From contig CAIVAR010000143.1 of NCBI GenBank assembly GCA_903904005.1, positions 1-49,595 on the forward strand: DNA of 49,595 nucleotides. Reading direction: 5' to 3'. This stretch comes from an uncultured Anaeromyxobacter sp. (GTDB lineage: Bacteria; Myxococcota; Myxococcia; Myxococcales; Anaeromyxobacteraceae). A model generated the notes under the pieces. It ran no database searches. It was not told the DNA's origin and was given only the letters and a program-made list of their open reading frames with translations. Below are positions 1 to 49,595 of this stretch, piece by piece; within the stretch, counting starts at the first letter, position 1, and every line of letters starts with the position of its first letter. Both the position numbers and the translations under genes were made by a program.

Positions 1-1
1 C

Positions 2-211
2 GCGGGCGTCCTCCTCGCCGGCGGCATCTTCGGCACCCCCGTCCAGCCCACCTTCTTCGTCCGCGCCCTCATCGTCTTCGGCATGGTCATGGGCGCCCTC
101 GGCGTCGGCTCCCTCTTCGCGGTCGGTGGCGCCGTCGCCGGCGCCGCGGTCGGCGTCCTCACCGCCGCCCCCGCCAAGCCGGCCGAGGCGAAGGCCACGT
201 CGAACGGGTAG
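2..211 (+). CDS. C-terminal end of a predicted integral membrane protein (partial)
   Basis: Only the last 69 residues are in the window; the 5' part lies upstream of base 1. The visible piece is glycine/alanine-rich and strongly hydrophobic, with two likely membrane segments separated by a short polar turn (VQPTF), and ends in a polar lysine-containing tail. Small-residue-rich helices of this kind occur in transporters and in DUF-type membrane proteins, so no family can be named. The gene ends 81 bp before the stop of a convergent minus-strand gene, with a strong hairpin between them. Confidence 0.6.
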   Translation, partial: AGVLLAGGIFGTPVQPTFFVRALIVFGMVMGALGVGSLFAVGGAVAGAAVGVLTAAPAKPAEAKATSNG

Positions 212-246
212 TCCGGAAGTCCGACCGGGCAGGAGCCCGACCCGCG

Positions 247-277
247 CGAGGCCGTCCCCCGAGGGGGGTCGGCCTCG
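247..277. terminator. Strong hairpin between convergent genes, likely bidirectional terminator
   Basis: The arms CGAGGCCG (247-254) and CGGCCTCG (270-277) are exact complements. Inside them CCCCC (256-260) pairs with the G run at 263-268, giving a stem of about 13 bp with one T-T mismatch and a 2-3 nt loop. No T tract follows, so this is not a textbook Rho-independent terminator, but it sits exactly between two convergent genes. Confidence 0.5.
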
Positions 278-294
278 TCTCGTCTCGTCTCGTC
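276..294. repeat. Short tandem repeat, CGTCT x about 3.8
   Basis: Three perfect copies of CGTCT followed by CGTC, immediately after the hairpin and ending at the stop codon of the minus-strand gene. It is a potential slippage site; no function is implied. Confidence 0.7.
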
Positions 295-508
295 AGCCGA
301 GGACTTCGCGGCGGGAGGCGGGTGGGAGGATCTCGAGGAGCGCGTGGCGCCCGCACGCCGGACAGGGCGTGAGGATGTCCCCGGTCCGGGGGTCCGCGTG
401 GAACTCCACCAGGAACGGACGCGACCCGAGAGGGTCGCAATCCTGGCAGAAGCTCGGGCGTGGCCGGAGCGGGCGAAGGCGAACCACGTTTGGGGGGGAA
501 GGGCGCAC
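293..508 (-). CDS. Small zinc-ribbon-like hypothetical protein (71 aa)
   Basis: A 71-residue basic protein with two CxxC knuckles, FCQDC near residue 20 and PCPAC near residue 49, about 28 residues apart. This looks like a rubredoxin-like or treble-clef zinc ribbon. I chose the GTG at 508 because GAGG lies 5 nt upstream of it; a longer frame would begin inside the divergent membrane-protein gene and is less plausible. No catalytic motif is seen, and a metal-binding or RNA/DNA-binding role is only a guess. A run of seven G at 492-498 lies inside the gene, so a sequencing frameshift near the N-terminus cannot be excluded. Confidence 0.5.
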   Translation of the reverse strand: MRPSPPNVVRLRPLRPRPSFCQDCDPLGSRPFLVEFHADPRTGDILTPCPACGRHALLEILPPASRREVLG

Positions 509-592
509 CGGTTCCTCGATTCCTGAATACAAGGACACCGCTCCCACCAAAAGGTGACCGATAGCGGTGCCGAATACCCAAGAAGGTCCTGC

Positions 593-598
593 TAGGAT
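593..598 (+). promoter_or_regulatory. -10-like TAGGAT 7 nt before GTG start at 606
   Basis: TAGGAT is followed by 7 nt and then the GTG chosen as the start. This spacing would place transcription initiation at or next to the start codon. No convincing -35 is visible. Confidence 0.4.
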
Positions 599-605
599 GC
601 GCGGC

Positions 606-1940
606 GTGAACGCGGAGGCGGGGCGCTCCAGGACCCTCGAGGTGGCCATCGTCCTCGCTGCGGTGGCCCTCTGCACCCTGATCGCGACCCACTCCGTCGT
701 CATCGGGTCGGTCGCGGGTGGGTGGGCCTATCCGTACATCGCGGCGGCCAGGGGCCGTGCGCTGGGCGCCGCCCTCCTCGCCGGCGGCGCGGCGGCGCTC
801 CTCGTCGCCGGTGCGATGCACCTGTCCCGGACCCGCCCCGCATCCGCCGTGACCCTCTCCGTCCTCGGCGCCACGGGGATCCAGCTCCTGCTCTGGCGCA
901 TCTACCCGTTCACGCCGGGCGCCATCGTGCGGAGCGACAACGCCACCTCCTACTTCACCGCGGCGCTGCGCCACGATCCCGCCGTTCTGCTCCGCGACTA
1001 CGAGCCCCTCGCCAGGGCGTTCCCGCTCCACGCCATCGGGAACATGCCGGGCAAGATCCTCCTCTTCCGGGCCATGCACGCCTTCACGGGCTCGCCCGAC
1101 GCGATGGCGATCGCGATCCTGCTCCTCGGAAACCTCGTCGGCGTCCTCGTCTTCCTGGTGGCCCTGGAGCTCTTTGCCGACCGGCCGGTCGCCGTCGCCG
1201 CGCTCGGGCTCTACCTCTTCCTGCCCTCGCGGACCGTCTTCGCGCCCATCCTGAACGGGGTGGCGCCGCTCCCCGTGGTCCTGGCGCTCTACCTGTGGAT
1301 CCGGTTCCTGCGGGGGAGGGGCCCGTGGCTCGCGCTGGCCACCGGCGCCGCGCTCTTCGCTGCGGTCCTCTTCGACCCGACCCCGCTCGGGATGGGGCTC
1401 CTCTTCGCCGGGGTGGCCCTCGCCGATCGCCTCGCCGGCCGGGTGACCACGGGGAGGGTGGCGGTGGGGGTGGCGCTGGCCGGGGGAGCACTCGTCGCCG
1501 CCCACCTGGCCTTCCGGGGCATCACCGGATTCGACACCGTCCGGCAGCTCGCCCGCGTGGCCGTCGAGGCGGAGCGCTTCAACGTCTGGGCGCGCCGTCC
1601 CTACGGCACCTGGCTCGCCGCCAACCCGGGCGAGTTCTTCCTGACGCTCGGCGCCCCCATCCTCGTGGTGACGGCCTGGGGGCTCCGGACGCGCCAGTCC
1701 CGCTCCGCGACGGCCACCTGGATGGCGATCGCCGGGCTCGCGTCGGTGCTCGTCGTCGATCTCCTGGGCCGGAACCGCGGCGAGGTGACCCGGCTCTGGA
1801 TCTTCCTCGCCGTTCCCTTCGTCCTGGCGGCGGCGGGGTTCCTCGGGCGGGAGCGCCGCGGCGCGCTCCTCCTCTCGGTGGCCATGCTCGCCGTGCAGGC
1901 CGGGACGATGCTCGCCGTGCTGGGATTCGTCATCCCCTGA
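606..1940 (+). CDS. Polytopic membrane protein resembling GT-C glycosyltransferases
   Basis: A 444-residue protein with about ten predicted membrane helices. A short basic N-terminus precedes the first helix (residues 10-30). A polar loop follows the third helix region and contains RSDNATSYFTAALRHDP and then HAIGNMPGK. An acidic or polar first extracytoplasmic loop followed by many helices is how dolichyl-phosphate-mannose/ArnT-like (GT-C) enzymes are built, but I see no decisive GT39 or GT83 signature. It could equally be a DUF-family membrane protein. The GTG at 606 is preferred over ATG at 597 because of its position behind AGGA and the -10-like hexamer. It is convergent with the next gene (16 bp gap). 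Confidence 0.6.
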   Translation: MNAEAGRSRTLEVAIVLAAVALCTLIATHSVVIGSVAGGWAYPYIAAARGRALGAALLAGGAAALLVAGAMHLSRTRPASAVTLSVLGATGIQLLLWRIYPFTPGAIVRSDNATSYFTAALRHDPAVLLRDYEPLARAFPLHAIGNMPGKILLFRAMHAFTGSPDAMAIAILLLGNLVGVLVFLVALELFADRPVAVAALGLYLFLPSRTVFAPILNGVAPLPVVLALYLWIRFLRGRGPWLALATGAALFAAVLFDPTPLGMGLLFAGVALADRLAGRVTTGRVAVGVALAGGALVAAHLAFRGITGFDTVRQLARVAVEAERFNVWARRPYGTWLAANPGEFFLTLGAPILVVTAWGLRTRQSRSATATWMAIAGLASVLVVDLLGRNRGEVTRLWIFLAVPFVLAAAGFLGRERRGALLLSVAMLAVQAGTMLAVLGFVIP

Positions 1941-1956
1941 CCGGGGACGTTCCGGA

Positions 1957-2739
1957 TCAGAAGGCCACCACCAGCCCGATGGTCACCACCTTCGAGCCCC
2001 GGCTCACCCAGGGGATCCAGGTCACGTCGGGGAGCAGGTAGCGCGCCACGTCGAGGGCGGCCGTGCCGAGCACGAGCGCCGCGAAGACCCCGTGGGGGAC
2101 GCTGCTGGCCCGGTCGAGGCCGCGGAGGTCCCCCTCGGGCGGCTCGATCCCCGACAGGTTGGCGATGCCGTAGGCCACCGACGCCGCGGTGTTGAAGAGC
2201 AGCATCCCCTTCAGGAAGGGGGCGGTCTCGTACCGGATCCGGGGGCGATCGGTGAGGATGATCTCGTCGGTGATCTCCTGGCAGATGAGCCCCGAGGAGA
2301 CGATGAAGGAGAGGCCGCGCGGCCCGGGCAGGAAGGGGTCCCCGTTGCGCCGGACGCAGGCGCCGTCCCGGCAGGTCACGTTGGGCGACACCGCGAAGAA
2401 CGGGAAGAAGCCCAGGAACCGGACCGGCTCGATGGTGGGGACGTTGCCCATGGCCAGGTTGGCGACCCCGTGGCAGGCCTCGTGGACGACGAAGGCGGTG
2501 ACGAATCCGGCCGCGGTGAGCGCCACCGACCCGAAGGTCACGTCGGTCAGCTCGGGAAGCCCGTCCTGGACCGTTCCGGCAGGCGGAACGGGCGTCGACA
2601 GGTCGACCGCCGGTGGTGGCGCCTCGGGCGCGGAGGGGGGGGCGGGCGGCTCGTCCGCGCCGGCCGCTGACGCGGCGAGCCAAGCCGCCGCGGCCGCCGC
2701 CGCCATCCTCCGCCAGGCCCCGCCATGGGAGTCGGTCAC
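1957..2739 (-). CDS. Exported/membrane protein with an HExxH motif
   Basis: About 260 residues. The N-terminus has arginines followed by an Ala/Trp-rich hydrophobic stretch and a Pro-rich segment, consistent with a signal peptide or signal anchor. A membrane segment then carries HEACH (HExxH, possible zinc site), as in membrane-embedded M50-type or M48-like proteases. The middle segment FLGFFPFFAVSPNVTC holds one Cys, and CVRR follows with a second. At least two further hydrophobic helices come later. The third zinc ligand expected of M50 (often NxxPxxxLDG) is not visible, so protease activity is unproven. GTG 2739 and ATG 2706 are both possible starts. It is divergent from the 589-aa hypothetical. 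Confidence 0.55.
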   Translation of the reverse strand: MTDSHGGAWRRMAAAAAAAWLAASAAGADEPPAPPSAPEAPPPAVDLSTPVPPAGTVQDGLPELTDVTFGSVALTAAGFVTAFVVHEACHGVANLAMGNVPTIEPVRFLGFFPFFAVSPNVTCRDGACVRRNGDPFLPGPRGLSFIVSSGLICQEITDEIILTDRPRIRYETAPFLKGMLLFNTAASVAYGIANLSGIEPPEGDLRGLDRASSVPHGVFAALVLGTAALDVARYLLPDVTWIPWVSRGSKVVTIGLVVAF

Positions 2740-2769
2740 CACACCCGCCTCTACCACGAAAAGTTGGAT

Positions 2770-2775
2770 TAGACT
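2770..2775 (+). promoter_or_regulatory. -10-like TAGACT 8 nt before ATG 2784
   Basis: TAGACT, then 8 nt, then ATG. No SD sequence lies in the 8-nt gap, so the transcript would be leaderless. An identical arrangement occurs at 24040-24054. Confidence 0.45.
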
Positions 2776-2783
2776 GGCCGCCC

Positions 2784-4553
2784 ATGTCCGACATCGAAAA
2801 GCGGAACCTCATCGCGCAGTGGGCCTTCGACACCCGTCCCGTCCTGGGGCGCTTCCACCTCTGGCTGGATGACGTGGACGTCCACCGCTCGCAGGCCGAG
2901 CCGGTGTCCTCGCACACGTTCACCCCGCGTGGAATCGCCCGGAACCTGGCGGTCACCGCCGCGGCCACCGCGCTCGGCACCAAGCTCTACGGCGGCTTCG
3001 GCGAGGGAGCCGGCAAGGACAAGTACGTCTACAACCAGGTGAAGAAGGGCGCCGACGCCATCAGCGCCTACGTGATGAGCGAGGGGCTCTGGTACCTCAC
3101 CCGCACGCTGCCCGAGGACCACGCCATGATGGTGAGCCTCGGCGAGGGGCTCATGCCCAAGGCGGGCGAGACGCCCGAGATGGGGGCCAACCCGCTCCTC
3201 GGCTTCGGGCGCGTCTACGCCCGGCCCGAGGTGGCGATCACGGTGGACCGCCGGGTCCGCCGGCTGCTCAACGAGCCGGGCCACACCTTCGAGCAGTTCC
3301 ACGGATGGCTGAAGAGCCGCGGGATCACCATCTGGGGCGCGGCGGTGGACACCCTCGAGAACACCTCCCGCTTCGCCGAGGGAAAGCCCACCGGGCCGAT
3401 GGTGGTCTTCCACCTGTTCGACTCGCCGCTCACCATCTCCCGCCCCTACGAGTCGTACATGGGCTGCCTCACCGTGCCGCGGGCGGTGGCGCGTCGGGCC
3501 GAGGAACTGGCCGTCCTGCTCGACTACCGCACGCCGCGGGCCAAGGTCATGGAGGTCATCCGGGAGACCTACCCGGGCATCCGTCCCGACCACGTCCACG
3601 TCTGGACGCTGCGCGGGAAGAGCCGCCTGAAGCGGCTCGGGAAGCTCTGGGACGAGTGGACCACCGCCGGTGCCCACCTGGTCGACGACGACTGGAAGGC
3701 TCCGTCGGGCATCGAGGTCTTCACCGACTCCGGCACCTACGCCCCGTCCTTCCTGGTGGGAAGCTGGAAGGACGCCTCGGGCGCGCCGCACGCCTTCCTG
3801 TGCGACGGCTACGCGGCCAGCGCCGAGGCCATGCAGGCGTCCAGCCTCGACGAGGTGCTCGAGGTCTCGACCAGCATGGCGGTCTTCTCCCCCACCTTCG
3901 ACCTGCCCTGCGATCAGGAGGCGAAGCTGATGCAGCTCGACCCGGACGCGCCGGACTTCGCGCCCCGCATCCGGGCCATCGCCGTGGGGCGGGCGGTCTC
4001 GGAGGAGGACGTGGCCGGCTACGCCGCGGCCATCCGCGACGCCCGGTCCTGCAACGTGCCGATGGGCAAGCCCGTGCTCCGCGCCGACAGCTTCCTGCCC
4101 GAGAAGAACTGGGGTGTCCTGGCGGCCATCGGGTACATGTGCGACGACCCGTACACGGGGACGAAGGGAGTGGAGAAGGTGGCCGAGGGGGTCTACAAGG
4201 TCACCACCCGCCTGGCCACCCGCAACGCCTCGTCCTACATCACCTTCACGTTCCGTCTCATGGAGTCGTTCGAGCAGCAGCGCCACGTCTTCAGCCCGCT
4301 GCTGGTCCGCTTCCTGTCCGGCGTGGACCACACGAAGCGCGCCGTGAAGATCTCCGACTCCGGACGCATCCGCAACGAGCTGCAGACCATGTTCTCCCAG
4401 GCCCTCGAGCACGACGGGGACGTGATCCGCGTCCACTTCGACCGGGTCGACGAGAAGGTCATGCCCCGCGACAAGCAGGCCGCGATCCGGCTCGTGCTCG
4501 AGTGGTACAAGGCGAACCACCCGATGTGGTTCAAGTGGCTCGAGATCGGCTGA
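2784..4553 (+). CDS. Conserved-looking cytosolic hypothetical protein (589 aa)
   Basis: I do not recognise the family. The protein has no signal peptide; a mildly hydrophobic Ala-rich helix lies near residues 50-65. It is mixed alpha/beta with balanced charge and many aromatic residues. Distinctive segments are FHLWLDDVDVHR near residue 25, a Gly-rich stretch KLYGGFGEGAGKDKY near residue 70, FHLFDSPLTISRPYESY near residue 205, and SYITFTFRLMESFEQQRH near residue 485. Regular codon use and strong third-position GC support a real gene. The GKDK segment is not a Walker A motif. The start is fixed by the ATG behind TAGACT. The stop lies one base from the stop of the convergent cupredoxin gene. 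The function is unknown; an enzyme with a large single domain is plausible. Confidence 0.75.
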   Translation: MSDIEKRNLIAQWAFDTRPVLGRFHLWLDDVDVHRSQAEPVSSHTFTPRGIARNLAVTAAATALGTKLYGGFGEGAGKDKYVYNQVKKGADAISAYVMSEGLWYLTRTLPEDHAMMVSLGEGLMPKAGETPEMGANPLLGFGRVYARPEVAITVDRRVRRLLNEPGHTFEQFHGWLKSRGITIWGAAVDTLENTSRFAEGKPTGPMVVFHLFDSPLTISRPYESYMGCLTVPRAVARRAEELAVLLDYRTPRAKVMEVIRETYPGIRPDHVHVWTLRGKSRLKRLGKLWDEWTTAGAHLVDDDWKAPSGIEVFTDSGTYAPSFLVGSWKDASGAPHAFLCDGYAASAEAMQASSLDEVLEVSTSMAVFSPTFDLPCDQEAKLMQLDPDAPDFAPRIRAIAVGRAVSEEDVAGYAAAIRDARSCNVPMGKPVLRADSFLPEKNWGVLAAIGYMCDDPYTGTKGVEKVAEGVYKVTTRLATRNASSYITFTFRLMESFEQQRHVFSPLLVRFLSGVDHTKRAVKISDSGRIRNELQTMFSQALEHDGDVIRVHFDRVDEKVMPRDKQAAIRLVLEWYKANHPMWFKWLEIG

Positions 4554-4554
4554 G

Positions 4555-5019
4555 TCAGTACCCGCCGGCGCCACCCGGCGTGTAGGGCCCACCGTCGACC
4601 GGTGCCGCCGCGGCGCGGATGGTGATCGTGCCGTTCGGCGTGATCATGAGCGAGGTGTGGCTGGTGCAGAAGTAGTGGAGCACCGTGCCGTCGGCGAGAC
4701 CGGCCGGGAGGACGAAGGTCTTCTTCCCGGTGAAGAGTCCCGTGTCGAACGGGGTCGACCCCGCCGGCGCGCCGGGGAGGAACGCGCCCGCAGCGGCCTG
4801 CTGCGTGACCGAGTGGGCCATGGTTTCCTGGTTGAGGACGGTGATCGTCGCTCCCGCGGGCGCCTCCAGGTTGAGGGGCGAGAACGACATGTTGGAGATG
4901 GAGATGTAGTACCCCGGCGGCAGCGGCGTGGCTGCCGACGAGGCCGAGTCTCCGCAGCCCGCCATGAGAAGCGAGGCAGCGACGAGGACGGACGTTCCGA
5001 GCATGCTTCGAGACGACAT
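4555..5019 (-). CDS. Cupredoxin-domain lipoprotein (blue-copper type)
   Basis: A 154-residue precursor. The start ATG follows GGAGG at 4-nt spacing. The N-terminus is a lipoprotein signal with a lipobox LLMAGC near residue 20. The mature part is a single plastocyanin-like domain: a His in MAHSVTQ and the C-terminal set FCTSH...M (Cys-x2-His-x3-Met), which together provide the four ligands of a type 1 copper site. The tail is Pro/Gly-rich. It probably carries electrons on the periplasmic side of a membrane. It is divergent from an ECF sigma operon across a 258-bp gap that contains an AT-rich inverted repeat, so shared control is possible but not shown. Confidence 0.8.
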   Translation of the reverse strand: MSSRSMLGTSVLVAASLLMAGCGDSASSAATPLPPGYYISISNMSFSPLNLEAPAGATITVLNQETMAHSVTQQAAAGAFLPGAPAGSTPFDTGLFTGKKTFVLPAGLADGTVLHYFCTSHTSLMITPNGTITIRAAAAPVDGGPYTPGGAGGY

Positions 5020-5140
5020 GTGGCCTCCCGTTCCGGAGGAAGTGGAATCCGGCTCTACTTTCACACCCCGGCGTCCGGGAAAGAGCCATGAAAACGGACA
5101 TTTACCTCCATGTCGGGTGCGTGTCCGCCGCCGCCCTCTT

Positions 5141-5159
5141 ATGCAAACGAAAAATGCAT
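5141..5159. repeat. AT-rich inverted repeat ATGCA-N9-TGCAT in the cupredoxin/ECF gap
   Basis: ATGCA (5141-5145) and TGCAT (5155-5159) flank AACGAAAAA. The patch is markedly AT-rich for this genome and lies between the divergent cupredoxin and ECF sigma genes. It could be an operator or part of the cupredoxin promoter; TTTGCATAAG reads on the minus strand. Confidence 0.35.
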
Positions 5160-5170
5160 GTCCCAAAAGT

Positions 5171-5194
5171 GAACGCTCCGGTGTCTTTCCCGTC
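5171..5194 (+). promoter_or_regulatory. ECF-type promoter GAAC-N16-CGTC upstream of the ECF sigma gene
   Basis: GAAC at 5171-5174 and CGTC at 5191-5194 are separated by exactly 16 nt, matching the general ECF sigma promoter form (GGAAC ... CGTC/TCTGA). Initiation would fall near 5200, so the ATG at 5197 would not be usable and the GTG at 5278 is favoured. This suggests positive autoregulation. Confidence 0.5.
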
Positions 5195-5277
5195 AGATGG
5201 GTGCGAGGCGGTTCCCCGGAGCGGTGGTCCGGGAGCCGTGGGGCCTCGGCCCGATCCGACACTGGGGGTGTCGAACT

Positions 5278-5769
5278 GTGGACCACCGCGAGGCGGCGGC
5301 CCGGCTATATCGGGACTTCGGCCCCGCGGTGTACAGGCGTTGTCTTCGACTCCTCCGTGACCGGGAGGGGGCGCAGGACGCGACGCAGGAGGTTTTCGTG
5401 CGCTTGGTGAGGAACATGGCTCGCCTGGAAGAACGGGGAGATGCGCTTCCCTGGATCTACAGGGTGACCACGAACCACTGCCTGAACGTCCTGCGGAACT
5501 CCGGCCGCCACGGGGAGGATGCCCTCCCCGTCGACCTCGAGGCCGACGAGCGTTCGGCAGCCGAGGCCCTTCCGGACCGGCGCCTGGCGCAGGAGTTGCT
5601 GGAGCGGTTCGACGCCTCGACCCAGGCCGTGGTCGTCGGCGTGTACGTGGACGGGATGGAGCGGGAAGAGGTCGCGGCGGTGCTCGGGATCTCGAAGCGA
5701 ACGGTGTCGAGGCGGCTCGAGAGGTTCCTGTCGAGTTCGAGGCGATTCATGGGGAGGGCTGCATCGTGA
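5278..5769 (+). CDS. ECF-family RNA polymerase sigma factor
   Basis: A 163-residue protein with sigma region 2 in the first 70 residues (LYRDFGPAVYRRCLRLL, then DATQEVFVRL and WIYRVTTNHCLN) and region 4 at about 105-155 (a helix-turn-helix reading EEVAAVLGISKRTVSRRLER). The two-domain structure without region 1.1 or 3 is typical of ECF (group 4) sigma factors. The 3' end overlaps the next gene by 4 bp (GTGA), so the pair is translationally coupled. The start was chosen from the promoter position; upstream in-frame codons are not conserved-looking. The ECF-like promoter in front suggests it transcribes its own operon. Confidence 0.88.
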   Translation: MDHREAAARLYRDFGPAVYRRCLRLLRDREGAQDATQEVFVRLVRNMARLEERGDALPWIYRVTTNHCLNVLRNSGRHGEDALPVDLEADERSAAEALPDRRLAQELLERFDASTQAVVVGVYVDGMEREEVAAVLGISKRTVSRRLERFLSSSRRFMGRAAS

Positions 5770-6533
5770 CCACGCGCTGTCCGTCGGACCTGAAGCTCGA
5801 GGCCTATCTTCTCGACGCCGAGAAGTCGGGGTTGGGCCCCCACGTCGACGCGTGTCCGGCCTGCCGCACCCGCCTCGAGCAGATGGCCTCCGAGGCCGAG
5901 GATTTCCGGAAGTTCGTGTTCCCGGCCACGGTGGACGCCGTGGTCGCGGCGGCCGCGCCCCGCCCCCGCATGGGCTGGTTCACCGCCCTCCTTCCCGTGG
6001 CCGCGGCCTGCGCCGCCGGCCTCCTGCTCCTCGTGAAGCCGGTTCCGCCCGAGGGGCTCCTCGCGGCCCAGGGAGACGTGCTGTCGCTCCAGGTCTTCGC
6101 CGATTCGCCGAAGGGCGCTCGCCAGCTCACCAATGGTGAACTGGTCGAGCAGTCGGCGCCCCTTCGCTTCGCCGTGAAGAGTTCCGTTCCCTGCCGCGTG
6201 CGGGTGATGGCCGTCGACTGCGAGGGCCGGGTCTCGGTCCTCTACCCGGCCGCCGGCGAGGAGGCCCGTCTCGTCACCGGCAGCGAGGTCCTGCCGGGCG
6301 AGGCCGTCCTCCCGGGCGACGAGGGGCCGGAGCGCATCTACGCGGTCTGCAGCCGCGAGCCCCTGCCCGTGCTGGCGCTCGCCGACTCGTTGAAGGATCA
6401 GTCGGCCGGCGACGACGACCGGGTGCGCCGCACCGATCGGATCTCCGGGCTTCCGCCTGGGACCCTGCAGGCGACCCTCCTCGTCGAGCACGGCGAGGAG
6501 AAGCCGGGTCACGACGGTCCGGAGAAGAAGTAG
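5766..6533 (+). CDS. Anti-sigma factor with zinc-binding ZAS motif and one TM helix
   Basis: 255 residues. The N-terminal cytoplasmic part carries His26-x3-Cys30-x2-Cys33, the zinc-associated anti-sigma (ZAS) signature. A single TM helix at about residues 71-90 follows. The roughly 165-residue C-terminal part would be periplasmic and resembles a DUF4384-like/sensor beta domain (LRFAVKSSVPCRVRVMAVD; VSVLYPAAGE). It overlaps the sigma gene by 4 bp and would hold the sigma at the membrane until an envelope or redox signal frees it. The zinc-Cys motif allows redox sensing, but this is only inferred. Confidence 0.85.
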   Translation: MTTRCPSDLKLEAYLLDAEKSGLGPHVDACPACRTRLEQMASEAEDFRKFVFPATVDAVVAAAAPRPRMGWFTALLPVAAACAAGLLLLVKPVPPEGLLAAQGDVLSLQVFADSPKGARQLTNGELVEQSAPLRFAVKSSVPCRVRVMAVDCEGRVSVLYPAAGEEARLVTGSEVLPGEAVLPGDEGPERIYAVCSREPLPVLALADSLKDQSAGDDDRVRRTDRISGLPPGTLQATLLVEHGEEKPGHDGPEKK

Positions 6534-6541
6534 GGGGACCA

Positions 6542-6579
6542 GGGGCGCGGTAGGCTCGAATACGTACCGCTTACGCCCC
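6542..6579 (+). terminator. Imperfect hairpin after the sigma/anti-sigma operon
   Basis: GGGGCG (6542-6547) pairs with CGCCCC (6574-6579), and CGGTA (6548-6552) pairs with TACCG (6565-6569), with a 4-nt bulge. It begins 8 nt after the anti-sigma stop codon. No T tract follows; it could act as a terminator or as a leader structure for the histidine kinase gene. The rest of the gap to 6662 shows nothing clear. Confidence 0.35.
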
Positions 6580-6662
6580 AGGCGGGGTGTGCCGGGTACG
6601 TTCACGTCGGTTGTCCATGGCCTGTCGCGCTTCCTCGAGCCGGTCCAGAGTGGGCCACCGTC

Positions 6663-9056
6663 TTGGCCTCCGAAATCCCCACCACGCGCCGCCGCAAGCC
6701 CAGGATCTCGCCGAGGAGCACCCCGGCCCGTCCGGCAGGTGTTGCACTCTGGGAGCGCGGTACCTTCCCCGAGCTGGAGGGCGTGCGTGCCGCCATGGAC
6801 GCGCTGCCCATCGGCGTGGTCTTCGCCGAGTGCGCGCAGGGCGGCGTGCCGGTCATCGTCTCCCACAACGCCGCCTACGCCCGGATCGTCGGGGTGAAGG
6901 CCCACGCGGCCACCCCGTTCCACGAGCTCCCCTTCAGCCTCTACCTGCCGGACCGCATGACGCTGGTCCCGCCGGAGGACTGGCCGGCCCCCCTGGCGGC
7001 GCGCACCGGGAACCCGGTCCGCGAGCGGGAGTTGCACCTCCGCCGCTCGAACGGGGAATGGCGGGTCCTTGCGGTCAGCGCGGCACCGCTGGCGAAGGAG
7101 GCCGGCGGCCTGGCGGGCAGGGCAGCGGGCGTGCTCCTCGATGTCACCGAGCGCCGCCGGGCCGAGGAGGACCTCTCCCGTCGCGGGCAGCTGCTCCGGA
7201 CCGTGATCGAGACCTCCCCCGACCCCGTCTTCGTGAAGAACCGCGAGTCGCAGTTCCTCTTCGCCAACCCGGCCACGCTGGGCGCGATCGGAAAGCCGGC
7301 GGACGAGGTGGTGGGGCACAGCACCGGGGAAATCTTCGACGACCCGGCGAGCGGGCTCGCCATCGAGGGGAACGACCGCCGGATCATGGAGAGCGGAGTG
7401 GCGGAGGTGGTCGAGGAGACCGTCCCGTCTCCCGGCGGGGAGCGCGTCTTCCTCTCCACGAAGACCCCCTGGCTCGACTCGACGGGGCAGGTGATCGGGA
7501 TCGTCGGCATCTCCCGGGACATCACCCAGCGCAAGCGCACCGAGGAGGCGCTGCGGGTGAGCGAGCGCCGGTTCCGCTCCCTCATCGAGCAGTCGAGCGA
7601 CATCCTGCTGCTCGTCGACGGTTCGGGGCGCGTCGGGTTCTGCAGCCCGGCCGCCGCGGTGGCCCTGGGCTGGAAGCCCGAGGAGGTGGAGGGCACCTCG
7701 GCCATCGATCTCGTCCACGCCGACGACCGGGCCGACGTCGCCAGCGGCTTCCGGGACGTGCTCGCGGCCGGCGGGAGCCAGGTGCGCCACCGGGCCCGGC
7801 TGCGTCACCGGGACGGCGGGTACCGGGTGGTCGACGGTGTCGCACGCGACCTGCGCGGCGATCCGGCCATCGGCGCCGTGGTGATCAACGCCCGCGACGT
7901 CACCGAGCAGGTCCGCACCGAGGAGATGCTCTTCCAGTCGCAGAAGCTCGACAGCATCGGCCGGCTGGCCGGGGGCATCGCCCACGACTTCAACAACCTC
8001 CTCACCGTCATCCTCTGCGGCGCGGCGTCGGAGGGAGAGGCGCTCGACGCCGGGCGGCCGGTCGAGCGGGAGGACATCGACCAGATCCGCCAGGCCGGGG
8101 AGCGCGCACGCGAGCTCACCAGCCACCTCCTGGCCTTCGCCCGGCGGCAGGTGATCGCGCCCTGCACGGTCGACCTGGGTACCATGCTCTCCCGGAGCGA
8201 GCCGCTGCTCCGCCGGCTGCTCGGGGAGACGGTCCGGCTCGAGACCTCCGCCGAGCCGGGCCTCTGGCCGGTCCGGTGCGATCCGGCGCAGGTGGAGCAG
8301 GTCATCCTGAACCTCGCCGTGAACGCCCGGGATGCCATGCCGGCCGGCGGGACCCTCGAGATCGCCATGGCGAACCTCCCCACTGCCCCGGGATCCGTCG
8401 ACCTTCCGGCCCTGGACCACGTCCGGCTGCGGGTCCGGGACTCCGGGAACGGGATGTCACGCGAGGTGCAGGAACACCTCTTCGAGCCCTTCTTCACCAC
8501 CAAGCCCTACGGGCACGGGACCGGCCTCGGGCTGGCCACCGTCTACGGCATCGTCCGGCAGGCCGGGGGTCACGTCCGCGTGGAGAGCGCCCCGGGGTCC
8601 GGGACCACCTTCGACGTCCTCCTCCCGCGCGCCCCGACGGGCGAGGTCATCGCCCCCGCACCGGAGCGGACCGATGCACCGGGCGGAACGGAGACGGTGC
8701 TCCTCGTCGAGGACGATGCTGGAGTGCGCCTGGCGACGGCCCGAGCCCTGCGAACTGCCGGATACCGGGTGCTCGCCGCGGACGGGGCCGAGGGTGCGGT
8801 CGAGGCGCTGCGGGGGGAGGAGACCCCGCCCGACGTCCTCGTCACCGACGTGATCATGCCCGACGCGACCGGCCGGGCGCTGGCCGACCGGCTGCGCGCC
8901 GAGCGGCCCGGGCTCCGGGTGCTCTTCCTGTCCGGGCACGGGGCGGACGTCCTGGGGCCGCACGGCGTGCTCGCCCCCTCCGAGTCCTTCCTGGCGAAGC
9001 CCTTCACCCCCGCGTCGCTCCTCTCCAAGATCCGCCAGGTCCTCGACGAGGGCTGA
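6663..9056 (+). CDS. Hybrid sensor histidine kinase: PAS x3, HisKA, HATPase, receiver
   Basis: 797 residues with no TM segment. Three PAS domains are followed by a linker to the kinase: roughly 45-165 (LDVTERRRAEE at its end), 175-295 (ISRDITQRKRTEE at its end) and 300-420 (INARDVTEQ at its end). The phospho-acceptor is His441 in GGIAHDFNNLL. The ATPase shows the N box NLAVNARDAM, then DSGNGMS and GTGLGLATVYG. The C-terminal receiver has the phosphorylatable Asp729 (LVTDVIMPD) and a conserved Lys (FLAKPF). A cytosolic hybrid kinase without an output domain must pass the phosphoryl group to a separate Hpt or regulator, none of which is adjacent. The TTG at 6663 has no good SD; ATG at 6795 is an alternative that would trim the N-terminal tail only. 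Confidence 0.9.
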   Translation: MASEIPTTRRRKPRISPRSTPARPAGVALWERGTFPELEGVRAAMDALPIGVVFAECAQGGVPVIVSHNAAYARIVGVKAHAATPFHELPFSLYLPDRMTLVPPEDWPAPLAARTGNPVRERELHLRRSNGEWRVLAVSAAPLAKEAGGLAGRAAGVLLDVTERRRAEEDLSRRGQLLRTVIETSPDPVFVKNRESQFLFANPATLGAIGKPADEVVGHSTGEIFDDPASGLAIEGNDRRIMESGVAEVVEETVPSPGGERVFLSTKTPWLDSTGQVIGIVGISRDITQRKRTEEALRVSERRFRSLIEQSSDILLLVDGSGRVGFCSPAAAVALGWKPEEVEGTSAIDLVHADDRADVASGFRDVLAAGGSQVRHRARLRHRDGGYRVVDGVARDLRGDPAIGAVVINARDVTEQVRTEEMLFQSQKLDSIGRLAGGIAHDFNNLLTVILCGAASEGEALDAGRPVEREDIDQIRQAGERARELTSHLLAFARRQVIAPCTVDLGTMLSRSEPLLRRLLGETVRLETSAEPGLWPVRCDPAQVEQVILNLAVNARDAMPAGGTLEIAMANLPTAPGSVDLPALDHVRLRVRDSGNGMSREVQEHLFEPFFTTKPYGHGTGLGLATVYGIVRQAGGHVRVESAPGSGTTFDVLLPRAPTGEVIAPAPERTDAPGGTETVLLVEDDAGVRLATARALRTAGYRVLAADGAEGAVEALRGEETPPDVLVTDVIMPDATGRALADRLRAERPGLRVLFLSGHGADVLGPHGVLAPSESFLAKPFTPASLLSKIRQVLDEG

Positions 9057-9154
9057 GCCGCGCGCCTGCCCGGATCCTGGCATCGGCTGCTCGCCGGGCG
9101 GGCAGATCGGTCCCCGCGTCGCCCCGTGATCGCGCACCTGCCTGCCCGGTTCGG

Positions 9155-9170
9155 CGGCGCGCCGCTTGCA
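9155..9170 (+). promoter_or_regulatory. Sigma54-type -24/-12 promoter for the PII gene
   Basis: CGGCGCG-CCGC-TTGCA matches the TGGCACG-N4-TTGCA consensus at 10 of 12 fixed positions and keeps the invariant GG and GC ten bases apart. Initiation would be near 9181, leaving a short leader with GGAGG before GTG 9196. PII genes are classical sigma54 targets. Confidence 0.6.
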
Positions 9171-9195
9171 CGACCCGTCGTCCCGGAGGTACGGC

Positions 9196-9534
9196 GTGAC
9201 CAAGATCGAGGCCGTGATCCAGCCTTCGCGGCTGGAGACCCTGAAGAACGCGTTCGCCGTCTGGGGAGTCGAGGGGCTCACCGTGACGGAGGTGAAGGGC
9301 TACGGGCGGCAGCGCGGTCACGGCGAGGTCTACCGTGGTGCCGAGTACGCCATCGACTTCCGGCCCAAGCTCAAGGTGGAGGCGGTGGTTCCCACCTCCC
9401 TCGTGCCCCGGCTCCTCGACGTGCTGCAGCGCGCCGTCGGGACGGGGCGCATCGGCGACGGGAAGGTCTTCGTCATGCCGGTCGAGGAGGCCATCCGGGT
9501 CCGGACCGGCGAGCGCGGCGACGCCATCCTGTAG
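9196..9534 (+). CDS. glnB: Nitrogen regulatory protein PII (GlnB/GlnK type)
   Basis: 112 residues, the normal PII length. The start is a GTG with GGAGG 6 nt upstream. The family signatures are intact: TEVKGYGRQRGH leading into the T-loop, YRGAEYAIDF with Tyr51 (the uridylylation residue in enterobacterial PII) and the C-terminal TGRIGDGKVFVMPVE ATP/2-oxoglutarate pocket, then IRVRTGERG. A trimer sensing ATP/ADP and 2-oxoglutarate is expected, signalling nitrogen status to partners such as glutamine synthetase adenylylation and NtrB. No amtB or glnA lies next to it, so GlnB versus GlnK is not settled by context. A sigma54-type promoter precedes it. Confidence 0.93.
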   Translation: MTKIEAVIQPSRLETLKNAFAVWGVEGLTVTEVKGYGRQRGHGEVYRGAEYAIDFRPKLKVEAVVPTSLVPRLLDVLQRAVGTGRIGDGKVFVMPVEEAIRVRTGERGDAIL

Positions 9535-9548
9535 CGCCCGCCAGCGCC

Positions 9549-9564
9549 CGGGCTTGCAAGCCCG
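9549..9564. repeat. 16-bp perfect palindrome CGGGCTTGCAAGCCCG
   Basis: Perfect self-complementary sequence 14 nt after the PII stop and 29 nt before the next start codon. It can form a cruciform or serve as a dimer-binding site; as RNA it would have essentially no loop, which argues against a simple terminator. Confidence 0.5.
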
Positions 9565-9593
9565 CTTCGCCCGTGGGATGAGCCCGTCCCAGG

Positions 9594-10172
9594 ATGCACG
9601 CTCCGTCACTCCTGCTCTCGGCGTTCGCCCCCGAGCTCTCCGGGCTGGACCGGAGGCCGCCCCCGGGGTGGGTCGTCGCCACCGTCGGGATCGGGGCGGT
9701 CACCGCTGCGGTGGAGACGGCTCGGCTGCTCCGGGAGCACCGTCCCCGAAGACTGCTCTTCGTCGGGACCTGCGGGGCCTACGACGAGCGGCTCGCCGTC
9801 GGGGAGGTCATCGCCGCCGCCGCCGCGATCGCCACGTCGGTCGAGGAGGTCCTCGGCCGCGCCTACCGGCCGGCGGCCGAGACCACCCGGTGGCCGACCG
9901 GCTGGACCCTCCCGCTTCCCACCCACGACGTGGCGGTCCCGCCGGCCATCACCCTCACCTGGGAGGGGGCCCGCGCGCTCGCCCGCGTCGCACCGGTCGA
10001 GCACCTGGAACTGACCGGCGTCCTCGCCGCCTGCGCCGCCGCCGGGATCCCGGCCGCCGCCGTGCTGGGCGTGGCCAACCGGGTCGGCCCCGATGCGCAC
10101 GCGGAGTGGAAGCGGGAGAACGCCCGGGTGAGCGCCCGGGTGGTCGAGGCGATCGCGCCGCACCTCGGATAG
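9594..10172 (+). CDS. Phosphorylase/nucleosidase superfamily protein, futalosine hydrolase-like
   Basis: 192 residues with the purine-nucleoside-phosphorylase/MTA-nucleosidase fold signals: GIGAVTAAVETARLL, LFVGTCGAY, then VEHLELTGVLAACAAAGIP in the position of the family active-site EMEG segment, and LGVANRVGPDAHAEWKREN near the end. The last motif, with its Trp after NRVG, resembles MqnB futalosine hydrolases of the alternative menaquinone pathway. The active-site Met is Leu and the Gly is Leu, so specificity is uncertain; MTA/SAH nucleosidase is the main alternative. No other mqn gene is nearby. The gene lies 3 bp before fdhD, so co-transcription is likely. Confidence 0.6.
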   Translation: MHAPSLLLSAFAPELSGLDRRPPPGWVVATVGIGAVTAAVETARLLREHRPRRLLFVGTCGAYDERLAVGEVIAAAAAIATSVEEVLGRAYRPAAETTRWPTGWTLPLPTHDVAVPPAITLTWEGARALARVAPVEHLELTGVLAACAAAGIPAAAVLGVANRVGPDAHAEWKRENARVSARVVEAIAPHLG

Positions 10173-10175
10173 GGC

Positions 10176-11036
10176 ATGGACGACGACGCCCCCCTCCCTC
10201 CGCGCGCCGGGACCACGATCGAGATCGAGGTGGTGCGCATCGACGGCGGGCGGGTGGAGCGGAGGCCCGACGCCGTCGCGGTCGAGGAGCCGCTCGAGGT
10301 CCGGGTCGACGGGGAGACGGTGGCCGTCACCATGCGGACGCCGGGGGCCGACGCGGACCTGGCGCTCGGCTTCCTCCTCGCCGAGGGGATGATCGCCGGA
10401 GCCGCGGACGTCGGTTCCGTGGCCCATTGCGGACGGCCCGGCGAGGAGGGGTACGGAAACGTCATCGACGTCCACTCCGCCGGCGGCCACCGGATCGATC
10501 CCGAGCGGGTGCTGGAGGGGCGGCGCTGGTCCACCACCTCGTCGGCCTGCGGGGTGTGCGGGCGGCGGAGCATCGACGGGCTGCTCGACCGCTGCGCGCC
10601 GGTGGGGGAGGCGCCGCCCCTGCACGCAGCGGAGATCCTGCGCTGCATGGCCCGGCTCGCGGCGTTGCAGCCGATCTTCTCGCGGACCGGGGGGCTCCAC
10701 GCGGCGGCGGCCTTCGGCGAGGGCGGGGAGTTGCTCGCCTCGGCCGAGGACGTGGGGCGCCACAACGCCGTCGACAAGGTGGTCGGCGCGCTGCTGCGCC
10801 GGGGGATGGCCGGGACGCCCGGGGGCGAGCGGGCCCGCCTGCTCGCGGTCAGCGGACGGACCAGCTTCGAGATCGTCCAGAAGGCGGCCGCCGCGGGGAT
10901 CACGGTGGTGGCCGGCGTCTCCGCCCCGAGCTCGCTCGCCGTGGCACTGGCGCGCGGGGCCGGCATTGCGCTCGTGGGCTTCGCGCGGGGCGAACGCCTG
11001 AACGTCTACACCCACGATCGCCGTGTCGCGACCTAG
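10176..11036 (+). CDS. fdhD: FdhD, sulfur carrier for formate dehydrogenase molybdenum cofactor
   Basis: 286 residues. The hallmark SACGVCG gives Cys125 and Cys128, which carry persulfide from a cysteine desulfurase to the Mo-bis-MGD cofactor of formate dehydrogenase. SRTGGLHAAA, EDVGRHNAVDKV and SGRTSFEIVQKA are all present. An N-terminal extension of about 25 residues is not unusual. No fdh structural gene is in the window, but a mobA gene is 15 kb away, consistent with a molybdoenzyme lifestyle. The TAG stop shares a CTAG palindrome (11033-11036) with the stop of the convergent patatin gene. Confidence 0.95.
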   Translation: MDDDAPLPPRAGTTIEIEVVRIDGGRVERRPDAVAVEEPLEVRVDGETVAVTMRTPGADADLALGFLLAEGMIAGAADVGSVAHCGRPGEEGYGNVIDVHSAGGHRIDPERVLEGRRWSTTSSACGVCGRRSIDGLLDRCAPVGEAPPLHAAEILRCMARLAALQPIFSRTGGLHAAAAFGEGGELLASAEDVGRHNAVDKVVGALLRRGMAGTPGGERARLLAVSGRTSFEIVQKAAAAGITVVAGVSAPSSLAVALARGAGIALVGFARGERLNVYTHDRRVAT

Positions 11037-13282
11037 AACCCGAGCTGGAACCCCAGCGACGGCAGCACCGCCCACAGGCCGGGCATTCCCCAGGCCGGCG
11101 GATACCAGGCGGTCATGATCTGCACCCGGAGGATGCCGATCACCGCCGCCGCCGCGCCGGCCTCCACCACGGGGCGGGAGCAGGCGCCGATGGTGACGGG
11201 ATCGTTTCCCTCGCAGGGCTTCCCCCCGAAGGCGTCGTTGAAGCTCAGCACATATCCGCCCCGGACGAGGAAGGAGGGCTGGAGGAGGACCGAGCCGAAC
11301 TCCCGGGGGAGCGCGTCGATGCCGACGACGGGCACGAAAGCCACCGGCGGGGGACTCGAGCCCAGGATGGTGCCGAGGTTCATGATCTCGAGGGACCCGG
11401 TGAGCCGGAGCCAGGAGAGCCTCTTCACCGCCCAGTCGCCGCCGATCTCGAGCGCCCGCCCCAGCGTCAGCCAGACCGTGGCGCGAGGGGGCACGTAGTA
11501 GAAGAGGTCCACCCCCAGGCGCCCTGCAGCGCCGATGACAGCCTCCTCTCCGAAGGTCGGCTGCGCGCGGGCGAGGTGGTCGGTGACCGCCAGCAACTCG
11601 GAGCGCAGCGCGGCCAGGACCTGGTCCTCGGTGGCGCCTCGCCGCACGGGGATATCCGACCAGTCGTACCCGTAGAAGGCGAGGAGACGGGTCATCTGCG
11701 CGGCTTCCGACTCCTCCGCCCATCGGCGCCAGTCCGGGCTCCCGGTCACTCCGGGAACGCGCGGAGGAGGTTCTCCGGCCTGGGCTGCCTTGCAGGCAGG
11801 GAAACCGTTCGGGGGTGGGTCCCAGCGAGAGTCGCGCCGGCAGCGATCCCAGAGCCGGTCGAAGGAGATCTGGGCCAGGATCCGCAACGGCCGGAGGTCG
11901 TCGCCTCCGCACCGGGCTTCGGCACCGGCCTCCCCGTCGAAGAGGGCGCGAAGGCAGGAGAGCGGCGCCCAGGAGGGCGTGGCGGCGCGCGCCTCGGGCA
12001 AGTCCTCCGGGAAGGTGAACCGCTCGCGGAGCGCCGGGTCGAGGCGAGCCAGGGTGAAGCTCGTCAGTTGCCGGCGCGCCTCGTACATGCCCAGGTCGAA
12101 GTCGAACGACCGGAAGCCGCGGTCGAAGAAGCCGTAGAAGGCGTACATCGGCGAGCTGGCCGCGGGGAAGTGGCGCCTCGGGAAGACCAGGTTTTCCGCC
12201 GTCTGCGGGTAGTCCTCGATGAGCAGGTTGAGCTCCCGGGAGCGGGCGCTGTTGACGAAGCCGCCGAGTTCCCGGAGCAGCAGCGGGAGGAGCGACGTGT
12301 CGCCCCCGGAGTCGGAGGCCGACTGGTCCGGGAATGCGGCGGCGTCGGCCGAGAGGAAGGCGAAGGCCACGTCGGAGGGAGGGGCGCGGGACCCGGAGAG
12401 GCGCGGTCCGGGGTTCCAGCGCAACCCGCGGTCGGGTGTCCGGGAGAGCCCTCCCGCCGCGTAGGTGGCGGCGAGCCGGAGCGGTGAGTTGTCGAACACC
12501 CCTCCGTCCACGAAGAGGGAGGTGGAAGCCCGGGCCTCGGGACAGAACGGGGCCGTCCTTCCCCGCGTGCGAACCACGCAGTGCTTCACCGAGCGGGGTG
12601 GGAAGGCCACCGGGAAGGAGGTCGAGGCGATGACCGCATCGAGCAGCGACGCGAAGGCGACGCTGCCGTCCGCCGCCTCGGGGAGGGCAGCCTGCTCGTC
12701 GATCAAGTCGGGGTCGAGGTAGTTGGTGATGAGCGGGATGCGCCCATCGCCCCGTCCCCGGATGCGGACCACGAAGTGCTCCTCGGTGACCGGCACCTTG
12801 AGCCGCCCCTCCGCCGCCTCCAGCAGGCGGGGCGAGAGCCGGGAGGCGACGACCCCGAGGACGACGTCGCAATCCTCTGGGAGCCCCTGTGCGAGCTCCT
12901 CCTCCACCATCGAGCCCACGTCCTGGAAGGTCTTCTGCGAGAAGGCCGCCACCGGGCTCGTCGCCTCGGGCCGGAAGAGCTGGGTGAGCCCCATGGGCAC
13001 CCAGACCCGGTGGAAGAGGCTCTGGCGGGGGTCGAGCGTCGTGCCGGCGCACGAGGCGCGCAGGGAGAGGAGCGCGTTGACGCTTCCGGCCGACGCGCCG
13101 GTGGCCAGGATCACCCGCCCCATCCCCGGGTTGGCCCGCTGCACGGCGAGCGCGTAGTAGAGGTAGCCGGCCTCGTAGGCGCCGAGCGAGACCCCTCCAC
13201 TGACGGTGAGGGAGACGGGGGTGTCGCGCATCCCGGCGGGGGCGGCGGAGAGCAGCATGGCGGCGAGGATCGACGGCGTCAC
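11033..13282 (-). CDS. Secreted patatin-like phospholipase
   Basis: 749 residues beginning with a short signal peptide (MTPSILAAMLLSAAPAG). The patatin active site is complete: oxyanion hole GGVSLGAYEAG (from Gly29), nucleophile Ser64 in GASAG, and Asp259 in FVDGGVFDNSP. The catalytic dyad therefore looks functional. The region after about residue 320 is long and not obviously catalytic; its C-terminal 120 residues have alternating hydrophobic segments and end in LGFQLGF, which hints at a beta-rich outer-membrane-associated end. GTG start behind GGAGGG. Its TAG stop overlaps the fdhD stop by 4 bp. It lies 12 bp behind the aminotransferase, probably in one operon. Confidence 0.85.
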   Translation of the reverse strand: MTPSILAAMLLSAAPAGMRDTPVSLTVSGGVSLGAYEAGYLYYALAVQRANPGMGRVILATGASAGSVNALLSLRASCAGTTLDPRQSLFHRVWVPMGLTQLFRPEATSPVAAFSQKTFQDVGSMVEEELAQGLPEDCDVVLGVVASRLSPRLLEAAEGRLKVPVTEEHFVVRIRGRGDGRIPLITNYLDPDLIDEQAALPEAADGSVAFASLLDAVIASTSFPVAFPPRSVKHCVVRTRGRTAPFCPEARASTSLFVDGGVFDNSPLRLAATYAAGGLSRTPDRGLRWNPGPRLSGSRAPPSDVAFAFLSADAAAFPDQSASDSGGDTSLLPLLLRELGGFVNSARSRELNLLIEDYPQTAENLVFPRRHFPAASSPMYAFYGFFDRGFRSFDFDLGMYEARRQLTSFTLARLDPALRERFTFPEDLPEARAATPSWAPLSCLRALFDGEAGAEARCGGDDLRPLRILAQISFDRLWDRCRRDSRWDPPPNGFPACKAAQAGEPPPRVPGVTGSPDWRRWAEESEAAQMTRLLAFYGYDWSDIPVRRGATEDQVLAALRSELLAVTDHLARAQPTFGEEAVIGAAGRLGVDLFYYVPPRATVWLTLGRALEIGGDWAVKRLSWLRLTGSLEIMNLGTILGSSPPPVAFVPVVGIDALPREFGSVLLQPSFLVRGGYVLSFNDAFGGKPCEGNDPVTIGACSRPVVEAGAAAAVIGILRVQIMTAWYPPAWGMPGLWAVLPSLGFQLGF

Positions 13283-13294
13283 GGGGTTCCCTCC

Positions 13295-14455
13295 TCAAGT
13301 GATGTGGGCCAGCCGCTCGCACGCCCGATCGAGCGTCTCGTCCGACTTGGCGAAGCAGAAGCGCAGCACCCGGTCCTGGCGACCGTCGGCGAAGAAGGCG
13401 GAGACGGGGATGGAGGCGACCCCGATCTCGCGGGTGAGCCGCTCGGCGAGCACCGTGTCCGGCTCGTCGCTCACCCGGGCGTAGCTCGCGAGCTGGAAGT
13501 AGGTCCCGGCGCAGGGGAGGGGCACGAGCCGCGTGGCCCCGAGCCCGTCGCGGAAGCGGTCGCGCTTGCGGCCGTAGAAGGCGGCCAGCTCGAGCCAGCG
13601 CCGCGGCTCGGACATGAAGTCGGCGAGCGCCAGCTGGACCGGCGTGTTGACCGTGAAGACCACGAACTGGTGGACCTTGCGGAACTCGGCCATGAGCGCG
13701 CGCGGCGCGAGCGCCCAGCCCACCTTCCAGCCGGTGACGTGGAAGGTCTTCCCGAAGGAGCCGATCACGAAGGATCGGGCCGCGAGCTCGGGATGGCGGG
13801 AAACGCTCTCGTGCCGGGCCCCGTCGAAGACGATGTGCTCGTAGACCTCGTCGGAGAGGATCACGATGCCGGTACCCCGCACCAGGTCGGCCAGCGCGTC
13901 GAGGTCGCTCCGCGTGAACACGGACCCGGTGGGGTTGTGCGGGCTGTTCAGGAGGATCATCCGGGTTCGCGGCGAGACGAGCCGCCGGATGGCCGCCCAG
14001 TCCGGCCGCCAGGAGGGTGGCGCGAGCGAGGCCCGGATGGCCCGCCCGCCGGCCAGCTCGATGGCGGGGACGTAGGAGTCGTAGACCGGCTCGAGGACGA
14101 TGACCTCGTCGCCGGGGCGCGTGAGCGCCGTCACCGCCGTGAAGATGGCCTGGGTTCCGCCCGCGGTGACCGTGACCTCGTGCTCGGGGTCGTAGCGCGT
14201 CCCGTACAGTGCCTCCGACCGGGCCACGATGGCCTCGCGCAGCGCCGGCACCCCGGCCATGGGGGCGTACTGGTTCGACCCGGCGTGCATGTGGTGGGAG
14301 ACCCGGTCGAAAAGCGCCGGCTCCGCGGAGAAGTCGGGGAAGCCCTGCGAGAGGTTCAGGGCGCCGCACTCGGCGGCGAGCCGGGACATGACGGTGAAGA
14401 TGGTCGTGCCCACGCCGGGCAGGCGGCTCTCGGCCGGGAAGGGGAGGAGCGGCAT
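13295..14455 (-). CDS. Class I PLP aminotransferase, YbdL/kynurenine-aminotransferase type
   Basis: 386 residues of fold-type I aminotransferase. Key positions are: LNLSQGFPDF near residue 34, AGGTQAIF around 98, NSPHNPTG with Asn174, SDEVYEH with Asp202 and Tyr205, and the PLP lysine Lys236 in GSFGKTFHVTGWKVGW. That last block is the signature of the methionine (YbdL) and kynurenine aminotransferase group, which transaminate methionine and aromatic amino acids with broad 2-oxo acids. It is part of a minus-strand run cytochrome c - MFS - aminotransferase - patatin. The ATG sits 9 nt after the MFS stop codon. Confidence 0.88.
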   Translation of the reverse strand: MPLLPFPAESRLPGVGTTIFTVMSRLAAECGALNLSQGFPDFSAEPALFDRVSHHMHAGSNQYAPMAGVPALREAIVARSEALYGTRYDPEHEVTVTAGGTQAIFTAVTALTRPGDEVIVLEPVYDSYVPAIELAGGRAIRASLAPPSWRPDWAAIRRLVSPRTRMILLNSPHNPTGSVFTRSDLDALADLVRGTGIVILSDEVYEHIVFDGARHESVSRHPELAARSFVIGSFGKTFHVTGWKVGWALAPRALMAEFRKVHQFVVFTVNTPVQLALADFMSEPRRWLELAAFYGRKRDRFRDGLGATRLVPLPCAGTYFQLASYARVSDEPDTVLAERLTREIGVASIPVSAFFADGRQDRVLRFCFAKSDETLDRACERLAHIT

Positions 14456-14464
14456 CCCCCGAAT

Positions 14465-15679
14465 CTACGCGATCCGCGTGAGCCTGCGCAGCCGCGGCGC
14501 ACGCCAGGCCACGAGCCCCACCGTGAGGAGCGTCATCGTGCCCCCGAAGATCACCGAGGGGACCGTGCCGAGCACCTTTGCGGCCACGCCGCTCTCGAAG
14601 GCGCCGAGCTCGTTGGAGGAGCCGATGAAGAGGCTGTTCACCGCCGAGACCCGCCCCATCATCTCCTGGGGCGTGAAGCTCTGCACGAGCGTGCTGCGCA
14701 GCACCACCGAGACCGCGTCGAGCGCGCCCCCGAGCACCAGGATGGCCGCCGACAGCCAGTAGTTCCGGGAGAGGGCGAAGGCGATCCAGCTCACGCCGAA
14801 GAGGGCGACGCAGGCGAGGAGTGCCCGCCCGGCCCGCTGGAAGTGGCCGAAACGGGCCAGGGCGAGCGAGGTGGCCACCGACCCCACCGCGGGGGCGGCC
14901 CGCAGGATCCCGAACCCGACCTCCCCGACGTGGAGGACGTCGCGGGCGAAGATGGGGAGCAGCGCGGTGGCCCCCCCGAAGAGCACGGCGAAGAGGTCGA
15001 GGCTGAGCGGCCCGAGGAGCAGCGGTTCGCGGAAGACGAAGCGGACCCCTTCGGCGATCTCGGTGAACGGGTGGCGCCGGGCGACCGGCGCCCGGGGGCG
15101 CGGCGCGACCGCGAGCAGGGCGGCGAGCCCCACGCCGAGCAGCCCCATCTCCACCGCGTACGCGAGCCGGGGGCCGCCCAGCGCGATGAGCGCCCCACCC
15201 GCGGCGGGGCCGACGATCATGGTGCTGTGGAAGATCGACGAACGCCAGGAGGCGGCGTTCTGGTACTGCTCCCGCGGCACGAGCTCGGTGCCGAGCGACG
15301 CCGAGGCCGGCCGGAAGAAGGCCCGTCCCAGCCCGGCCAGCGCCTGCGCCCCGTAGAGCGGCAGCGGGGATTCCACCGGGCCGAGGCTCGTGGTGAGCAG
15401 CCAGGCGCCGCTGCCGGCGATGACGGCCAGGCTGGCCAGCGCGATGAGGCGGCGGTCGATCCGGTCGGCTGCCCAGCCACCGAAGAGGGTCAAGGTCAGG
15501 AAGGGCACCGCCTCGGCGAGCCCCACGAACCCCAGGGACAGCGGGTCACCGGTCAGCGCGTAGACCTGCCAGCCCAGCACCGCGGTCTGGATCTGGGTGG
15601 CCGCGAAGACCGCCGCCATGGCGCCCAGGAACGCGCGGTACTCGGCGATGCGCAGCGAGGAGAAGGGGTCGGGCGCCAA
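14465..15679 (-). CDS. MFS transporter of the EntS/DHA3 type
   Basis: 404 residues with twelve likely TM segments. The MFS signature LFGGWAADRIDRR between helices 2 and 3 is clear. Other family segments are YGAQALAGLGRAFFRPA (helix 4) and SASLGTELVPREQYQNAASW after it, which is typical of the DHA3/enterobactin-exporter (EntS) group. The C-terminal half includes VVLRSTLVQSFTPQEMMGRVSAVNS. An efflux role for a small molecule or siderophore is likely, substrate unknown. The start is uncertain: TTG at 15679 fits the reading frame and the N-terminal helix, and no ATG occurs until MAAVFAATQ. Confidence 0.8.
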   Translation of the reverse strand: MAPDPFSSLRIAEYRAFLGAMAAVFAATQIQTAVLGWQVYALTGDPLSLGFVGLAEAVPFLTLTLFGGWAADRIDRRLIALASLAVIAGSGAWLLTTSLGPVESPLPLYGAQALAGLGRAFFRPASASLGTELVPREQYQNAASWRSSIFHSTMIVGPAAGGALIALGGPRLAYAVEMGLLGVGLAALLAVAPRPRAPVARRHPFTEIAEGVRFVFREPLLLGPLSLDLFAVLFGGATALLPIFARDVLHVGEVGFGILRAAPAVGSVATSLALARFGHFQRAGRALLACVALFGVSWIAFALSRNYWLSAAILVLGGALDAVSVVLRSTLVQSFTPQEMMGRVSAVNSLFIGSSNELGAFESGVAAKVLGTVPSVIFGGTMTLLTVGLVAWRAPRLRRLTRIA

Positions 15680-15690
15680 GGCGCGACAGT

Positions 15691-16185
15691 CTACCCCGCC
15701 CTCGAGTCGGCATGGCCGGCCCGGGGGCTCCGCCGGCGCGTCCCGGCGCGAACGGCGAACCCCGCGGCGAAGAGGAGGCCGGCTCCCGCCGCCACCCAGG
15801 GAAGCGCCACCTGCCAGGCGGGCGTCCGGTTCTCGAGCGCCCGCCGGGCCAGCCACTCGGCCAGGTCCCGCCGCTCGTCGTCGGTGCCCCGGAACGGCTG
15901 GTCCATGCGCCGGTTGATCCGCTGGAGCGCGCCCACGTTCTCGTAGGCCTGGGTCGGGCTGCCCCAGACCTCCGGGCGGAGGCGCGGTCCGAGCGGATCC
16001 TCGACCTTCCCGCCGGGGGATCCGTGGCAGGAGAGGCAGAAGCGTCGCATGACCTGCTCCCCCCGCGCCAGCACCTCCGGGGAGGGCGGGGTATCGGCCG
16101 CCCCGGGCGCGGGTCCAATCGCCGCCAGGGCCAGCGCGGCGAGGGCGGCGAGGCGCATCCGGCGGGGGTTCCGTGCCAGGTCCAA
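15691..16185 (-). CDS. Exported mono-haem cytochrome c with C-terminal TM anchor
   Basis: About 164 residues. Arginines (NPRRMR) then an Ala/Leu-rich core form the signal peptide. One haem c motif, CLSCH (Cys50, Cys53, His54), follows in a small class I domain with MDQPFRGTDDERRDLAEWL as the C-terminal helix region; the Met in MDQPF may be the distal ligand. A final hydrophobic helix (around 125-150) and a basic tail anchor it to the membrane. A -10-like TAGGAT lies 8 nt before TTG 16185, which I take as start; ATG at 16158 gives the same mature protein. It is divergent from kdsB. Confidence 0.75.
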   Translation of the reverse strand: MDLARNPRRMRLAALAALALAAIGPAPGAADTPPSPEVLARGEQVMRRFCLSCHGSPGGKVEDPLGPRLRPEVWGSPTQAYENVGALQRINRRMDQPFRGTDDERRDLAEWLARRALENRTPAWQVALPWVAAGAGLLFAAGFAVRAGTRRRSPRAGHADSRAG

Positions 16186-16193
16186 GGGGCCCC

Positions 16194-16199
16194 ATCCTA
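16194..16199 (-). promoter_or_regulatory. -10-like TAGGAT 8 nt before TTG 16185
   Basis: On the minus strand TAGGAT, 8 nt, TTG. This would make the cytochrome mRNA leaderless. A second TAGGAT on the plus strand near 16237 probably serves kdsB with a leader of about 40 nt. Confidence 0.35.
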
Positions 16200-16280
16200 G
16201 CCCCATTCCGGTCAGCCAAACCCCGGGTCCTGGATTAGGATACGCCTCGGCCGGAGCCCCGGTCGCCCTCTCTGCCCACC

Positions 16281-17021
16281 GTGCGACGCATCGCCCTCAT
16301 CCCGGCGCGACTCGGCGCCACCCGCTTCCCGCGCAAGCTCCTCGCCCCGCTGGGCGGGAAGACCGTGATCCGCCGGACCTTCGAGGCGGTGCGCGACACC
16401 GGCCTCTTCGACGCGGTCCTGGTGGTCACCGACGCCGACGAGATCCGCGCCGAGGTCGAGCGCGCCGGCGGGGAGGCGCGGATGTCCACCCGTCCGCACG
16501 AGAGCGGCACCGACCGGATCGCCGAGGTGATGGAGGGGATCGAGGCCGACCTCGTCCTCAACGTCCAGGGGGACGAGCCGTTCACGAAGCGTGAACCGCT
16601 GGAGCGGCTGCTGGCCGCCTTCGAGGGGCCGGGCGGCCGGGACGTGGGCGTCGCCTCGCTGATGCAGGAACTGCACGACCCCGCGCTCGTCCAGGATCCC
16701 AACTACGTGAAGGTGGCGGTCGACGGCGCGGGGAACGCGCTCTTCTTCTCCCGCGCCCCCATCCCCTACGTGCGCGACGCCGCCGCGCGCCCCACCTTCT
16801 GGGAGCACATCGGCGTGTACGCCTTCCGCCGGGACGCGCTGCTGCGCTTCGCCCGGCTCCCCGCCGGCCCCCTCGAGCGGGCCGAGAAGGTGGAGTGCCT
16901 GCGCTTCCTGGAGCACGGGATCCGCATGCGGATGGTGGCGACCGACTACATGGGCGTAGAGATCGACACGCCCGAGGACCTGCGACGCGCCGAGGGGCTG
17001 CTGGCCGGCGAGACGCGCTGA
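16281..17021 (+). CDS. kdsB: CMP-Kdo (probably CMP-8-amino-Kdo) synthetase
   Basis: 246 residues, the normal KdsB size. Motifs: IPARLGATRFPRK at the N-terminus (CTP-binding loop), VVTDADEI, SGTDRIAEV, LVLNVQGDEPF, and GVEIDTPEDLRRAE at the C-terminus. The enzyme activates Kdo with CTP before transfer to lipid A. Its neighbours downstream are kdnB and kdnA, whose Shewanella counterparts make 8-amino-3,8-dideoxy-Kdo; the KdsB there prefers the amino sugar. The N-terminal loop ATRFPRKLL differs from the usual STRLPGKPL, which may reflect that specificity, though this is inference. The GTG start has no strong SD; the promoter is probably TAGGAT near 16237. It leads a three-gene operon. Confidence 0.92.
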   Translation: MRRIALIPARLGATRFPRKLLAPLGGKTVIRRTFEAVRDTGLFDAVLVVTDADEIRAEVERAGGEARMSTRPHESGTDRIAEVMEGIEADLVLNVQGDEPFTKREPLERLLAAFEGPGGRDVGVASLMQELHDPALVQDPNYVKVAVDGAGNALFFSRAPIPYVRDAAARPTFWEHIGVYAFRRDALLRFARLPAGPLERAEKVECLRFLEHGIRMRMVATDYMGVEIDTPEDLRRAEGLLAGETR

Positions 17022-17031
17022 AGGAGGGATC

Positions 17032-18102
17032 GTGCACAAGAACCTGAAGCAGGTGGGGCAGGTGATGTTCGGCCGCGGCGCGCTGGGGCAGCTCGACGCC
17101 GTCCTGGCCGACAACCGGCAGGGGACCGCCCCGGTGGTGTTCCTCGTCGACCACGTCTTCCGGGACCGGCCCGAGTTCGTGGCCCGCATCCCGGTGCGCG
17201 GCCGCGACCGGATCTACTTCGTCGACGTCACCCACGAGCCCAAGACCGGGGACGTCGACTCCCTGCGCGACCGGATCCGGTCCGAGCTGGGCAAGGTGTC
17301 GGGGCTCGTGGGCATCGGCGGCGGCTCCACCATGGATCTCGCCAAGGCGGTCGCCCTCATGCTCACCAACCCGGGCTCCTCCCAGGACTACCAGGGCTGG
17401 GACCTCGTCCAGGTGCCGGGCGTCTTCAAGGCCGGCGTGCCCACCCTCTCCGGCACCGGCGCCGAGGTGTCGCGCACCGCCGTCCTCATCGGGCCGACGA
17501 AGAAGCTGGGGCTGAACTCCGACTACACGCCGTTCGACCAGGTGCTGCTCGACCCCGACCTGATCGCCGGCGTGCCCGAGCGGCAGCGCTTCTTCACCGG
17601 GATGGACTGCTACATCCACAACGTGGAGTCGCTGCAGGGGCGGGCCATGAACGCCTTCGCCCGGGTCCACGCCGAGAAGTCGCTCGCCCTCTGCCGCGAG
17701 GTCTTCCTCGAGAAGGACCGCTGGGACGGCGACTCGGACGAGAAGCTCATGATGGCGTCCTGGATGGGCGGGATGTCCATCGCCTACTCGCAGGTCGGGG
17801 CGGCCCACGCCCTCTCCTACGGCCTCGGCTACGTGCTCGGGACGCACCACGGCGAGGGCAACTGCATCGCCATGCAGGTGCTCGAGGAGTTCTACCCGGA
17901 GGCGGCCGACTTCCGGCGCATGGCCGAGCGGGCCGGCGTCGAGATCCCCGGCGGCGTCGTCGCCGGGCTCCCCGCCGCGAAGCTCGACAAGATGGTCGAG
18001 GTGTCGCTGGGGATGGCCCCGCTCTGGCAGAACGTCCTGGGGGACGACTGGAAGCGGAAGATGACCCCGGAGCGCGTGCGCGCGCTCTACGAGCGGATGT
18101 AG
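17032..18102 (+). CDS. kdnB: KdnB, iron-containing Kdo 8-dehydrogenase
   Basis: 356 residues of the iron-containing alcohol dehydrogenase family. The dinucleotide site is GGGSTMDLAKAVAL, and TLSGTGAEVSRTAVL follows. The metal ligands lie in FTGMDCYIHNVESL and in HALSYGLGYVLGTHHGEGN, with two His. In Shewanella oneidensis KdnB oxidises the C8 hydroxyl of Kdo to the aldehyde, which KdnA then transaminates. The GTG start is 10 nt behind the kdsB stop, with a strong AAGGAGG. The order kdsB-kdnB-kdnA with close spacing is what identifies this gene rather than sequence alone, since this ADH family has many substrates. Confidence 0.88.
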   Translation: MHKNLKQVGQVMFGRGALGQLDAVLADNRQGTAPVVFLVDHVFRDRPEFVARIPVRGRDRIYFVDVTHEPKTGDVDSLRDRIRSELGKVSGLVGIGGGSTMDLAKAVALMLTNPGSSQDYQGWDLVQVPGVFKAGVPTLSGTGAEVSRTAVLIGPTKKLGLNSDYTPFDQVLLDPDLIAGVPERQRFFTGMDCYIHNVESLQGRAMNAFARVHAEKSLALCREVFLEKDRWDGDSDEKLMMASWMGGMSIAYSQVGAAHALSYGLGYVLGTHHGEGNCIAMQVLEEFYPEAADFRRMAERAGVEIPGGVVAGLPAAKLDKMVEVSLGMAPLWQNVLGDDWKRKMTPERVRALYERM

Positions 18103-18111
18103 GAGGCTGCC

Positions 18112-19302
18112 ATGCCCGGATACGAGATGTGGGGCGCCGAGGAGCGGCGCGAGGTCGAGGAGGTGCTCGAGACCGGCATCCTCATGCGCTACGGTTTCGA
18201 CGGCCCGCGGAAGGGGCGCTGGAAGGCCCGCGAGCTCGAGGCGGCGCTCTGCCGGCGGACCGGCGCGGCCCACGCGCAGGTGGTCTCCTCCGGGACGGCG
18301 GCGTTGACCACGGCGCTGGCGGCGCTCGGCGTGGGAGCGGGGCACGAGGTGATCCTGCCCACCTTCACCTTCGTGGCGAGCTTCGAGGCGGTGCTCTCGG
18401 TGGGCGCCACGCCGGTGCTCGTCGACGTCGACGACACCCTGACCCTCTCGCCGGCCGCCGCGCGCGCCGCGGTGACGCCGCGCACGAAGGTGGTCATGCC
18501 CGTCCACATGTGCGGCGCCATGGCCGACCTGGGCGCGCTCGACGACCTCTGCCGCGAGAAGGGGCTGCTCCTCCTCGAGGATGCCTGCCAGGCCACCGGG
18601 GGAACGTGGAAGGGGCGGGCCCTCGGCACCGTCGGCAAGGCCGGCTGCTACTCGTTCGACTTCGTGAAGACCATCACCTGCGGGGAGGGCGGGGCCATCG
18701 TCACCTCCGACCCGGAGGTGGCCCGGCGCTGCGACCAGTACGCCGACCACGGGCACGACCATCTCGGCGTCGACCGCGGCGCCGACCTGCACCCGGCGCT
18801 CGGCTACAACTTCCGCATCTCCGAGCTGCACGCTGCGGTGGGGCTCGCGCAGATCGGCAAGCTCGACCGGTTCCTCGCGATCCAGCGCCGCAACAAGCAG
18901 GCGCTCCGGGAGGCGCTCGCCGCCGTGCCCGGGGTCACCTTCCGCCGCATCCCCGACCCCGAGGGCGACAGCGCCTCCTTCCTGTCCTTCTTCCTGCCCG
19001 ACGAGGCCCGGGCCCGCGCCGCGGCGAAGGGCATGCAGGCGGCCGGGATCCCGGCCATGTACTGGTACGACAACAACTGGCACTACCTGCGCCGCTGGGA
19101 CCACCTCAAGTCGGCGTCCTCCTTCTCCCCGCTGCCGGCCCATGTGCGCGAGGCGCTCGCCGCGCTCGCCAGCCGTCCGTTCCCGGCCTCCGACGCGGTC
19201 ATGGCGCGCACCATCTCGACCCCCATCGCGCTCGGCTGGACGGCCGAGCAGCTCGACGAGCGGGGCGCGAAGCTCGCCGCCGCGGTGCGCTCGGCCGGGT
19301 AG
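18112..19302 (+). CDS. kdnA: KdnA, PLP aminotransferase making 8-amino-Kdo (DegT/DnrJ/EryC1 fold)
   Basis: 396 residues with DegT-family hallmarks: SSGTAALTTALAALGVG, EVILPTFTFVAS, LLLLEDACQATGG (Asp157) and the PLP lysine Lys186 in SFDFVKTITCGEGG. C-terminal AMYWYDNNWHY and RPFPASDAVMARTISTPI are typical of this clade. With KdnB it converts Kdo to 8-amino-3,8-dideoxy-Kdo using glutamate; CMP activation by the KdsB encoded upstream would follow. ATG 18112 has GGAGG 5 nt upstream, and the kdnB stop is 9 nt before. The gene ends 21 bp from the convergent GT9 gene. An alternative role in another sugar-amine pathway is possible but less likely given the cluster. Confidence 0.88.
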   Translation: MPGYEMWGAEERREVEEVLETGILMRYGFDGPRKGRWKARELEAALCRRTGAAHAQVVSSGTAALTTALAALGVGAGHEVILPTFTFVASFEAVLSVGATPVLVDVDDTLTLSPAAARAAVTPRTKVVMPVHMCGAMADLGALDDLCREKGLLLLEDACQATGGTWKGRALGTVGKAGCYSFDFVKTITCGEGGAIVTSDPEVARRCDQYADHGHDHLGVDRGADLHPALGYNFRISELHAAVGLAQIGKLDRFLAIQRRNKQALREALAAVPGVTFRRIPDPEGDSASFLSFFLPDEARARAAAKGMQAAGIPAMYWYDNNWHYLRRWDHLKSASSFSPLPAHVREALAALASRPFPASDAVMARTISTPIALGWTAEQLDERGAKLAAAVRSAG

Positions 19303-19323
19303 GGGACGCGGCGCCGGGCGGGC

Positions 19324-20316
19324 CTACGCCCTGTCGAGCAGCGCCCGCGCCTCGGCGGCCACCGTCGCCGCGGAGAGCTCGGTCATGCAGCGGTGGTGCC
19401 CCTCCGGGCACCGGTCCTGGCCATGGTTCGAGCAGGGAGCGCAGTCGATCGGGAAGCGCACCGCGCGCCCCGGCGGCGGCGGCCCCCAGCGCTCCGGAGA
19501 GGTCGGGCCGAAGACGGCCAGCACCGGCGTGCGGACCGCCGTCGCCAGGTGAACCGGTCCGGAATCGCAGGCCACGAGCAGGTCGACCGAGGCGAGTCCT
19601 GCGGCGAGCCCCTCCACCGGCAGGCGGGTGAGGTCCCCGGCGACCGGTGCGCGGAGCGCGGCGCGGAAGCGTTCGAGCGCGTCGGCGTCCCCCGGACCGC
19701 CGGCGAGGACCACGCTCGCGCCCTCCGCGGCGAGGGCATCGGCCACCTCGGCGAAGCGCTCGGCCGGCCAGAGCTTGGTGGCCCGGCTCGCTCCCGGAGC
19801 GATGGCCACCCGCGGGCGCCGCGCCCCGGCGAGCGCCGCCGCCGCGGCGTCGCGGGCCGTTCCGGAGAGGGCCACGCGGGTAGGGCCGGGCTCCGCGATC
19901 CCGAGGGGCAAGAGCACGTCGGCGTAGAGCCGGGTCGCGTGGGGCCCGCGCACCGGCGGGTCGACGCCGAGGAGCGCGAGCGCCGTCTGGCGGGAGGTCC
20001 GGCGCCGGAAGACCAGTTGCCGCCGCCCCGCCGCCCGCGCCACCACCGCGCTCTTCACCTTGTTCTGGAGGTCGATGGCGAGGTCGTACCGGCCGCGGAG
20101 CCGGACCGCGAGGTCGACCGCCTCCCGGATCCCGCCCCGCCCCAGCCGGTGGACCCGCTCGAGGCCGGGAAGCCCCTCGAGGAGGGGCGCGTAGGCCGGT
20201 GAGGTGACCCAGTCGATGCGGGCCCCGGGAAAGCGCGCCCGGAGCGGTTCGAGCACCGAGGTGGCGAGGACCACGTCGCCGAGCGCGCTGTAGCGGATGA
20301 CGAGGATGGAGCGCAA
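19324..20316 (-). CDS. GT9 glycosyltransferase, heptosyltransferase-like
   Basis: 330 residues in the ADP-heptose:LPS heptosyltransferase (GT9) family: ILVIRYSALGDVVLATSVLEPL at the N-terminus, VAIAPGASRATKLWPAERF at the nucleotide-sugar domain, VACDSGPVHLATAVRTPVLAVFG at the acceptor-phosphate site. The C-terminus has CAPCSNHGQDRCPEGHHRC, four Cys often found near the end of GT9 proteins and possibly zinc binding. It fits LPS core synthesis next to the kdn genes. TTG 20316 with a -10-like TACAAG 8 nt upstream is the best start; a longer N-terminus is unlikely because it would overlap the oxyR control region. Confidence 0.85.
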   Translation of the reverse strand: MRSILVIRYSALGDVVLATSVLEPLRARFPGARIDWVTSPAYAPLLEGLPGLERVHRLGRGGIREAVDLAVRLRGRYDLAIDLQNKVKSAVVARAAGRRQLVFRRRTSRQTALALLGVDPPVRGPHATRLYADVLLPLGIAEPGPTRVALSGTARDAAAAALAGARRPRVAIAPGASRATKLWPAERFAEVADALAAEGASVVLAGGPGDADALERFRAALRAPVAGDLTRLPVEGLAAGLASVDLLVACDSGPVHLATAVRTPVLAVFGPTSPERWGPPPPGRAVRFPIDCAPCSNHGQDRCPEGHHRCMTELSAATVAAEARALLDRA

Positions 20317-20324
20317 CGGAAGGA

Positions 20325-20330
20325 CTTGTA
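20325..20330 (-). promoter_or_regulatory. -10-like TACAAG 8 nt before TTG 20316
   Basis: Minus strand TACAAG, 8 nt, TTG. TTGCCT lies 18 nt further upstream as a possible -35. It fits the leaderless pattern seen elsewhere in the window. Confidence 0.4.
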
Positions 20331-20365
20331 CCGGCGGAGCGGCGCGCCAGGCAAGGAGCCAGGGT

Positions 20366-20382
20366 GATAGGCTCCGCCTATC
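20366..20382. promoter_or_regulatory. OxyR-type operator ATAG-N7-CTAT abutting the oxyR start codon
   Basis: GATAGGC-TCC-GCCTATC is a perfect 7-3-7 inverted repeat. Within it ATAG-N7-CTAT is the exact OxyR half-site spacing and also a T-N11-A LysR box. It contains the -10-like TAGGCT, and its last base touches the ATG at 20383. This looks like a negative autoregulatory site. A second site at the usual N7 spacing is not visible. Confidence 0.7.
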
Positions 20383-21393
20383 ATGCGGTCGAGCCCCCAC
20401 CCGTTCACCCTCCGACAGCTCCAGTACGCCGCGGCCGTCGCCGACCTGCGCTCCTTCCGGCGCGCCGCCGAGCGCTGCCACGTCTCCCAGCCCTCGCTCT
20501 CGGCCCAGGTGATCCAGCTCGAGCAGCTCCTCGGCGTCCGGCTCTTCGAGCGGGGGTCGCGCAAGGTGCTCATCACCGCGGCCGGGGAGGCGGTCCTCGA
20601 GCGGGCTCGGCGGCTGCTCCTCGAGGCCGACGACCTCGCCGACAGCGTCCGCCAGCTCGGCGACCCGCTCGCCGGGACGCTGCGCCTCGGGGTCATCCCC
20701 ACCGTGTCCCCGTACCTCCTCCCGGAGGTGGTGCCCGCGCTCCGGGCCCGCCACCCGGGGCTCTCCGCGGTGTGGGTGGAGGACAAGACCGAGAACCTGG
20801 TGGAGGCGCTGCGGGAGGGACGGCTCGACGGCGCGCTGCTCGCGCTCGAGGCGCCGCTCGGGGAGGTGGAGAGCGAGGTGGTCTGCGAGGATCCGTTCGT
20901 GCTCGCGGCGGCGCCCGGCCACCCGCTCGTCCGCGTCACCACGCCGGCGACGCCCCAGGAGCTCCGGGGCGCCGGTTTCCTTCTCCTCGACGACGGCCAC
21001 TGCTTCCGGGACCAGGCGCTCGCCTACTGCGCAGCGTCGCGGGGGAGGGAGCTCGACTTCCGCGCCACGAGTCTCGCCACCCTGGCCCAGATGGTGGCGG
21101 GGGGCGCCGGGGTCACGCTGCTGCCGCGCATCGCGCTCCCGGTCGAGAACCGGCGCTCCGAGCTCGCGGTGCGGCGGCTGGCGAGCCCCGAGCCGCACCG
21201 GACCCTGGCGCTCGTGTGGCGGCCGCGGTCGCCGCTCGGTCCCGCGCTGCGCCGCCTGGCCCTCACCATCCGGGAGGCGTGCCTGGGGGCCCAGGCGCGG
21301 CTGGAGGCCGCGGCCGGCGGCGCGGCCGGCGCGACGGCGCGAAAGGCCGCGTCTCGCGGTCGGGCGCAGGGCGGCCGGAGGGAGGGGCCATGA
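20383..21393 (+). CDS. oxyR: OxyR, peroxide-sensing LysR-type regulator
   Basis: 336 residues. The N-terminal LysR helix-turn-helix is FTLRQLQYAAAVA... SFRRAAERCHVSQPSLSAQ. The effector domain contains DDGHCFRDQALAYC, the OxyR redox pair (Cys207 and Cys216, nine apart, as in E. coli Cys199/Cys208), followed by DFRATSLATLAQMVAGGAGVTLLP. Peroxide should form the disulfide and switch DNA binding. No katG or ahpC is adjacent; the gene is coupled to cls by a 4-bp ATGA overlap. A basic Ala/Gly-rich C-terminal tail of about 35 residues is longer than usual. An exact OxyR-type site lies directly on its start. Confidence 0.93.
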   Translation: MRSSPHPFTLRQLQYAAAVADLRSFRRAAERCHVSQPSLSAQVIQLEQLLGVRLFERGSRKVLITAAGEAVLERARRLLLEADDLADSVRQLGDPLAGTLRLGVIPTVSPYLLPEVVPALRARHPGLSAVWVEDKTENLVEALREGRLDGALLALEAPLGEVESEVVCEDPFVLAAAPGHPLVRVTTPATPQELRGAGFLLLDDGHCFRDQALAYCAASRGRELDFRATSLATLAQMVAGGAGVTLLPRIALPVENRRSELAVRRLASPEPHRTLALVWRPRSPLGPALRRLALTIREACLGAQARLEAAAGGAAGATARKAASRGRAQGGRREGP

Positions 21394-22799
21394 TCCTCGC
21401 CTGGCTCATCCCGATCGTGAACTGGACGATCCGGCTCTGGGCGGTCTGGGCGGTTCCGCGCCGCCGCTCCCCCAACGCGGCCCGGGCCTGGCTGCTCCTC
21501 ATCCTGCTCCTGCCCATCGTGGGGTTCGTGCTCTACTCGATCTTCGGGCGCGCCTATCTCCCCGTCCAGCGACGGAAGCGGCAGGCCCGTGCGACAGCGC
21601 TCATCGAGTCGGCCCGGGAAAGGGGCGTCTTCGCCGACGGCGTCGAGGTGGACGCCGCCCGGCAGGCCACCGCCGCGCTCGCCTTCCGGCTGGGCTCCTT
21701 CCCGGTGGTGGGCGGCAACCGCGCCGAGCTCATCGACGATTATGCGGGCTTCGTCGACCGGCTCGTGGCCGACATCGACGCGGCGCGGGAGAGCGTCCAC
21801 CTCCTCTTCTACATCGTCGAGCCCGACGCCACCGGGCGCCGGGTGGCGGACGCGGTGGCGCGGGCCCGGGCGCGCGGCGCCATCTGCCGCGTCCTCATGG
21901 ACGGGATGGCCTCCGCGCCGGGGCTGAAGAAGCTTGCCCCCGGCCTCCGCGCGGCCGGCGTCGAGGTGCTCTCCCTCCTCAGCCCCGGCACCTTCCGGAC
22001 GCGGCGCGACCTGCGCAACCACCGCAAGATCGCCGTCATCGACGGACGGATCGGCTACACCGGCTCGCAGAACCTGGTCGACGCCTACGACTACAAGGGG
22101 CGGGGGCTCACCAACGAGGAGCTCATGGTCCGGGTGGAGGGGCCGGTGGTCCGGCAACTCCAGGCCATCTTCCTCACCGACCGGTTCCTCGAGACCGGCA
22201 AGGGGTTCGAGGGCGAGTCCCCGTTCCCGGAGCAGGCCGCGGCGGGGACGGTGCGGGCCCAGGCGCTCCCTTCCGGTCCGACGTACGAGGCGGAGAACAA
22301 CGAGCGCACCTTCGTGCAGATGCTCTACGGGGCCAGGGAGCGGATCGTGGTGACGACCCCCTACTTCGTCCCCGACCGCCCCTTCGTGGACGCCATGCAG
22401 GCCGCCGCCGTGCGCGGGCTGCAGGTCCACCTCATCACGCCGCTCCAGGCCGATCAGCAGCTCGTCCGCCTGGCCCAGGAGTCCTACTACGAGGAGTTGA
22501 TCCGGGCGGGCGTGAAGATCCACCTCTACCGGACCCGCTTCCTCCACGCGAAGCACATCTCGGTGGACGACGACCTCTGCGCCATCGGGTCGTCCAACAT
22601 CGACATGCGCTCCTTCATGCTCAACGAGGAGGACATGCTCTTCCTCTACGACCGCGGCGTGGTCGCCGACCTGGCGCGCATCCAGGAGCGGACCATGCGC
22701 GACGCCGAACCGCCCCTAGAGGAGGAGGCCTGGGCCCGCCGGCCCGCCTGGCGCCGCGCCGCCCAGTCGCTCGCCCGGCTGGTCGACTCGCTCCTGTAG
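21390..22799 (+). CDS. cls: Cardiolipin synthase (phospholipase D family)
   Basis: 469 residues. Two N-terminal TM helices (about residues 5-22 and 33-52, ending in SIFGR) anchor it to the inner membrane. Both HKD motifs are present: HRKIAVIDG (His211, Lys213, Asp218) and HAKHISVDD (His386, Lys388, Asp393), each followed by GSQN or GSSN. The enzyme condenses phosphatidylglycerol into cardiolipin. ATGA overlap with oxyR implies co-translation, which would place membrane lipid remodelling under the oxyR promoter. GGAGGGG precedes the ATG. Confidence 0.93.
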   Translation: MILAWLIPIVNWTIRLWAVWAVPRRRSPNAARAWLLLILLLPIVGFVLYSIFGRAYLPVQRRKRQARATALIESARERGVFADGVEVDAARQATAALAFRLGSFPVVGGNRAELIDDYAGFVDRLVADIDAARESVHLLFYIVEPDATGRRVADAVARARARGAICRVLMDGMASAPGLKKLAPGLRAAGVEVLSLLSPGTFRTRRDLRNHRKIAVIDGRIGYTGSQNLVDAYDYKGRGLTNEELMVRVEGPVVRQLQAIFLTDRFLETGKGFEGESPFPEQAAAGTVRAQALPSGPTYEAENNERTFVQMLYGARERIVVTTPYFVPDRPFVDAMQAAAVRGLQVHLITPLQADQQLVRLAQESYYEELIRAGVKIHLYRTRFLHAKHISVDDDLCAIGSSNIDMRSFMLNEEDMLFLYDRGVVADLARIQERTMRDAEPPLEEEAWARRPAWRRAAQSLARLVDSLL

Positions 22800-22895
22800 C
22801 GGCTCACGGCCAGAAGTTCGACAGGGTGCCCGATCCGTCCGATGATCCCGTGTAAGTCGATGTAGGCAAGCGGGCGAGGGGCGGAGGCGGCCGTG

Positions 22896-23612
22896 ATGAC
22901 GCGGGAATCCGGAGAACCACGCGAGATGGAGCGGGCACTCGACCTGCTCTTCGGTGCGAACCGCCCCCGGCGTTCCGGGGCGGAGGCGTTCCGCCGCGAG
23001 GTCCGGGAGGCCTTCCGCCGCCGGGCGCTCGAGACCCACCCGGACCGGGCCCAGGCGCTCGGGCGCAGCGAGTCGAGCCTGGCCGACGAGTTCCGGAGCA
23101 TCTTCGAGGCCTACCAGTTCCTGTCGCGGGAGGAGGCCCCCCCGGCGCCGCGCCCGGTCGCGCAGCGCCCCCGGGAACGGGCCTCCCGCCCGCCGCGGGA
23201 CCACCTGAGCCGGGCCCCGCTACCCCAGCGCACGCTCCTCTTCGCCGAGTTCCTCTACTACTCGGGACGGGCCTCCTGGCGGAACCTCGTCGAGGCCGTG
23301 GCCTGGCAGCGCCGGCAGCGCCCCTCCATCGGCCGGATCGCCGTCGAATGGGGGCACCTCTCCGACGACGAGGTCCGGGAGATCCTCGAGCGGCGCCGCC
23401 GCGACGGTGCCGAGGAGCCCTTCGGGGAGTACGCGCGGCGCCAGGGATTCCTCTCGGGCGGACAGCTGCTCGCCCTGCTCGGGCGGCAGCGCCGCCTCCA
23501 GCGGCGCATCGGCCAGTTCTTCGTCGAGGTCGGCATCGTCGGCGAGCAGGAGATCCCCGGCCTCGACGCCGATCTCTCCCGACACAACGCCCGCTGGCGC
23601 CGCAGCGCCTGA
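22896..23612 (+). CDS. J-domain protein with C-terminal MshEN-like repeats
   Basis: 238 residues. Residues about 12-85 form a J domain with the HPD tripeptide at 48-50 (RRRALETHPDRAQ), so an interaction with a DnaK-type chaperone is expected. After a Pro/Arg-rich linker (about 88-115) come about three helical repeats (SIGRIAVEWGHLSDDEVREIL; FGEYARRQGFLSGGQLLALL; RIGQFFVEVGIVGEQEIPGL) like the MshEN/GspE N-terminal module, which binds c-di-GMP in some type II secretion and pilus ATPases. The key Arg and Leu residues of the binding motif should be checked by alignment. Start: ATG 22896 with GGAGG 8 nt upstream; GTG 22893 also possible. Confidence 0.7.
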   Translation: MTRESGEPREMERALDLLFGANRPRRSGAEAFRREVREAFRRRALETHPDRAQALGRSESSLADEFRSIFEAYQFLSREEAPPAPRPVAQRPRERASRPPRDHLSRAPLPQRTLLFAEFLYYSGRASWRNLVEAVAWQRRQRPSIGRIAVEWGHLSDDEVREILERRRRDGAEEPFGEYARRQGFLSGGQLLALLGRQRRLQRRIGQFFVEVGIVGEQEIPGLDADLSRHNARWRRSA

Positions 23613-23701
23613 CGCCGCCCGCCCCGTCCGGGTGCCGGACCGCCGGGGCCCGCCGAGGCGTACAATCGTCTCGATCCCCGCTGGCCCCCGGAGGCGTGCC
23701 C

Positions 23702-23995
23702 ATGGCGACCAAGGCCGAGTGGTTCCGCTACAACACCGAGCGTGCGGGCCCGAAGAAGGCCAAGGAGGTGCGGAAGGCCAAGCCGGGCCCCAAGCCGCAC
23801 AACCTGGCCACCAAGGACCGAAAGGCGCTCTACGCCTTCGAGGACTTCGCGCCCGGCACGCGCCCGTCGCGGAAGTCGACGCGCAAGGGCTCCAACCGGC
23901 AGAAGACCGACGCCAAGTTCCGGCTGACGCGGGCCAAGTCCGAGGCCGTCCCCCGCAAGCCGGTCGCGGCGCGCACCCAGGGTGCCAGGCGGTAG
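23702..23995 (+). CDS. Small Lys/Arg-rich basic protein (97 aa)
   Basis: 97 residues, very basic throughout (GPKKAKEVRKAKPGPKP; RKSTRKGSNRQKTDAK), without hydrophobic segments. The low-complexity charge pattern suggests binding to nucleic acid or a ribosome-associated role, but no family is recognised. GGAGG stands 7 nt before the ATG, and a -10-like TACAAT lies about 35 nt further up, giving a normal leadered transcript. The start codon and codon bias support a real gene despite its short length. Confidence 0.65.
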   Translation: MATKAEWFRYNTERAGPKKAKEVRKAKPGPKPHNLATKDRKALYAFEDFAPGTRPSRKSTRKGSNRQKTDAKFRLTRAKSEAVPRKPVAARTQGARR

Positions 23996-24039
23996 GCCGT
24001 CCGACCCTGCCGGGCCGCCACGGAGGGTGCGGGAGAGGC

Positions 24040-24045
24040 TAGACT
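24040..24045 (+). promoter_or_regulatory. -10-like TAGACT 8 nt before ATG 24054
   Basis: Same hexamer and same 8-nt spacing as at 2770-2784, with no SD in between. Confidence 0.45.
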
Positions 24046-24053
24046 GTCCCGAA

Positions 24054-25250
24054 ATGTTCGGGGTGATCCCGGGGAGGCGTCCGATGGGGGGTTCGATCGC
24101 GAGGTTCATGGCGCGGGGCGGCTGGGTGCTCGCACTCGTCGTCGCCGCAGCGGCCGCCGGCTGCACGTCGAGCACGACCACCTGCGCCACGGGCTCGACC
24201 AACTGCGGCGGCACCTGCACCAACCTCCAGACCGACAACCTCCACTGTGGCGGCTGCGGCACCACCTGCAACGCGGGTTCGTCCTGCGTCGCCGGGATCT
24301 GCGCGTGCGCGGCGCCCGCCAACCGGGTCTGCTTCGGCCTGTGCGTGGACGACCGGACCGACGCCGCGAACTGCGGCGGGTGCGGCAACAACTGCGGCAT
24401 CGGGACCTGCGCCTCCGGCGCCTGCGTCTGTACGCCCCCGAATCCCCCCATCATGGCCTGCCCGAATCTCCCCTACGTCCCGACCTGCGTCGACACGTCG
24501 TCGGACCCCCGGAACTGCGGCGCCTGCGGAAGCGCCTGCCTCACCGGCGAGACCTGCGACACCGACCTGGTGCCACCCTGCCAGTGCAACGCGCCGAAGC
24601 AGCTCTGCCCGTCGGGCGCGACACAGGTCTGCACCAGCACGCAGACCGACCCGAAGAACTGCGGCACCTGCGGGACCATCTGCCCCACCGGCCAGATCTG
24701 CTCGGGGAGCGCATGCCAGCCCGTCTGCACGAGCGGGCTCACCCTCTGCAACGGGGTCTGCGTCGACACGCGCTCCGACCCGGCCCACTGCGGCGGCTGC
24801 AACACCCCCTGCGCCGCCGGGAGGAGCTGCGTGAACAGCACCTGCCAGGCCGCCTGCACCACGCTGACGTGTGGAAGCACCTGCTGCCAGGCCCCTATCG
24901 GGAACGCGTGCTGCGGGACGAACTGCCCCTTCCAGCACAAGAACTTCCCGCTGACGGTGCAGGAGCAGACCTACTACAACTGCACGGCCCCCGCCTACAA
25001 CGTGGTCACGGCCCAGACGGCGGCGAGCGTCTGGGCGCCCGCCTCCGAGGGCGGCAAGTACATCAACCTGAACTACACCTGCCCGAACAGCGGCGGCTCG
25101 ATCTGCCTGATCTGGCAGCGGGACGCGCTCATCGGGTCCAACATGGCCTGCGGCGTGTTCTGCTACGAAGGGCCGTACACGGGCGCCGCCCGGACCAACC
25201 CGGGCACCGCCTGCCTCTGCCCGACGGAGCAGAAGATCGACTGGTACTGA
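24054..25250 (+). CDS. Cys-repeat lipoprotein (Stig1-like repeats)
   Basis: 398 residues. The signal peptide ends in a lipobox (AAAAGC). The middle part (about 40-290) contains five or six copies of a Cys-rich unit of roughly the form CVDxxxDxxNCGxCGxxCxxGxxC, e.g. NCGGCGTTCNAGSSC, NCGGCGNNCGIGTC and NCGACGSACLTGETC, resembling stigma-specific Stig1 repeats common in myxobacterial extracellular proteins. A C-terminal domain of about 100 residues (TVQEQTYYNCTAPAYN to the end) is separate and unknown. It is probably surface-exposed or secreted and disulfide-stabilised. A -10-like hexamer lies 8 nt upstream of the ATG. Confidence 0.75.
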   Translation: MFGVIPGRRPMGGSIARFMARGGWVLALVVAAAAAGCTSSTTTCATGSTNCGGTCTNLQTDNLHCGGCGTTCNAGSSCVAGICACAAPANRVCFGLCVDDRTDAANCGGCGNNCGIGTCASGACVCTPPNPPIMACPNLPYVPTCVDTSSDPRNCGACGSACLTGETCDTDLVPPCQCNAPKQLCPSGATQVCTSTQTDPKNCGTCGTICPTGQICSGSACQPVCTSGLTLCNGVCVDTRSDPAHCGGCNTPCAAGRSCVNSTCQAACTTLTCGSTCCQAPIGNACCGTNCPFQHKNFPLTVQEQTYYNCTAPAYNVVTAQTAASVWAPASEGGKYINLNYTCPNSGGSICLIWQRDALIGSNMACGVFCYEGPYTGAARTNPGTACLCPTEQKIDWY

Positions 25251-25262
25251 CCGGGGCGATCC

Positions 25263-25299
25263 GGGGCGCGGCTCACGGCCCCAGGACGACCTTGTCGTC
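25263..25299. terminator. Two inverted repeats between the convergent Cys-repeat gene and mobA
   Basis: GGGGC (25263-25267)/GCCCC (25278-25282) and GACGAC (25285-25290)/GTCGTC (25294-25299, 3-nt loop). The tandem hairpins lie between convergent genes and may act as a bidirectional terminator. No T tract. Confidence 0.4.
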
Positions 25300-25317
25300 G
25301 TGCTGCGCGGCGGGATT

Positions 25318-25920
25318 CTACCCCGGCGGCTCGAGCCCGAGCCTTCGGAGATCCTCCGGCGTGTTCACGTTCTCGAAGGAGCGCCCCGACGGATCGATCT
25401 CCCGCCAGGCCGGGGCGGGGACCACGCGCGCGCCCACCGCGGAGGCGATGGCGCGCAGGGAAGGGTCACCCTCCCGGAGCATCCGCTCCACGACCGGGAG
25501 CGCGTCGACCGACCAGAAGGCGTGGAGCCCCTCGAGCCCCCGCTCCCACTCCACCAGCACCGCGGGCGCCCCGGCGCGGAGGCCGGCGAGGAAGCGGATG
25601 GGCCCCTCCGCCAGGAAGGGCATGTCGCAGGCGGCGGTGAAGATCCACCGGGAGCGGACGTGACGGAGCGCCGCGTGCAGCCCGCCGGGCGCCCCCTTCC
25701 CGGGGATGGCGTCCGGAATCACCGGGGCGCCGAGCCCAGCCCACGGGGCGGGGTCGCCGGAGACGACGACGACCTCGCCGAAGAGGGCGCGGAGGAGGTC
25801 GAGGGACCGCGCCGCGATGGGGACGCCGCCGGCGCGCACGAGCCCCTTCGCCGCGCCGCCCATGCGCCGTGCACGGCCGCCGGCGACGAGCACGCCGGTG
25901 CAGTCGGGGATCCGCTCCAC
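25318..25920 (-). CDS. mobA: MobA-like molybdenum cofactor guanylyltransferase
   Basis: 200 residues with the MobA nucleotidyltransferase motifs: GVLVAGGRARRMGGAAKGL at the N-terminus (GTP-binding LxGGxxxRMGxxK), AACDMPFL as the metal-binding Asp segment, and ENVNTPEDL at the C-terminus. The enzyme joins GMP to molybdopterin to give MGD. This supports the presence of an MGD enzyme such as formate dehydrogenase, also hinted at by fdhD in this window. The GTG start lies 6 nt from a -10-like TAAGCT. Divergent from the TPR protein. Confidence 0.85.
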   Translation of the reverse strand: MERIPDCTGVLVAGGRARRMGGAAKGLVRAGGVPIAARSLDLLRALFGEVVVVSGDPAPWAGLGAPVIPDAIPGKGAPGGLHAALRHVRSRWIFTAACDMPFLAEGPIRFLAGLRAGAPAVLVEWERGLEGLHAFWSVDALPVVERMLREGDPSLRAIASAVGARVVPAPAWREIDPSGRSFENVNTPEDLRRLGLEPPG

Positions 25921-25926
25921 GTGAGG

Positions 25927-25932
25927 AGCTTA
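25927..25932 (-). promoter_or_regulatory. -10-like TAAGCT 6 nt before mobA GTG
   Basis: Minus strand TAAGCT, 6 nt, GTG. The 69-bp gap to the divergent TPR gene carries -10-like hexamers for both directions. Confidence 0.35.
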
Positions 25933-25976
25933 CCTCGCGACCCCCGCCCGCGGTGGCGGGAGGCGTGCCCCTCTGC

Positions 25977-25982
25977 TACAAG
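25977..25982 (+). promoter_or_regulatory. -10-like TACAAG 7 nt before GTG 25990
   Basis: TACAAG, 7 nt, GTG. No SD is visible. Confidence 0.4.
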
Positions 25983-25989
25983 ACCGCGC

Positions 25990-26316
25990 GTGACCCCCGA
26001 GCAGCGCCTCGAGGCCTTTCGCCAGATCGTGGAGCGGAGCCCCGACGACCCGTTCGCGCGCTACTCGCTCGCCATGGGGAACCGTGGCGCCGGCCACCTC
26101 GAGGAGGCGATCCTGGGCTTCGAGGAGCTCGCCCGGCGGGTTCCCGGCTACGTCCCGACCTATCTGATGTGGGGGCAGACGCTCGAGATGCAGGACCGCG
26201 CCGCCGACGCGGCCGGGGTCTACGACCAGGGAATCCGGGTGGCCCGGCAGGCCGGGAACGCCCACGCCCTCTCGGAGCTGACCCAGGCGCGCGATGCGCT
26301 GGGACGGCCGGACTGA
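25990..26316 (+). CDS. Small TPR-like protein (108 aa)
   Basis: 108 residues formed almost entirely of TPR-like helix pairs: SPDDPFARYSLAMGNRGAGHLEEAILGFEEL, then VPGYVPTYLMWGQTLEMQDRAADAAGVYDQGIRVA. It has no signal peptide and no catalytic residues, so it probably mediates protein-protein contacts. It is 35 bp ahead of fabI and may share its transcript. The GTG start is picked because it directly follows the -10-like TACAAG. Confidence 0.75.
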   Translation: MTPEQRLEAFRQIVERSPDDPFARYSLAMGNRGAGHLEEAILGFEELARRVPGYVPTYLMWGQTLEMQDRAADAAGVYDQGIRVARQAGNAHALSELTQARDALGRPD

Positions 26317-26351
26317 CGACGGGCCGGGACCACCGGCGGGAGAAGGAAGAC

Positions 26352-27137
26352 ATGAGCGGACGGATGCAGGGGAAGAGGGCCTTCGTCACCGGGGTCGCCA
26401 ACGACCGGAGCATCGCCTGGGCCATCGCCGAGCAGTTCCACGTCGAGGGGGCGGAGCTGGCCTTCTCGTACCCGGGCGAGGCCATGGGGAAGCGGACCAT
26501 CCCGCTCGCGCGAACCCTGAACCCGGCCGCCATCCTCGACCTCGACGTGTCGAGCGACGCCCAGATCGAGGGCGCGGTGGCCGAGGTCCGCAAGTCGTGG
26601 GACTCGGTGGACGTGCTCGTCCACTCCATCGGGTACGCCCCCCGCGAGGCCCTCGACGGCCGCTTCACCGATGTCACCACGCGTGAAGCGTGGCGCATCG
26701 CCATGGACGTCTCGGCCTACTCGCTCATCGCGCTGGCCCGCGCCTTCCGCCCCCTCATGAAGCCCGGGTCGAGCATCGTCACGCTCAGTTACTACGGCGC
26801 CGAGAAGGTGGTGACGAACTACAACGTGATGGGGGTCGCCAAGGCGGCGCTGGAGGCCTCGGTCCGCTACCTCGCCGAGGACCTGGGGCGGGACGGCATC
26901 CGCGTGAACGCCATCAGCGCCGGGCCGCTCAAGACGCTCGCCGCCGCGGGCATCAAGGGCATGCGCACCATGCTCGGAGAGAACGCCTCCCGGACCCCGC
27001 TGCGTCGCAACATCGAACACGCCGAGGTGGGCAAGGCGGCCCTCTTCCTCTGCTCGGACCTGGGTTCGGGCATCACCGGCGAGACGCTCCACGTCGACGC
27101 CGGCCAGAACATCATGGGCGTCGTGTCGATGGGGTAG
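26352..27137 (+). CDS. fabI: Enoyl-[acyl-carrier-protein] reductase FabI
   Basis: 261 residues of short-chain dehydrogenase fold with the FabI-specific triad Tyr147, Tyr157 and Lys164 (Tyr-x6-Lys, in SYYGAEKVVTNYNVMGVAK), a cofactor-binding N-terminus VTGVANDRSIAWAIA, and HSIGYAPREAL. It reduces trans-2-enoyl-ACP in the last step of each fatty-acid elongation cycle. GGAGAAGGAAG precedes the ATG. The last 26 bp overlap the convergent metallo-hydrolase gene. No other fab gene is adjacent. Confidence 0.95.
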   Translation: MSGRMQGKRAFVTGVANDRSIAWAIAEQFHVEGAELAFSYPGEAMGKRTIPLARTLNPAAILDLDVSSDAQIEGAVAEVRKSWDSVDVLVHSIGYAPREALDGRFTDVTTREAWRIAMDVSAYSLIALARAFRPLMKPGSSIVTLSYYGAEKVVTNYNVMGVAKAALEASVRYLAEDLGRDGIRVNAISAGPLKTLAAAGIKGMRTMLGENASRTPLRRNIEHAEVGKAALFLCSDLGSGITGETLHVDAGQNIMGVVSMG

Positions 27138-27780
27138 GGCGGGGCGAGAGGTCCTCGCCGGCATACGGGTTGGTCCTCCGCTCCGCGCCGAGCGTGCCCG
27201 CCGGACCGTGCCCCGGGAAGAACCGCACGTCGTCGCCGAGCGGGAAGAGCCGCTCGCGGATGGAGCACAGCAGGGCCGCCCCGTCGCTTCCCGGGAGGTC
27301 GGTGCGACCGACCGATCCCGCGAAGAGGGTGTCGCCCGTGAAGATCACCCGGTCGTCGGGGAAGTGGAGGGAGACGCCGCCCGGGCTGTGGCCGGGGGTG
27401 TGGATCACGCGCCCCTCGTGGTTCCCAACCCGGAAGCTCTCGCCGTCCTCGAGGAACGACGAGATCCGGGGAGAGCGGGTCTCCCCCAGTCCCAGCCTGG
27501 CCGCCTGCTCCGGCAGCGCGCGAACGAAGGGCTCGTCGCCCACGTGGATCTGGAAGCTCGCGCCGGTGCGCCGGGAGAACTCCTCGGCGCCGACGAGGTG
27601 GTCGGCGTGGCCGTGGGTGGCGAGGATCCGCCCGATCCGGAAGTCGGGCTGCGCGAGGCCGAGCACGCGCGCCGTGTCGCCGCCCGGGTCGATGACGATG
27701 GCGTCACCGGTCCCGGAGTCGGCGACGAGATAGGTGTTCTCGGCGAAGGGGCCGACGACCGCCTGGCGGACGACGAGCAA
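27112..27780 (-). CDS. GloB-like metallo-beta-lactamase-fold hydrolase
   Basis: 222 residues. The metal sites are THGHADHLVG (HxHxDH), HTPGHSPGG, GDTLFAGSVGRTDLP and PGHGP, which is the arrangement of glyoxalase II-like thioesterases and related persulfide dioxygenases. The missing C-terminal glyoxalase II domain points to the smaller YcbL/hydrolase group. Its role is unassigned: glutathione thioester or other thioester hydrolysis. TTG start, 12 bp behind the A-type Fe-S protein gene, so co-transcription is probable. Confidence 0.85.
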   Translation of the reverse strand: MLVVRQAVVGPFAENTYLVADSGTGDAIVIDPGGDTARVLGLAQPDFRIGRILATHGHADHLVGAEEFSRRTGASFQIHVGDEPFVRALPEQAARLGLGETRSPRISSFLEDGESFRVGNHEGRVIHTPGHSPGGVSLHFPDDRVIFTGDTLFAGSVGRTDLPGSDGAALLCSIRERLFPLGDDVRFFPGHGPAGTLGAERRTNPYAGEDLSPRPTPSTRRP

Positions 27781-27792
27781 CGAGGGGCCGGG

Positions 27793-28179
27793 CTACGCCG
27801 AGAAGGACGAGCCGCAGCCGCAGGTGTTCTTGGCGTTCGGGTTGATGAACTTGAACCCGGCGCCCTGGAGCCCCTGGATGTAGTCGACCGTGACGCCCTG
27901 GAGGTACATGGCGCTCATGGGGTCGACGAAGAGCTTCAGGCCGCCCGACTGGTCGAGGACCATGTCGCCGTCCTTCTGCTCCTTCTCGAAGTCCATCGTG
28001 TACTGGAAGCCCGAGCAGCCGCCGCCGGCGACGCCGATGCGGATCCCATGACCGGCGAGCCCTTCCTGCTCGATGGCCGCGAGGACCATCTCGACGGCCT
28101 TCGCCGTGAAGGAGACGAAGTTCGGGACCTCGTTGGCCGGGCTCTGCGTGACGGGGGCGGTGGTCGTGGCAGTTTCCAT
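27793..28179 (-). CDS. A-type Fe-S cluster carrier/scaffold (IscA/ErpA/HesB family)
   Basis: 128 residues with an N-terminal Ala/Thr-rich extension of about 20 residues. The three cluster cysteines are present: GGGCSGFQY and the C-terminal NTCGCGSSF. SFTAKAVEMVLAAI is the family's N-terminal helix. A-type proteins deliver [2Fe-2S]/[4Fe-4S] clusters to target enzymes. AAGGAGGGCACC precedes the ATG. There is no isc or suf cluster beside it, so ErpA-like or SufA-like assignment is open. A perfect 17-bp palindrome lies 18 nt upstream of the start. Confidence 0.88.
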   Translation of the reverse strand: METATTTAPVTQSPANEVPNFVSFTAKAVEMVLAAIEQEGLAGHGIRIGVAGGGCSGFQYTMDFEKEQKDGDMVLDQSGGLKLFVDPMSAMYLQGVTVDYIQGLQGAGFKFINPNAKNTCGCGSSFSA

Positions 28180-28196
28180 GGTGCCCTCCTTCTTAA

Positions 28197-28213
28197 TGGA
28201 CCGGCCCGGTCCA
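28197..28213. promoter_or_regulatory. Perfect 8-1-8 palindrome upstream of the A-type Fe-S gene
   Basis: TGGACCGG-C-CCGGTCCA. On the minus strand it lies between a TTGCCT -35-like element and a TTAAGA -10-like element, an operator position. It does not match the known IscR type 1 or Fur consensus. Confidence 0.4.
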
Positions 28214-28242
28214 GGCAATCGGCCCGGATCGGTTCCCGGAAA

Positions 28243-28947
28243 TCAGCCCGAAATTCCGAGGTGTCTGCCCCCGTCCACCGGCAGGACGGCCCCGGTGACG
28301 AAGGGGGAGTCGGCGAGGAAGCGGACCGCGCGGGCCACGTCCTCGGGGGCGCCCACCCGGCGGAGCGGGATCCGGCGGGCGAGCCGCCGGCGCGCACCGG
28401 CGGTGTAGCTCTCCGGCCAGAGCACCGTGCCGGGCGCCACGCCGTTCACCCGGACCGAGGGTGCGAGCTCGAGGGCGAGCGCCTCGGAGATGGCGCGCAG
28501 GGCGGCCTTGGAGGCGCCATAGGCCGAGTAGGAGGCCCAGGGGACCATCGCGCCCCCCACGTCGAGCACGTTCACCACCGAGCCGCGCGCCCGGCGGAGG
28601 AGGGGGAGCAGCGCGCGGGTGAGGAGCAGCGGGGCGCGGGCGTTCAAGGCCATCTGCGCGTCGAAGAGGGCGGCGTCGGTGTCCTCGACGGCGCGCCGCT
28701 CGAACCCGGCCGCGCTGTTCACCAGCAGGTCGAGCCGGTCGAAGCGCTTGCGGAAAGCGCGCGCGAGCGACGCGGGCCCCTCGGGCGTGGCGAGGTCCCC
28801 CCGGATGCCGAGCAGGGTCCGGGGCGGGCGGTGGCTGTGGAAGTGGGCCACCACCTCCCAGCCGTGGCGGGCCAGGTCGAGCGCGATGGCCCGCCCGACG
28901 CGGGTTCCGGCACCGGTGACGAGCGCCACCCGCCGCCGGGGAGCCAC
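28243..28947 (-). CDS. SDR of the pteridine reductase/FolM type
   Basis: 234 residues. The NAD(P) motif is TGAGTRVGRAIA (TGxxxRxG, typical of PTR1/FolM rather than the classical TGxxxGxG). NSAAGFERR follows and the catalytic YGASK is intact. VAPGTVLWPESY near the C-terminus is characteristic of bacterial pteridine reductases. It may reduce dihydrobiopterin or dihydrofolate-type pterins. GTG 28947 has GGGGAGG 8 nt upstream. The pduO stop is 4 bp before it, so the two are in one operon. Confidence 0.8.
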   Translation of the reverse strand: MAPRRRVALVTGAGTRVGRAIALDLARHGWEVVAHFHSHRPPRTLLGIRGDLATPEGPASLARAFRKRFDRLDLLVNSAAGFERRAVEDTDAALFDAQMALNARAPLLLTRALLPLLRRARGSVVNVLDVGGAMVPWASYSAYGASKAALRAISEALALELAPSVRVNGVAPGTVLWPESYTAGARRRLARRIPLRRVGAPEDVARAVRFLADSPFVTGAVLPVDGGRHLGISG

Positions 28948-28951
28948 CGGC

Positions 28952-29509
28952 CTAGCCTCCCCTTCGCGGCTGCCAGAGCGTCTCGGAGACGCCGGCGCGG
29001 AGGTTCGCGGCACGGGCGGCCTCGAACAGGAAGTCGGAGAGCCGGTTCAGGTAGATGACGACGTTCGGGTCGATCGGGGCGAGGTGGGAGAGCGCCACCG
29101 CGCGCCGCTCGGCGCGCCGGCAGGTGCCCCGGGCGACGTGGAGCGCGGCGGCGACCGGTGTCCCTCCCGGGAGCACGAAGGCCGTCAGGGGGGGCAGGGC
29201 CTCGTCCCAGCGGTCCATCTGCTGCTCCAGCGCCTCGGCCCACTCCGCCCGGACGCCGGGGATCGACTCCCGCGCCCGCGCCTCGTGCGGCGTCGCGAGC
29301 TCGGCCCCCACGGCGAAGAGCTCGGCCTGGATGCGGGCCAGCTCGGCGTCGATCTCCGGAACCGGGCCGAGCGACCGGGCGAGCCCGAGGGCCGCGTTGA
29401 GCTCGTCGACGGCCCCGTAGGCCTCCACGCGGGCGTCGTCCTTGGCGACGCGTCCACCCCCGAAGAGGCTGGTCTCCCCACCGTCGCCGGTCTTCGTGTA
29501 GATCTTCAT
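28952..29509 (-). CDS. Cob(I)yrinic acid a,c-diamide adenosyltransferase, PduO type
   Basis: 185 residues with PduO-family signatures: TKTGDGGETSLFGGGRVAKDD (ATP site), VEAYGAVDELNAALG, RRAERRAVALS, and NRLSDFLFEAARAAN at the C-terminus. It adenosylates cob(I)alamin to coenzyme B12, which class II/III ribonucleotide reductase or methylmalonyl-CoA mutase would use. First of the minus-strand group; its ATG stands only 27 bp from the divergent ATP-grasp gene's ATG. Confidence 0.92.
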   Translation of the reverse strand: MKIYTKTGDGGETSLFGGGRVAKDDARVEAYGAVDELNAALGLARSLGPVPEIDAELARIQAELFAVGAELATPHEARARESIPGVRAEWAEALEQQMDRWDEALPPLTAFVLPGGTPVAAALHVARGTCRRAERRAVALSHLAPIDPNVVIYLNRLSDFLFEAARAANLRAGVSETLWQPRRGG

Positions 29510-29518
29510 GACGTAGCC

Positions 29519-29528
29519 TTGCTATCAG
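29519..29528. promoter_or_regulatory. Back-to-back -10 elements in a 27-bp divergent gap
   Basis: Plus strand TATCAG (29523-29528) lies 8 nt before ATG 29537, and minus strand TAGCAA (29519-29524) lies 9 nt before ATG 29509. There is no room for two leaders, so both mRNAs should be leaderless or nearly so. Confidence 0.4.
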
Positions 29529-29536
29529 CGCCCGCC

Positions 29537-30880
29537 ATGCACCGCAACGGTCCCTTCGACGACGAACAGATTGCCCGCATCGGGAGGGAGGCGGCGCGCC
29601 TGGCCTGGGAAGGCGGGATGACGGTCCTGCGCCCCGACGGCGAGGTCGTCCCCATCCCGCTCGTGGCCGAGCCCGAGGTCGAGAGCCGGGAGCGGCTCGC
29701 CTGGCTCGCCGCCGAGTCGCAGTCCATCCTGTCCGGGTCGGTGAAGCTGGCGCGGGCGCTCCTCGCCCGCGGGGAGCCGGTCGATCGCGAGGCGCTGCTC
29801 GGCCCGTTCGAGGGGCTCGAGGCGGAGGCCATGGCGCGGCTCTTCACCGACGCGCCCTGCCCGGCCGTGGTCTCCCGGGTCGACTTCCTGCCCCCCGACG
29901 ACGGGGGGCTGCCGCGGGCCCTCGAACTCAACGCCACCATCCCGGCCATGCCGGCCTACGCCGACCTGGCCGCCCACTCCTGGATCCGCGCCGCGGCGAG
30001 GCTTCGCGGGCTGTCGCCGCTGCGCGAGCGGGAGCTCGTCGCCCGGGCGGGGAGCCACATGGAGGCCCTGCGGGAGACGCTCGTCGCCTTCTACCGCTGG
30101 CGTGGCGGGACGAGGGAGCGGCCGTCGATCGCCATCGTGGCCCGGCCGGGCGACGCCCAGGTGGGCGAGCTCCGGCGGCTCCAGGCCCACTTCCGGCAGA
30201 TGGGGCACGAGACCGAGGTGCTCGTGCCGGACGAGGCGGACCCCGACCGGCACGACCTGCTCTACCGGCACGTCTGGGCCCACCGGACGCCGCCGGGATC
30301 CCCCTTCGCCCGCGCGCTGAGGGAGCCGGCCCGGTGGCCGCTCATGAACCCCGTGAACGGGATGCTCGAGGCGAAGGCCCTCTTCGCGCGCCTCTCGGAG
30401 GCCGCCGAGGACCCGCCCCTCGCCGCGCTGGCCGGCCTCGACGATGCGGAGATCGCCACGGCGCGGAGGCTGCCATGGACCCGGCTCCACTCGGCGGCCA
30501 CGGTCGACCGGCTGATCGCAGGGCGCGAGGGATACGTCCTGAAGCGGAGCTGGGACTACGGCGGGAAGAGCGTCCACCTGGGCGCCGAGACCGACCCGGC
30601 CACCTGGGAGCGCGTCGTGCGCGAGACGTCCCTCGACCGGAGGGGCGGCGGGTTCGTCGCCCAGGAGCGGATCTTCGCGGCACGCCGGCCGGCCACGCGG
30701 ATCACGCCCGCCGGCCCCGAGGTGGGCACGCTCTACCGCGACGTCTCGACCTACGGCGGCCTCCTTCCGGTCCACCCCGGCGGGAGCGTGGTCCGGGCGG
30801 CCGCATCTCCGATCGTGAACATCCTGGGGGGTGGGGGGCTCGCCCCGGTGCTCCCCCTCGACGTGTGGGAGTCCCTGTGA
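29537..30880 (+). CDS. ATP-grasp-like protein of unknown function (447 aa)
   Basis: A soluble 447-residue protein. The C-terminal half looks like an ATP-grasp-type ATP pocket: VLKRSWDYGGKSVHLG with a Gly-rich loop and Lys near residue 335, GGGFVAQERIF, and a terminal ILGGGGLAPVLPL. PRALELNATIPAMPAYADLAAHS near residue 130 is another conserved-looking block. Its order resembles the circularly permuted ATP-grasp or glutathionylspermidine-synthase-like families, but no substrate can be named. It overlaps the next gene by 4 bp (GTGA), which indicates coupled expression. Start ATG is 27 bp from the divergent pduO gene. Confidence 0.65.
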   Translation: MHRNGPFDDEQIARIGREAARLAWEGGMTVLRPDGEVVPIPLVAEPEVESRERLAWLAAESQSILSGSVKLARALLARGEPVDREALLGPFEGLEAEAMARLFTDAPCPAVVSRVDFLPPDDGGLPRALELNATIPAMPAYADLAAHSWIRAAARLRGLSPLRERELVARAGSHMEALRETLVAFYRWRGGTRERPSIAIVARPGDAQVGELRRLQAHFRQMGHETEVLVPDEADPDRHDLLYRHVWAHRTPPGSPFARALREPARWPLMNPVNGMLEAKALFARLSEAAEDPPLAALAGLDDAEIATARRLPWTRLHSAATVDRLIAGREGYVLKRSWDYGGKSVHLGAETDPATWERVVRETSLDRRGGGFVAQERIFAARRPATRITPAGPEVGTLYRDVSTYGGLLPVHPGGSVVRAAASPIVNILGGGGLAPVLPLDVWESL

Positions 30881-31278
30881 CGAGCGAACTCGAGGTGGCG
30901 GTCCGGCGGGAATTCGCCCGGGCGTCGCGGTACCGGCAGAGCCTCTCGGTGCTGCAGATCGACCTGCCACCGACGGCCGAGGTGCTCGGCCGGGTGCGCG
31001 ACGGCGTCCGGCTCTGCGACTCGGTCGTGGCGGCACCTGGTGATCGGGTCCTCGTCGTCCTCCCCGAGACCCCGCTCGCTGGCGCGCTCCTCGTCGCCGC
31101 ACGGCTGGAGGGTGCGCTGGGACCGTCCCCGTCGGCCGGGGGTCCTCCCGCCATCGGGGTCGCGGCGTACCCCTCGGCCTCGGTGGCCGACGGCGACGCC
31201 CTCCTGCGCTCGGCGGCGAAGGCGCTCGAGGACGCCAGATCTCGTGGCGGTGGAATCATGACAGCTTTTTCTCGCTGA
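30877..31278 (+). CDS. Degenerate GGDEF-like (nucleotide cyclase-fold) protein
   Basis: 133 residues resembling the GGDEF fold in size and strand order: FARASRYRQSLSVLQIDLPP at the start of the domain, DRVLVVLPETPLAGALLVAARL at the place where the active-site loop should be, and IGVAAYPSASVADGDALLRSAAKALEDAR at the end, the usual last helix of diguanylate cyclases. The GG[D/E]EF loop itself is absent (DRVLVVLPET), so it cannot be an active cyclase; it could bind nucleotide or be a structural partner for the ATP-grasp protein. GTG start with 4-bp overlap. It could also be a receiver-like fold. Confidence 0.55.
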   Translation: MTSELEVAVRREFARASRYRQSLSVLQIDLPPTAEVLGRVRDGVRLCDSVVAAPGDRVLVVLPETPLAGALLVAARLEGALGPSPSAGGPPAIGVAAYPSASVADGDALLRSAAKALEDARSRGGGIMTAFSR

Positions 31279-31433
31279 GCCCCAAGAGGGTCGGTCCCTT
31301 CCGTTCCTGACCGATTCAGTTATGACCCGGGTGTCTCGAAACCCATGAGGCCTCCGGGTGAAAGCCCTGGAATCTCGGGGACCCCGGGTAACTGGGACCT
31401 GGACCGGGTCGTGCAATTGTCTACAGGGCCGCC
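31279..31433 (+). other. Intergenic stretch with a long imperfect inverted repeat and a possible promoter
   Basis: No gene is seen. CAGTT-(ATG)-ACCCGGG (31317-31331) pairs with CCCGGGT-AACTG (31383-31394), and within the loop CCGGG/CCC(T)GG at 31354-31370 forms a further small stem. A sigma54-like element follows at 31400. It may be a structured 3' end of the upstream transcript or protein-binding DNA. Confidence 0.4.
31400..31415 (+). promoter_or_regulatory. Sigma54-like -24/-12 element before the REC-HK/NtrC operon
   Basis: TGGACCG-GGTC-GTGCA matches the consensus at 9 of 12 positions and keeps GG-N10-GC. Initiation would be near 31426, 8 nt before ATG 31434. A TACAGG -10-like hexamer (31422-31427) is an alternative. 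Confidence 0.35.
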
Positions 31434-32963
31434 ATGGAGAGCACCCCCGAGATCCGCTCGAAGTCCGTTGCCATCTCGCGCGAGGCGGCGGTCCTCGTCG
31501 TCGACGACGACGAACACGTCCGCCGCTCGCTGCGGCGGGTGATGCGGCGGACCTCCTGCGCGTTCCTCGAGGCACCCGAGGCGGCCACTGCGCTCGACAT
31601 CCTGGCGCGTGAGCCAGTGACCGTCGTGGTCTCGGACTACCGGATGCCGGGGATGGACGGGGTGGAGTTCCTGCGCCTCGTGAAGGAGCGTTACCCGGCC
31701 GTGCAACGCGTGCTCCTCACCGGCCAGGCCGACACCGCGGCCATCGAGGAGGCCGTCAACCGGTCCGAGATCTTCCGCTTCATCTGGAAACCCTGGGACG
31801 AGGCGCACCTGCTCCTCACCATCCAGGACGCCATCGACCAGTTCTGGATGACCGAGGAGAACCAGCGGCTCCAGTCGATGCTCACCGCCCGGCAGGCGGA
31901 GCTGGAGCGGCTGAACCGGGACCTCGACGCGAAGCTCGAGGCCCGCACCGAGGCCCTGCGCCTCGCGGCCCAGGAGTGGCGCACCTGCTTCGACGCCATC
32001 GCCGACCCGCTCGCCATCATCCGCGGGGGCTGCGAGGTGGTCCGCGCCAACGCCGGCTTCGCTCGGCGCGCCGGGGTCGGCGTGGGCGAGCTGCCCGGGC
32101 TCCACTGCGTCGACCACGCCTTCGGCGATCTCCCCTGCCCACGCCCCCACCTGGCCGAGGCCGCCGAGCGCGTGGTCACGTTCCGGAACCGGGCCTGGCT
32201 CATGCGTGCCTTCCCGTTCGGCGCCGACGCCCTCGTGGTGGTCTACAAGGACGTGACGCAGGAGCGGGAGGTCTCGCGCCGCCTCTTCCAGACCGAGAAG
32301 ATGTCGGCCCTCGGCCAGCTGGCCGGAGGGGTGGCCCACGAGATCAACAACCCGCTCGGCGGCATCCTGGCCTTCGCGCAGATCATGTCTCAGGACCCCC
32401 GGACCGCCGAGGACCAGGAGAGCCTGCGCCTCATCAGCGACGCCGCCCTGCGCGCCAAGCGCATCGTCGAGTCGCTGCTGCGCTTCTCCCGCGTCCCCAA
32501 GGAGCACGAGCGAGGCCCGGTCGACCTGGCCCGGGTGGTCGACGACGCGCTCCTGATCCTCCACCCCAACCTCCGGGACGGGAAGCTCACCGTCGTGCGG
32601 GATCTCCAGGCGGCCCGGACGCTCGGCAACGCGAACCAGCTCCAGCAGGTGGTGGTGAACCTCATCGTGAACGCTGCCCAGGCCATCCAGGGCAAGGGCA
32701 AGGTCTCGGTCGCCACCGGCCCCGGTGCCCCGGGGCGGGTGGTGGTGAGCATCGCCGACGACGGCCCGGGCGTTCCCGCCGAACTGGCCGAACGCATCTT
32801 CGAGCCCTTCTTCACCACCAAGCCCGAGGGGCAGGGAACGGGCCTCGGCCTGTCCATCTGCTACCGGATCGCCGAGGAGCACGGCGGCACCATCCGGCTC
32901 GAGAGCCCCCCCGGAGGCGGCGCGCGCTTCGTCGTCGACCTTCCCGCCGAAACGATTTCGTGA
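31434..32963 (+). CDS. REC-PAS-histidine kinase
   Basis: 509 residues. N-terminal receiver (about 15-135) with Asp68 (VSDYRMPG) and Lys (FIWKPWD), a receiver type often joined to HD-GYP or kinase outputs. A coiled-coil linker (about 140-180) leads to a PAS-like domain (180-275) containing Cys200, Cys225 and Cys235. The HisKA phospho-acceptor is His302 in GGVAHEINNPL, and the ATPase domain has NLIVNAAQAI, DDGPGVP and GTGLGLSICY. A kinase that is itself gated by an N-terminal receiver implies an upstream phosphorelay. Only 14 bp separate it from the NtrC-class regulator, its likely partner. No TM segment. Confidence 0.9.
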   Translation: MESTPEIRSKSVAISREAAVLVVDDDEHVRRSLRRVMRRTSCAFLEAPEAATALDILAREPVTVVVSDYRMPGMDGVEFLRLVKERYPAVQRVLLTGQADTAAIEEAVNRSEIFRFIWKPWDEAHLLLTIQDAIDQFWMTEENQRLQSMLTARQAELERLNRDLDAKLEARTEALRLAAQEWRTCFDAIADPLAIIRGGCEVVRANAGFARRAGVGVGELPGLHCVDHAFGDLPCPRPHLAEAAERVVTFRNRAWLMRAFPFGADALVVVYKDVTQEREVSRRLFQTEKMSALGQLAGGVAHEINNPLGGILAFAQIMSQDPRTAEDQESLRLISDAALRAKRIVESLLRFSRVPKEHERGPVDLARVVDDALLILHPNLRDGKLTVVRDLQAARTLGNANQLQQVVVNLIVNAAQAIQGKGKVSVATGPGAPGRVVVSIADDGPGVPAELAERIFEPFFTTKPEGQGTGLGLSICYRIAEEHGGTIRLESPPGGGARFVVDLPAETIS

Positions 32964-32977
32964 ACCGAGGAGAGCCC

Positions 32978-34453
32978 ATGGAAGAGACCGCCCCCCGCCC
33001 CGCCCGAGTGCTCGTCGTCGACGACGAGCCCAGCGTCCTCCGCGCGCTCGAGGTCATCCTCCGCAAGAAGGGGCACGAGGTGGTGGCGCTCGACTCGCCC
33101 ATCGCCGCGACCCAGCGGCTGGCCACCGAGGACTTCGACGTGGCCATGCTCGACATCCGCATGCCGGAGCTCTCCGGCATCGAGCTCTTGAACGCCGTGA
33201 AGCACCGCCGGCCGGAGATCGAGGTCATCATGATGACCGGCCACGCCACCGTCGACACGGCGCTCGCCGCCATGAAGGCCGGCGCGCACGACTACCTCAT
33301 CAAGCCGTTCATCGAGAAGGCCGACGACGTCGAGCACGTGGCCTACGTGGTGGCCCGGGCCGCCGAGCGCAAGCGGCTGCAGGACCGCAACCGGGAGCTC
33401 GAGACCCGGCTCGAGGCGCTCGAGACCACGCAGGGGCTCGTGGGGACGAGCGGCCCGATGCGCGAGGTCGCCCGGATGATCGACGCGGTCGCCTACAGCG
33501 CGGCCACCGTGCTCGTGCACGGGGAGAGCGGAACCGGCAAGGAACTCGTGGCCCGCGCGCTCCACGCCCGCAGCCCACGCCGCGCCAACCCGTTCGTGGC
33601 GCTGAACTGCGGTGCGCTCACCGAGACCCTGCTCGAGAGCGAGCTCTTCGGCCACGTGAAGGGGGCCTTCACCGGCGCCAACCGCGACCACAAGGGGCTC
33701 TTCGAGTCGGCCAACGGCGGGACGATCTTCCTCGACGAGATCGGCGACATCCCGCTCTCCACCCAGGTCCGCCTGCTGCGCGTCCTGCAGGAGGGGGAGA
33801 TCAAGAAGGTCGGCTCGACCGACGCGGTCCGGGTGGACGTCCGCGTCATCGCCGCCACCCACCGCGACCTCCCCAAGCTGGTCCGGGCCGGGAAGTTCCG
33901 CGAGGACCTCTTCTACCGGCTCAACGTCATCGCCATCCCGCTGCCGCCGCTGCGCGATCGGCTCGACGACGTCCCGCTGCTGGCCCACCACTTCGTGCGT
34001 CGCTACTCCGACCGGCTGGGCAAGAAGGTGCGCACGATCTCGCCGCAGGCCATCGAGCTGCTCTGCGTCTACCGGTGGCCGGGCAACGTGCGCGAGCTCG
34101 AGAACGCCATCGAGCGGGCCGTGGTGCTCTGCCGCGCCGACACCGTCCAGCCCACCGACCTTCCGCCGTCGGTGACCGGGCGCACGGCGCCCGTCCTTCG
34201 CGAGGCGGCCGGCCCGGGCGACGACGCCGAGTTGCTGGCCCAGAGCTACGCCACCGCCAAGGACAACGCGCTGCGCAATTTCGAGAAGCGCTACGTCGAG
34301 GCGCTCATGCGGGCCTGCGACAACAACATCTCCGCCGCGGCCCGCAAGGCGGGCATGGATCGCTCCAACTTCAAGCGGGTGCTGCGAAAGTACCGCTCCG
34401 ACGTGGAGGACGACGGCGACGACGACGTCCAGCCGCCCGAGGTCAGCTTCTAG
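32978..34453 (+). CDS. NtrC-class sigma54-dependent response regulator
   Basis: 491 residues. Receiver with Asp59 (MLDIRMPE) and Lys109 (LIKPF). AAA+ domain: Walker A GESGTGKE (182-189), the sigma54-contacting GAFTGA (229-234), Walker B FLDEIGD (251-257), and RWPGNVRELENAIERAVVL at the end. The C-terminal Fis-type helix-turn-helix reads NNISAAARKAGMDRSNFKRVLRKY. It therefore activates sigma54 promoters on phosphorylation by the adjacent kinase. An SD-like GAGGAGAG precedes the ATG. The stop codon shares CTAG (34450-34453) with the convergent esterase. The acidic tail DVEDDGDDD is unusual. Confidence 0.95.
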   Translation: MEETAPRPARVLVVDDEPSVLRALEVILRKKGHEVVALDSPIAATQRLATEDFDVAMLDIRMPELSGIELLNAVKHRRPEIEVIMMTGHATVDTALAAMKAGAHDYLIKPFIEKADDVEHVAYVVARAAERKRLQDRNRELETRLEALETTQGLVGTSGPMREVARMIDAVAYSAATVLVHGESGTGKELVARALHARSPRRANPFVALNCGALTETLLESELFGHVKGAFTGANRDHKGLFESANGGTIFLDEIGDIPLSTQVRLLRVLQEGEIKKVGSTDAVRVDVRVIAATHRDLPKLVRAGKFREDLFYRLNVIAIPLPPLRDRLDDVPLLAHHFVRRYSDRLGKKVRTISPQAIELLCVYRWPGNVRELENAIERAVVLCRADTVQPTDLPPSVTGRTAPVLREAAGPGDDAELLAQSYATAKDNALRNFEKRYVEALMRACDNNISAAARKAGMDRSNFKRVLRKYRSDVEDDGDDDVQPPEVSF

Positions 34454-35112
34454 CCCCGCGAACGGCGGGATCCGGCCGGGGCATCGACCAGGAAGGCCCG
34501 CGTCAGCTCGACGATCCGCGGGAGCGAGCCGGTCAACTCGTGGCCGTCGTCGACCACCTCGAGCCTGGCGCCAGGCGTGCGGTCCACCCAGGCGCGCACG
34601 TCCTCGAGCGGCACGGTGTCGTCCCGTCCCCCGGCGATGCAGAGCGCCGGGACGTGCACCACGGGGAAGGGCGGCCATCCGGCCGCATCCTCGAAGAAGC
34701 CCCAGCCGATGCGGCGCGGGGAGTTGGTCGCGTGGTGGTGCACCTCCACGCTCCCCTCCCGCCGCCAGCGCTCCAGCTCGGCCGGCGTGATCCGGGCCCG
34801 CCAGCGTTCGTGGAGCCGGAAGGCGGGGGCGAGCAGGACGAGCCGGGCGACCGACGGGTGGCGCGAGGCGGCGAGCGCCGCGAGCCATCCGCCCAGCGAG
34901 CTCCCCACGATGACGTGCGGGCCGGGCGCCGCGTGGAGCGCCTCCTCCACGATGGCGAGCATCGACGAGGGGGTGCTCCGCTCGAAGCCGTCCGTGCCGG
35001 GGGTGAGGTCGAGACGGGTCAGCCGGAGACCGTCGGGTGCCAGCCCCGCCGCCATGGCGGTGGCCTTGGTGGAGCCCGGGCCCGAGGCGAACCCGTGGAG
35101 GTAGAAGATCAT
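34450..35112 (-). CDS. YqiA-like alpha/beta-hydrolase esterase
   Basis: 220 residues of a small alpha/beta-hydrolase: LHGFASGPGSTKATAMA at the oxyanion strand, nucleophile Ser in GSSLGGWLAALA, Asp in AGGRDDTVPLE, and His in DDGHELTG. The fold and size fit the YqiA/UPF0227 group of short-chain esterases. Start ATG 35112 follows GGCGGG; the region upstream on this strand to 35160 contains a -10-like TATCTG. Convergent with the NtrC-type gene and ends in the shared CTAG. Confidence 0.85.
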   Translation of the reverse strand: MIFYLHGFASGPGSTKATAMAAGLAPDGLRLTRLDLTPGTDGFERSTPSSMLAIVEEALHAAPGPHVIVGSSLGGWLAALAASRHPSVARLVLLAPAFRLHERWRARITPAELERWRREGSVEVHHHATNSPRRIGWGFFEDAAGWPPFPVVHVPALCIAGGRDDTVPLEDVRAWVDRTPGARLEVVDDGHELTGSLPRIVELTRAFLVDAPAGSRRSRG

Positions 35113-35218
35113 CCCGCCATCATGCTCCAGGGGAGGCAGATACCCAAAAGGGGATGTCCCTGCCGGGGTGCGCTCCACGCCCCATCCGGATATGGCCCAC
35201 GGCCAACGGAGGTTCCCC

Positions 35219-35686
35219 ATGGACATGAAGCCCGACTCGCAGACGCCGCTCTCCCACGTGCTCGCCGGCAAGGGGCGCGGGACGTCCACGCTCTCGGTGG
35301 CCCCCGACATCACGGTGGCCGCCGCCGCAGCCGTACTCATCCAGAACCAGGTCGGGTCGGTCCTGGTGATGGACGGCGACCGCCTGGTGGGGATCTTCAC
35401 CGAGAGGGACATCCTGCGGCGGGTGGTGGGCGAGCGGCGCGACCCGGCGACCACCCGCGTGGCCGACGTCATGACGCGCGACCTCGTGGTGATGCGTCCG
35501 TCGTCGTCGGTGGTGGACGCGATGCGGGTCATCGCCGAGAAGCGCATCCGCCACATCCCCGTGGTGGAGGGGAGCGCCGTGGTCGGCGTGGTCTCCCAGG
35601 GCGACCTGAACCACTGGCTGGTCCGCAACCGCGAGGGGCAGATCCAGGAACTCGTCGACTACGTGACCGGCAAGTACCCGGCGTAG
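35219..35686 (+). CDS. CBS-pair domain protein
   Basis: 155 residues, two CBS domains forming one Bateman module: first DITVAAAAAVLIQNQVGSVLVMDGDRLVGIFTERD-like segment near 25-70, second MRPSSSVVDAMRVIAEKRIRHIPVVEGSAVVGVVSQGD near 90-140. Such modules bind adenosyl ligands (AMP, ATP, SAM) and regulate partner enzymes or channels; no partner is fused here. GGAGG lies 6 nt before ATG 35219. A -10-like GATATG lies about 30 nt upstream of the start. Confidence 0.92.
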   Translation: MDMKPDSQTPLSHVLAGKGRGTSTLSVAPDITVAAAAAVLIQNQVGSVLVMDGDRLVGIFTERDILRRVVGERRDPATTRVADVMTRDLVVMRPSSSVVDAMRVIAEKRIRHIPVVEGSAVVGVVSQGDLNHWLVRNREGQIQELVDYVTGKYPA

Positions 35687-35696
35687 CGTCGGGCGG

Positions 35697-37013
35697 TCAG
35701 CCGTCCTTCTTCGTCGCGCGCAGGCGAGCCAGCCGCTCGAAGAGCTCCTTCTCGAGCCCGGTGGCCGACGGCGTCACGATCCGCGCGCCGCGCAGCGCGT
35801 CGGGAAGGTACTGCTCGGCGACGTAGTGGCCGTCGAAGTTGTGCGGGTAGCGGTAACCGCCGCCGTAGCCCATCGACTCCATGAGCTTGGTGGGCGCGTT
35901 CCGCAGGGAGAGGGGAACCGGCAGCGGCCCCTTCTCGAGCACCAGCTTCCGCGCCGCCGCGTAGGAGGTGATGGCGGTGTTCGACTTGGGCGCGAGCGCC
36001 AGGTAGGTGACCGCCTGGGTGAGGGGGAGGACGCCCTCGGGCATCCCCACGAGCTCGAGCGCCTGGAGGGCCGCGGTGGCGACGAGGAGGGCCCGGGGGT
36101 CGGCGTTGCCGACGTCCTCAGCGGCGAAGATGACCATGCGCCGCACCACGAAGCGCGGCTCCTCGCCCCCCTCGAGCATCCGCACCATGTAGTAGACCGC
36201 GGCGTCCGGGTCGGATCCCCGCATGGACTTGATGAAGGCGCTCGCCAGGTCGTAGTGCTGCTCGCCGGCCTTGTCGTAGGGGAGCGGCTTGTGCTGCATC
36301 GCCTCCTCGGCGTCGGCGGCCGAGATCTCCTCCCGGCCAGAAAGGCGCACCGCGCCGGCGGCCGACTCGAGGGCCACGAGCGCCCGGCGCGCGTCGCCGT
36401 AGGCCGAGCGGGAGATCGACTCGCGGGCCTCCGCGGACAGGCGGACGGCGCCGCCGAGCCCGAGCGGCGAGGCCACCGCCCGGTCGAGCAGGGCCGCGAC
36501 CTCCTCGTCGGTGAGGGCCCGGAGCGTCACCACCCGGCACCGCGAGAGGAGGGCGCCGTTGATCTCGAAGGAGGGGTTCTCGGTGGTGGCGCCCACCAGC
36601 GTGATCGTGCCCGCCTCGACGTGGGGGAGGAAGGCGTCCTGCTGCGACCGGGTGAAGCGGTGGATCTCGTCGACGAAGAGGATGGTCCGCTGCCGGTGAA
36701 GGCGGCGCCGCTCGCGGGCCGCGGCCACGATCTCGCGGATCTCCTTCACGCCGCCGAGGACGGCCGAGAAGGGGATGAAGGTGGCGCCGGTCCGCTCGGC
36801 CACGATGTGGGCCAGCGTGGTCTTCCCGGTCCCGGGCGGCCCCCAGAGGATGAGGGAGGGGACCTGGTCGGCCTCGATGGCCCGGCGCAGCGCGCTTCCC
36901 GCCCCGAGCACGTGCTCCTGCCCCACGAACTCCTCGAGCCGACGGGGGCGCAGCCGCTCCGGGAGCGGTTTCGAGGCGTCGTCCCGGTCGAGGGCGTGGT
37001 CGAAGAGATCCAT
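35697..37013 (-). CDS. rarA: RarA/MgsA, replication-associated recombination AAA ATPase
   Basis: 438 residues. Clamp-loader-like AAA+ core: RPRRLEEFVGQEHVLG box, Walker A GPPGTGKTT, Walker B ILFVDEIHRF, sensor ATTENPSFE with SRC (arginine finger region), then HYDLASAFIKSMRGSDPDAAVYY and the C-terminal domain VYYMVRMLEGGEEPRFVVRRM typical of MgsA/WRNIP1. It acts at stalled replication forks and lagging-strand gaps. Divergent from nadK across a 28-bp gap with a perfect palindrome. Confidence 0.94.
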   Translation of the reverse strand: MDLFDHALDRDDASKPLPERLRPRRLEEFVGQEHVLGAGSALRRAIEADQVPSLILWGPPGTGKTTLAHIVAERTGATFIPFSAVLGGVKEIREIVAAARERRRLHRQRTILFVDEIHRFTRSQQDAFLPHVEAGTITLVGATTENPSFEINGALLSRCRVVTLRALTDEEVAALLDRAVASPLGLGGAVRLSAEARESISRSAYGDARRALVALESAAGAVRLSGREEISAADAEEAMQHKPLPYDKAGEQHYDLASAFIKSMRGSDPDAAVYYMVRMLEGGEEPRFVVRRMVIFAAEDVGNADPRALLVATAALQALELVGMPEGVLPLTQAVTYLALAPKSNTAITSYAAARKLVLEKGPLPVPLSLRNAPTKLMESMGYGGGYRYPHNFDGHYVAEQYLPDALRGARIVTPSATGLEKELFERLARLRATKKDG

Positions 37014-37023
37014 GGGGCCGGGA

Positions 37024-37035
37024 CAATATATATTG
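37024..37035. promoter_or_regulatory. Perfect 12-bp AT palindrome CAATATATATTG, shared rarA/nadK promoter
   Basis: The palindrome gives a TATATT -10 to both strands: 7 nt before nadK ATG 37042 and about 11 nt before rarA ATG 37013. It is by far the most AT-rich short stretch in the region and is symmetric. Confidence 0.6.
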
Positions 37036-37041
37036 CCGCGG

Positions 37042-37884
37042 ATGGAATCCCTGCCCTGCTCCGTGCCACGCCGGATCGGCATCGTGCCGAAGAAGACCTC
37101 GGTCGAGGCCGCCGAGACGGCGCTCCACGTCGAGCGCTTCCTGCGGGCCAAGGGGATCGACGTCCTGCGCGACGAGGTCGCCGTGGGGCGGGATGCCGAC
37201 CTGGTGGTGGTCCTGGGCGGCGACGGCACGCTCATCCACGCCTCGCGCCTGCTGGCCGGGCGGGCGGCGCCCATCCTGGGCATCAACATGGGCAGCCTGG
37301 GCTTCATGACCGAGGTGCCGCAGAGCGAGATGTACCCGGCGCTCGAGCAGGTGCTGGCCGGCAAGTCGACCATCTCGCCCCGCATGAAGCTGCGCGTCCA
37401 CCTGCACCGCGGGGGGACGCGCGGCGAGCCGGAGCTCGACGCCGAGGTGCTGAACGACGCCGTGATCTCCAAGGGGGCCCACTCCCCGATGGCCGAGCTC
37501 GACACCTCGTTCGGCGATTCCTACCTCACCAACTACAAGGCCGACGGGGTCATCATCGCCACGCCCACCGGCTCCACCGCCTACTCGCTCGCCGCCAACG
37601 GCCCCATCGTCTACCCGACCATGCGGGGCGTGATCATCAACCCCATCTGCCCGCACACCCTCACCCAGCGCCCGCTGGTGGTGCCCGACGACCGGCCCAT
37701 CAACGTGGTCCTCCTGAACGACGCCAAGGTCTACCTGTCGCTCGATGGACAGGTCGGGATCCCGCTCTCGCGGGGTGACCGGGTGCAGGTGAAGTCGTCG
37801 CCGAACCGGGTGCTCCTGGTCCAGAACCCGAACTTCCACTTCTTCGGAATCCTGCGGGCCAAGCTGCGCTGGGGCGAGCGCTGA
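37042..37884 (+). CDS. nadK: NAD kinase
   Basis: 280 residues. GGDGTLIHASRLL is the diagnostic NAD kinase motif, with GINMGSLGFMTEV following. LNDAVISKG replaces the usual NE motif, while ATPTGSTAYSLAANGPIVYP is intact. The enzyme phosphorylates NAD to NADP with ATP. The C-terminus (NPNFHFFGILRAKLRWGE) is typical of the family. The ATG is 7 nt behind a -10 element, so a leaderless mRNA is likely. Divergent from rarA. Confidence 0.95.
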   Translation: MESLPCSVPRRIGIVPKKTSVEAAETALHVERFLRAKGIDVLRDEVAVGRDADLVVVLGGDGTLIHASRLLAGRAAPILGINMGSLGFMTEVPQSEMYPALEQVLAGKSTISPRMKLRVHLHRGGTRGEPELDAEVLNDAVISKGAHSPMAELDTSFGDSYLTNYKADGVIIATPTGSTAYSLAANGPIVYPTMRGVIINPICPHTLTQRPLVVPDDRPINVVLLNDAKVYLSLDGQVGIPLSRGDRVQVKSSPNRVLLVQNPNFHFFGILRAKLRWGER

Positions 37885-37906
37885 TCGTCCCGCGGCGGCC
37901 GGCGCG

Positions 37907-38449
37907 CTACGGGAAGCGCAGGCCGAAGCTGGCGAGGACGACCACGCCGTTCAGATCGACGGTGCCGAACCCGTATTGCGGCGCGAGCCACAGGTAGCCG
38001 GCCTCGGCACCCACCGTGAACATGTCGCCGAAGACGAGGTCCACGCCCCCGCCGGCCTGCGCGGTGAAGGCGACGGTGTTGAACGGGACGAGGTTGAGGA
38101 GCGCGCGCGACGGCGCGAAGCCGACGCCCCCGTAGGCGAAGGGGACGACCAGTCCGAGCGGGAGCCGGCCGGTGACCCGGGCCATCACCGGGAAGCAGTT
38201 CTCCTGGAGGAGCACCCCGGCCTGGGTGGTGATGAGCCCGGCCCAGATCCCCGCCCCCCAGTAGTCGGAGTTCCACCCCACCGCGAGCGACGCCGACGGG
38301 CGCGCCTGCATCCCGCCGTAGGGGGAGGTGCCCGAGGGGAGGTAGGCCCCGCCGGAGATGGCGGCGAAGATCTCGGCGCGGGCGGGGCAGGGGGAGGCGG
38401 AGAGGAGGGCGAGGGCGACGATCAGGCCTGCGGGTCGGCGGAGGTTCAC
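37907..38449 (-). CDS. Exported beta-barrel-like outer membrane protein (180 aa)
   Basis: 180 residues with a clear signal peptide (about 25 residues, ending PARAE). The mature part is Gly/aromatic-rich with alternating beta strands (SASLAVGWNSDYWGAGIWAG; FTVGAEAGYLWLAPQYGFG) and ends in ASFGLRFP, with the terminal aromatic-x residue typical of outer-membrane beta-barrels. Possibly an eight-strand barrel of OmpA/OmpW-like size; family not recognised. GTG start, 6 nt from a -10-like TACGCT. Convergent with nadK. Confidence 0.65.
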   Translation of the reverse strand: MNLRRPAGLIVALALLSASPCPARAEIFAAISGGAYLPSGTSPYGGMQARPSASLAVGWNSDYWGAGIWAGLITTQAGVLLQENCFPVMARVTGRLPLGLVVPFAYGGVGFAPSRALLNLVPFNTVAFTAQAGGGVDLVFGDMFTVGAEAGYLWLAPQYGFGTVDLNGVVVLASFGLRFP

Positions 38450-38555
38450 GGCGCCAGCGTAGCGCGGAACCGGGGATTCACCAGGCCCGCAGGACTGAAC
38501 GGGGCATCACCTGAAAGCTTGCGCAGTGTCAGGGTGCGGTGGCACACTCCGCTCC

Positions 38556-40346
38556 ATGCTGACGACCTTGCGCATCACGGGGTTCGCGGTGGTGGACCAG
38601 GTGGAGGTCCGGTTCGGTCCCGGGCTCAACGTGCTCACCGGGGAGACGGGGGCGGGCAAGTCGCTCCTCGTCGGCGCCCTCCACCTCGTGCTCGGCGGGC
38701 GCATGAGCGCCGACGTCCTGCGGGAAGGGGCGGACGAGGCCTCGGTCGAGGCCCTCTTCGAGCTCCCTGCCGACCACCCGACGCTCGCCCGGCTCGAGGC
38801 GGCCGGGGTGCCGGCGCGGGCTTCCGCCGAGGACGGGGTGGCCGAGCTCCTCGTGCGCAGGGTCGTCTCCCGGGCGGGCCGGGGCCGGGTCTTCGTGAAC
38901 GGCGCGCTCTGCACGGTCGCCATCCTGGAGGGCGCGCTCCGGGGCGTGGTCGACGTCACCGGCCAGCACGAGCACGTCTCGCTGCTCGATGCCGCCACCC
39001 ACCTCGACCTGCTCGACGCCTTCGCTGGCGCCGGGGCCCCCGGCGGGCTCCGGTCCCGTTACCGGGAGGCCTTCGACGCGCTCGCGGCGCTGGTGCGGGA
39101 GGAGCGGGCTCTCGCCGATGACGAGGGGGAGCGGGCCCGGCGTGCCGACTACCTGGGCTTCCAGCTCGAGGAGCTCGACGCCGTCGACCCTCGGCCGGGG
39201 GAGGACGCCACCCTCGACCAGGAGCGGAAGGTCCTCGCCGGCGCGGCCCGGCTCGCCGAGGCGGCGCGGGGCGCGGAGGCCCTGGCCTACGGTGAGGAGG
39301 GGAGCGCGGCCGAGCGCATCGGGCAGGCCCTCCGGGCACTGCAGGACGCGGCCACCCTCGACCCGCGGCTCGAGGAGACCCTCGCCCTCCTCCGTTCGGC
39401 AGCCGCCGAGGTCGACGAGGCGGGCAGGGCCCTTTCCCGCTACGCCGGCGCCATGGCCGGCGATCCGGAGCGGCTCGCCGAGGTCGACGACCGGATCGCG
39501 GCGCTTCGCGGCCTGGCCCGCAAGCACGGCGGGAGCCTGGAGGCGGCTCTCTCCCGGCGCGAGGCCATGAAGGCGGAGCTCGCCGGGCTGTCGGGTGCCG
39601 AGGGGCGCCGCGGCGAGGTCGCGCGGGCGGTGGCCGATCGGGCCCGGGAGGCCTCCCGGCTCGCCGGCGACCTGGGGCGCGAGCGCCGGAAGGCGGCGCA
39701 GGCCTTCTGCAAGGCGGTCGCCGACGAACTCACCGGGCTCGCCATGTCCCGGTGCCGGGTCGAGGTGGCCTTCGCTCCGCCGGCAGGGGCCATCGAGGTG
39801 GGCGGAGAGAGGCTCGGCGCGGCGGGGGCGGAGACCGCCGAGATCCTCATCGCCCCCAACCCCGGGGAGCCGGCCCGCCCGCTGGCGCGGGTGGCCTCGG
39901 GTGGGGAGCTCTCCCGCGTGCTGCTCGCCGTGAAGCGCGCGCTCTCCCGGGTCGACCCGGTCCGGTCCTACGTCTTCGACGAGGTCGATGCCGGAATCGG
40001 GGGCGCGGTGGCCGAGGCGGTCGGGCGGGCGCTCACCGACGTCGCCCGCGACCGGCAGGTGATCTGCGTCACCCACCTCCCCCAGGTGGCGGCCTTCGCC
40101 GACCGGCACGCCCGGGTGGAGAAGCGGGTCGCCGGGGGGCGCACCACGACGGGCGTCGTGCCGCTCGACGGAGAGGGCGAGAGGCGGGCCGAGGTGGCGC
40201 GGATGCTGGCCGGGCAGACGGTGACCGCGTCCGCCCTCGAGCACGCGGCCGCGCTCATCGCGGCGGCGCGCCAGCCGTGCGCGAGGCGTTCGCCCCGGGG
40301 TCCCGCGCGGACGGTACAGGCGAGGAGTACCGCGGCTCGCGCGTGA
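38556..40346 (+). CDS. recN: DNA repair protein RecN
   Basis: 596 residues. SMC-like ATPase: Walker A GETGAGKSLLVGALHLVLG at the N-terminus, a long coiled-coil centre (about 160-360), the ABC signature VASGGELSRVLLAVKRALS, Walker B YVFDEVDAGIGG and a Q-loop-like VTGQHEHVSLL segment. RecN acts in double-strand break repair. The last about 30 residues are Arg/Ala-rich and run into the start of the PP2C gene, so the true end may be as given or a natural extension. ATG 38556 is preceded by a possible -10 CACACT with TTGCGC 18 nt further upstream. Confidence 0.93.
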   Translation: MLTTLRITGFAVVDQVEVRFGPGLNVLTGETGAGKSLLVGALHLVLGGRMSADVLREGADEASVEALFELPADHPTLARLEAAGVPARASAEDGVAELLVRRVVSRAGRGRVFVNGALCTVAILEGALRGVVDVTGQHEHVSLLDAATHLDLLDAFAGAGAPGGLRSRYREAFDALAALVREERALADDEGERARRADYLGFQLEELDAVDPRPGEDATLDQERKVLAGAARLAEAARGAEALAYGEEGSAAERIGQALRALQDAATLDPRLEETLALLRSAAAEVDEAGRALSRYAGAMAGDPERLAEVDDRIAALRGLARKHGGSLEAALSRREAMKAELAGLSGAEGRRGEVARAVADRAREASRLAGDLGRERRKAAQAFCKAVADELTGLAMSRCRVEVAFAPPAGAIEVGGERLGAAGAETAEILIAPNPGEPARPLARVASGGELSRVLLAVKRALSRVDPVRSYVFDEVDAGIGGAVAEAVGRALTDVARDRQVICVTHLPQVAAFADRHARVEKRVAGGRTTTGVVPLDGEGERRAEVARMLAGQTVTASALEHAAALIAAARQPCARRSPRGPARTVQARSTAARA

Positions 40347-40361
40347 TGCGGATCCCTGTCG

Positions 40362-40391
40362 TTGACCCGCGCTGGAGGGCGGGGATACCAT
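40362..40391 (+). promoter_or_regulatory. Sigma70-like promoter TTGACC-N18-TACCAT for the PP2C gene
   Basis: TTGACC (40362-40367), 18-nt spacer, TACCAT (40386-40391), then 11 nt to GTG 40403. It lies just past the recN stop. Confidence 0.5.
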
Positions 40392-40402
40392 CCGCGCCGC
40401 TC

Positions 40403-41191
40403 GTGGGCGCCCCACCTCCATTTTCCGTCGAAGCCAGGGGCGTCACCGACGTCGGACGGCGTCGCGAGCAGAACGAGGATGCCTTCCTCGTCGACGCCGC
40501 GACCTCCCTCTTCGTGGTGGCCGACGGCATGGGGGGGCACGCCGGGGGCGGGACGGCATCGTCGCTCGCCGTGCGGACCATCCAGGAGCGGATCCGCTCC
40601 GCCCGGGCGGCCGCACCGGCGAGCTTCTCCGCCCCCACCGCCTCCGACGCCTCGAACTTCCCCGCGGTGCTGCGCCTCGCCGTCGAGGCCGCGTGCCGGG
40701 CCATCTACGGCGCCGCCCAGGAAGACCCCACCCTGGCCGGCATGGGCACCACCGTGACGGCGGCGCTCCTGGTCGGGCGCACCGCCTACGTGGCCCACGT
40801 CGGCGACAGCCGCTGCTATCTCCTCCGCGGCGGGCGGATCTTCCAGCTCTCCGAGGACCACTCCCTCGTGAACGAGCAACTGAAGGCTGGGGCCATCACC
40901 GAGGAGGAGGCCCGCCAGAGCCGGTTCCGGAACATCATCACCCGGTCGGTGGGCTTCGAGGAGGACGTCCTCGTCGATGTCGTGGGGCTCGAGATCGAGG
41001 CCGGAGACGCCATCGTCCTCTGCTGCGACGGCCTGTCGAACCTGGTCACCGACGCCGAGATCCTCGAGATCGCCTCCGGGACCCGGCTCGCTGACGCGCC
41101 GGAGCGACTGGTGGCGCTCGCCAACGAGCGGGGCGGCGACGACAACATCACGGTGATCGTGGTCAGGATCGACGGGACCGGCAAATCGTGA
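40403..41191 (+). CDS. PP2C-type (Stp1-like) protein serine/threonine phosphatase
   Basis: 262 residues with all the PPM metal and phosphate motifs: GRRREQNEDAF, VADGMGGHAGG, AGMGTTVTAALL, VGDSRCYLLR, DHSLVNEQ, ITRSVG, CCDGLSNLV and the final GGDDNITVIVV. It counters Hanks-type Ser/Thr kinases, which are abundant in Myxococcota; none is in this window. Start choice: GTG 40403 is favoured by the promoter; ATG 40346, which overlaps the recN stop (TGATG), gives a 19-residue longer N-terminus and would imply translational coupling. Confidence 0.9.
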   Translation: MGAPPPFSVEARGVTDVGRRREQNEDAFLVDAATSLFVVADGMGGHAGGGTASSLAVRTIQERIRSARAAAPASFSAPTASDASNFPAVLRLAVEAACRAIYGAAQEDPTLAGMGTTVTAALLVGRTAYVAHVGDSRCYLLRGGRIFQLSEDHSLVNEQLKAGAITEEEARQSRFRNIITRSVGFEEDVLVDVVGLEIEAGDAIVLCCDGLSNLVTDAEILEIASGTRLADAPERLVALANERGGDDNITVIVVRIDGTGKS

Positions 41192-41209
41192 CGGCCCTAC
41201 CGGTGCAGT

Positions 41210-41971
41210 TCACCGCATCATCCACGCGGCGGCCGCGCGCCACGCCTCCGTCCCGGAGAGTCCCAGCACGACCGGGGGGACGATGAAGACCGCGAGCAGG
41301 AGACCTGCGTAGGCGGGATGGATCCGCTTCCGGGTCGCGAGATCGTAGGCGGGTCCCACGAGGAGGAACGCCACGGCGACCGCCGCGATGGCGCCGTCGT
41401 GTCCGGCGATGCCCGGGAAGCGGGAGATGCCCGGCGGGAGCAGGGCGGCCACGGTTGCGGCGAGCATGAGCCGCTTGTGGGCCTCCGGGCGGCGGCGCCA
41501 CCACCAGCCCGCCGCGACGAGGAGCGAGAAGACCAGGATCGAGGCCACGTTGAGCAGCAGGAACCCTTGCGGGTCGGGAAATTCCACGCCCGGGATGCCG
41601 CTGTGCCCGGCGCGCGCCGCGGCGATCGCGGTGGCGAGACCCGTCACGAGCATCACCCCGGCCAGTGCGAGACCAGCCCGGCCGAGCCGCATGTGCGCCT
41701 GGACACGGCCCCGCACCACGAGAAGCGTCTGGGCGACGAGGAGGACGAGCCAGCAGGCGAATACGCCGGCATGGACGTGGACGATGGCCGGCACGGCCCT
41801 CGAGCCCGCGATCATCTTGGGGCCGTAGGTGTTCGCGAATCCCGTCAGGATCACGGCCGACGCGACCATGGACATCGCGGCGTAGAACCGACGGTCTGCG
41901 GGGTGGGGCGGGAAGGAGGGCACGGGGGGCGTGTAACCGAGGTCTCGGTCCGTCGCCCTGGATGCCGACAT
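41210..41971 (-). CDS. Multi-TM membrane protein, DUF2306-like
   Basis: 253 residues with about seven TM helices. The second and third helices carry AIVHVHAGVFACWLVLLVAQ and then AHMRLGRAGLALAGVML, with conserved His and an HxRLG turn; this is the pattern of the DUF2306/cytochrome b561-like group of predicted membrane proteins. The His residues could ligate haem, but this is not established. No partner is adjacent except the divergent DUF1254 gene. The ATG at 41971 has no strong SD. Confidence 0.6.
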   Translation of the reverse strand: MSASRATDRDLGYTPPVPSFPPHPADRRFYAAMSMVASAVILTGFANTYGPKMIAGSRAVPAIVHVHAGVFACWLVLLVAQTLLVVRGRVQAHMRLGRAGLALAGVMLVTGLATAIAAARAGHSGIPGVEFPDPQGFLLLNVASILVFSLLVAAGWWWRRRPEAHKRLMLAATVAALLPPGISRFPGIAGHDGAIAAVAVAFLLVGPAYDLATRKRIHPAYAGLLLAVFIVPPVVLGLSGTEAWRAAAAWMMR

Positions 41972-41986
41972 TCGTGCCGGCCCCCC

Positions 41987-42014
41987 TTGAAATCCCGGGG
42001 TCCGCCGCTAGAAA
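41987..42014 (+). promoter_or_regulatory. Sigma70-like promoter TTGAAA-N16-TAGAAA
   Basis: TTGAAA at 41987-41992, 16-nt spacer, TAGAAA at 42009-42014, followed by a leader with GGAGGGAA before ATG 42042. Confidence 0.5.
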
Positions 42015-42041
42015 CTTCCGGCCCAAGGCACGGAGGGAACA

Positions 42042-43571
42042 ATGAACCGAAACATCCTCGGCGCTTTCCTGGTCTGCGTCGCTGCTGGCGCTGCCGCCCC
42101 CGCGTTCGCCCAGCCGCTCAGCGGCCCGGCTGCGGATCCCCAGCTCAAGTTCTCGACGGCCATGCCGTCGGGTGTGGCGTCGCCCGACAGGGTGGAGACC
42201 CGGATCGGGACGCTCAACTTCTTCGACGGCTTCCCCGACAAGGCGTCGGCGGCGAAGCTGCTCGACAACCTGGACTTCCAGCGAGCCGTGCAGGCGTACC
42301 TGCTCGCCCTGCCCGCGGTGAACCAGGCCGGGGATCGGGAGGCCATCCTCACCCAGGGTCCGGCGAACGGGACGGTTCCCATCTGGGAAGAGCTCGTGGA
42401 CTCGCGGACCATCGAGCTCACCGCCAACGACAACACCCCGTACACCTGGTTCTGGATCGACCTGCACGCGGGGCCCGTCGTCATCGAGGTGCCGCCCAAG
42501 GTGCTCGGGCTCGTGAACGACATGTGGTACCGCTGGGTCGTCGACCTGGGGCTCACCGGCCCGGACAAGGGCAAGGGGGGCAAGTACCTGCTCGTGCCTC
42601 CGGGCTACGCGGGGAAGGTGCCCAAGGGCTACGAGGTCGTCCGCCCGAAGACCTTCAGCAACGTCGTCATCTGGCGAAGTTTCCTGGTGGACGGTGACCC
42701 GAAGCCCGGCGTCGACGTCGTGAAGAAGTTCACGAAGGTCTACCCGCTCTCGCAGGCCGGGAAGCCGCCGAAGCCCACGTTCGTGAACATGTCGGGCAAG
42801 CCCTTCAACATGGTGAACCCGGCCGACTTCCGGTACTGGGCGCTTCTCGACAAGGTCGTGCAGGAGGAGCCCACCGAGTCGTTCGATCCGGTGCGGCTCG
42901 GCTTCTTCCAGTCCATCGGCATCGAGAAGGGCAAGCCGTTCGCGCCCGATGAGCGGATGAAGAAGATCCTCGCCGAGGCCGCCGCGGTGGGCGACGCCAC
43001 GGCGCGCGCCGTCGCCTTCCACATGCGGGACCGGGAGGACTACTACTACGAGAACGGAAGCTGGCAGCTCCCGTTCATGGGCGGCTACCGGTTCGAGCTG
43101 CCGCCGGGCGTGCTCCGGCTCGACGGCTACATCTTCTACTACTTCATGGCCACGGGAGTGACCCCCGCCATGGAGATGAAGATGGTCGGCCAGGGTTCGC
43201 AGTACGCCTGGACCCCTCGCGATTCCCGGGGTGAGCCGCTCGACGGCGCGAAGAACTACAGGCTGCACCTCCCGCCGAACATCCCCGTGAAGGACTTCTG
43301 GTCGGTCATCCTCTACAGCAACCAGACCCGCTCGATGATCCAGACGGACCAGAAGGCCCCGAGCGTCAGCAGCCAGACGAAGGGTGTGCTCGTGAACGCC
43401 GACGGCTCCGTGGACGTGTACTTCGGCCCCAGGGCCCCTCCCGGGAAGGAGAAGAACTGGGTTCAGACCGTCCCCGGCAAGGGATGGAACGTCATCCTCC
43501 GGCTCTACGGACCGCTCGAGCCGTGGTTCGCCAAGACCTGGAGGCCCGGGGAGATCGAGCCGCAGCCCTAG
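42042..43571 (+). CDS. Exported DUF1254/DUF1214 protein
   Basis: 509 residues. A signal peptide (MNRNILGAFLVCVAAGAAAPAFA) is followed by a DUF1254-like N-terminal domain (about 60-190: FQRAVQAYLLALPAVN; NDNTPYTWFWIDLHAGP) and a DUF1214-like C-terminal domain (about 390-509: LHLPPNIPVKDFWSVILYSNQTRSMIQ, then the VDVYFGP and KGWNVILRLYGPLEPWF segments). Proteins of this two-domain kind are periplasmic and of unknown biochemical function. A good SD (GGAGGGAA) precedes the ATG. A small membrane-protein gene follows 17 bp later, so the two may be one operon. Confidence 0.85.
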   Translation: MNRNILGAFLVCVAAGAAAPAFAQPLSGPAADPQLKFSTAMPSGVASPDRVETRIGTLNFFDGFPDKASAAKLLDNLDFQRAVQAYLLALPAVNQAGDREAILTQGPANGTVPIWEELVDSRTIELTANDNTPYTWFWIDLHAGPVVIEVPPKVLGLVNDMWYRWVVDLGLTGPDKGKGGKYLLVPPGYAGKVPKGYEVVRPKTFSNVVIWRSFLVDGDPKPGVDVVKKFTKVYPLSQAGKPPKPTFVNMSGKPFNMVNPADFRYWALLDKVVQEEPTESFDPVRLGFFQSIGIEKGKPFAPDERMKKILAEAAAVGDATARAVAFHMRDREDYYYENGSWQLPFMGGYRFELPPGVLRLDGYIFYYFMATGVTPAMEMKMVGQGSQYAWTPRDSRGEPLDGAKNYRLHLPPNIPVKDFWSVILYSNQTRSMIQTDQKAPSVSSQTKGVLVNADGSVDVYFGPRAPPGKEKNWVQTVPGKGWNVILRLYGPLEPWFAKTWRPGEIEPQP

Positions 43572-43588
43572 CCGGGCCGGGGAACCAG

Positions 43589-44101
43589 ATGTTCGACGGA
43601 TGGAGCAACTTCTTCACGATGACCGGGTCGGCCGGCGCCACGCTGGTCGGGTTGCTGTTCATCGTGGTCACGCTCAACACCGACCTGACGACGTCGAGGA
43701 CGCTGGACATCGCGCGCGCATCGATGACGCCGGCCCTCTACAGCTTCGGCGGCGTGATGTTCCAGAGCATGATCGCCCTGGTGCCGTGGCGGTCCCCCTG
43801 GCACGGGGGCGCCGTCTTCGTCCTGGTTGGAAGCTTCGGCCTCATCTATCGAGTCAACGCCGTTCGGGTGCGGAGCACGCTCCATCTCCGGTCCATCCAG
43901 GGGCCCGTCGACTGGATCTTCCACAACGCGCTTCCGGTCGGCGCCAGCATCATCCTGATCCTGGGTGGCGCAGGATGGGTCGTCGGAGCGGTGTTCGCCC
44001 CGTTCGCCATCGCGGGCGCGAGCGCGCTCCTCCTAGGCTCCGGGATCTACCGGACCTGGAGCGAGACCCTGGCGCTCATCGGGACCCGCGGCAAGCCGTA
44101 G
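43589..44101 (+). CDS. Four-TM hypothetical membrane protein (170 aa)
   Basis: 170 residues with about four TM helices: ATLVGLLFIVVTLNTDL, ALYSFGGVMFQSMIALVPW, a segment around GAVFVLVGSFGLIYRV, and ASIILILGGAGWVVGAVFAPFA. No family recognised. Possible SD GGGGAACC before ATG 43589. It follows the DUF1254 gene closely and may be its partner. Upstream in-frame sequence would overlap that gene. Confidence 0.6.
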   Translation: MFDGWSNFFTMTGSAGATLVGLLFIVVTLNTDLTTSRTLDIARASMTPALYSFGGVMFQSMIALVPWRSPWHGGAVFVLVGSFGLIYRVNAVRVRSTLHLRSIQGPVDWIFHNALPVGASIILILGGAGWVVGAVFAPFAIAGASALLLGSGIYRTWSETLALIGTRGKP

Positions 44102-44103
44102 AC

Positions 44104-44118
44104 GGGGCGGCGCGCCCC
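44104..44118 (+). terminator. GGGGCG-GCG-CGCCCC hairpin
   Basis: Perfect 6-bp stem with 3-nt loop starting 2 nt after the stop of the preceding membrane protein. No T tract. The rest of the gap to 44266 contains no gene. Confidence 0.4.
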
Positions 44119-44221
44119 TCCGGGGTCCTGCGGGCGGTGCGTCCGTGACCCAGGGTGTCCACGCCGACGCTCGAGAGCCCCCCGGAACCAGAAACGGCGG
44201 CCGCTTGGGCACGCATCGCCC

Positions 44222-44237
44222 TGGCGTCGTCCATGCA
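44222..44237 (+). promoter_or_regulatory. Weak sigma54-like element before the metallophosphoesterase
   Basis: TGGCGTC-GTCC-ATGCA keeps GG-N10-GC and matches 8 of 12 consensus positions. Initiation would be near 44248 with the start TTG at 44267. Could be chance. Confidence 0.25.
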
Positions 44238-44266
44238 CGTTCAAGGGCTCCATCCGGGGAGGCACC

Positions 44267-46333
44267 TTGGCAAGAGACCGTTCGACGAAGCGCTTCATCG
44301 CATCCATCGCTTTCATCGCCCTGGCGGCGAGCGCCGGTTGCAAGGGCAGCAGCAACAGCCAGGCCCCGACCTACCCGATCGACCCGACCGTCGTGGCGAC
44401 GACGACCCGGGTGCTCCGCTTCCCCCTGCCGGTGCAGCCGACTGGCCCCAACTCGACCACCGGTCTCTACAAGACCGAGCTCGACCAGATCGCGAGCTAC
44501 GGCAGCTTCGTCCCGGTGTACGGCGCCTGGACCTACAGCTCCGCGGGGCTCCCGGTCGTGCAGCGCACCGACCTGATGCCGGCCCACTACATCCCCAGCT
44601 CGCTTCCCCGGATCCAGCAGTTCGCCAGCTTCTTCACCATTACCGACATCCACATCACCGACAAGGAGGCGCCGAACCAGATCATCTACCTCCAGCAGGA
44701 GGGCGCGACCTTCTCGGGGAGCAACACCTCCATCTACTCGCCGGTCATGCCCTTCACGACCCAGGTCCTCGACGCGGCGATCCAGACCGTCAACGCCCTC
44801 CACGCGCACGCACCCTTCGACTTCGGGATCTCCCTGGGCGATGCGGCCAACAACACCTCCTACAACGAGCTCCGGTGGTACATCGACGTCATCGACGGCA
44901 AGGCGATCGTGCCGAGCTCGGGAGCCCACCTCGGAGCCGCCACGGTCGACTTCCAGAAGCCGTTCCAGGCGGCCGGGATCGACCGATCGATCCCGTTCTA
45001 CCAGGCGATCGGCAACCACGATCACTTCTTCATCGGGTCGTTCCCGGTCCACGCCGACCCGACGATCGGGTTCGCCGCGTCGTACCTCGCCGACGAGGTC
45101 TGGGCGATCCCCGACATCCTCGTCCCCTGGCCTCCCAACTTCCCGAGGGTCGCCAACATGGACAACTTGAAGAACCCGGTGCTCCCGGTGCCGCCCGCCC
45201 GCTACTACATGGGCGTGCTCGACGGCGCCTCGCCCACCGGAGCGATCGCCGGCGCCGGGCCGGTGGGCTTCTACCCCAGCCCGCCGCGGGTCGCCGCCGA
45301 CCCCGGCCGCCGCTCCCTGCTGAAGGCGGAGTGGATCCAGGAGTTCTTCGACACCACGTCCAATCCGGTCGGCCACGGCTTCGCGCTCGTCGAGCCGGGC
45401 CAGCCGGAGGGGTTCGCCTGCTACAGCTTCCTCCCGAACCCGGGCGTACCGCTCAAGGTGATCGTCCTCGACGACACCCAGTCGGAGACCGACGGCTCGA
45501 AGGACATCCACGGGCACGGATTCCTGGACGCACGCCGCTGGGCCTGGCTCCAGGCGGAACTCGACGCCGGACAGGCCGCGAACCAGCTCATGATCATCGC
45601 CGCCCACATCCCCATTGGCGTCTCGGCCCTGGGATCCGGGATGGAATGGTGGGACTCCGCGGCGGACCCGGACGCCGTCGAGCAGAATGCCGTGTCGCTG
45701 ACGGAACTGGTCGCGAAGCTCCAGTCCACGCCGAACTTCCTCGTGTGGCTCGCCGGGCACCGCCACTTCAACGTCGTGAAGGCGTTCCCTCCCGTCGATC
45801 CCCTCGAGCGCACCAGCGCTCCCTGGAAGGGGTTCTGGCAGGTCGAGACCTCCTCGCTGCGCGACCATCCCCAGCAACTCCGCACCTTCGAGATCTTGCT
45901 CAACGGCGACTACTCCGTGTCGATCGTCACCACCAACGTCGACCCGGCGGTGGGGGCGGGGACGCCGGCCGCGACCTCACGGACCTACTCCGTCGCGGCC
46001 CAGCAGATCGTCCAGAACGATCTGGTCCTGAACAACGTGAACGATTCGTTGATCAACAAGGCGCCCTTCGACGTTCCGCCGGTCTACTACCCGCCGGCCT
46101 ACGCCCCCATCCCCACGATGGACCCCACCCGTCCGCAGATGCCCGAGGGCTGCTACGTTCCCGTTCCCCCCGCGAACCTGGGTTGCATCCAGTCCCTCTT
46201 CCAGGACCCGAGCATCCAGTCCGGGGCGGTTCCGGGGGTTCCGTACGTCGCCTCCTACAACGCCGAGCTCCTCAAGCAGCTCAACCCGGGCATGGTGAGC
46301 TACCTCCGGGCCAGGTACCCGCTGCCCCGGTAA
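44267..46333 (+). CDS. Secreted/lipoprotein calcineurin-like metallophosphoesterase
   Basis: 688 residues. A signal sequence with a possible lipobox (ALAASAGC) precedes the catalytic domain. Metal-binding motifs occur in order: FTITDIHITD (DxH), SLGDAANN (GD), AIGNHDHFF (GNHD/H), AAHIP and LAGHRHFNVV (GHxH). The insert lengths are larger than in simple phosphodiesterases and resemble the TIGR03768-type (PPA1498) family of large exported metallophosphoesterases. Substrate unknown. The TTG start has GGGGAGG 4 nt before it. No neighbouring gene obviously shares its function; a gap of 237 bp follows. Confidence 0.85.
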   Translation: MARDRSTKRFIASIAFIALAASAGCKGSSNSQAPTYPIDPTVVATTTRVLRFPLPVQPTGPNSTTGLYKTELDQIASYGSFVPVYGAWTYSSAGLPVVQRTDLMPAHYIPSSLPRIQQFASFFTITDIHITDKEAPNQIIYLQQEGATFSGSNTSIYSPVMPFTTQVLDAAIQTVNALHAHAPFDFGISLGDAANNTSYNELRWYIDVIDGKAIVPSSGAHLGAATVDFQKPFQAAGIDRSIPFYQAIGNHDHFFIGSFPVHADPTIGFAASYLADEVWAIPDILVPWPPNFPRVANMDNLKNPVLPVPPARYYMGVLDGASPTGAIAGAGPVGFYPSPPRVAADPGRRSLLKAEWIQEFFDTTSNPVGHGFALVEPGQPEGFACYSFLPNPGVPLKVIVLDDTQSETDGSKDIHGHGFLDARRWAWLQAELDAGQAANQLMIIAAHIPIGVSALGSGMEWWDSAADPDAVEQNAVSLTELVAKLQSTPNFLVWLAGHRHFNVVKAFPPVDPLERTSAPWKGFWQVETSSLRDHPQQLRTFEILLNGDYSVSIVTTNVDPAVGAGTPAATSRTYSVAAQQIVQNDLVLNNVNDSLINKAPFDVPPVYYPPAYAPIPTMDPTRPQMPEGCYVPVPPANLGCIQSLFQDPSIQSGAVPGVPYVASYNAELLKQLNPGMVSYLRARYPLPR

Positions 46334-46570
46334 GGATACCCGGCGTTTCCCCGACCTCGCCCCTCGCGCCAGCGAAAGGGGCTGCGCCGGCTCGGTCAAC
46401 GGATTATCCCTCTGCCCCCATTGGGGGTTACATCCGCTGCGCCCGGCACACACCGGGAACTCCGTTGACACCCCCCCGCGGGACCTGTTACCCGTTCCCC
46501 CGACTCCGTAGGGGCAACGCGGGACAGGCTCAGGGGCGTAAACGATCCGGACCCAGACTCCACGAAACGA
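46334..46570 (+). other. 237-bp intergenic region with small hairpins
   Basis: No gene seen. CCCCC (46415-46419)/GGGGG (46423-46427) form a hairpin with a 3-nt loop. The leader after the promoter element at 46465 has no clear SD before ATG 46571. Confidence 0.4.
46465..46492 (+). promoter_or_regulatory. Consensus -35 TTGACA with weak -10, upstream of the M23 gene
   Basis: TTGACA at 46465-46470 is a perfect -35. The best -10-like hexamers are GTTACC or TTACCC 16-17 nt downstream. A leader of about 75 nt would follow. Confidence 0.45.
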
Positions 46571-47479
46571 ATGACGACACCGCCCGACAACCGCCAGTAC
46601 ACGCTCATCGTGGTCAGCGACCACTCGCAGGCGGTGCGCAAGTTCCGCCTGCCGCGGCGCTGGCTCAAGCGGGGCGCCATCGGCGCCGGGGTGGCAGCGG
46701 TCTTCGGGCTCCTCACGGTCACCCACTACTTCACCCTCCTTTCCGCCTCCTCCGAGAACCGGGTCCTCAAGGAGGAGAACGCCCAGCTGAAGTCGCAGGT
46801 GCTCCTCGTCCAGGAGAAGGTGGCCCACGTCCAGTCCACCCTCGACCGGGTGGAGCGCTTCGACGCCAAGCTCCGCAGCGCCGTCACCCACCTCCAGGAC
46901 CCCGAGCGCAACCTGGCCATCGGCCCGGTCGGCGCCCAGGAGGCCACCTCGGCCGCCGCCCCGGCCGGCAGCGAGAACCCGGCGGCCCTCCCGGGGCGTA
47001 TCTCCGCCCTCGACTCCGAGGCGCACCGCCAGGAGGCGAGCCTCCGGGAGCTGTCCGAGTACTTCGAGGACCAGAAGTCGATGCTCGCCTCGACCCCCTC
47101 GCTCTGGCCGACCCAGGGCTGGGTGACGAGCGACTTCGGGGCCCGGCTCGACCCCTACAGCGCCGACCGCTCCATGCACCAGGGGCTCGACATCTCCACC
47201 CCGCACGGCCAGCCGGTCCTCACCCCCTCCGACGGTACGGTGGTGTTCAACGGTACCGAGGGCGGCTACGGCAAGGTCCTGGTGGTCGACCACGGCTACG
47301 GGGTGAAGACCCGCTACGGCCACCTCTCCGAGACCTTCGTCCGGCTCGGCGAGCGGGTTGCGCGTGGCCAGAAGGTCGCCGCCGTGGGCAACACCGGGCG
47401 CTCCACCGGCCCCCACCTGCACTACGAGGTGCGGGTGAACGGAATCCCGGAAAACCCCCGCAAGTTCATCCTGGAGTAG
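46571..47479 (+). CDS. M23 (LytM) family peptidase with one TM and coiled coil
   Basis: 302 residues. Basic cytoplasmic N-terminus, one TM helix (about 35-55), coiled coil (about 60-165: ENRVLKEENAQLKSQVLLVQ and ARSAVTHLQ-type heptads), then an M23 domain: SMHQGLDISTP (HxxxD) and GPHLHYEVRVNG (HxH), with KTRYGHLS between. The zinc ligands are complete, so it is probably an active endopeptidase that cuts peptidoglycan cross-links. The gene precedes secA by 145 bp. Confidence 0.9.
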   Translation: MTTPPDNRQYTLIVVSDHSQAVRKFRLPRRWLKRGAIGAGVAAVFGLLTVTHYFTLLSASSENRVLKEENAQLKSQVLLVQEKVAHVQSTLDRVERFDAKLRSAVTHLQDPERNLAIGPVGAQEATSAAAPAGSENPAALPGRISALDSEAHRQEASLRELSEYFEDQKSMLASTPSLWPTQGWVTSDFGARLDPYSADRSMHQGLDISTPHGQPVLTPSDGTVVFNGTEGGYGKVLVVDHGYGVKTRYGHLSETFVRLGERVARGQKVAAVGNTGRSTGPHLHYEVRVNGIPENPRKFILE

Positions 47480-47524
47480 CGGGAACCGTGGTCGGGGGTC
47501 CTCCCCGCCCATTTGCTTTTGGCT

Positions 47525-47561
47525 GGCGCGGTGTTAGCTCGGAGGATAGCCTCCGCGCGCC
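47525..47561 (+). other. Nested stem-loop between the M23 gene and secA
   Basis: GGCGCG (47525-47530) pairs with CGCGCC (47556-47561), and inside it CGGAGG (47540-47545) pairs with CCTCCG (47550-47555) around an ATAG loop, with a 9-nt bulge on the 5' side. It sequesters a GGAGG. It could be the end of the M23 transcript or a secA leader element. Confidence 0.4.
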
Positions 47562-47624
47562 GTCGCCGTTGGCCCCGAGCCGCGCCCGAGGGGCCGGTCG
47601 ACCGCCGAATCCTACGAGGGAAAG

Positions 47625-49595
<1,971 letters not shown>

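What the first reader, a model, noticed from the sequence alone, without database searches (positions are those of the whole stretch)
16281..19302. kdsB-kdnB-kdnA cluster predicts 8-amino-Kdo in the LPS
The three genes are adjacent, same strand, gaps 9-10 nt, with motifs of CMP-Kdo synthetase, iron ADH and DegT aminotransferase. This is the Shewanella Kdo8N pathway, and a GT9 heptosyltransferase-type gene is next to it. If the host is a myxobacterium, its lipid A-core linkage sugar would be modified in an unexpected lineage.
Basis: partly seen in the sequence, partly recalled or inferred. Interest (0 to 1): 0.6.

Follow-up and report, generated by a model that had tools for sequence, protein, structure and literature searches.

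The report
Borrowed 8-amino-Kdo operon in a myxobacterium
An uncultured Anaeromyxobacter relative carries a three-gene operon, most likely acquired from a Bacteroidota bacterium, that should make an amino version of the sugar that anchors lipopolysaccharide to the outer membrane; this sugar has been reported chemically only from Shewanella in the papers I could read.

Summary
16281-19302 holds kdsB-kdnB-kdnA, same strand, gaps 10 and 9 nt, Shine-Dalgarno-like sites before genes 2 and 3. KdnA and KdnB match the solved Shewanella oneidensis enzymes far above any other relative (477 vs 180 bits; 416-422 vs 85 bits), with metal and PLP residues kept. The host is an uncultured Anaeromyxobacteraceae genus: kdnB occurs in all 4 sampled species and in none of 191 other Myxococcota. 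Trees put all three proteins inside Bacteroidota (Chitinophaga relatives carry kdnA-kdsB-kdnB), not next to Shewanella, so the operon was most likely acquired as a unit from Bacteroidota. The genome also keeps a native kdsB beside pyrG-kdsA; of 46 other relatives, 44 have one kdsB, two none detected. The Kdn-linked KdsB belongs to a separate clade marked by Glu227, two residues before a metal ligand: 83/86 of this clade, 0/52 canonical KdsBs; two of three exceptions lack KdnA. Best reading: Kdo -> 8-oxo-Kdo -> Kdo8N -> CMP-Kdo8N, made alongside CMP-Kdo. Placement on lipid A is inferred (one waaA gene). New member of a known pathway; the wider Bacteroidota distribution is the more consequential part.

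The parts
16281..17021 (+). kdsB, Kdn-associated type: CMP-Kdo8N synthetase (Kdo8N cytidylyltransferase), 246 aa
   Evidence: NF003952/TIGR00466 above cut-off; AlphaFold model pLDDT 91, TM 0.91 to CMP-Kdo synthetase 1gqc; clade of KdsBs from kdn+ genomes 100/99 support; signature C206, E227
17032..18102 (+). kdnB, Kdo 8-oxidase/dehydrogenase (iron-containing ADH family), 356 aa
   Evidence: 422/416 bits to 3rf7/5k8c, next PDB hit 85 bits; 56-58% identity; metal-ligand candidates D192, H196, H259, H273 invariant; tree
18112..19302 (+). kdnA, PLP-dependent 8-aminotransferase (DegT/DnrJ/EryC1/StrS family), 396 aa
   Evidence: 477 bits to 5k8b (S. oneidensis KdnA), next PDB hit 180 bits; PLP lysine K186 in SFDFVKTITCGEGGA; tree
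19324..20331 (-). GT9 glycosyltransferase, heptosyltransferase-like; convergent neighbour, conserved in the genus, not part of the operon
   Evidence: PF01075 139 bits; TIGR02193/TIGR02195 about 125 bits, below cut-offs of 185/135; synteny

Best explanation
A horizontally acquired, functional Kdo8N operon. KdnB oxidises C8 of free Kdo to the aldehyde (8-oxo-Kdo), KdnA transaminates it to 8-amino-3,8-dideoxy-manno-octulosonate (Kdo8N), and the co-transferred specialised KdsB activates it as CMP-Kdo8N. Glu227 of this KdsB is the best candidate for recognising the C8 ammonium. The native kdsB (kdsB-pyrG-kdsA locus) still makes CMP-Kdo, and the single waaA transferase probably places either sugar on lipid A, giving mixed or condition-dependent Kdo/Kdo8N lipopolysaccharide. 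Shown: gene identity, orthology, linkage, distribution, nesting in Bacteroidota (implying transfer), two KdsB lineages, purifying selection. Inferred: the reactions (from the Shewanella enzymes), the substrate preference of each KdsB, and incorporation into LPS.
For: Very specific matches to the two solved S. oneidensis enzymes. Three trees agree on placement within Bacteroidota group I. KdnA and KdnB co-occur: 23/23 kdnB+ genomes have KdnA, 26/26 KdnA+ genomes have KdnB against 0/14 KdnA-. About 60 of 78 Bacteroidota-type kdnB loci have a kdsB within 5 kb, and 22 show kdnA-kdsB-kdnB. In Myxococcota kdnB is present only in this genus, 4/4 species, 0/191 others. Two kdsB genes in 4/4 of the genus; among 46 other relatives 44 have one and 2 have none detected. 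Signature residues C206/E227 separate Kdn-linked from canonical KdsB, and two KdnA-less members of the clade have Gly at 227. Host has kdsA, pyrG, a second kdsB, an LpxL-like gene, msbA, waaA, lpxK, hldE and a heptosyltransferase. dN/dS 0.13-0.20.
Against: No chemistry or enzymology. Shewanella KdsB could not be fetched, so the signature was not checked on the one KdsB for which I recall Kdo8N specificity. The E227 correlation rests on few exceptions, one of which (L080) has Gly although its genome has both kdn genes. Group II KdnA/KdnB-like pairs in Bacteroidia live with canonical KdsB, so the pairing is not absolute. The host genome is a draft MAG.
Confidence: 0.8

Rival explanations
1. The operon makes CMP-Kdo8N, but for a surface polymer other than the lipid A-core linkage (capsule, O-chain side sugar), while the native KdsB supplies CMP-Kdo for lipid A.
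For: Two distinct KdsB lineages are retained; only one WaaA-type gene is detected and it lies with native LPS genes; the kdn operon is not in an LPS gene cluster.
Against: Where the linkage has been determined (Shewanella), Kdo8N sits between core and lipid A (PMC6357163, PMC3210612). In all 20 genomes examined with the same KdsB type it is the only KdsB lineage (19 with one copy, one MAG with two of the same type), so there it must serve lipid A. No dedicated second transferase is linked.
Confidence: 0.15
2. KdnA/KdnB/KdsB have drifted to a related substrate (another C8-oxidisable 3-deoxy-ulosonate), so the product is a different amino-ulosonic acid.
For: DegT and Fe-ADH families are broad; group II homologues (43-50% identity) are associated with canonical KdsB and may differ in product.
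Against: Window KdnB is 56-58% identical to Shewanella KdnB with all metal ligands and long conserved motifs kept, and all three genes stay together; the KdsB model matches CMP-Kdo synthetases best.
Confidence: 0.08
3. The operon is a silent or decaying transfer without phenotype.
For: Horizontally acquired; native kdsB kept.
Against: Conserved in all 4 sampled species of the genus with dN/dS 0.13-0.20, intact frames, host-like codon use (GC3 0.96-1.00) and retained ribosome-binding sites.
Confidence: 0.03

Closest known systems
Shewanella oneidensis Kdo8N pathway (KdnB Q8EEB0, PDB 5k8c; KdnA, PDB 5k8b; Gattis et al. 2013 J Biol Chem, cited in PMC5125639)
   Same: Same two enzyme families, catalytic residues kept, and an accompanying KdsB gene
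   Different: Host retains a second, canonical KdsB; sequences are Bacteroidota-like. Product not demonstrated. The Gattis paper itself was not held and not read, so gene order and KdsB specificity in Shewanella rest on memory.
Chitinophaga-type kdnA-kdsB-kdnB cluster (e.g. L017 C. alhagiae, L020 C. pinensis, L033 C. filiformis)
   Same: Closest sequences outside the genus (KdnA 63-70%, KdsB 57-64%, KdnB 60-63%), same three genes, same strand
   Different: Order kdnA-kdsB-kdnB; this KdsB is the only one in the genomes examined
Canonical KdsB (E. coli KdsB 3k8d, KpsU 1gq9, Aquifex 2y6p; native copy on contig C170)
   Same: Fold, CTP/metal motifs, both metal aspartates
   Different: Q at the C206 position and mostly G/S/A/C at the E227 position; separate, well-supported clade

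Membership tests
KdnB (Kdo 8-oxidase, FeADH3) | Closest to characterised KdnB rather than other Fe-ADHs | tested here: met
   416-422 bits vs 85 for the next PDB entry; tree clade 100/99 with S. oneidensis KdnB, separate from group II
KdnB (Kdo 8-oxidase, FeADH3) | Metal-binding D-H-H-H set | tested here: met
   D192, H196, H259, H273 invariant with both Shewanella sequences; assignment as ligands from Fe-ADH family knowledge
KdnA (Kdo8N aminotransferase) | Closest to characterised KdnA; PLP lysine present | tested here: met
   477 vs 180 bits; K186 aligned with VKTITCGEGGA in 5k8b; tree clade 100/99
Kdo8N pathway | KdnA, KdnB and a KdsB encoded together | tested here: met
   Operon in 4/4 species of the genus
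Kdo8N pathway | KdsB selective for Kdo8N over Kdo | tested here: inconclusive
   Kdn-linked clade and E227/C206 signature; no Shewanella KdsB sequence available for comparison, no assay
Kdo8N pathway | Kdo8N present in LPS | not testable with these tools
   Needs chemical analysis
KdsB (CMP-Kdo synthetase family) | Curated family cut-off, fold and metal aspartates | tested here: met
   NF003952 257 bits (193), TIGR00466 160.6 (155.2); D98 and D229 present; TM 0.91 to 1gqc
Heptosyltransferase (GT9 neighbour) | Curated heptosyltransferase I/II cut-off | tested here: not met
   124.8/124.6 bits against 185.3/134.6: heptosyltransferase-like only

The most novel reading that the evidence does not exclude
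The host runs two parallel CMP-ulosonate pathways, native CMP-Kdo and acquired CMP-Kdo8N, feeding one WaaA, so the charge of its lipid A-core linkage could be adjustable; and Kdo8N is a general feature of Chitinophagales-type Bacteroidota, which have only the Kdn-type KdsB and would have replaced Kdo altogether, with Glu227 as the switch of sugar specificity.
Probability: 0.4. Interest if true: 0.7.

Novelty: new member of a known kind. Interest (0 to 1): 0.5.

Why it matters
Kdo is commonly treated as a near-invariant part of LPS, and its 8-amino form is described as a hallmark of Shewanella (PMC6357163, PMC3210612). The sequences predict that the modification is common in Bacteroidota and has moved between phyla as a ready-made operon with its own activating enzyme. 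That is directly testable in cultured Chitinophaga. It also gives a residue-level hypothesis (Glu227) for the sugar specificity of CMP-Kdo synthetase, an enzyme studied as an antibacterial target (PMC7717453), and a candidate way to put a positive charge in the inner core.

Tried and rejected
Shewanella as the immediate source: not supported by the trees (KdnB, KdnA; no Shewanella KdsB was available). Contamination or chimeric contig: rejected by synteny in other genomes of the genus and host-like codon use. Recent duplicate of native KdsB: rejected (42-43% identity, different clade). Plasmid- or phage-borne kdnA: no match in plasmids or phages. A Shewanella KdsB for the signature test could not be obtained; a sequence written from memory was used only as a search query in plasmids and viral contigs and found no close match, so it is not used as evidence. 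The original Gattis 2013 and Zachman-Brockmeyer 2016 papers were not held. The idea that E227 lies on the same face of a strand as D229 was dropped: the model shows residues 221-230 as a loop. No coordinates were available to measure the distance to C8.

Full report
Observation. Three same-strand genes lie at 16281-17021, 17032-18102 and 18112-19302 with gaps of 10 and 9 nt. AAGGAGG and AGGAGG precede the second and third genes. They have the codon signature of this G+C-rich genome (GC3 0.96, 1.00, 0.98). The first is a CMP-Kdo synthetase family member above curated cut-offs, the second an iron-containing alcohol dehydrogenase, the third a DegT/DnrJ/EryC1/StrS aminotransferase. The neighbour GT9 gene is on the other strand and converges on the operon; it scores below the curated heptosyltransferase cut-offs.

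Identity. Against all PDB sequences KdnA scores 476.8 bits to 5k8b, named 8-amino-3,8-dideoxy-manno-octulosonate transaminase, next best 179.8. KdnB scores 421.8 and 415.7 to 3rf7 and 5k8c, the latter named 3-deoxy-manno-octulosonate 8-oxidase, next best 85.3. Alignments keep D192, H196, H259 and H273 in KdnB and K186 in KdnA. The FeADH review PMC5125639 lists S. oneidensis KdnB as the characterised member of subfamily FeADH3.

Host. The window lies in a 4.56 Mb draft genome, 98% complete. The closest named records are 'uncultured Anaeromyxobacter sp.' and 'Anaeromyxobacteraceae bacterium' MAGs. All four sampled species of the genus carry kdnB; the operon sits in the same gene neighbourhood where contigs are long enough (MFS, kdsB, kdnB, kdnA, GT9, oxyR-like). 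dN/dS between species is 0.13-0.20. KdnB is absent from 191 other Myxococcota genomes and KdnA from 56 other relatives.

Two KdsB genes. The genome has a second kdsB, 43% identical, next to pyrG and kdsA, with an LpxL-like acyltransferase gene nearby. All four species of the genus have both; of 46 other relatives, 44 have one and two, both below 90% complete, have none detected. One WaaA-type Kdo transferase gene is detected, with msbA, lpxK, hldE and a heptosyltransferase on the same contig.

Origin. In 22 of these loci the order is kdnA-kdsB-kdnB, and about 60 of 78 have kdsB within 5 kb. In the KdnB tree the genus nests in Bacteroidota with support 96/96, the Shewanella pair lying outside. 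KdnA gives the same with 100/99. In the KdsB tree the window protein falls in a clade (100/99, stem length 0.89) of 35 KdsBs, 33 from genomes with kdn genes, while the native copy groups with Myxococcota (99/94). The simplest account is a single transfer of the triad from a Bacteroidota-type source into an ancestor of the genus; the exact donor and the change of gene order are not resolved.

Functional coupling. KdnA is found in 23 of 23 kdnB+ genomes, nearly all Bacteroidota, and in 22 of 24 further ones (the two negatives are MAGs). KdnB is found in 26 of 26 KdnA+ genomes and 0 of 14 KdnA- genomes. Of 20 genomes examined, 19 have exactly one KdsB and one MAG has two of the same type, so there the Kdn-type KdsB must supply lipid A biosynthesis.

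Specificity signature. Comparing 86 Kdn-type with 52 canonical KdsBs, position 206 is Cys in 81 vs 0 (canonical Gln in 51) and position 227 is Glu in 83 vs 0 (first seen, where one Kdn-type row, L053, had been mis-binned by a score threshold and was moved after inspection; it lies next to kdnB and its genome has KdnA). Position 227 is two residues before D229, which aligns with Aquifex D219, a ligand of the catalytic Mg-A (PMC3149649). The three Kdn-type rows without Glu227 have Gly. Two come from genomes without KdnA (G231, G226; G226 also without KdnB). The third, L080, has both kdn genes and is a counterexample. These rows are related and the positions were chosen from the same data, so this is a hypothesis, not a test. 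The AlphaFold model of the window KdsB (pLDDT 91.3, pTM 0.88) matches CMP-Kdo synthetases best (TM 0.91 to 1gqc).

A second group of KdnA/KdnB-like pairs (43-50% identity) occurs in many Bacteroidia and goes with canonical KdsB. Their product is unknown, so kdn-like annotation alone should not be read as Kdo8N.

Interpretation. The pathway assignment is strong by homology and linkage; the chemistry is inferred. Retention of the native kdsB argues for mixed Kdo/Kdo8N rather than replacement in this host. In the papers held, Kdo8N is described as a hallmark of Shewanella (PMC6357163; PMC3210612), and the titles and abstracts returned by the full-text search for Kdo8N and related names show no report from Bacteroidota or myxobacteria; subscription literature was not searchable, so priority cannot be claimed.

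Noticed in passing
L254 (IMGVR_UViG_3300017971_000228), 4974-7536 and 10104-10628: A 98 kb contig classed as viral carries a KdnB-like Fe-ADH (42%), what looks like a DegT-type aminotransferase and an SpsF-like nucleotidyltransferase: a possible KdnAB-like pair on a virus or provirus. The last two were named from sequence by eye.
   Followed up: partly
Bacteroidia genomes such as G587, G616, G305, G463 (loci L135-L158, L174-L184): A separate group II of KdnA/KdnB-like pairs, 43-50% identical, often adjacent, with canonical KdsB; in G305 and G463 kdsB lies within a few kb. Function unknown.
   Followed up: partly
L221 (G231) and L224 (G226): Bacteroidota with a Kdn-type KdsB but no KdnA found, and Gly in place of Glu227: possible loss of the pathway with reversion of KdsB.
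   Followed up: partly
L081 and L088: MAG contigs labelled Beijerinckiaceae and Comamonas carry Bacteroidota-type kdn loci; the class sample drawn around the L088 genome overlaps the Bacteroidota sample, so labels or binning are probably wrong.
   Followed up: partly
G000 contig C118:5906-6118 (L003, L006): A third, distant CMP-sugar synthetase-like match (41% over 72 residues), perhaps for another ulosonic acid.
   Followed up: no
window 20383-21393: LysR-type regulator closest to OxyR, just beyond the GT9 gene and conserved there in the genus; any link to the kdn operon is unknown.
   Followed up: no
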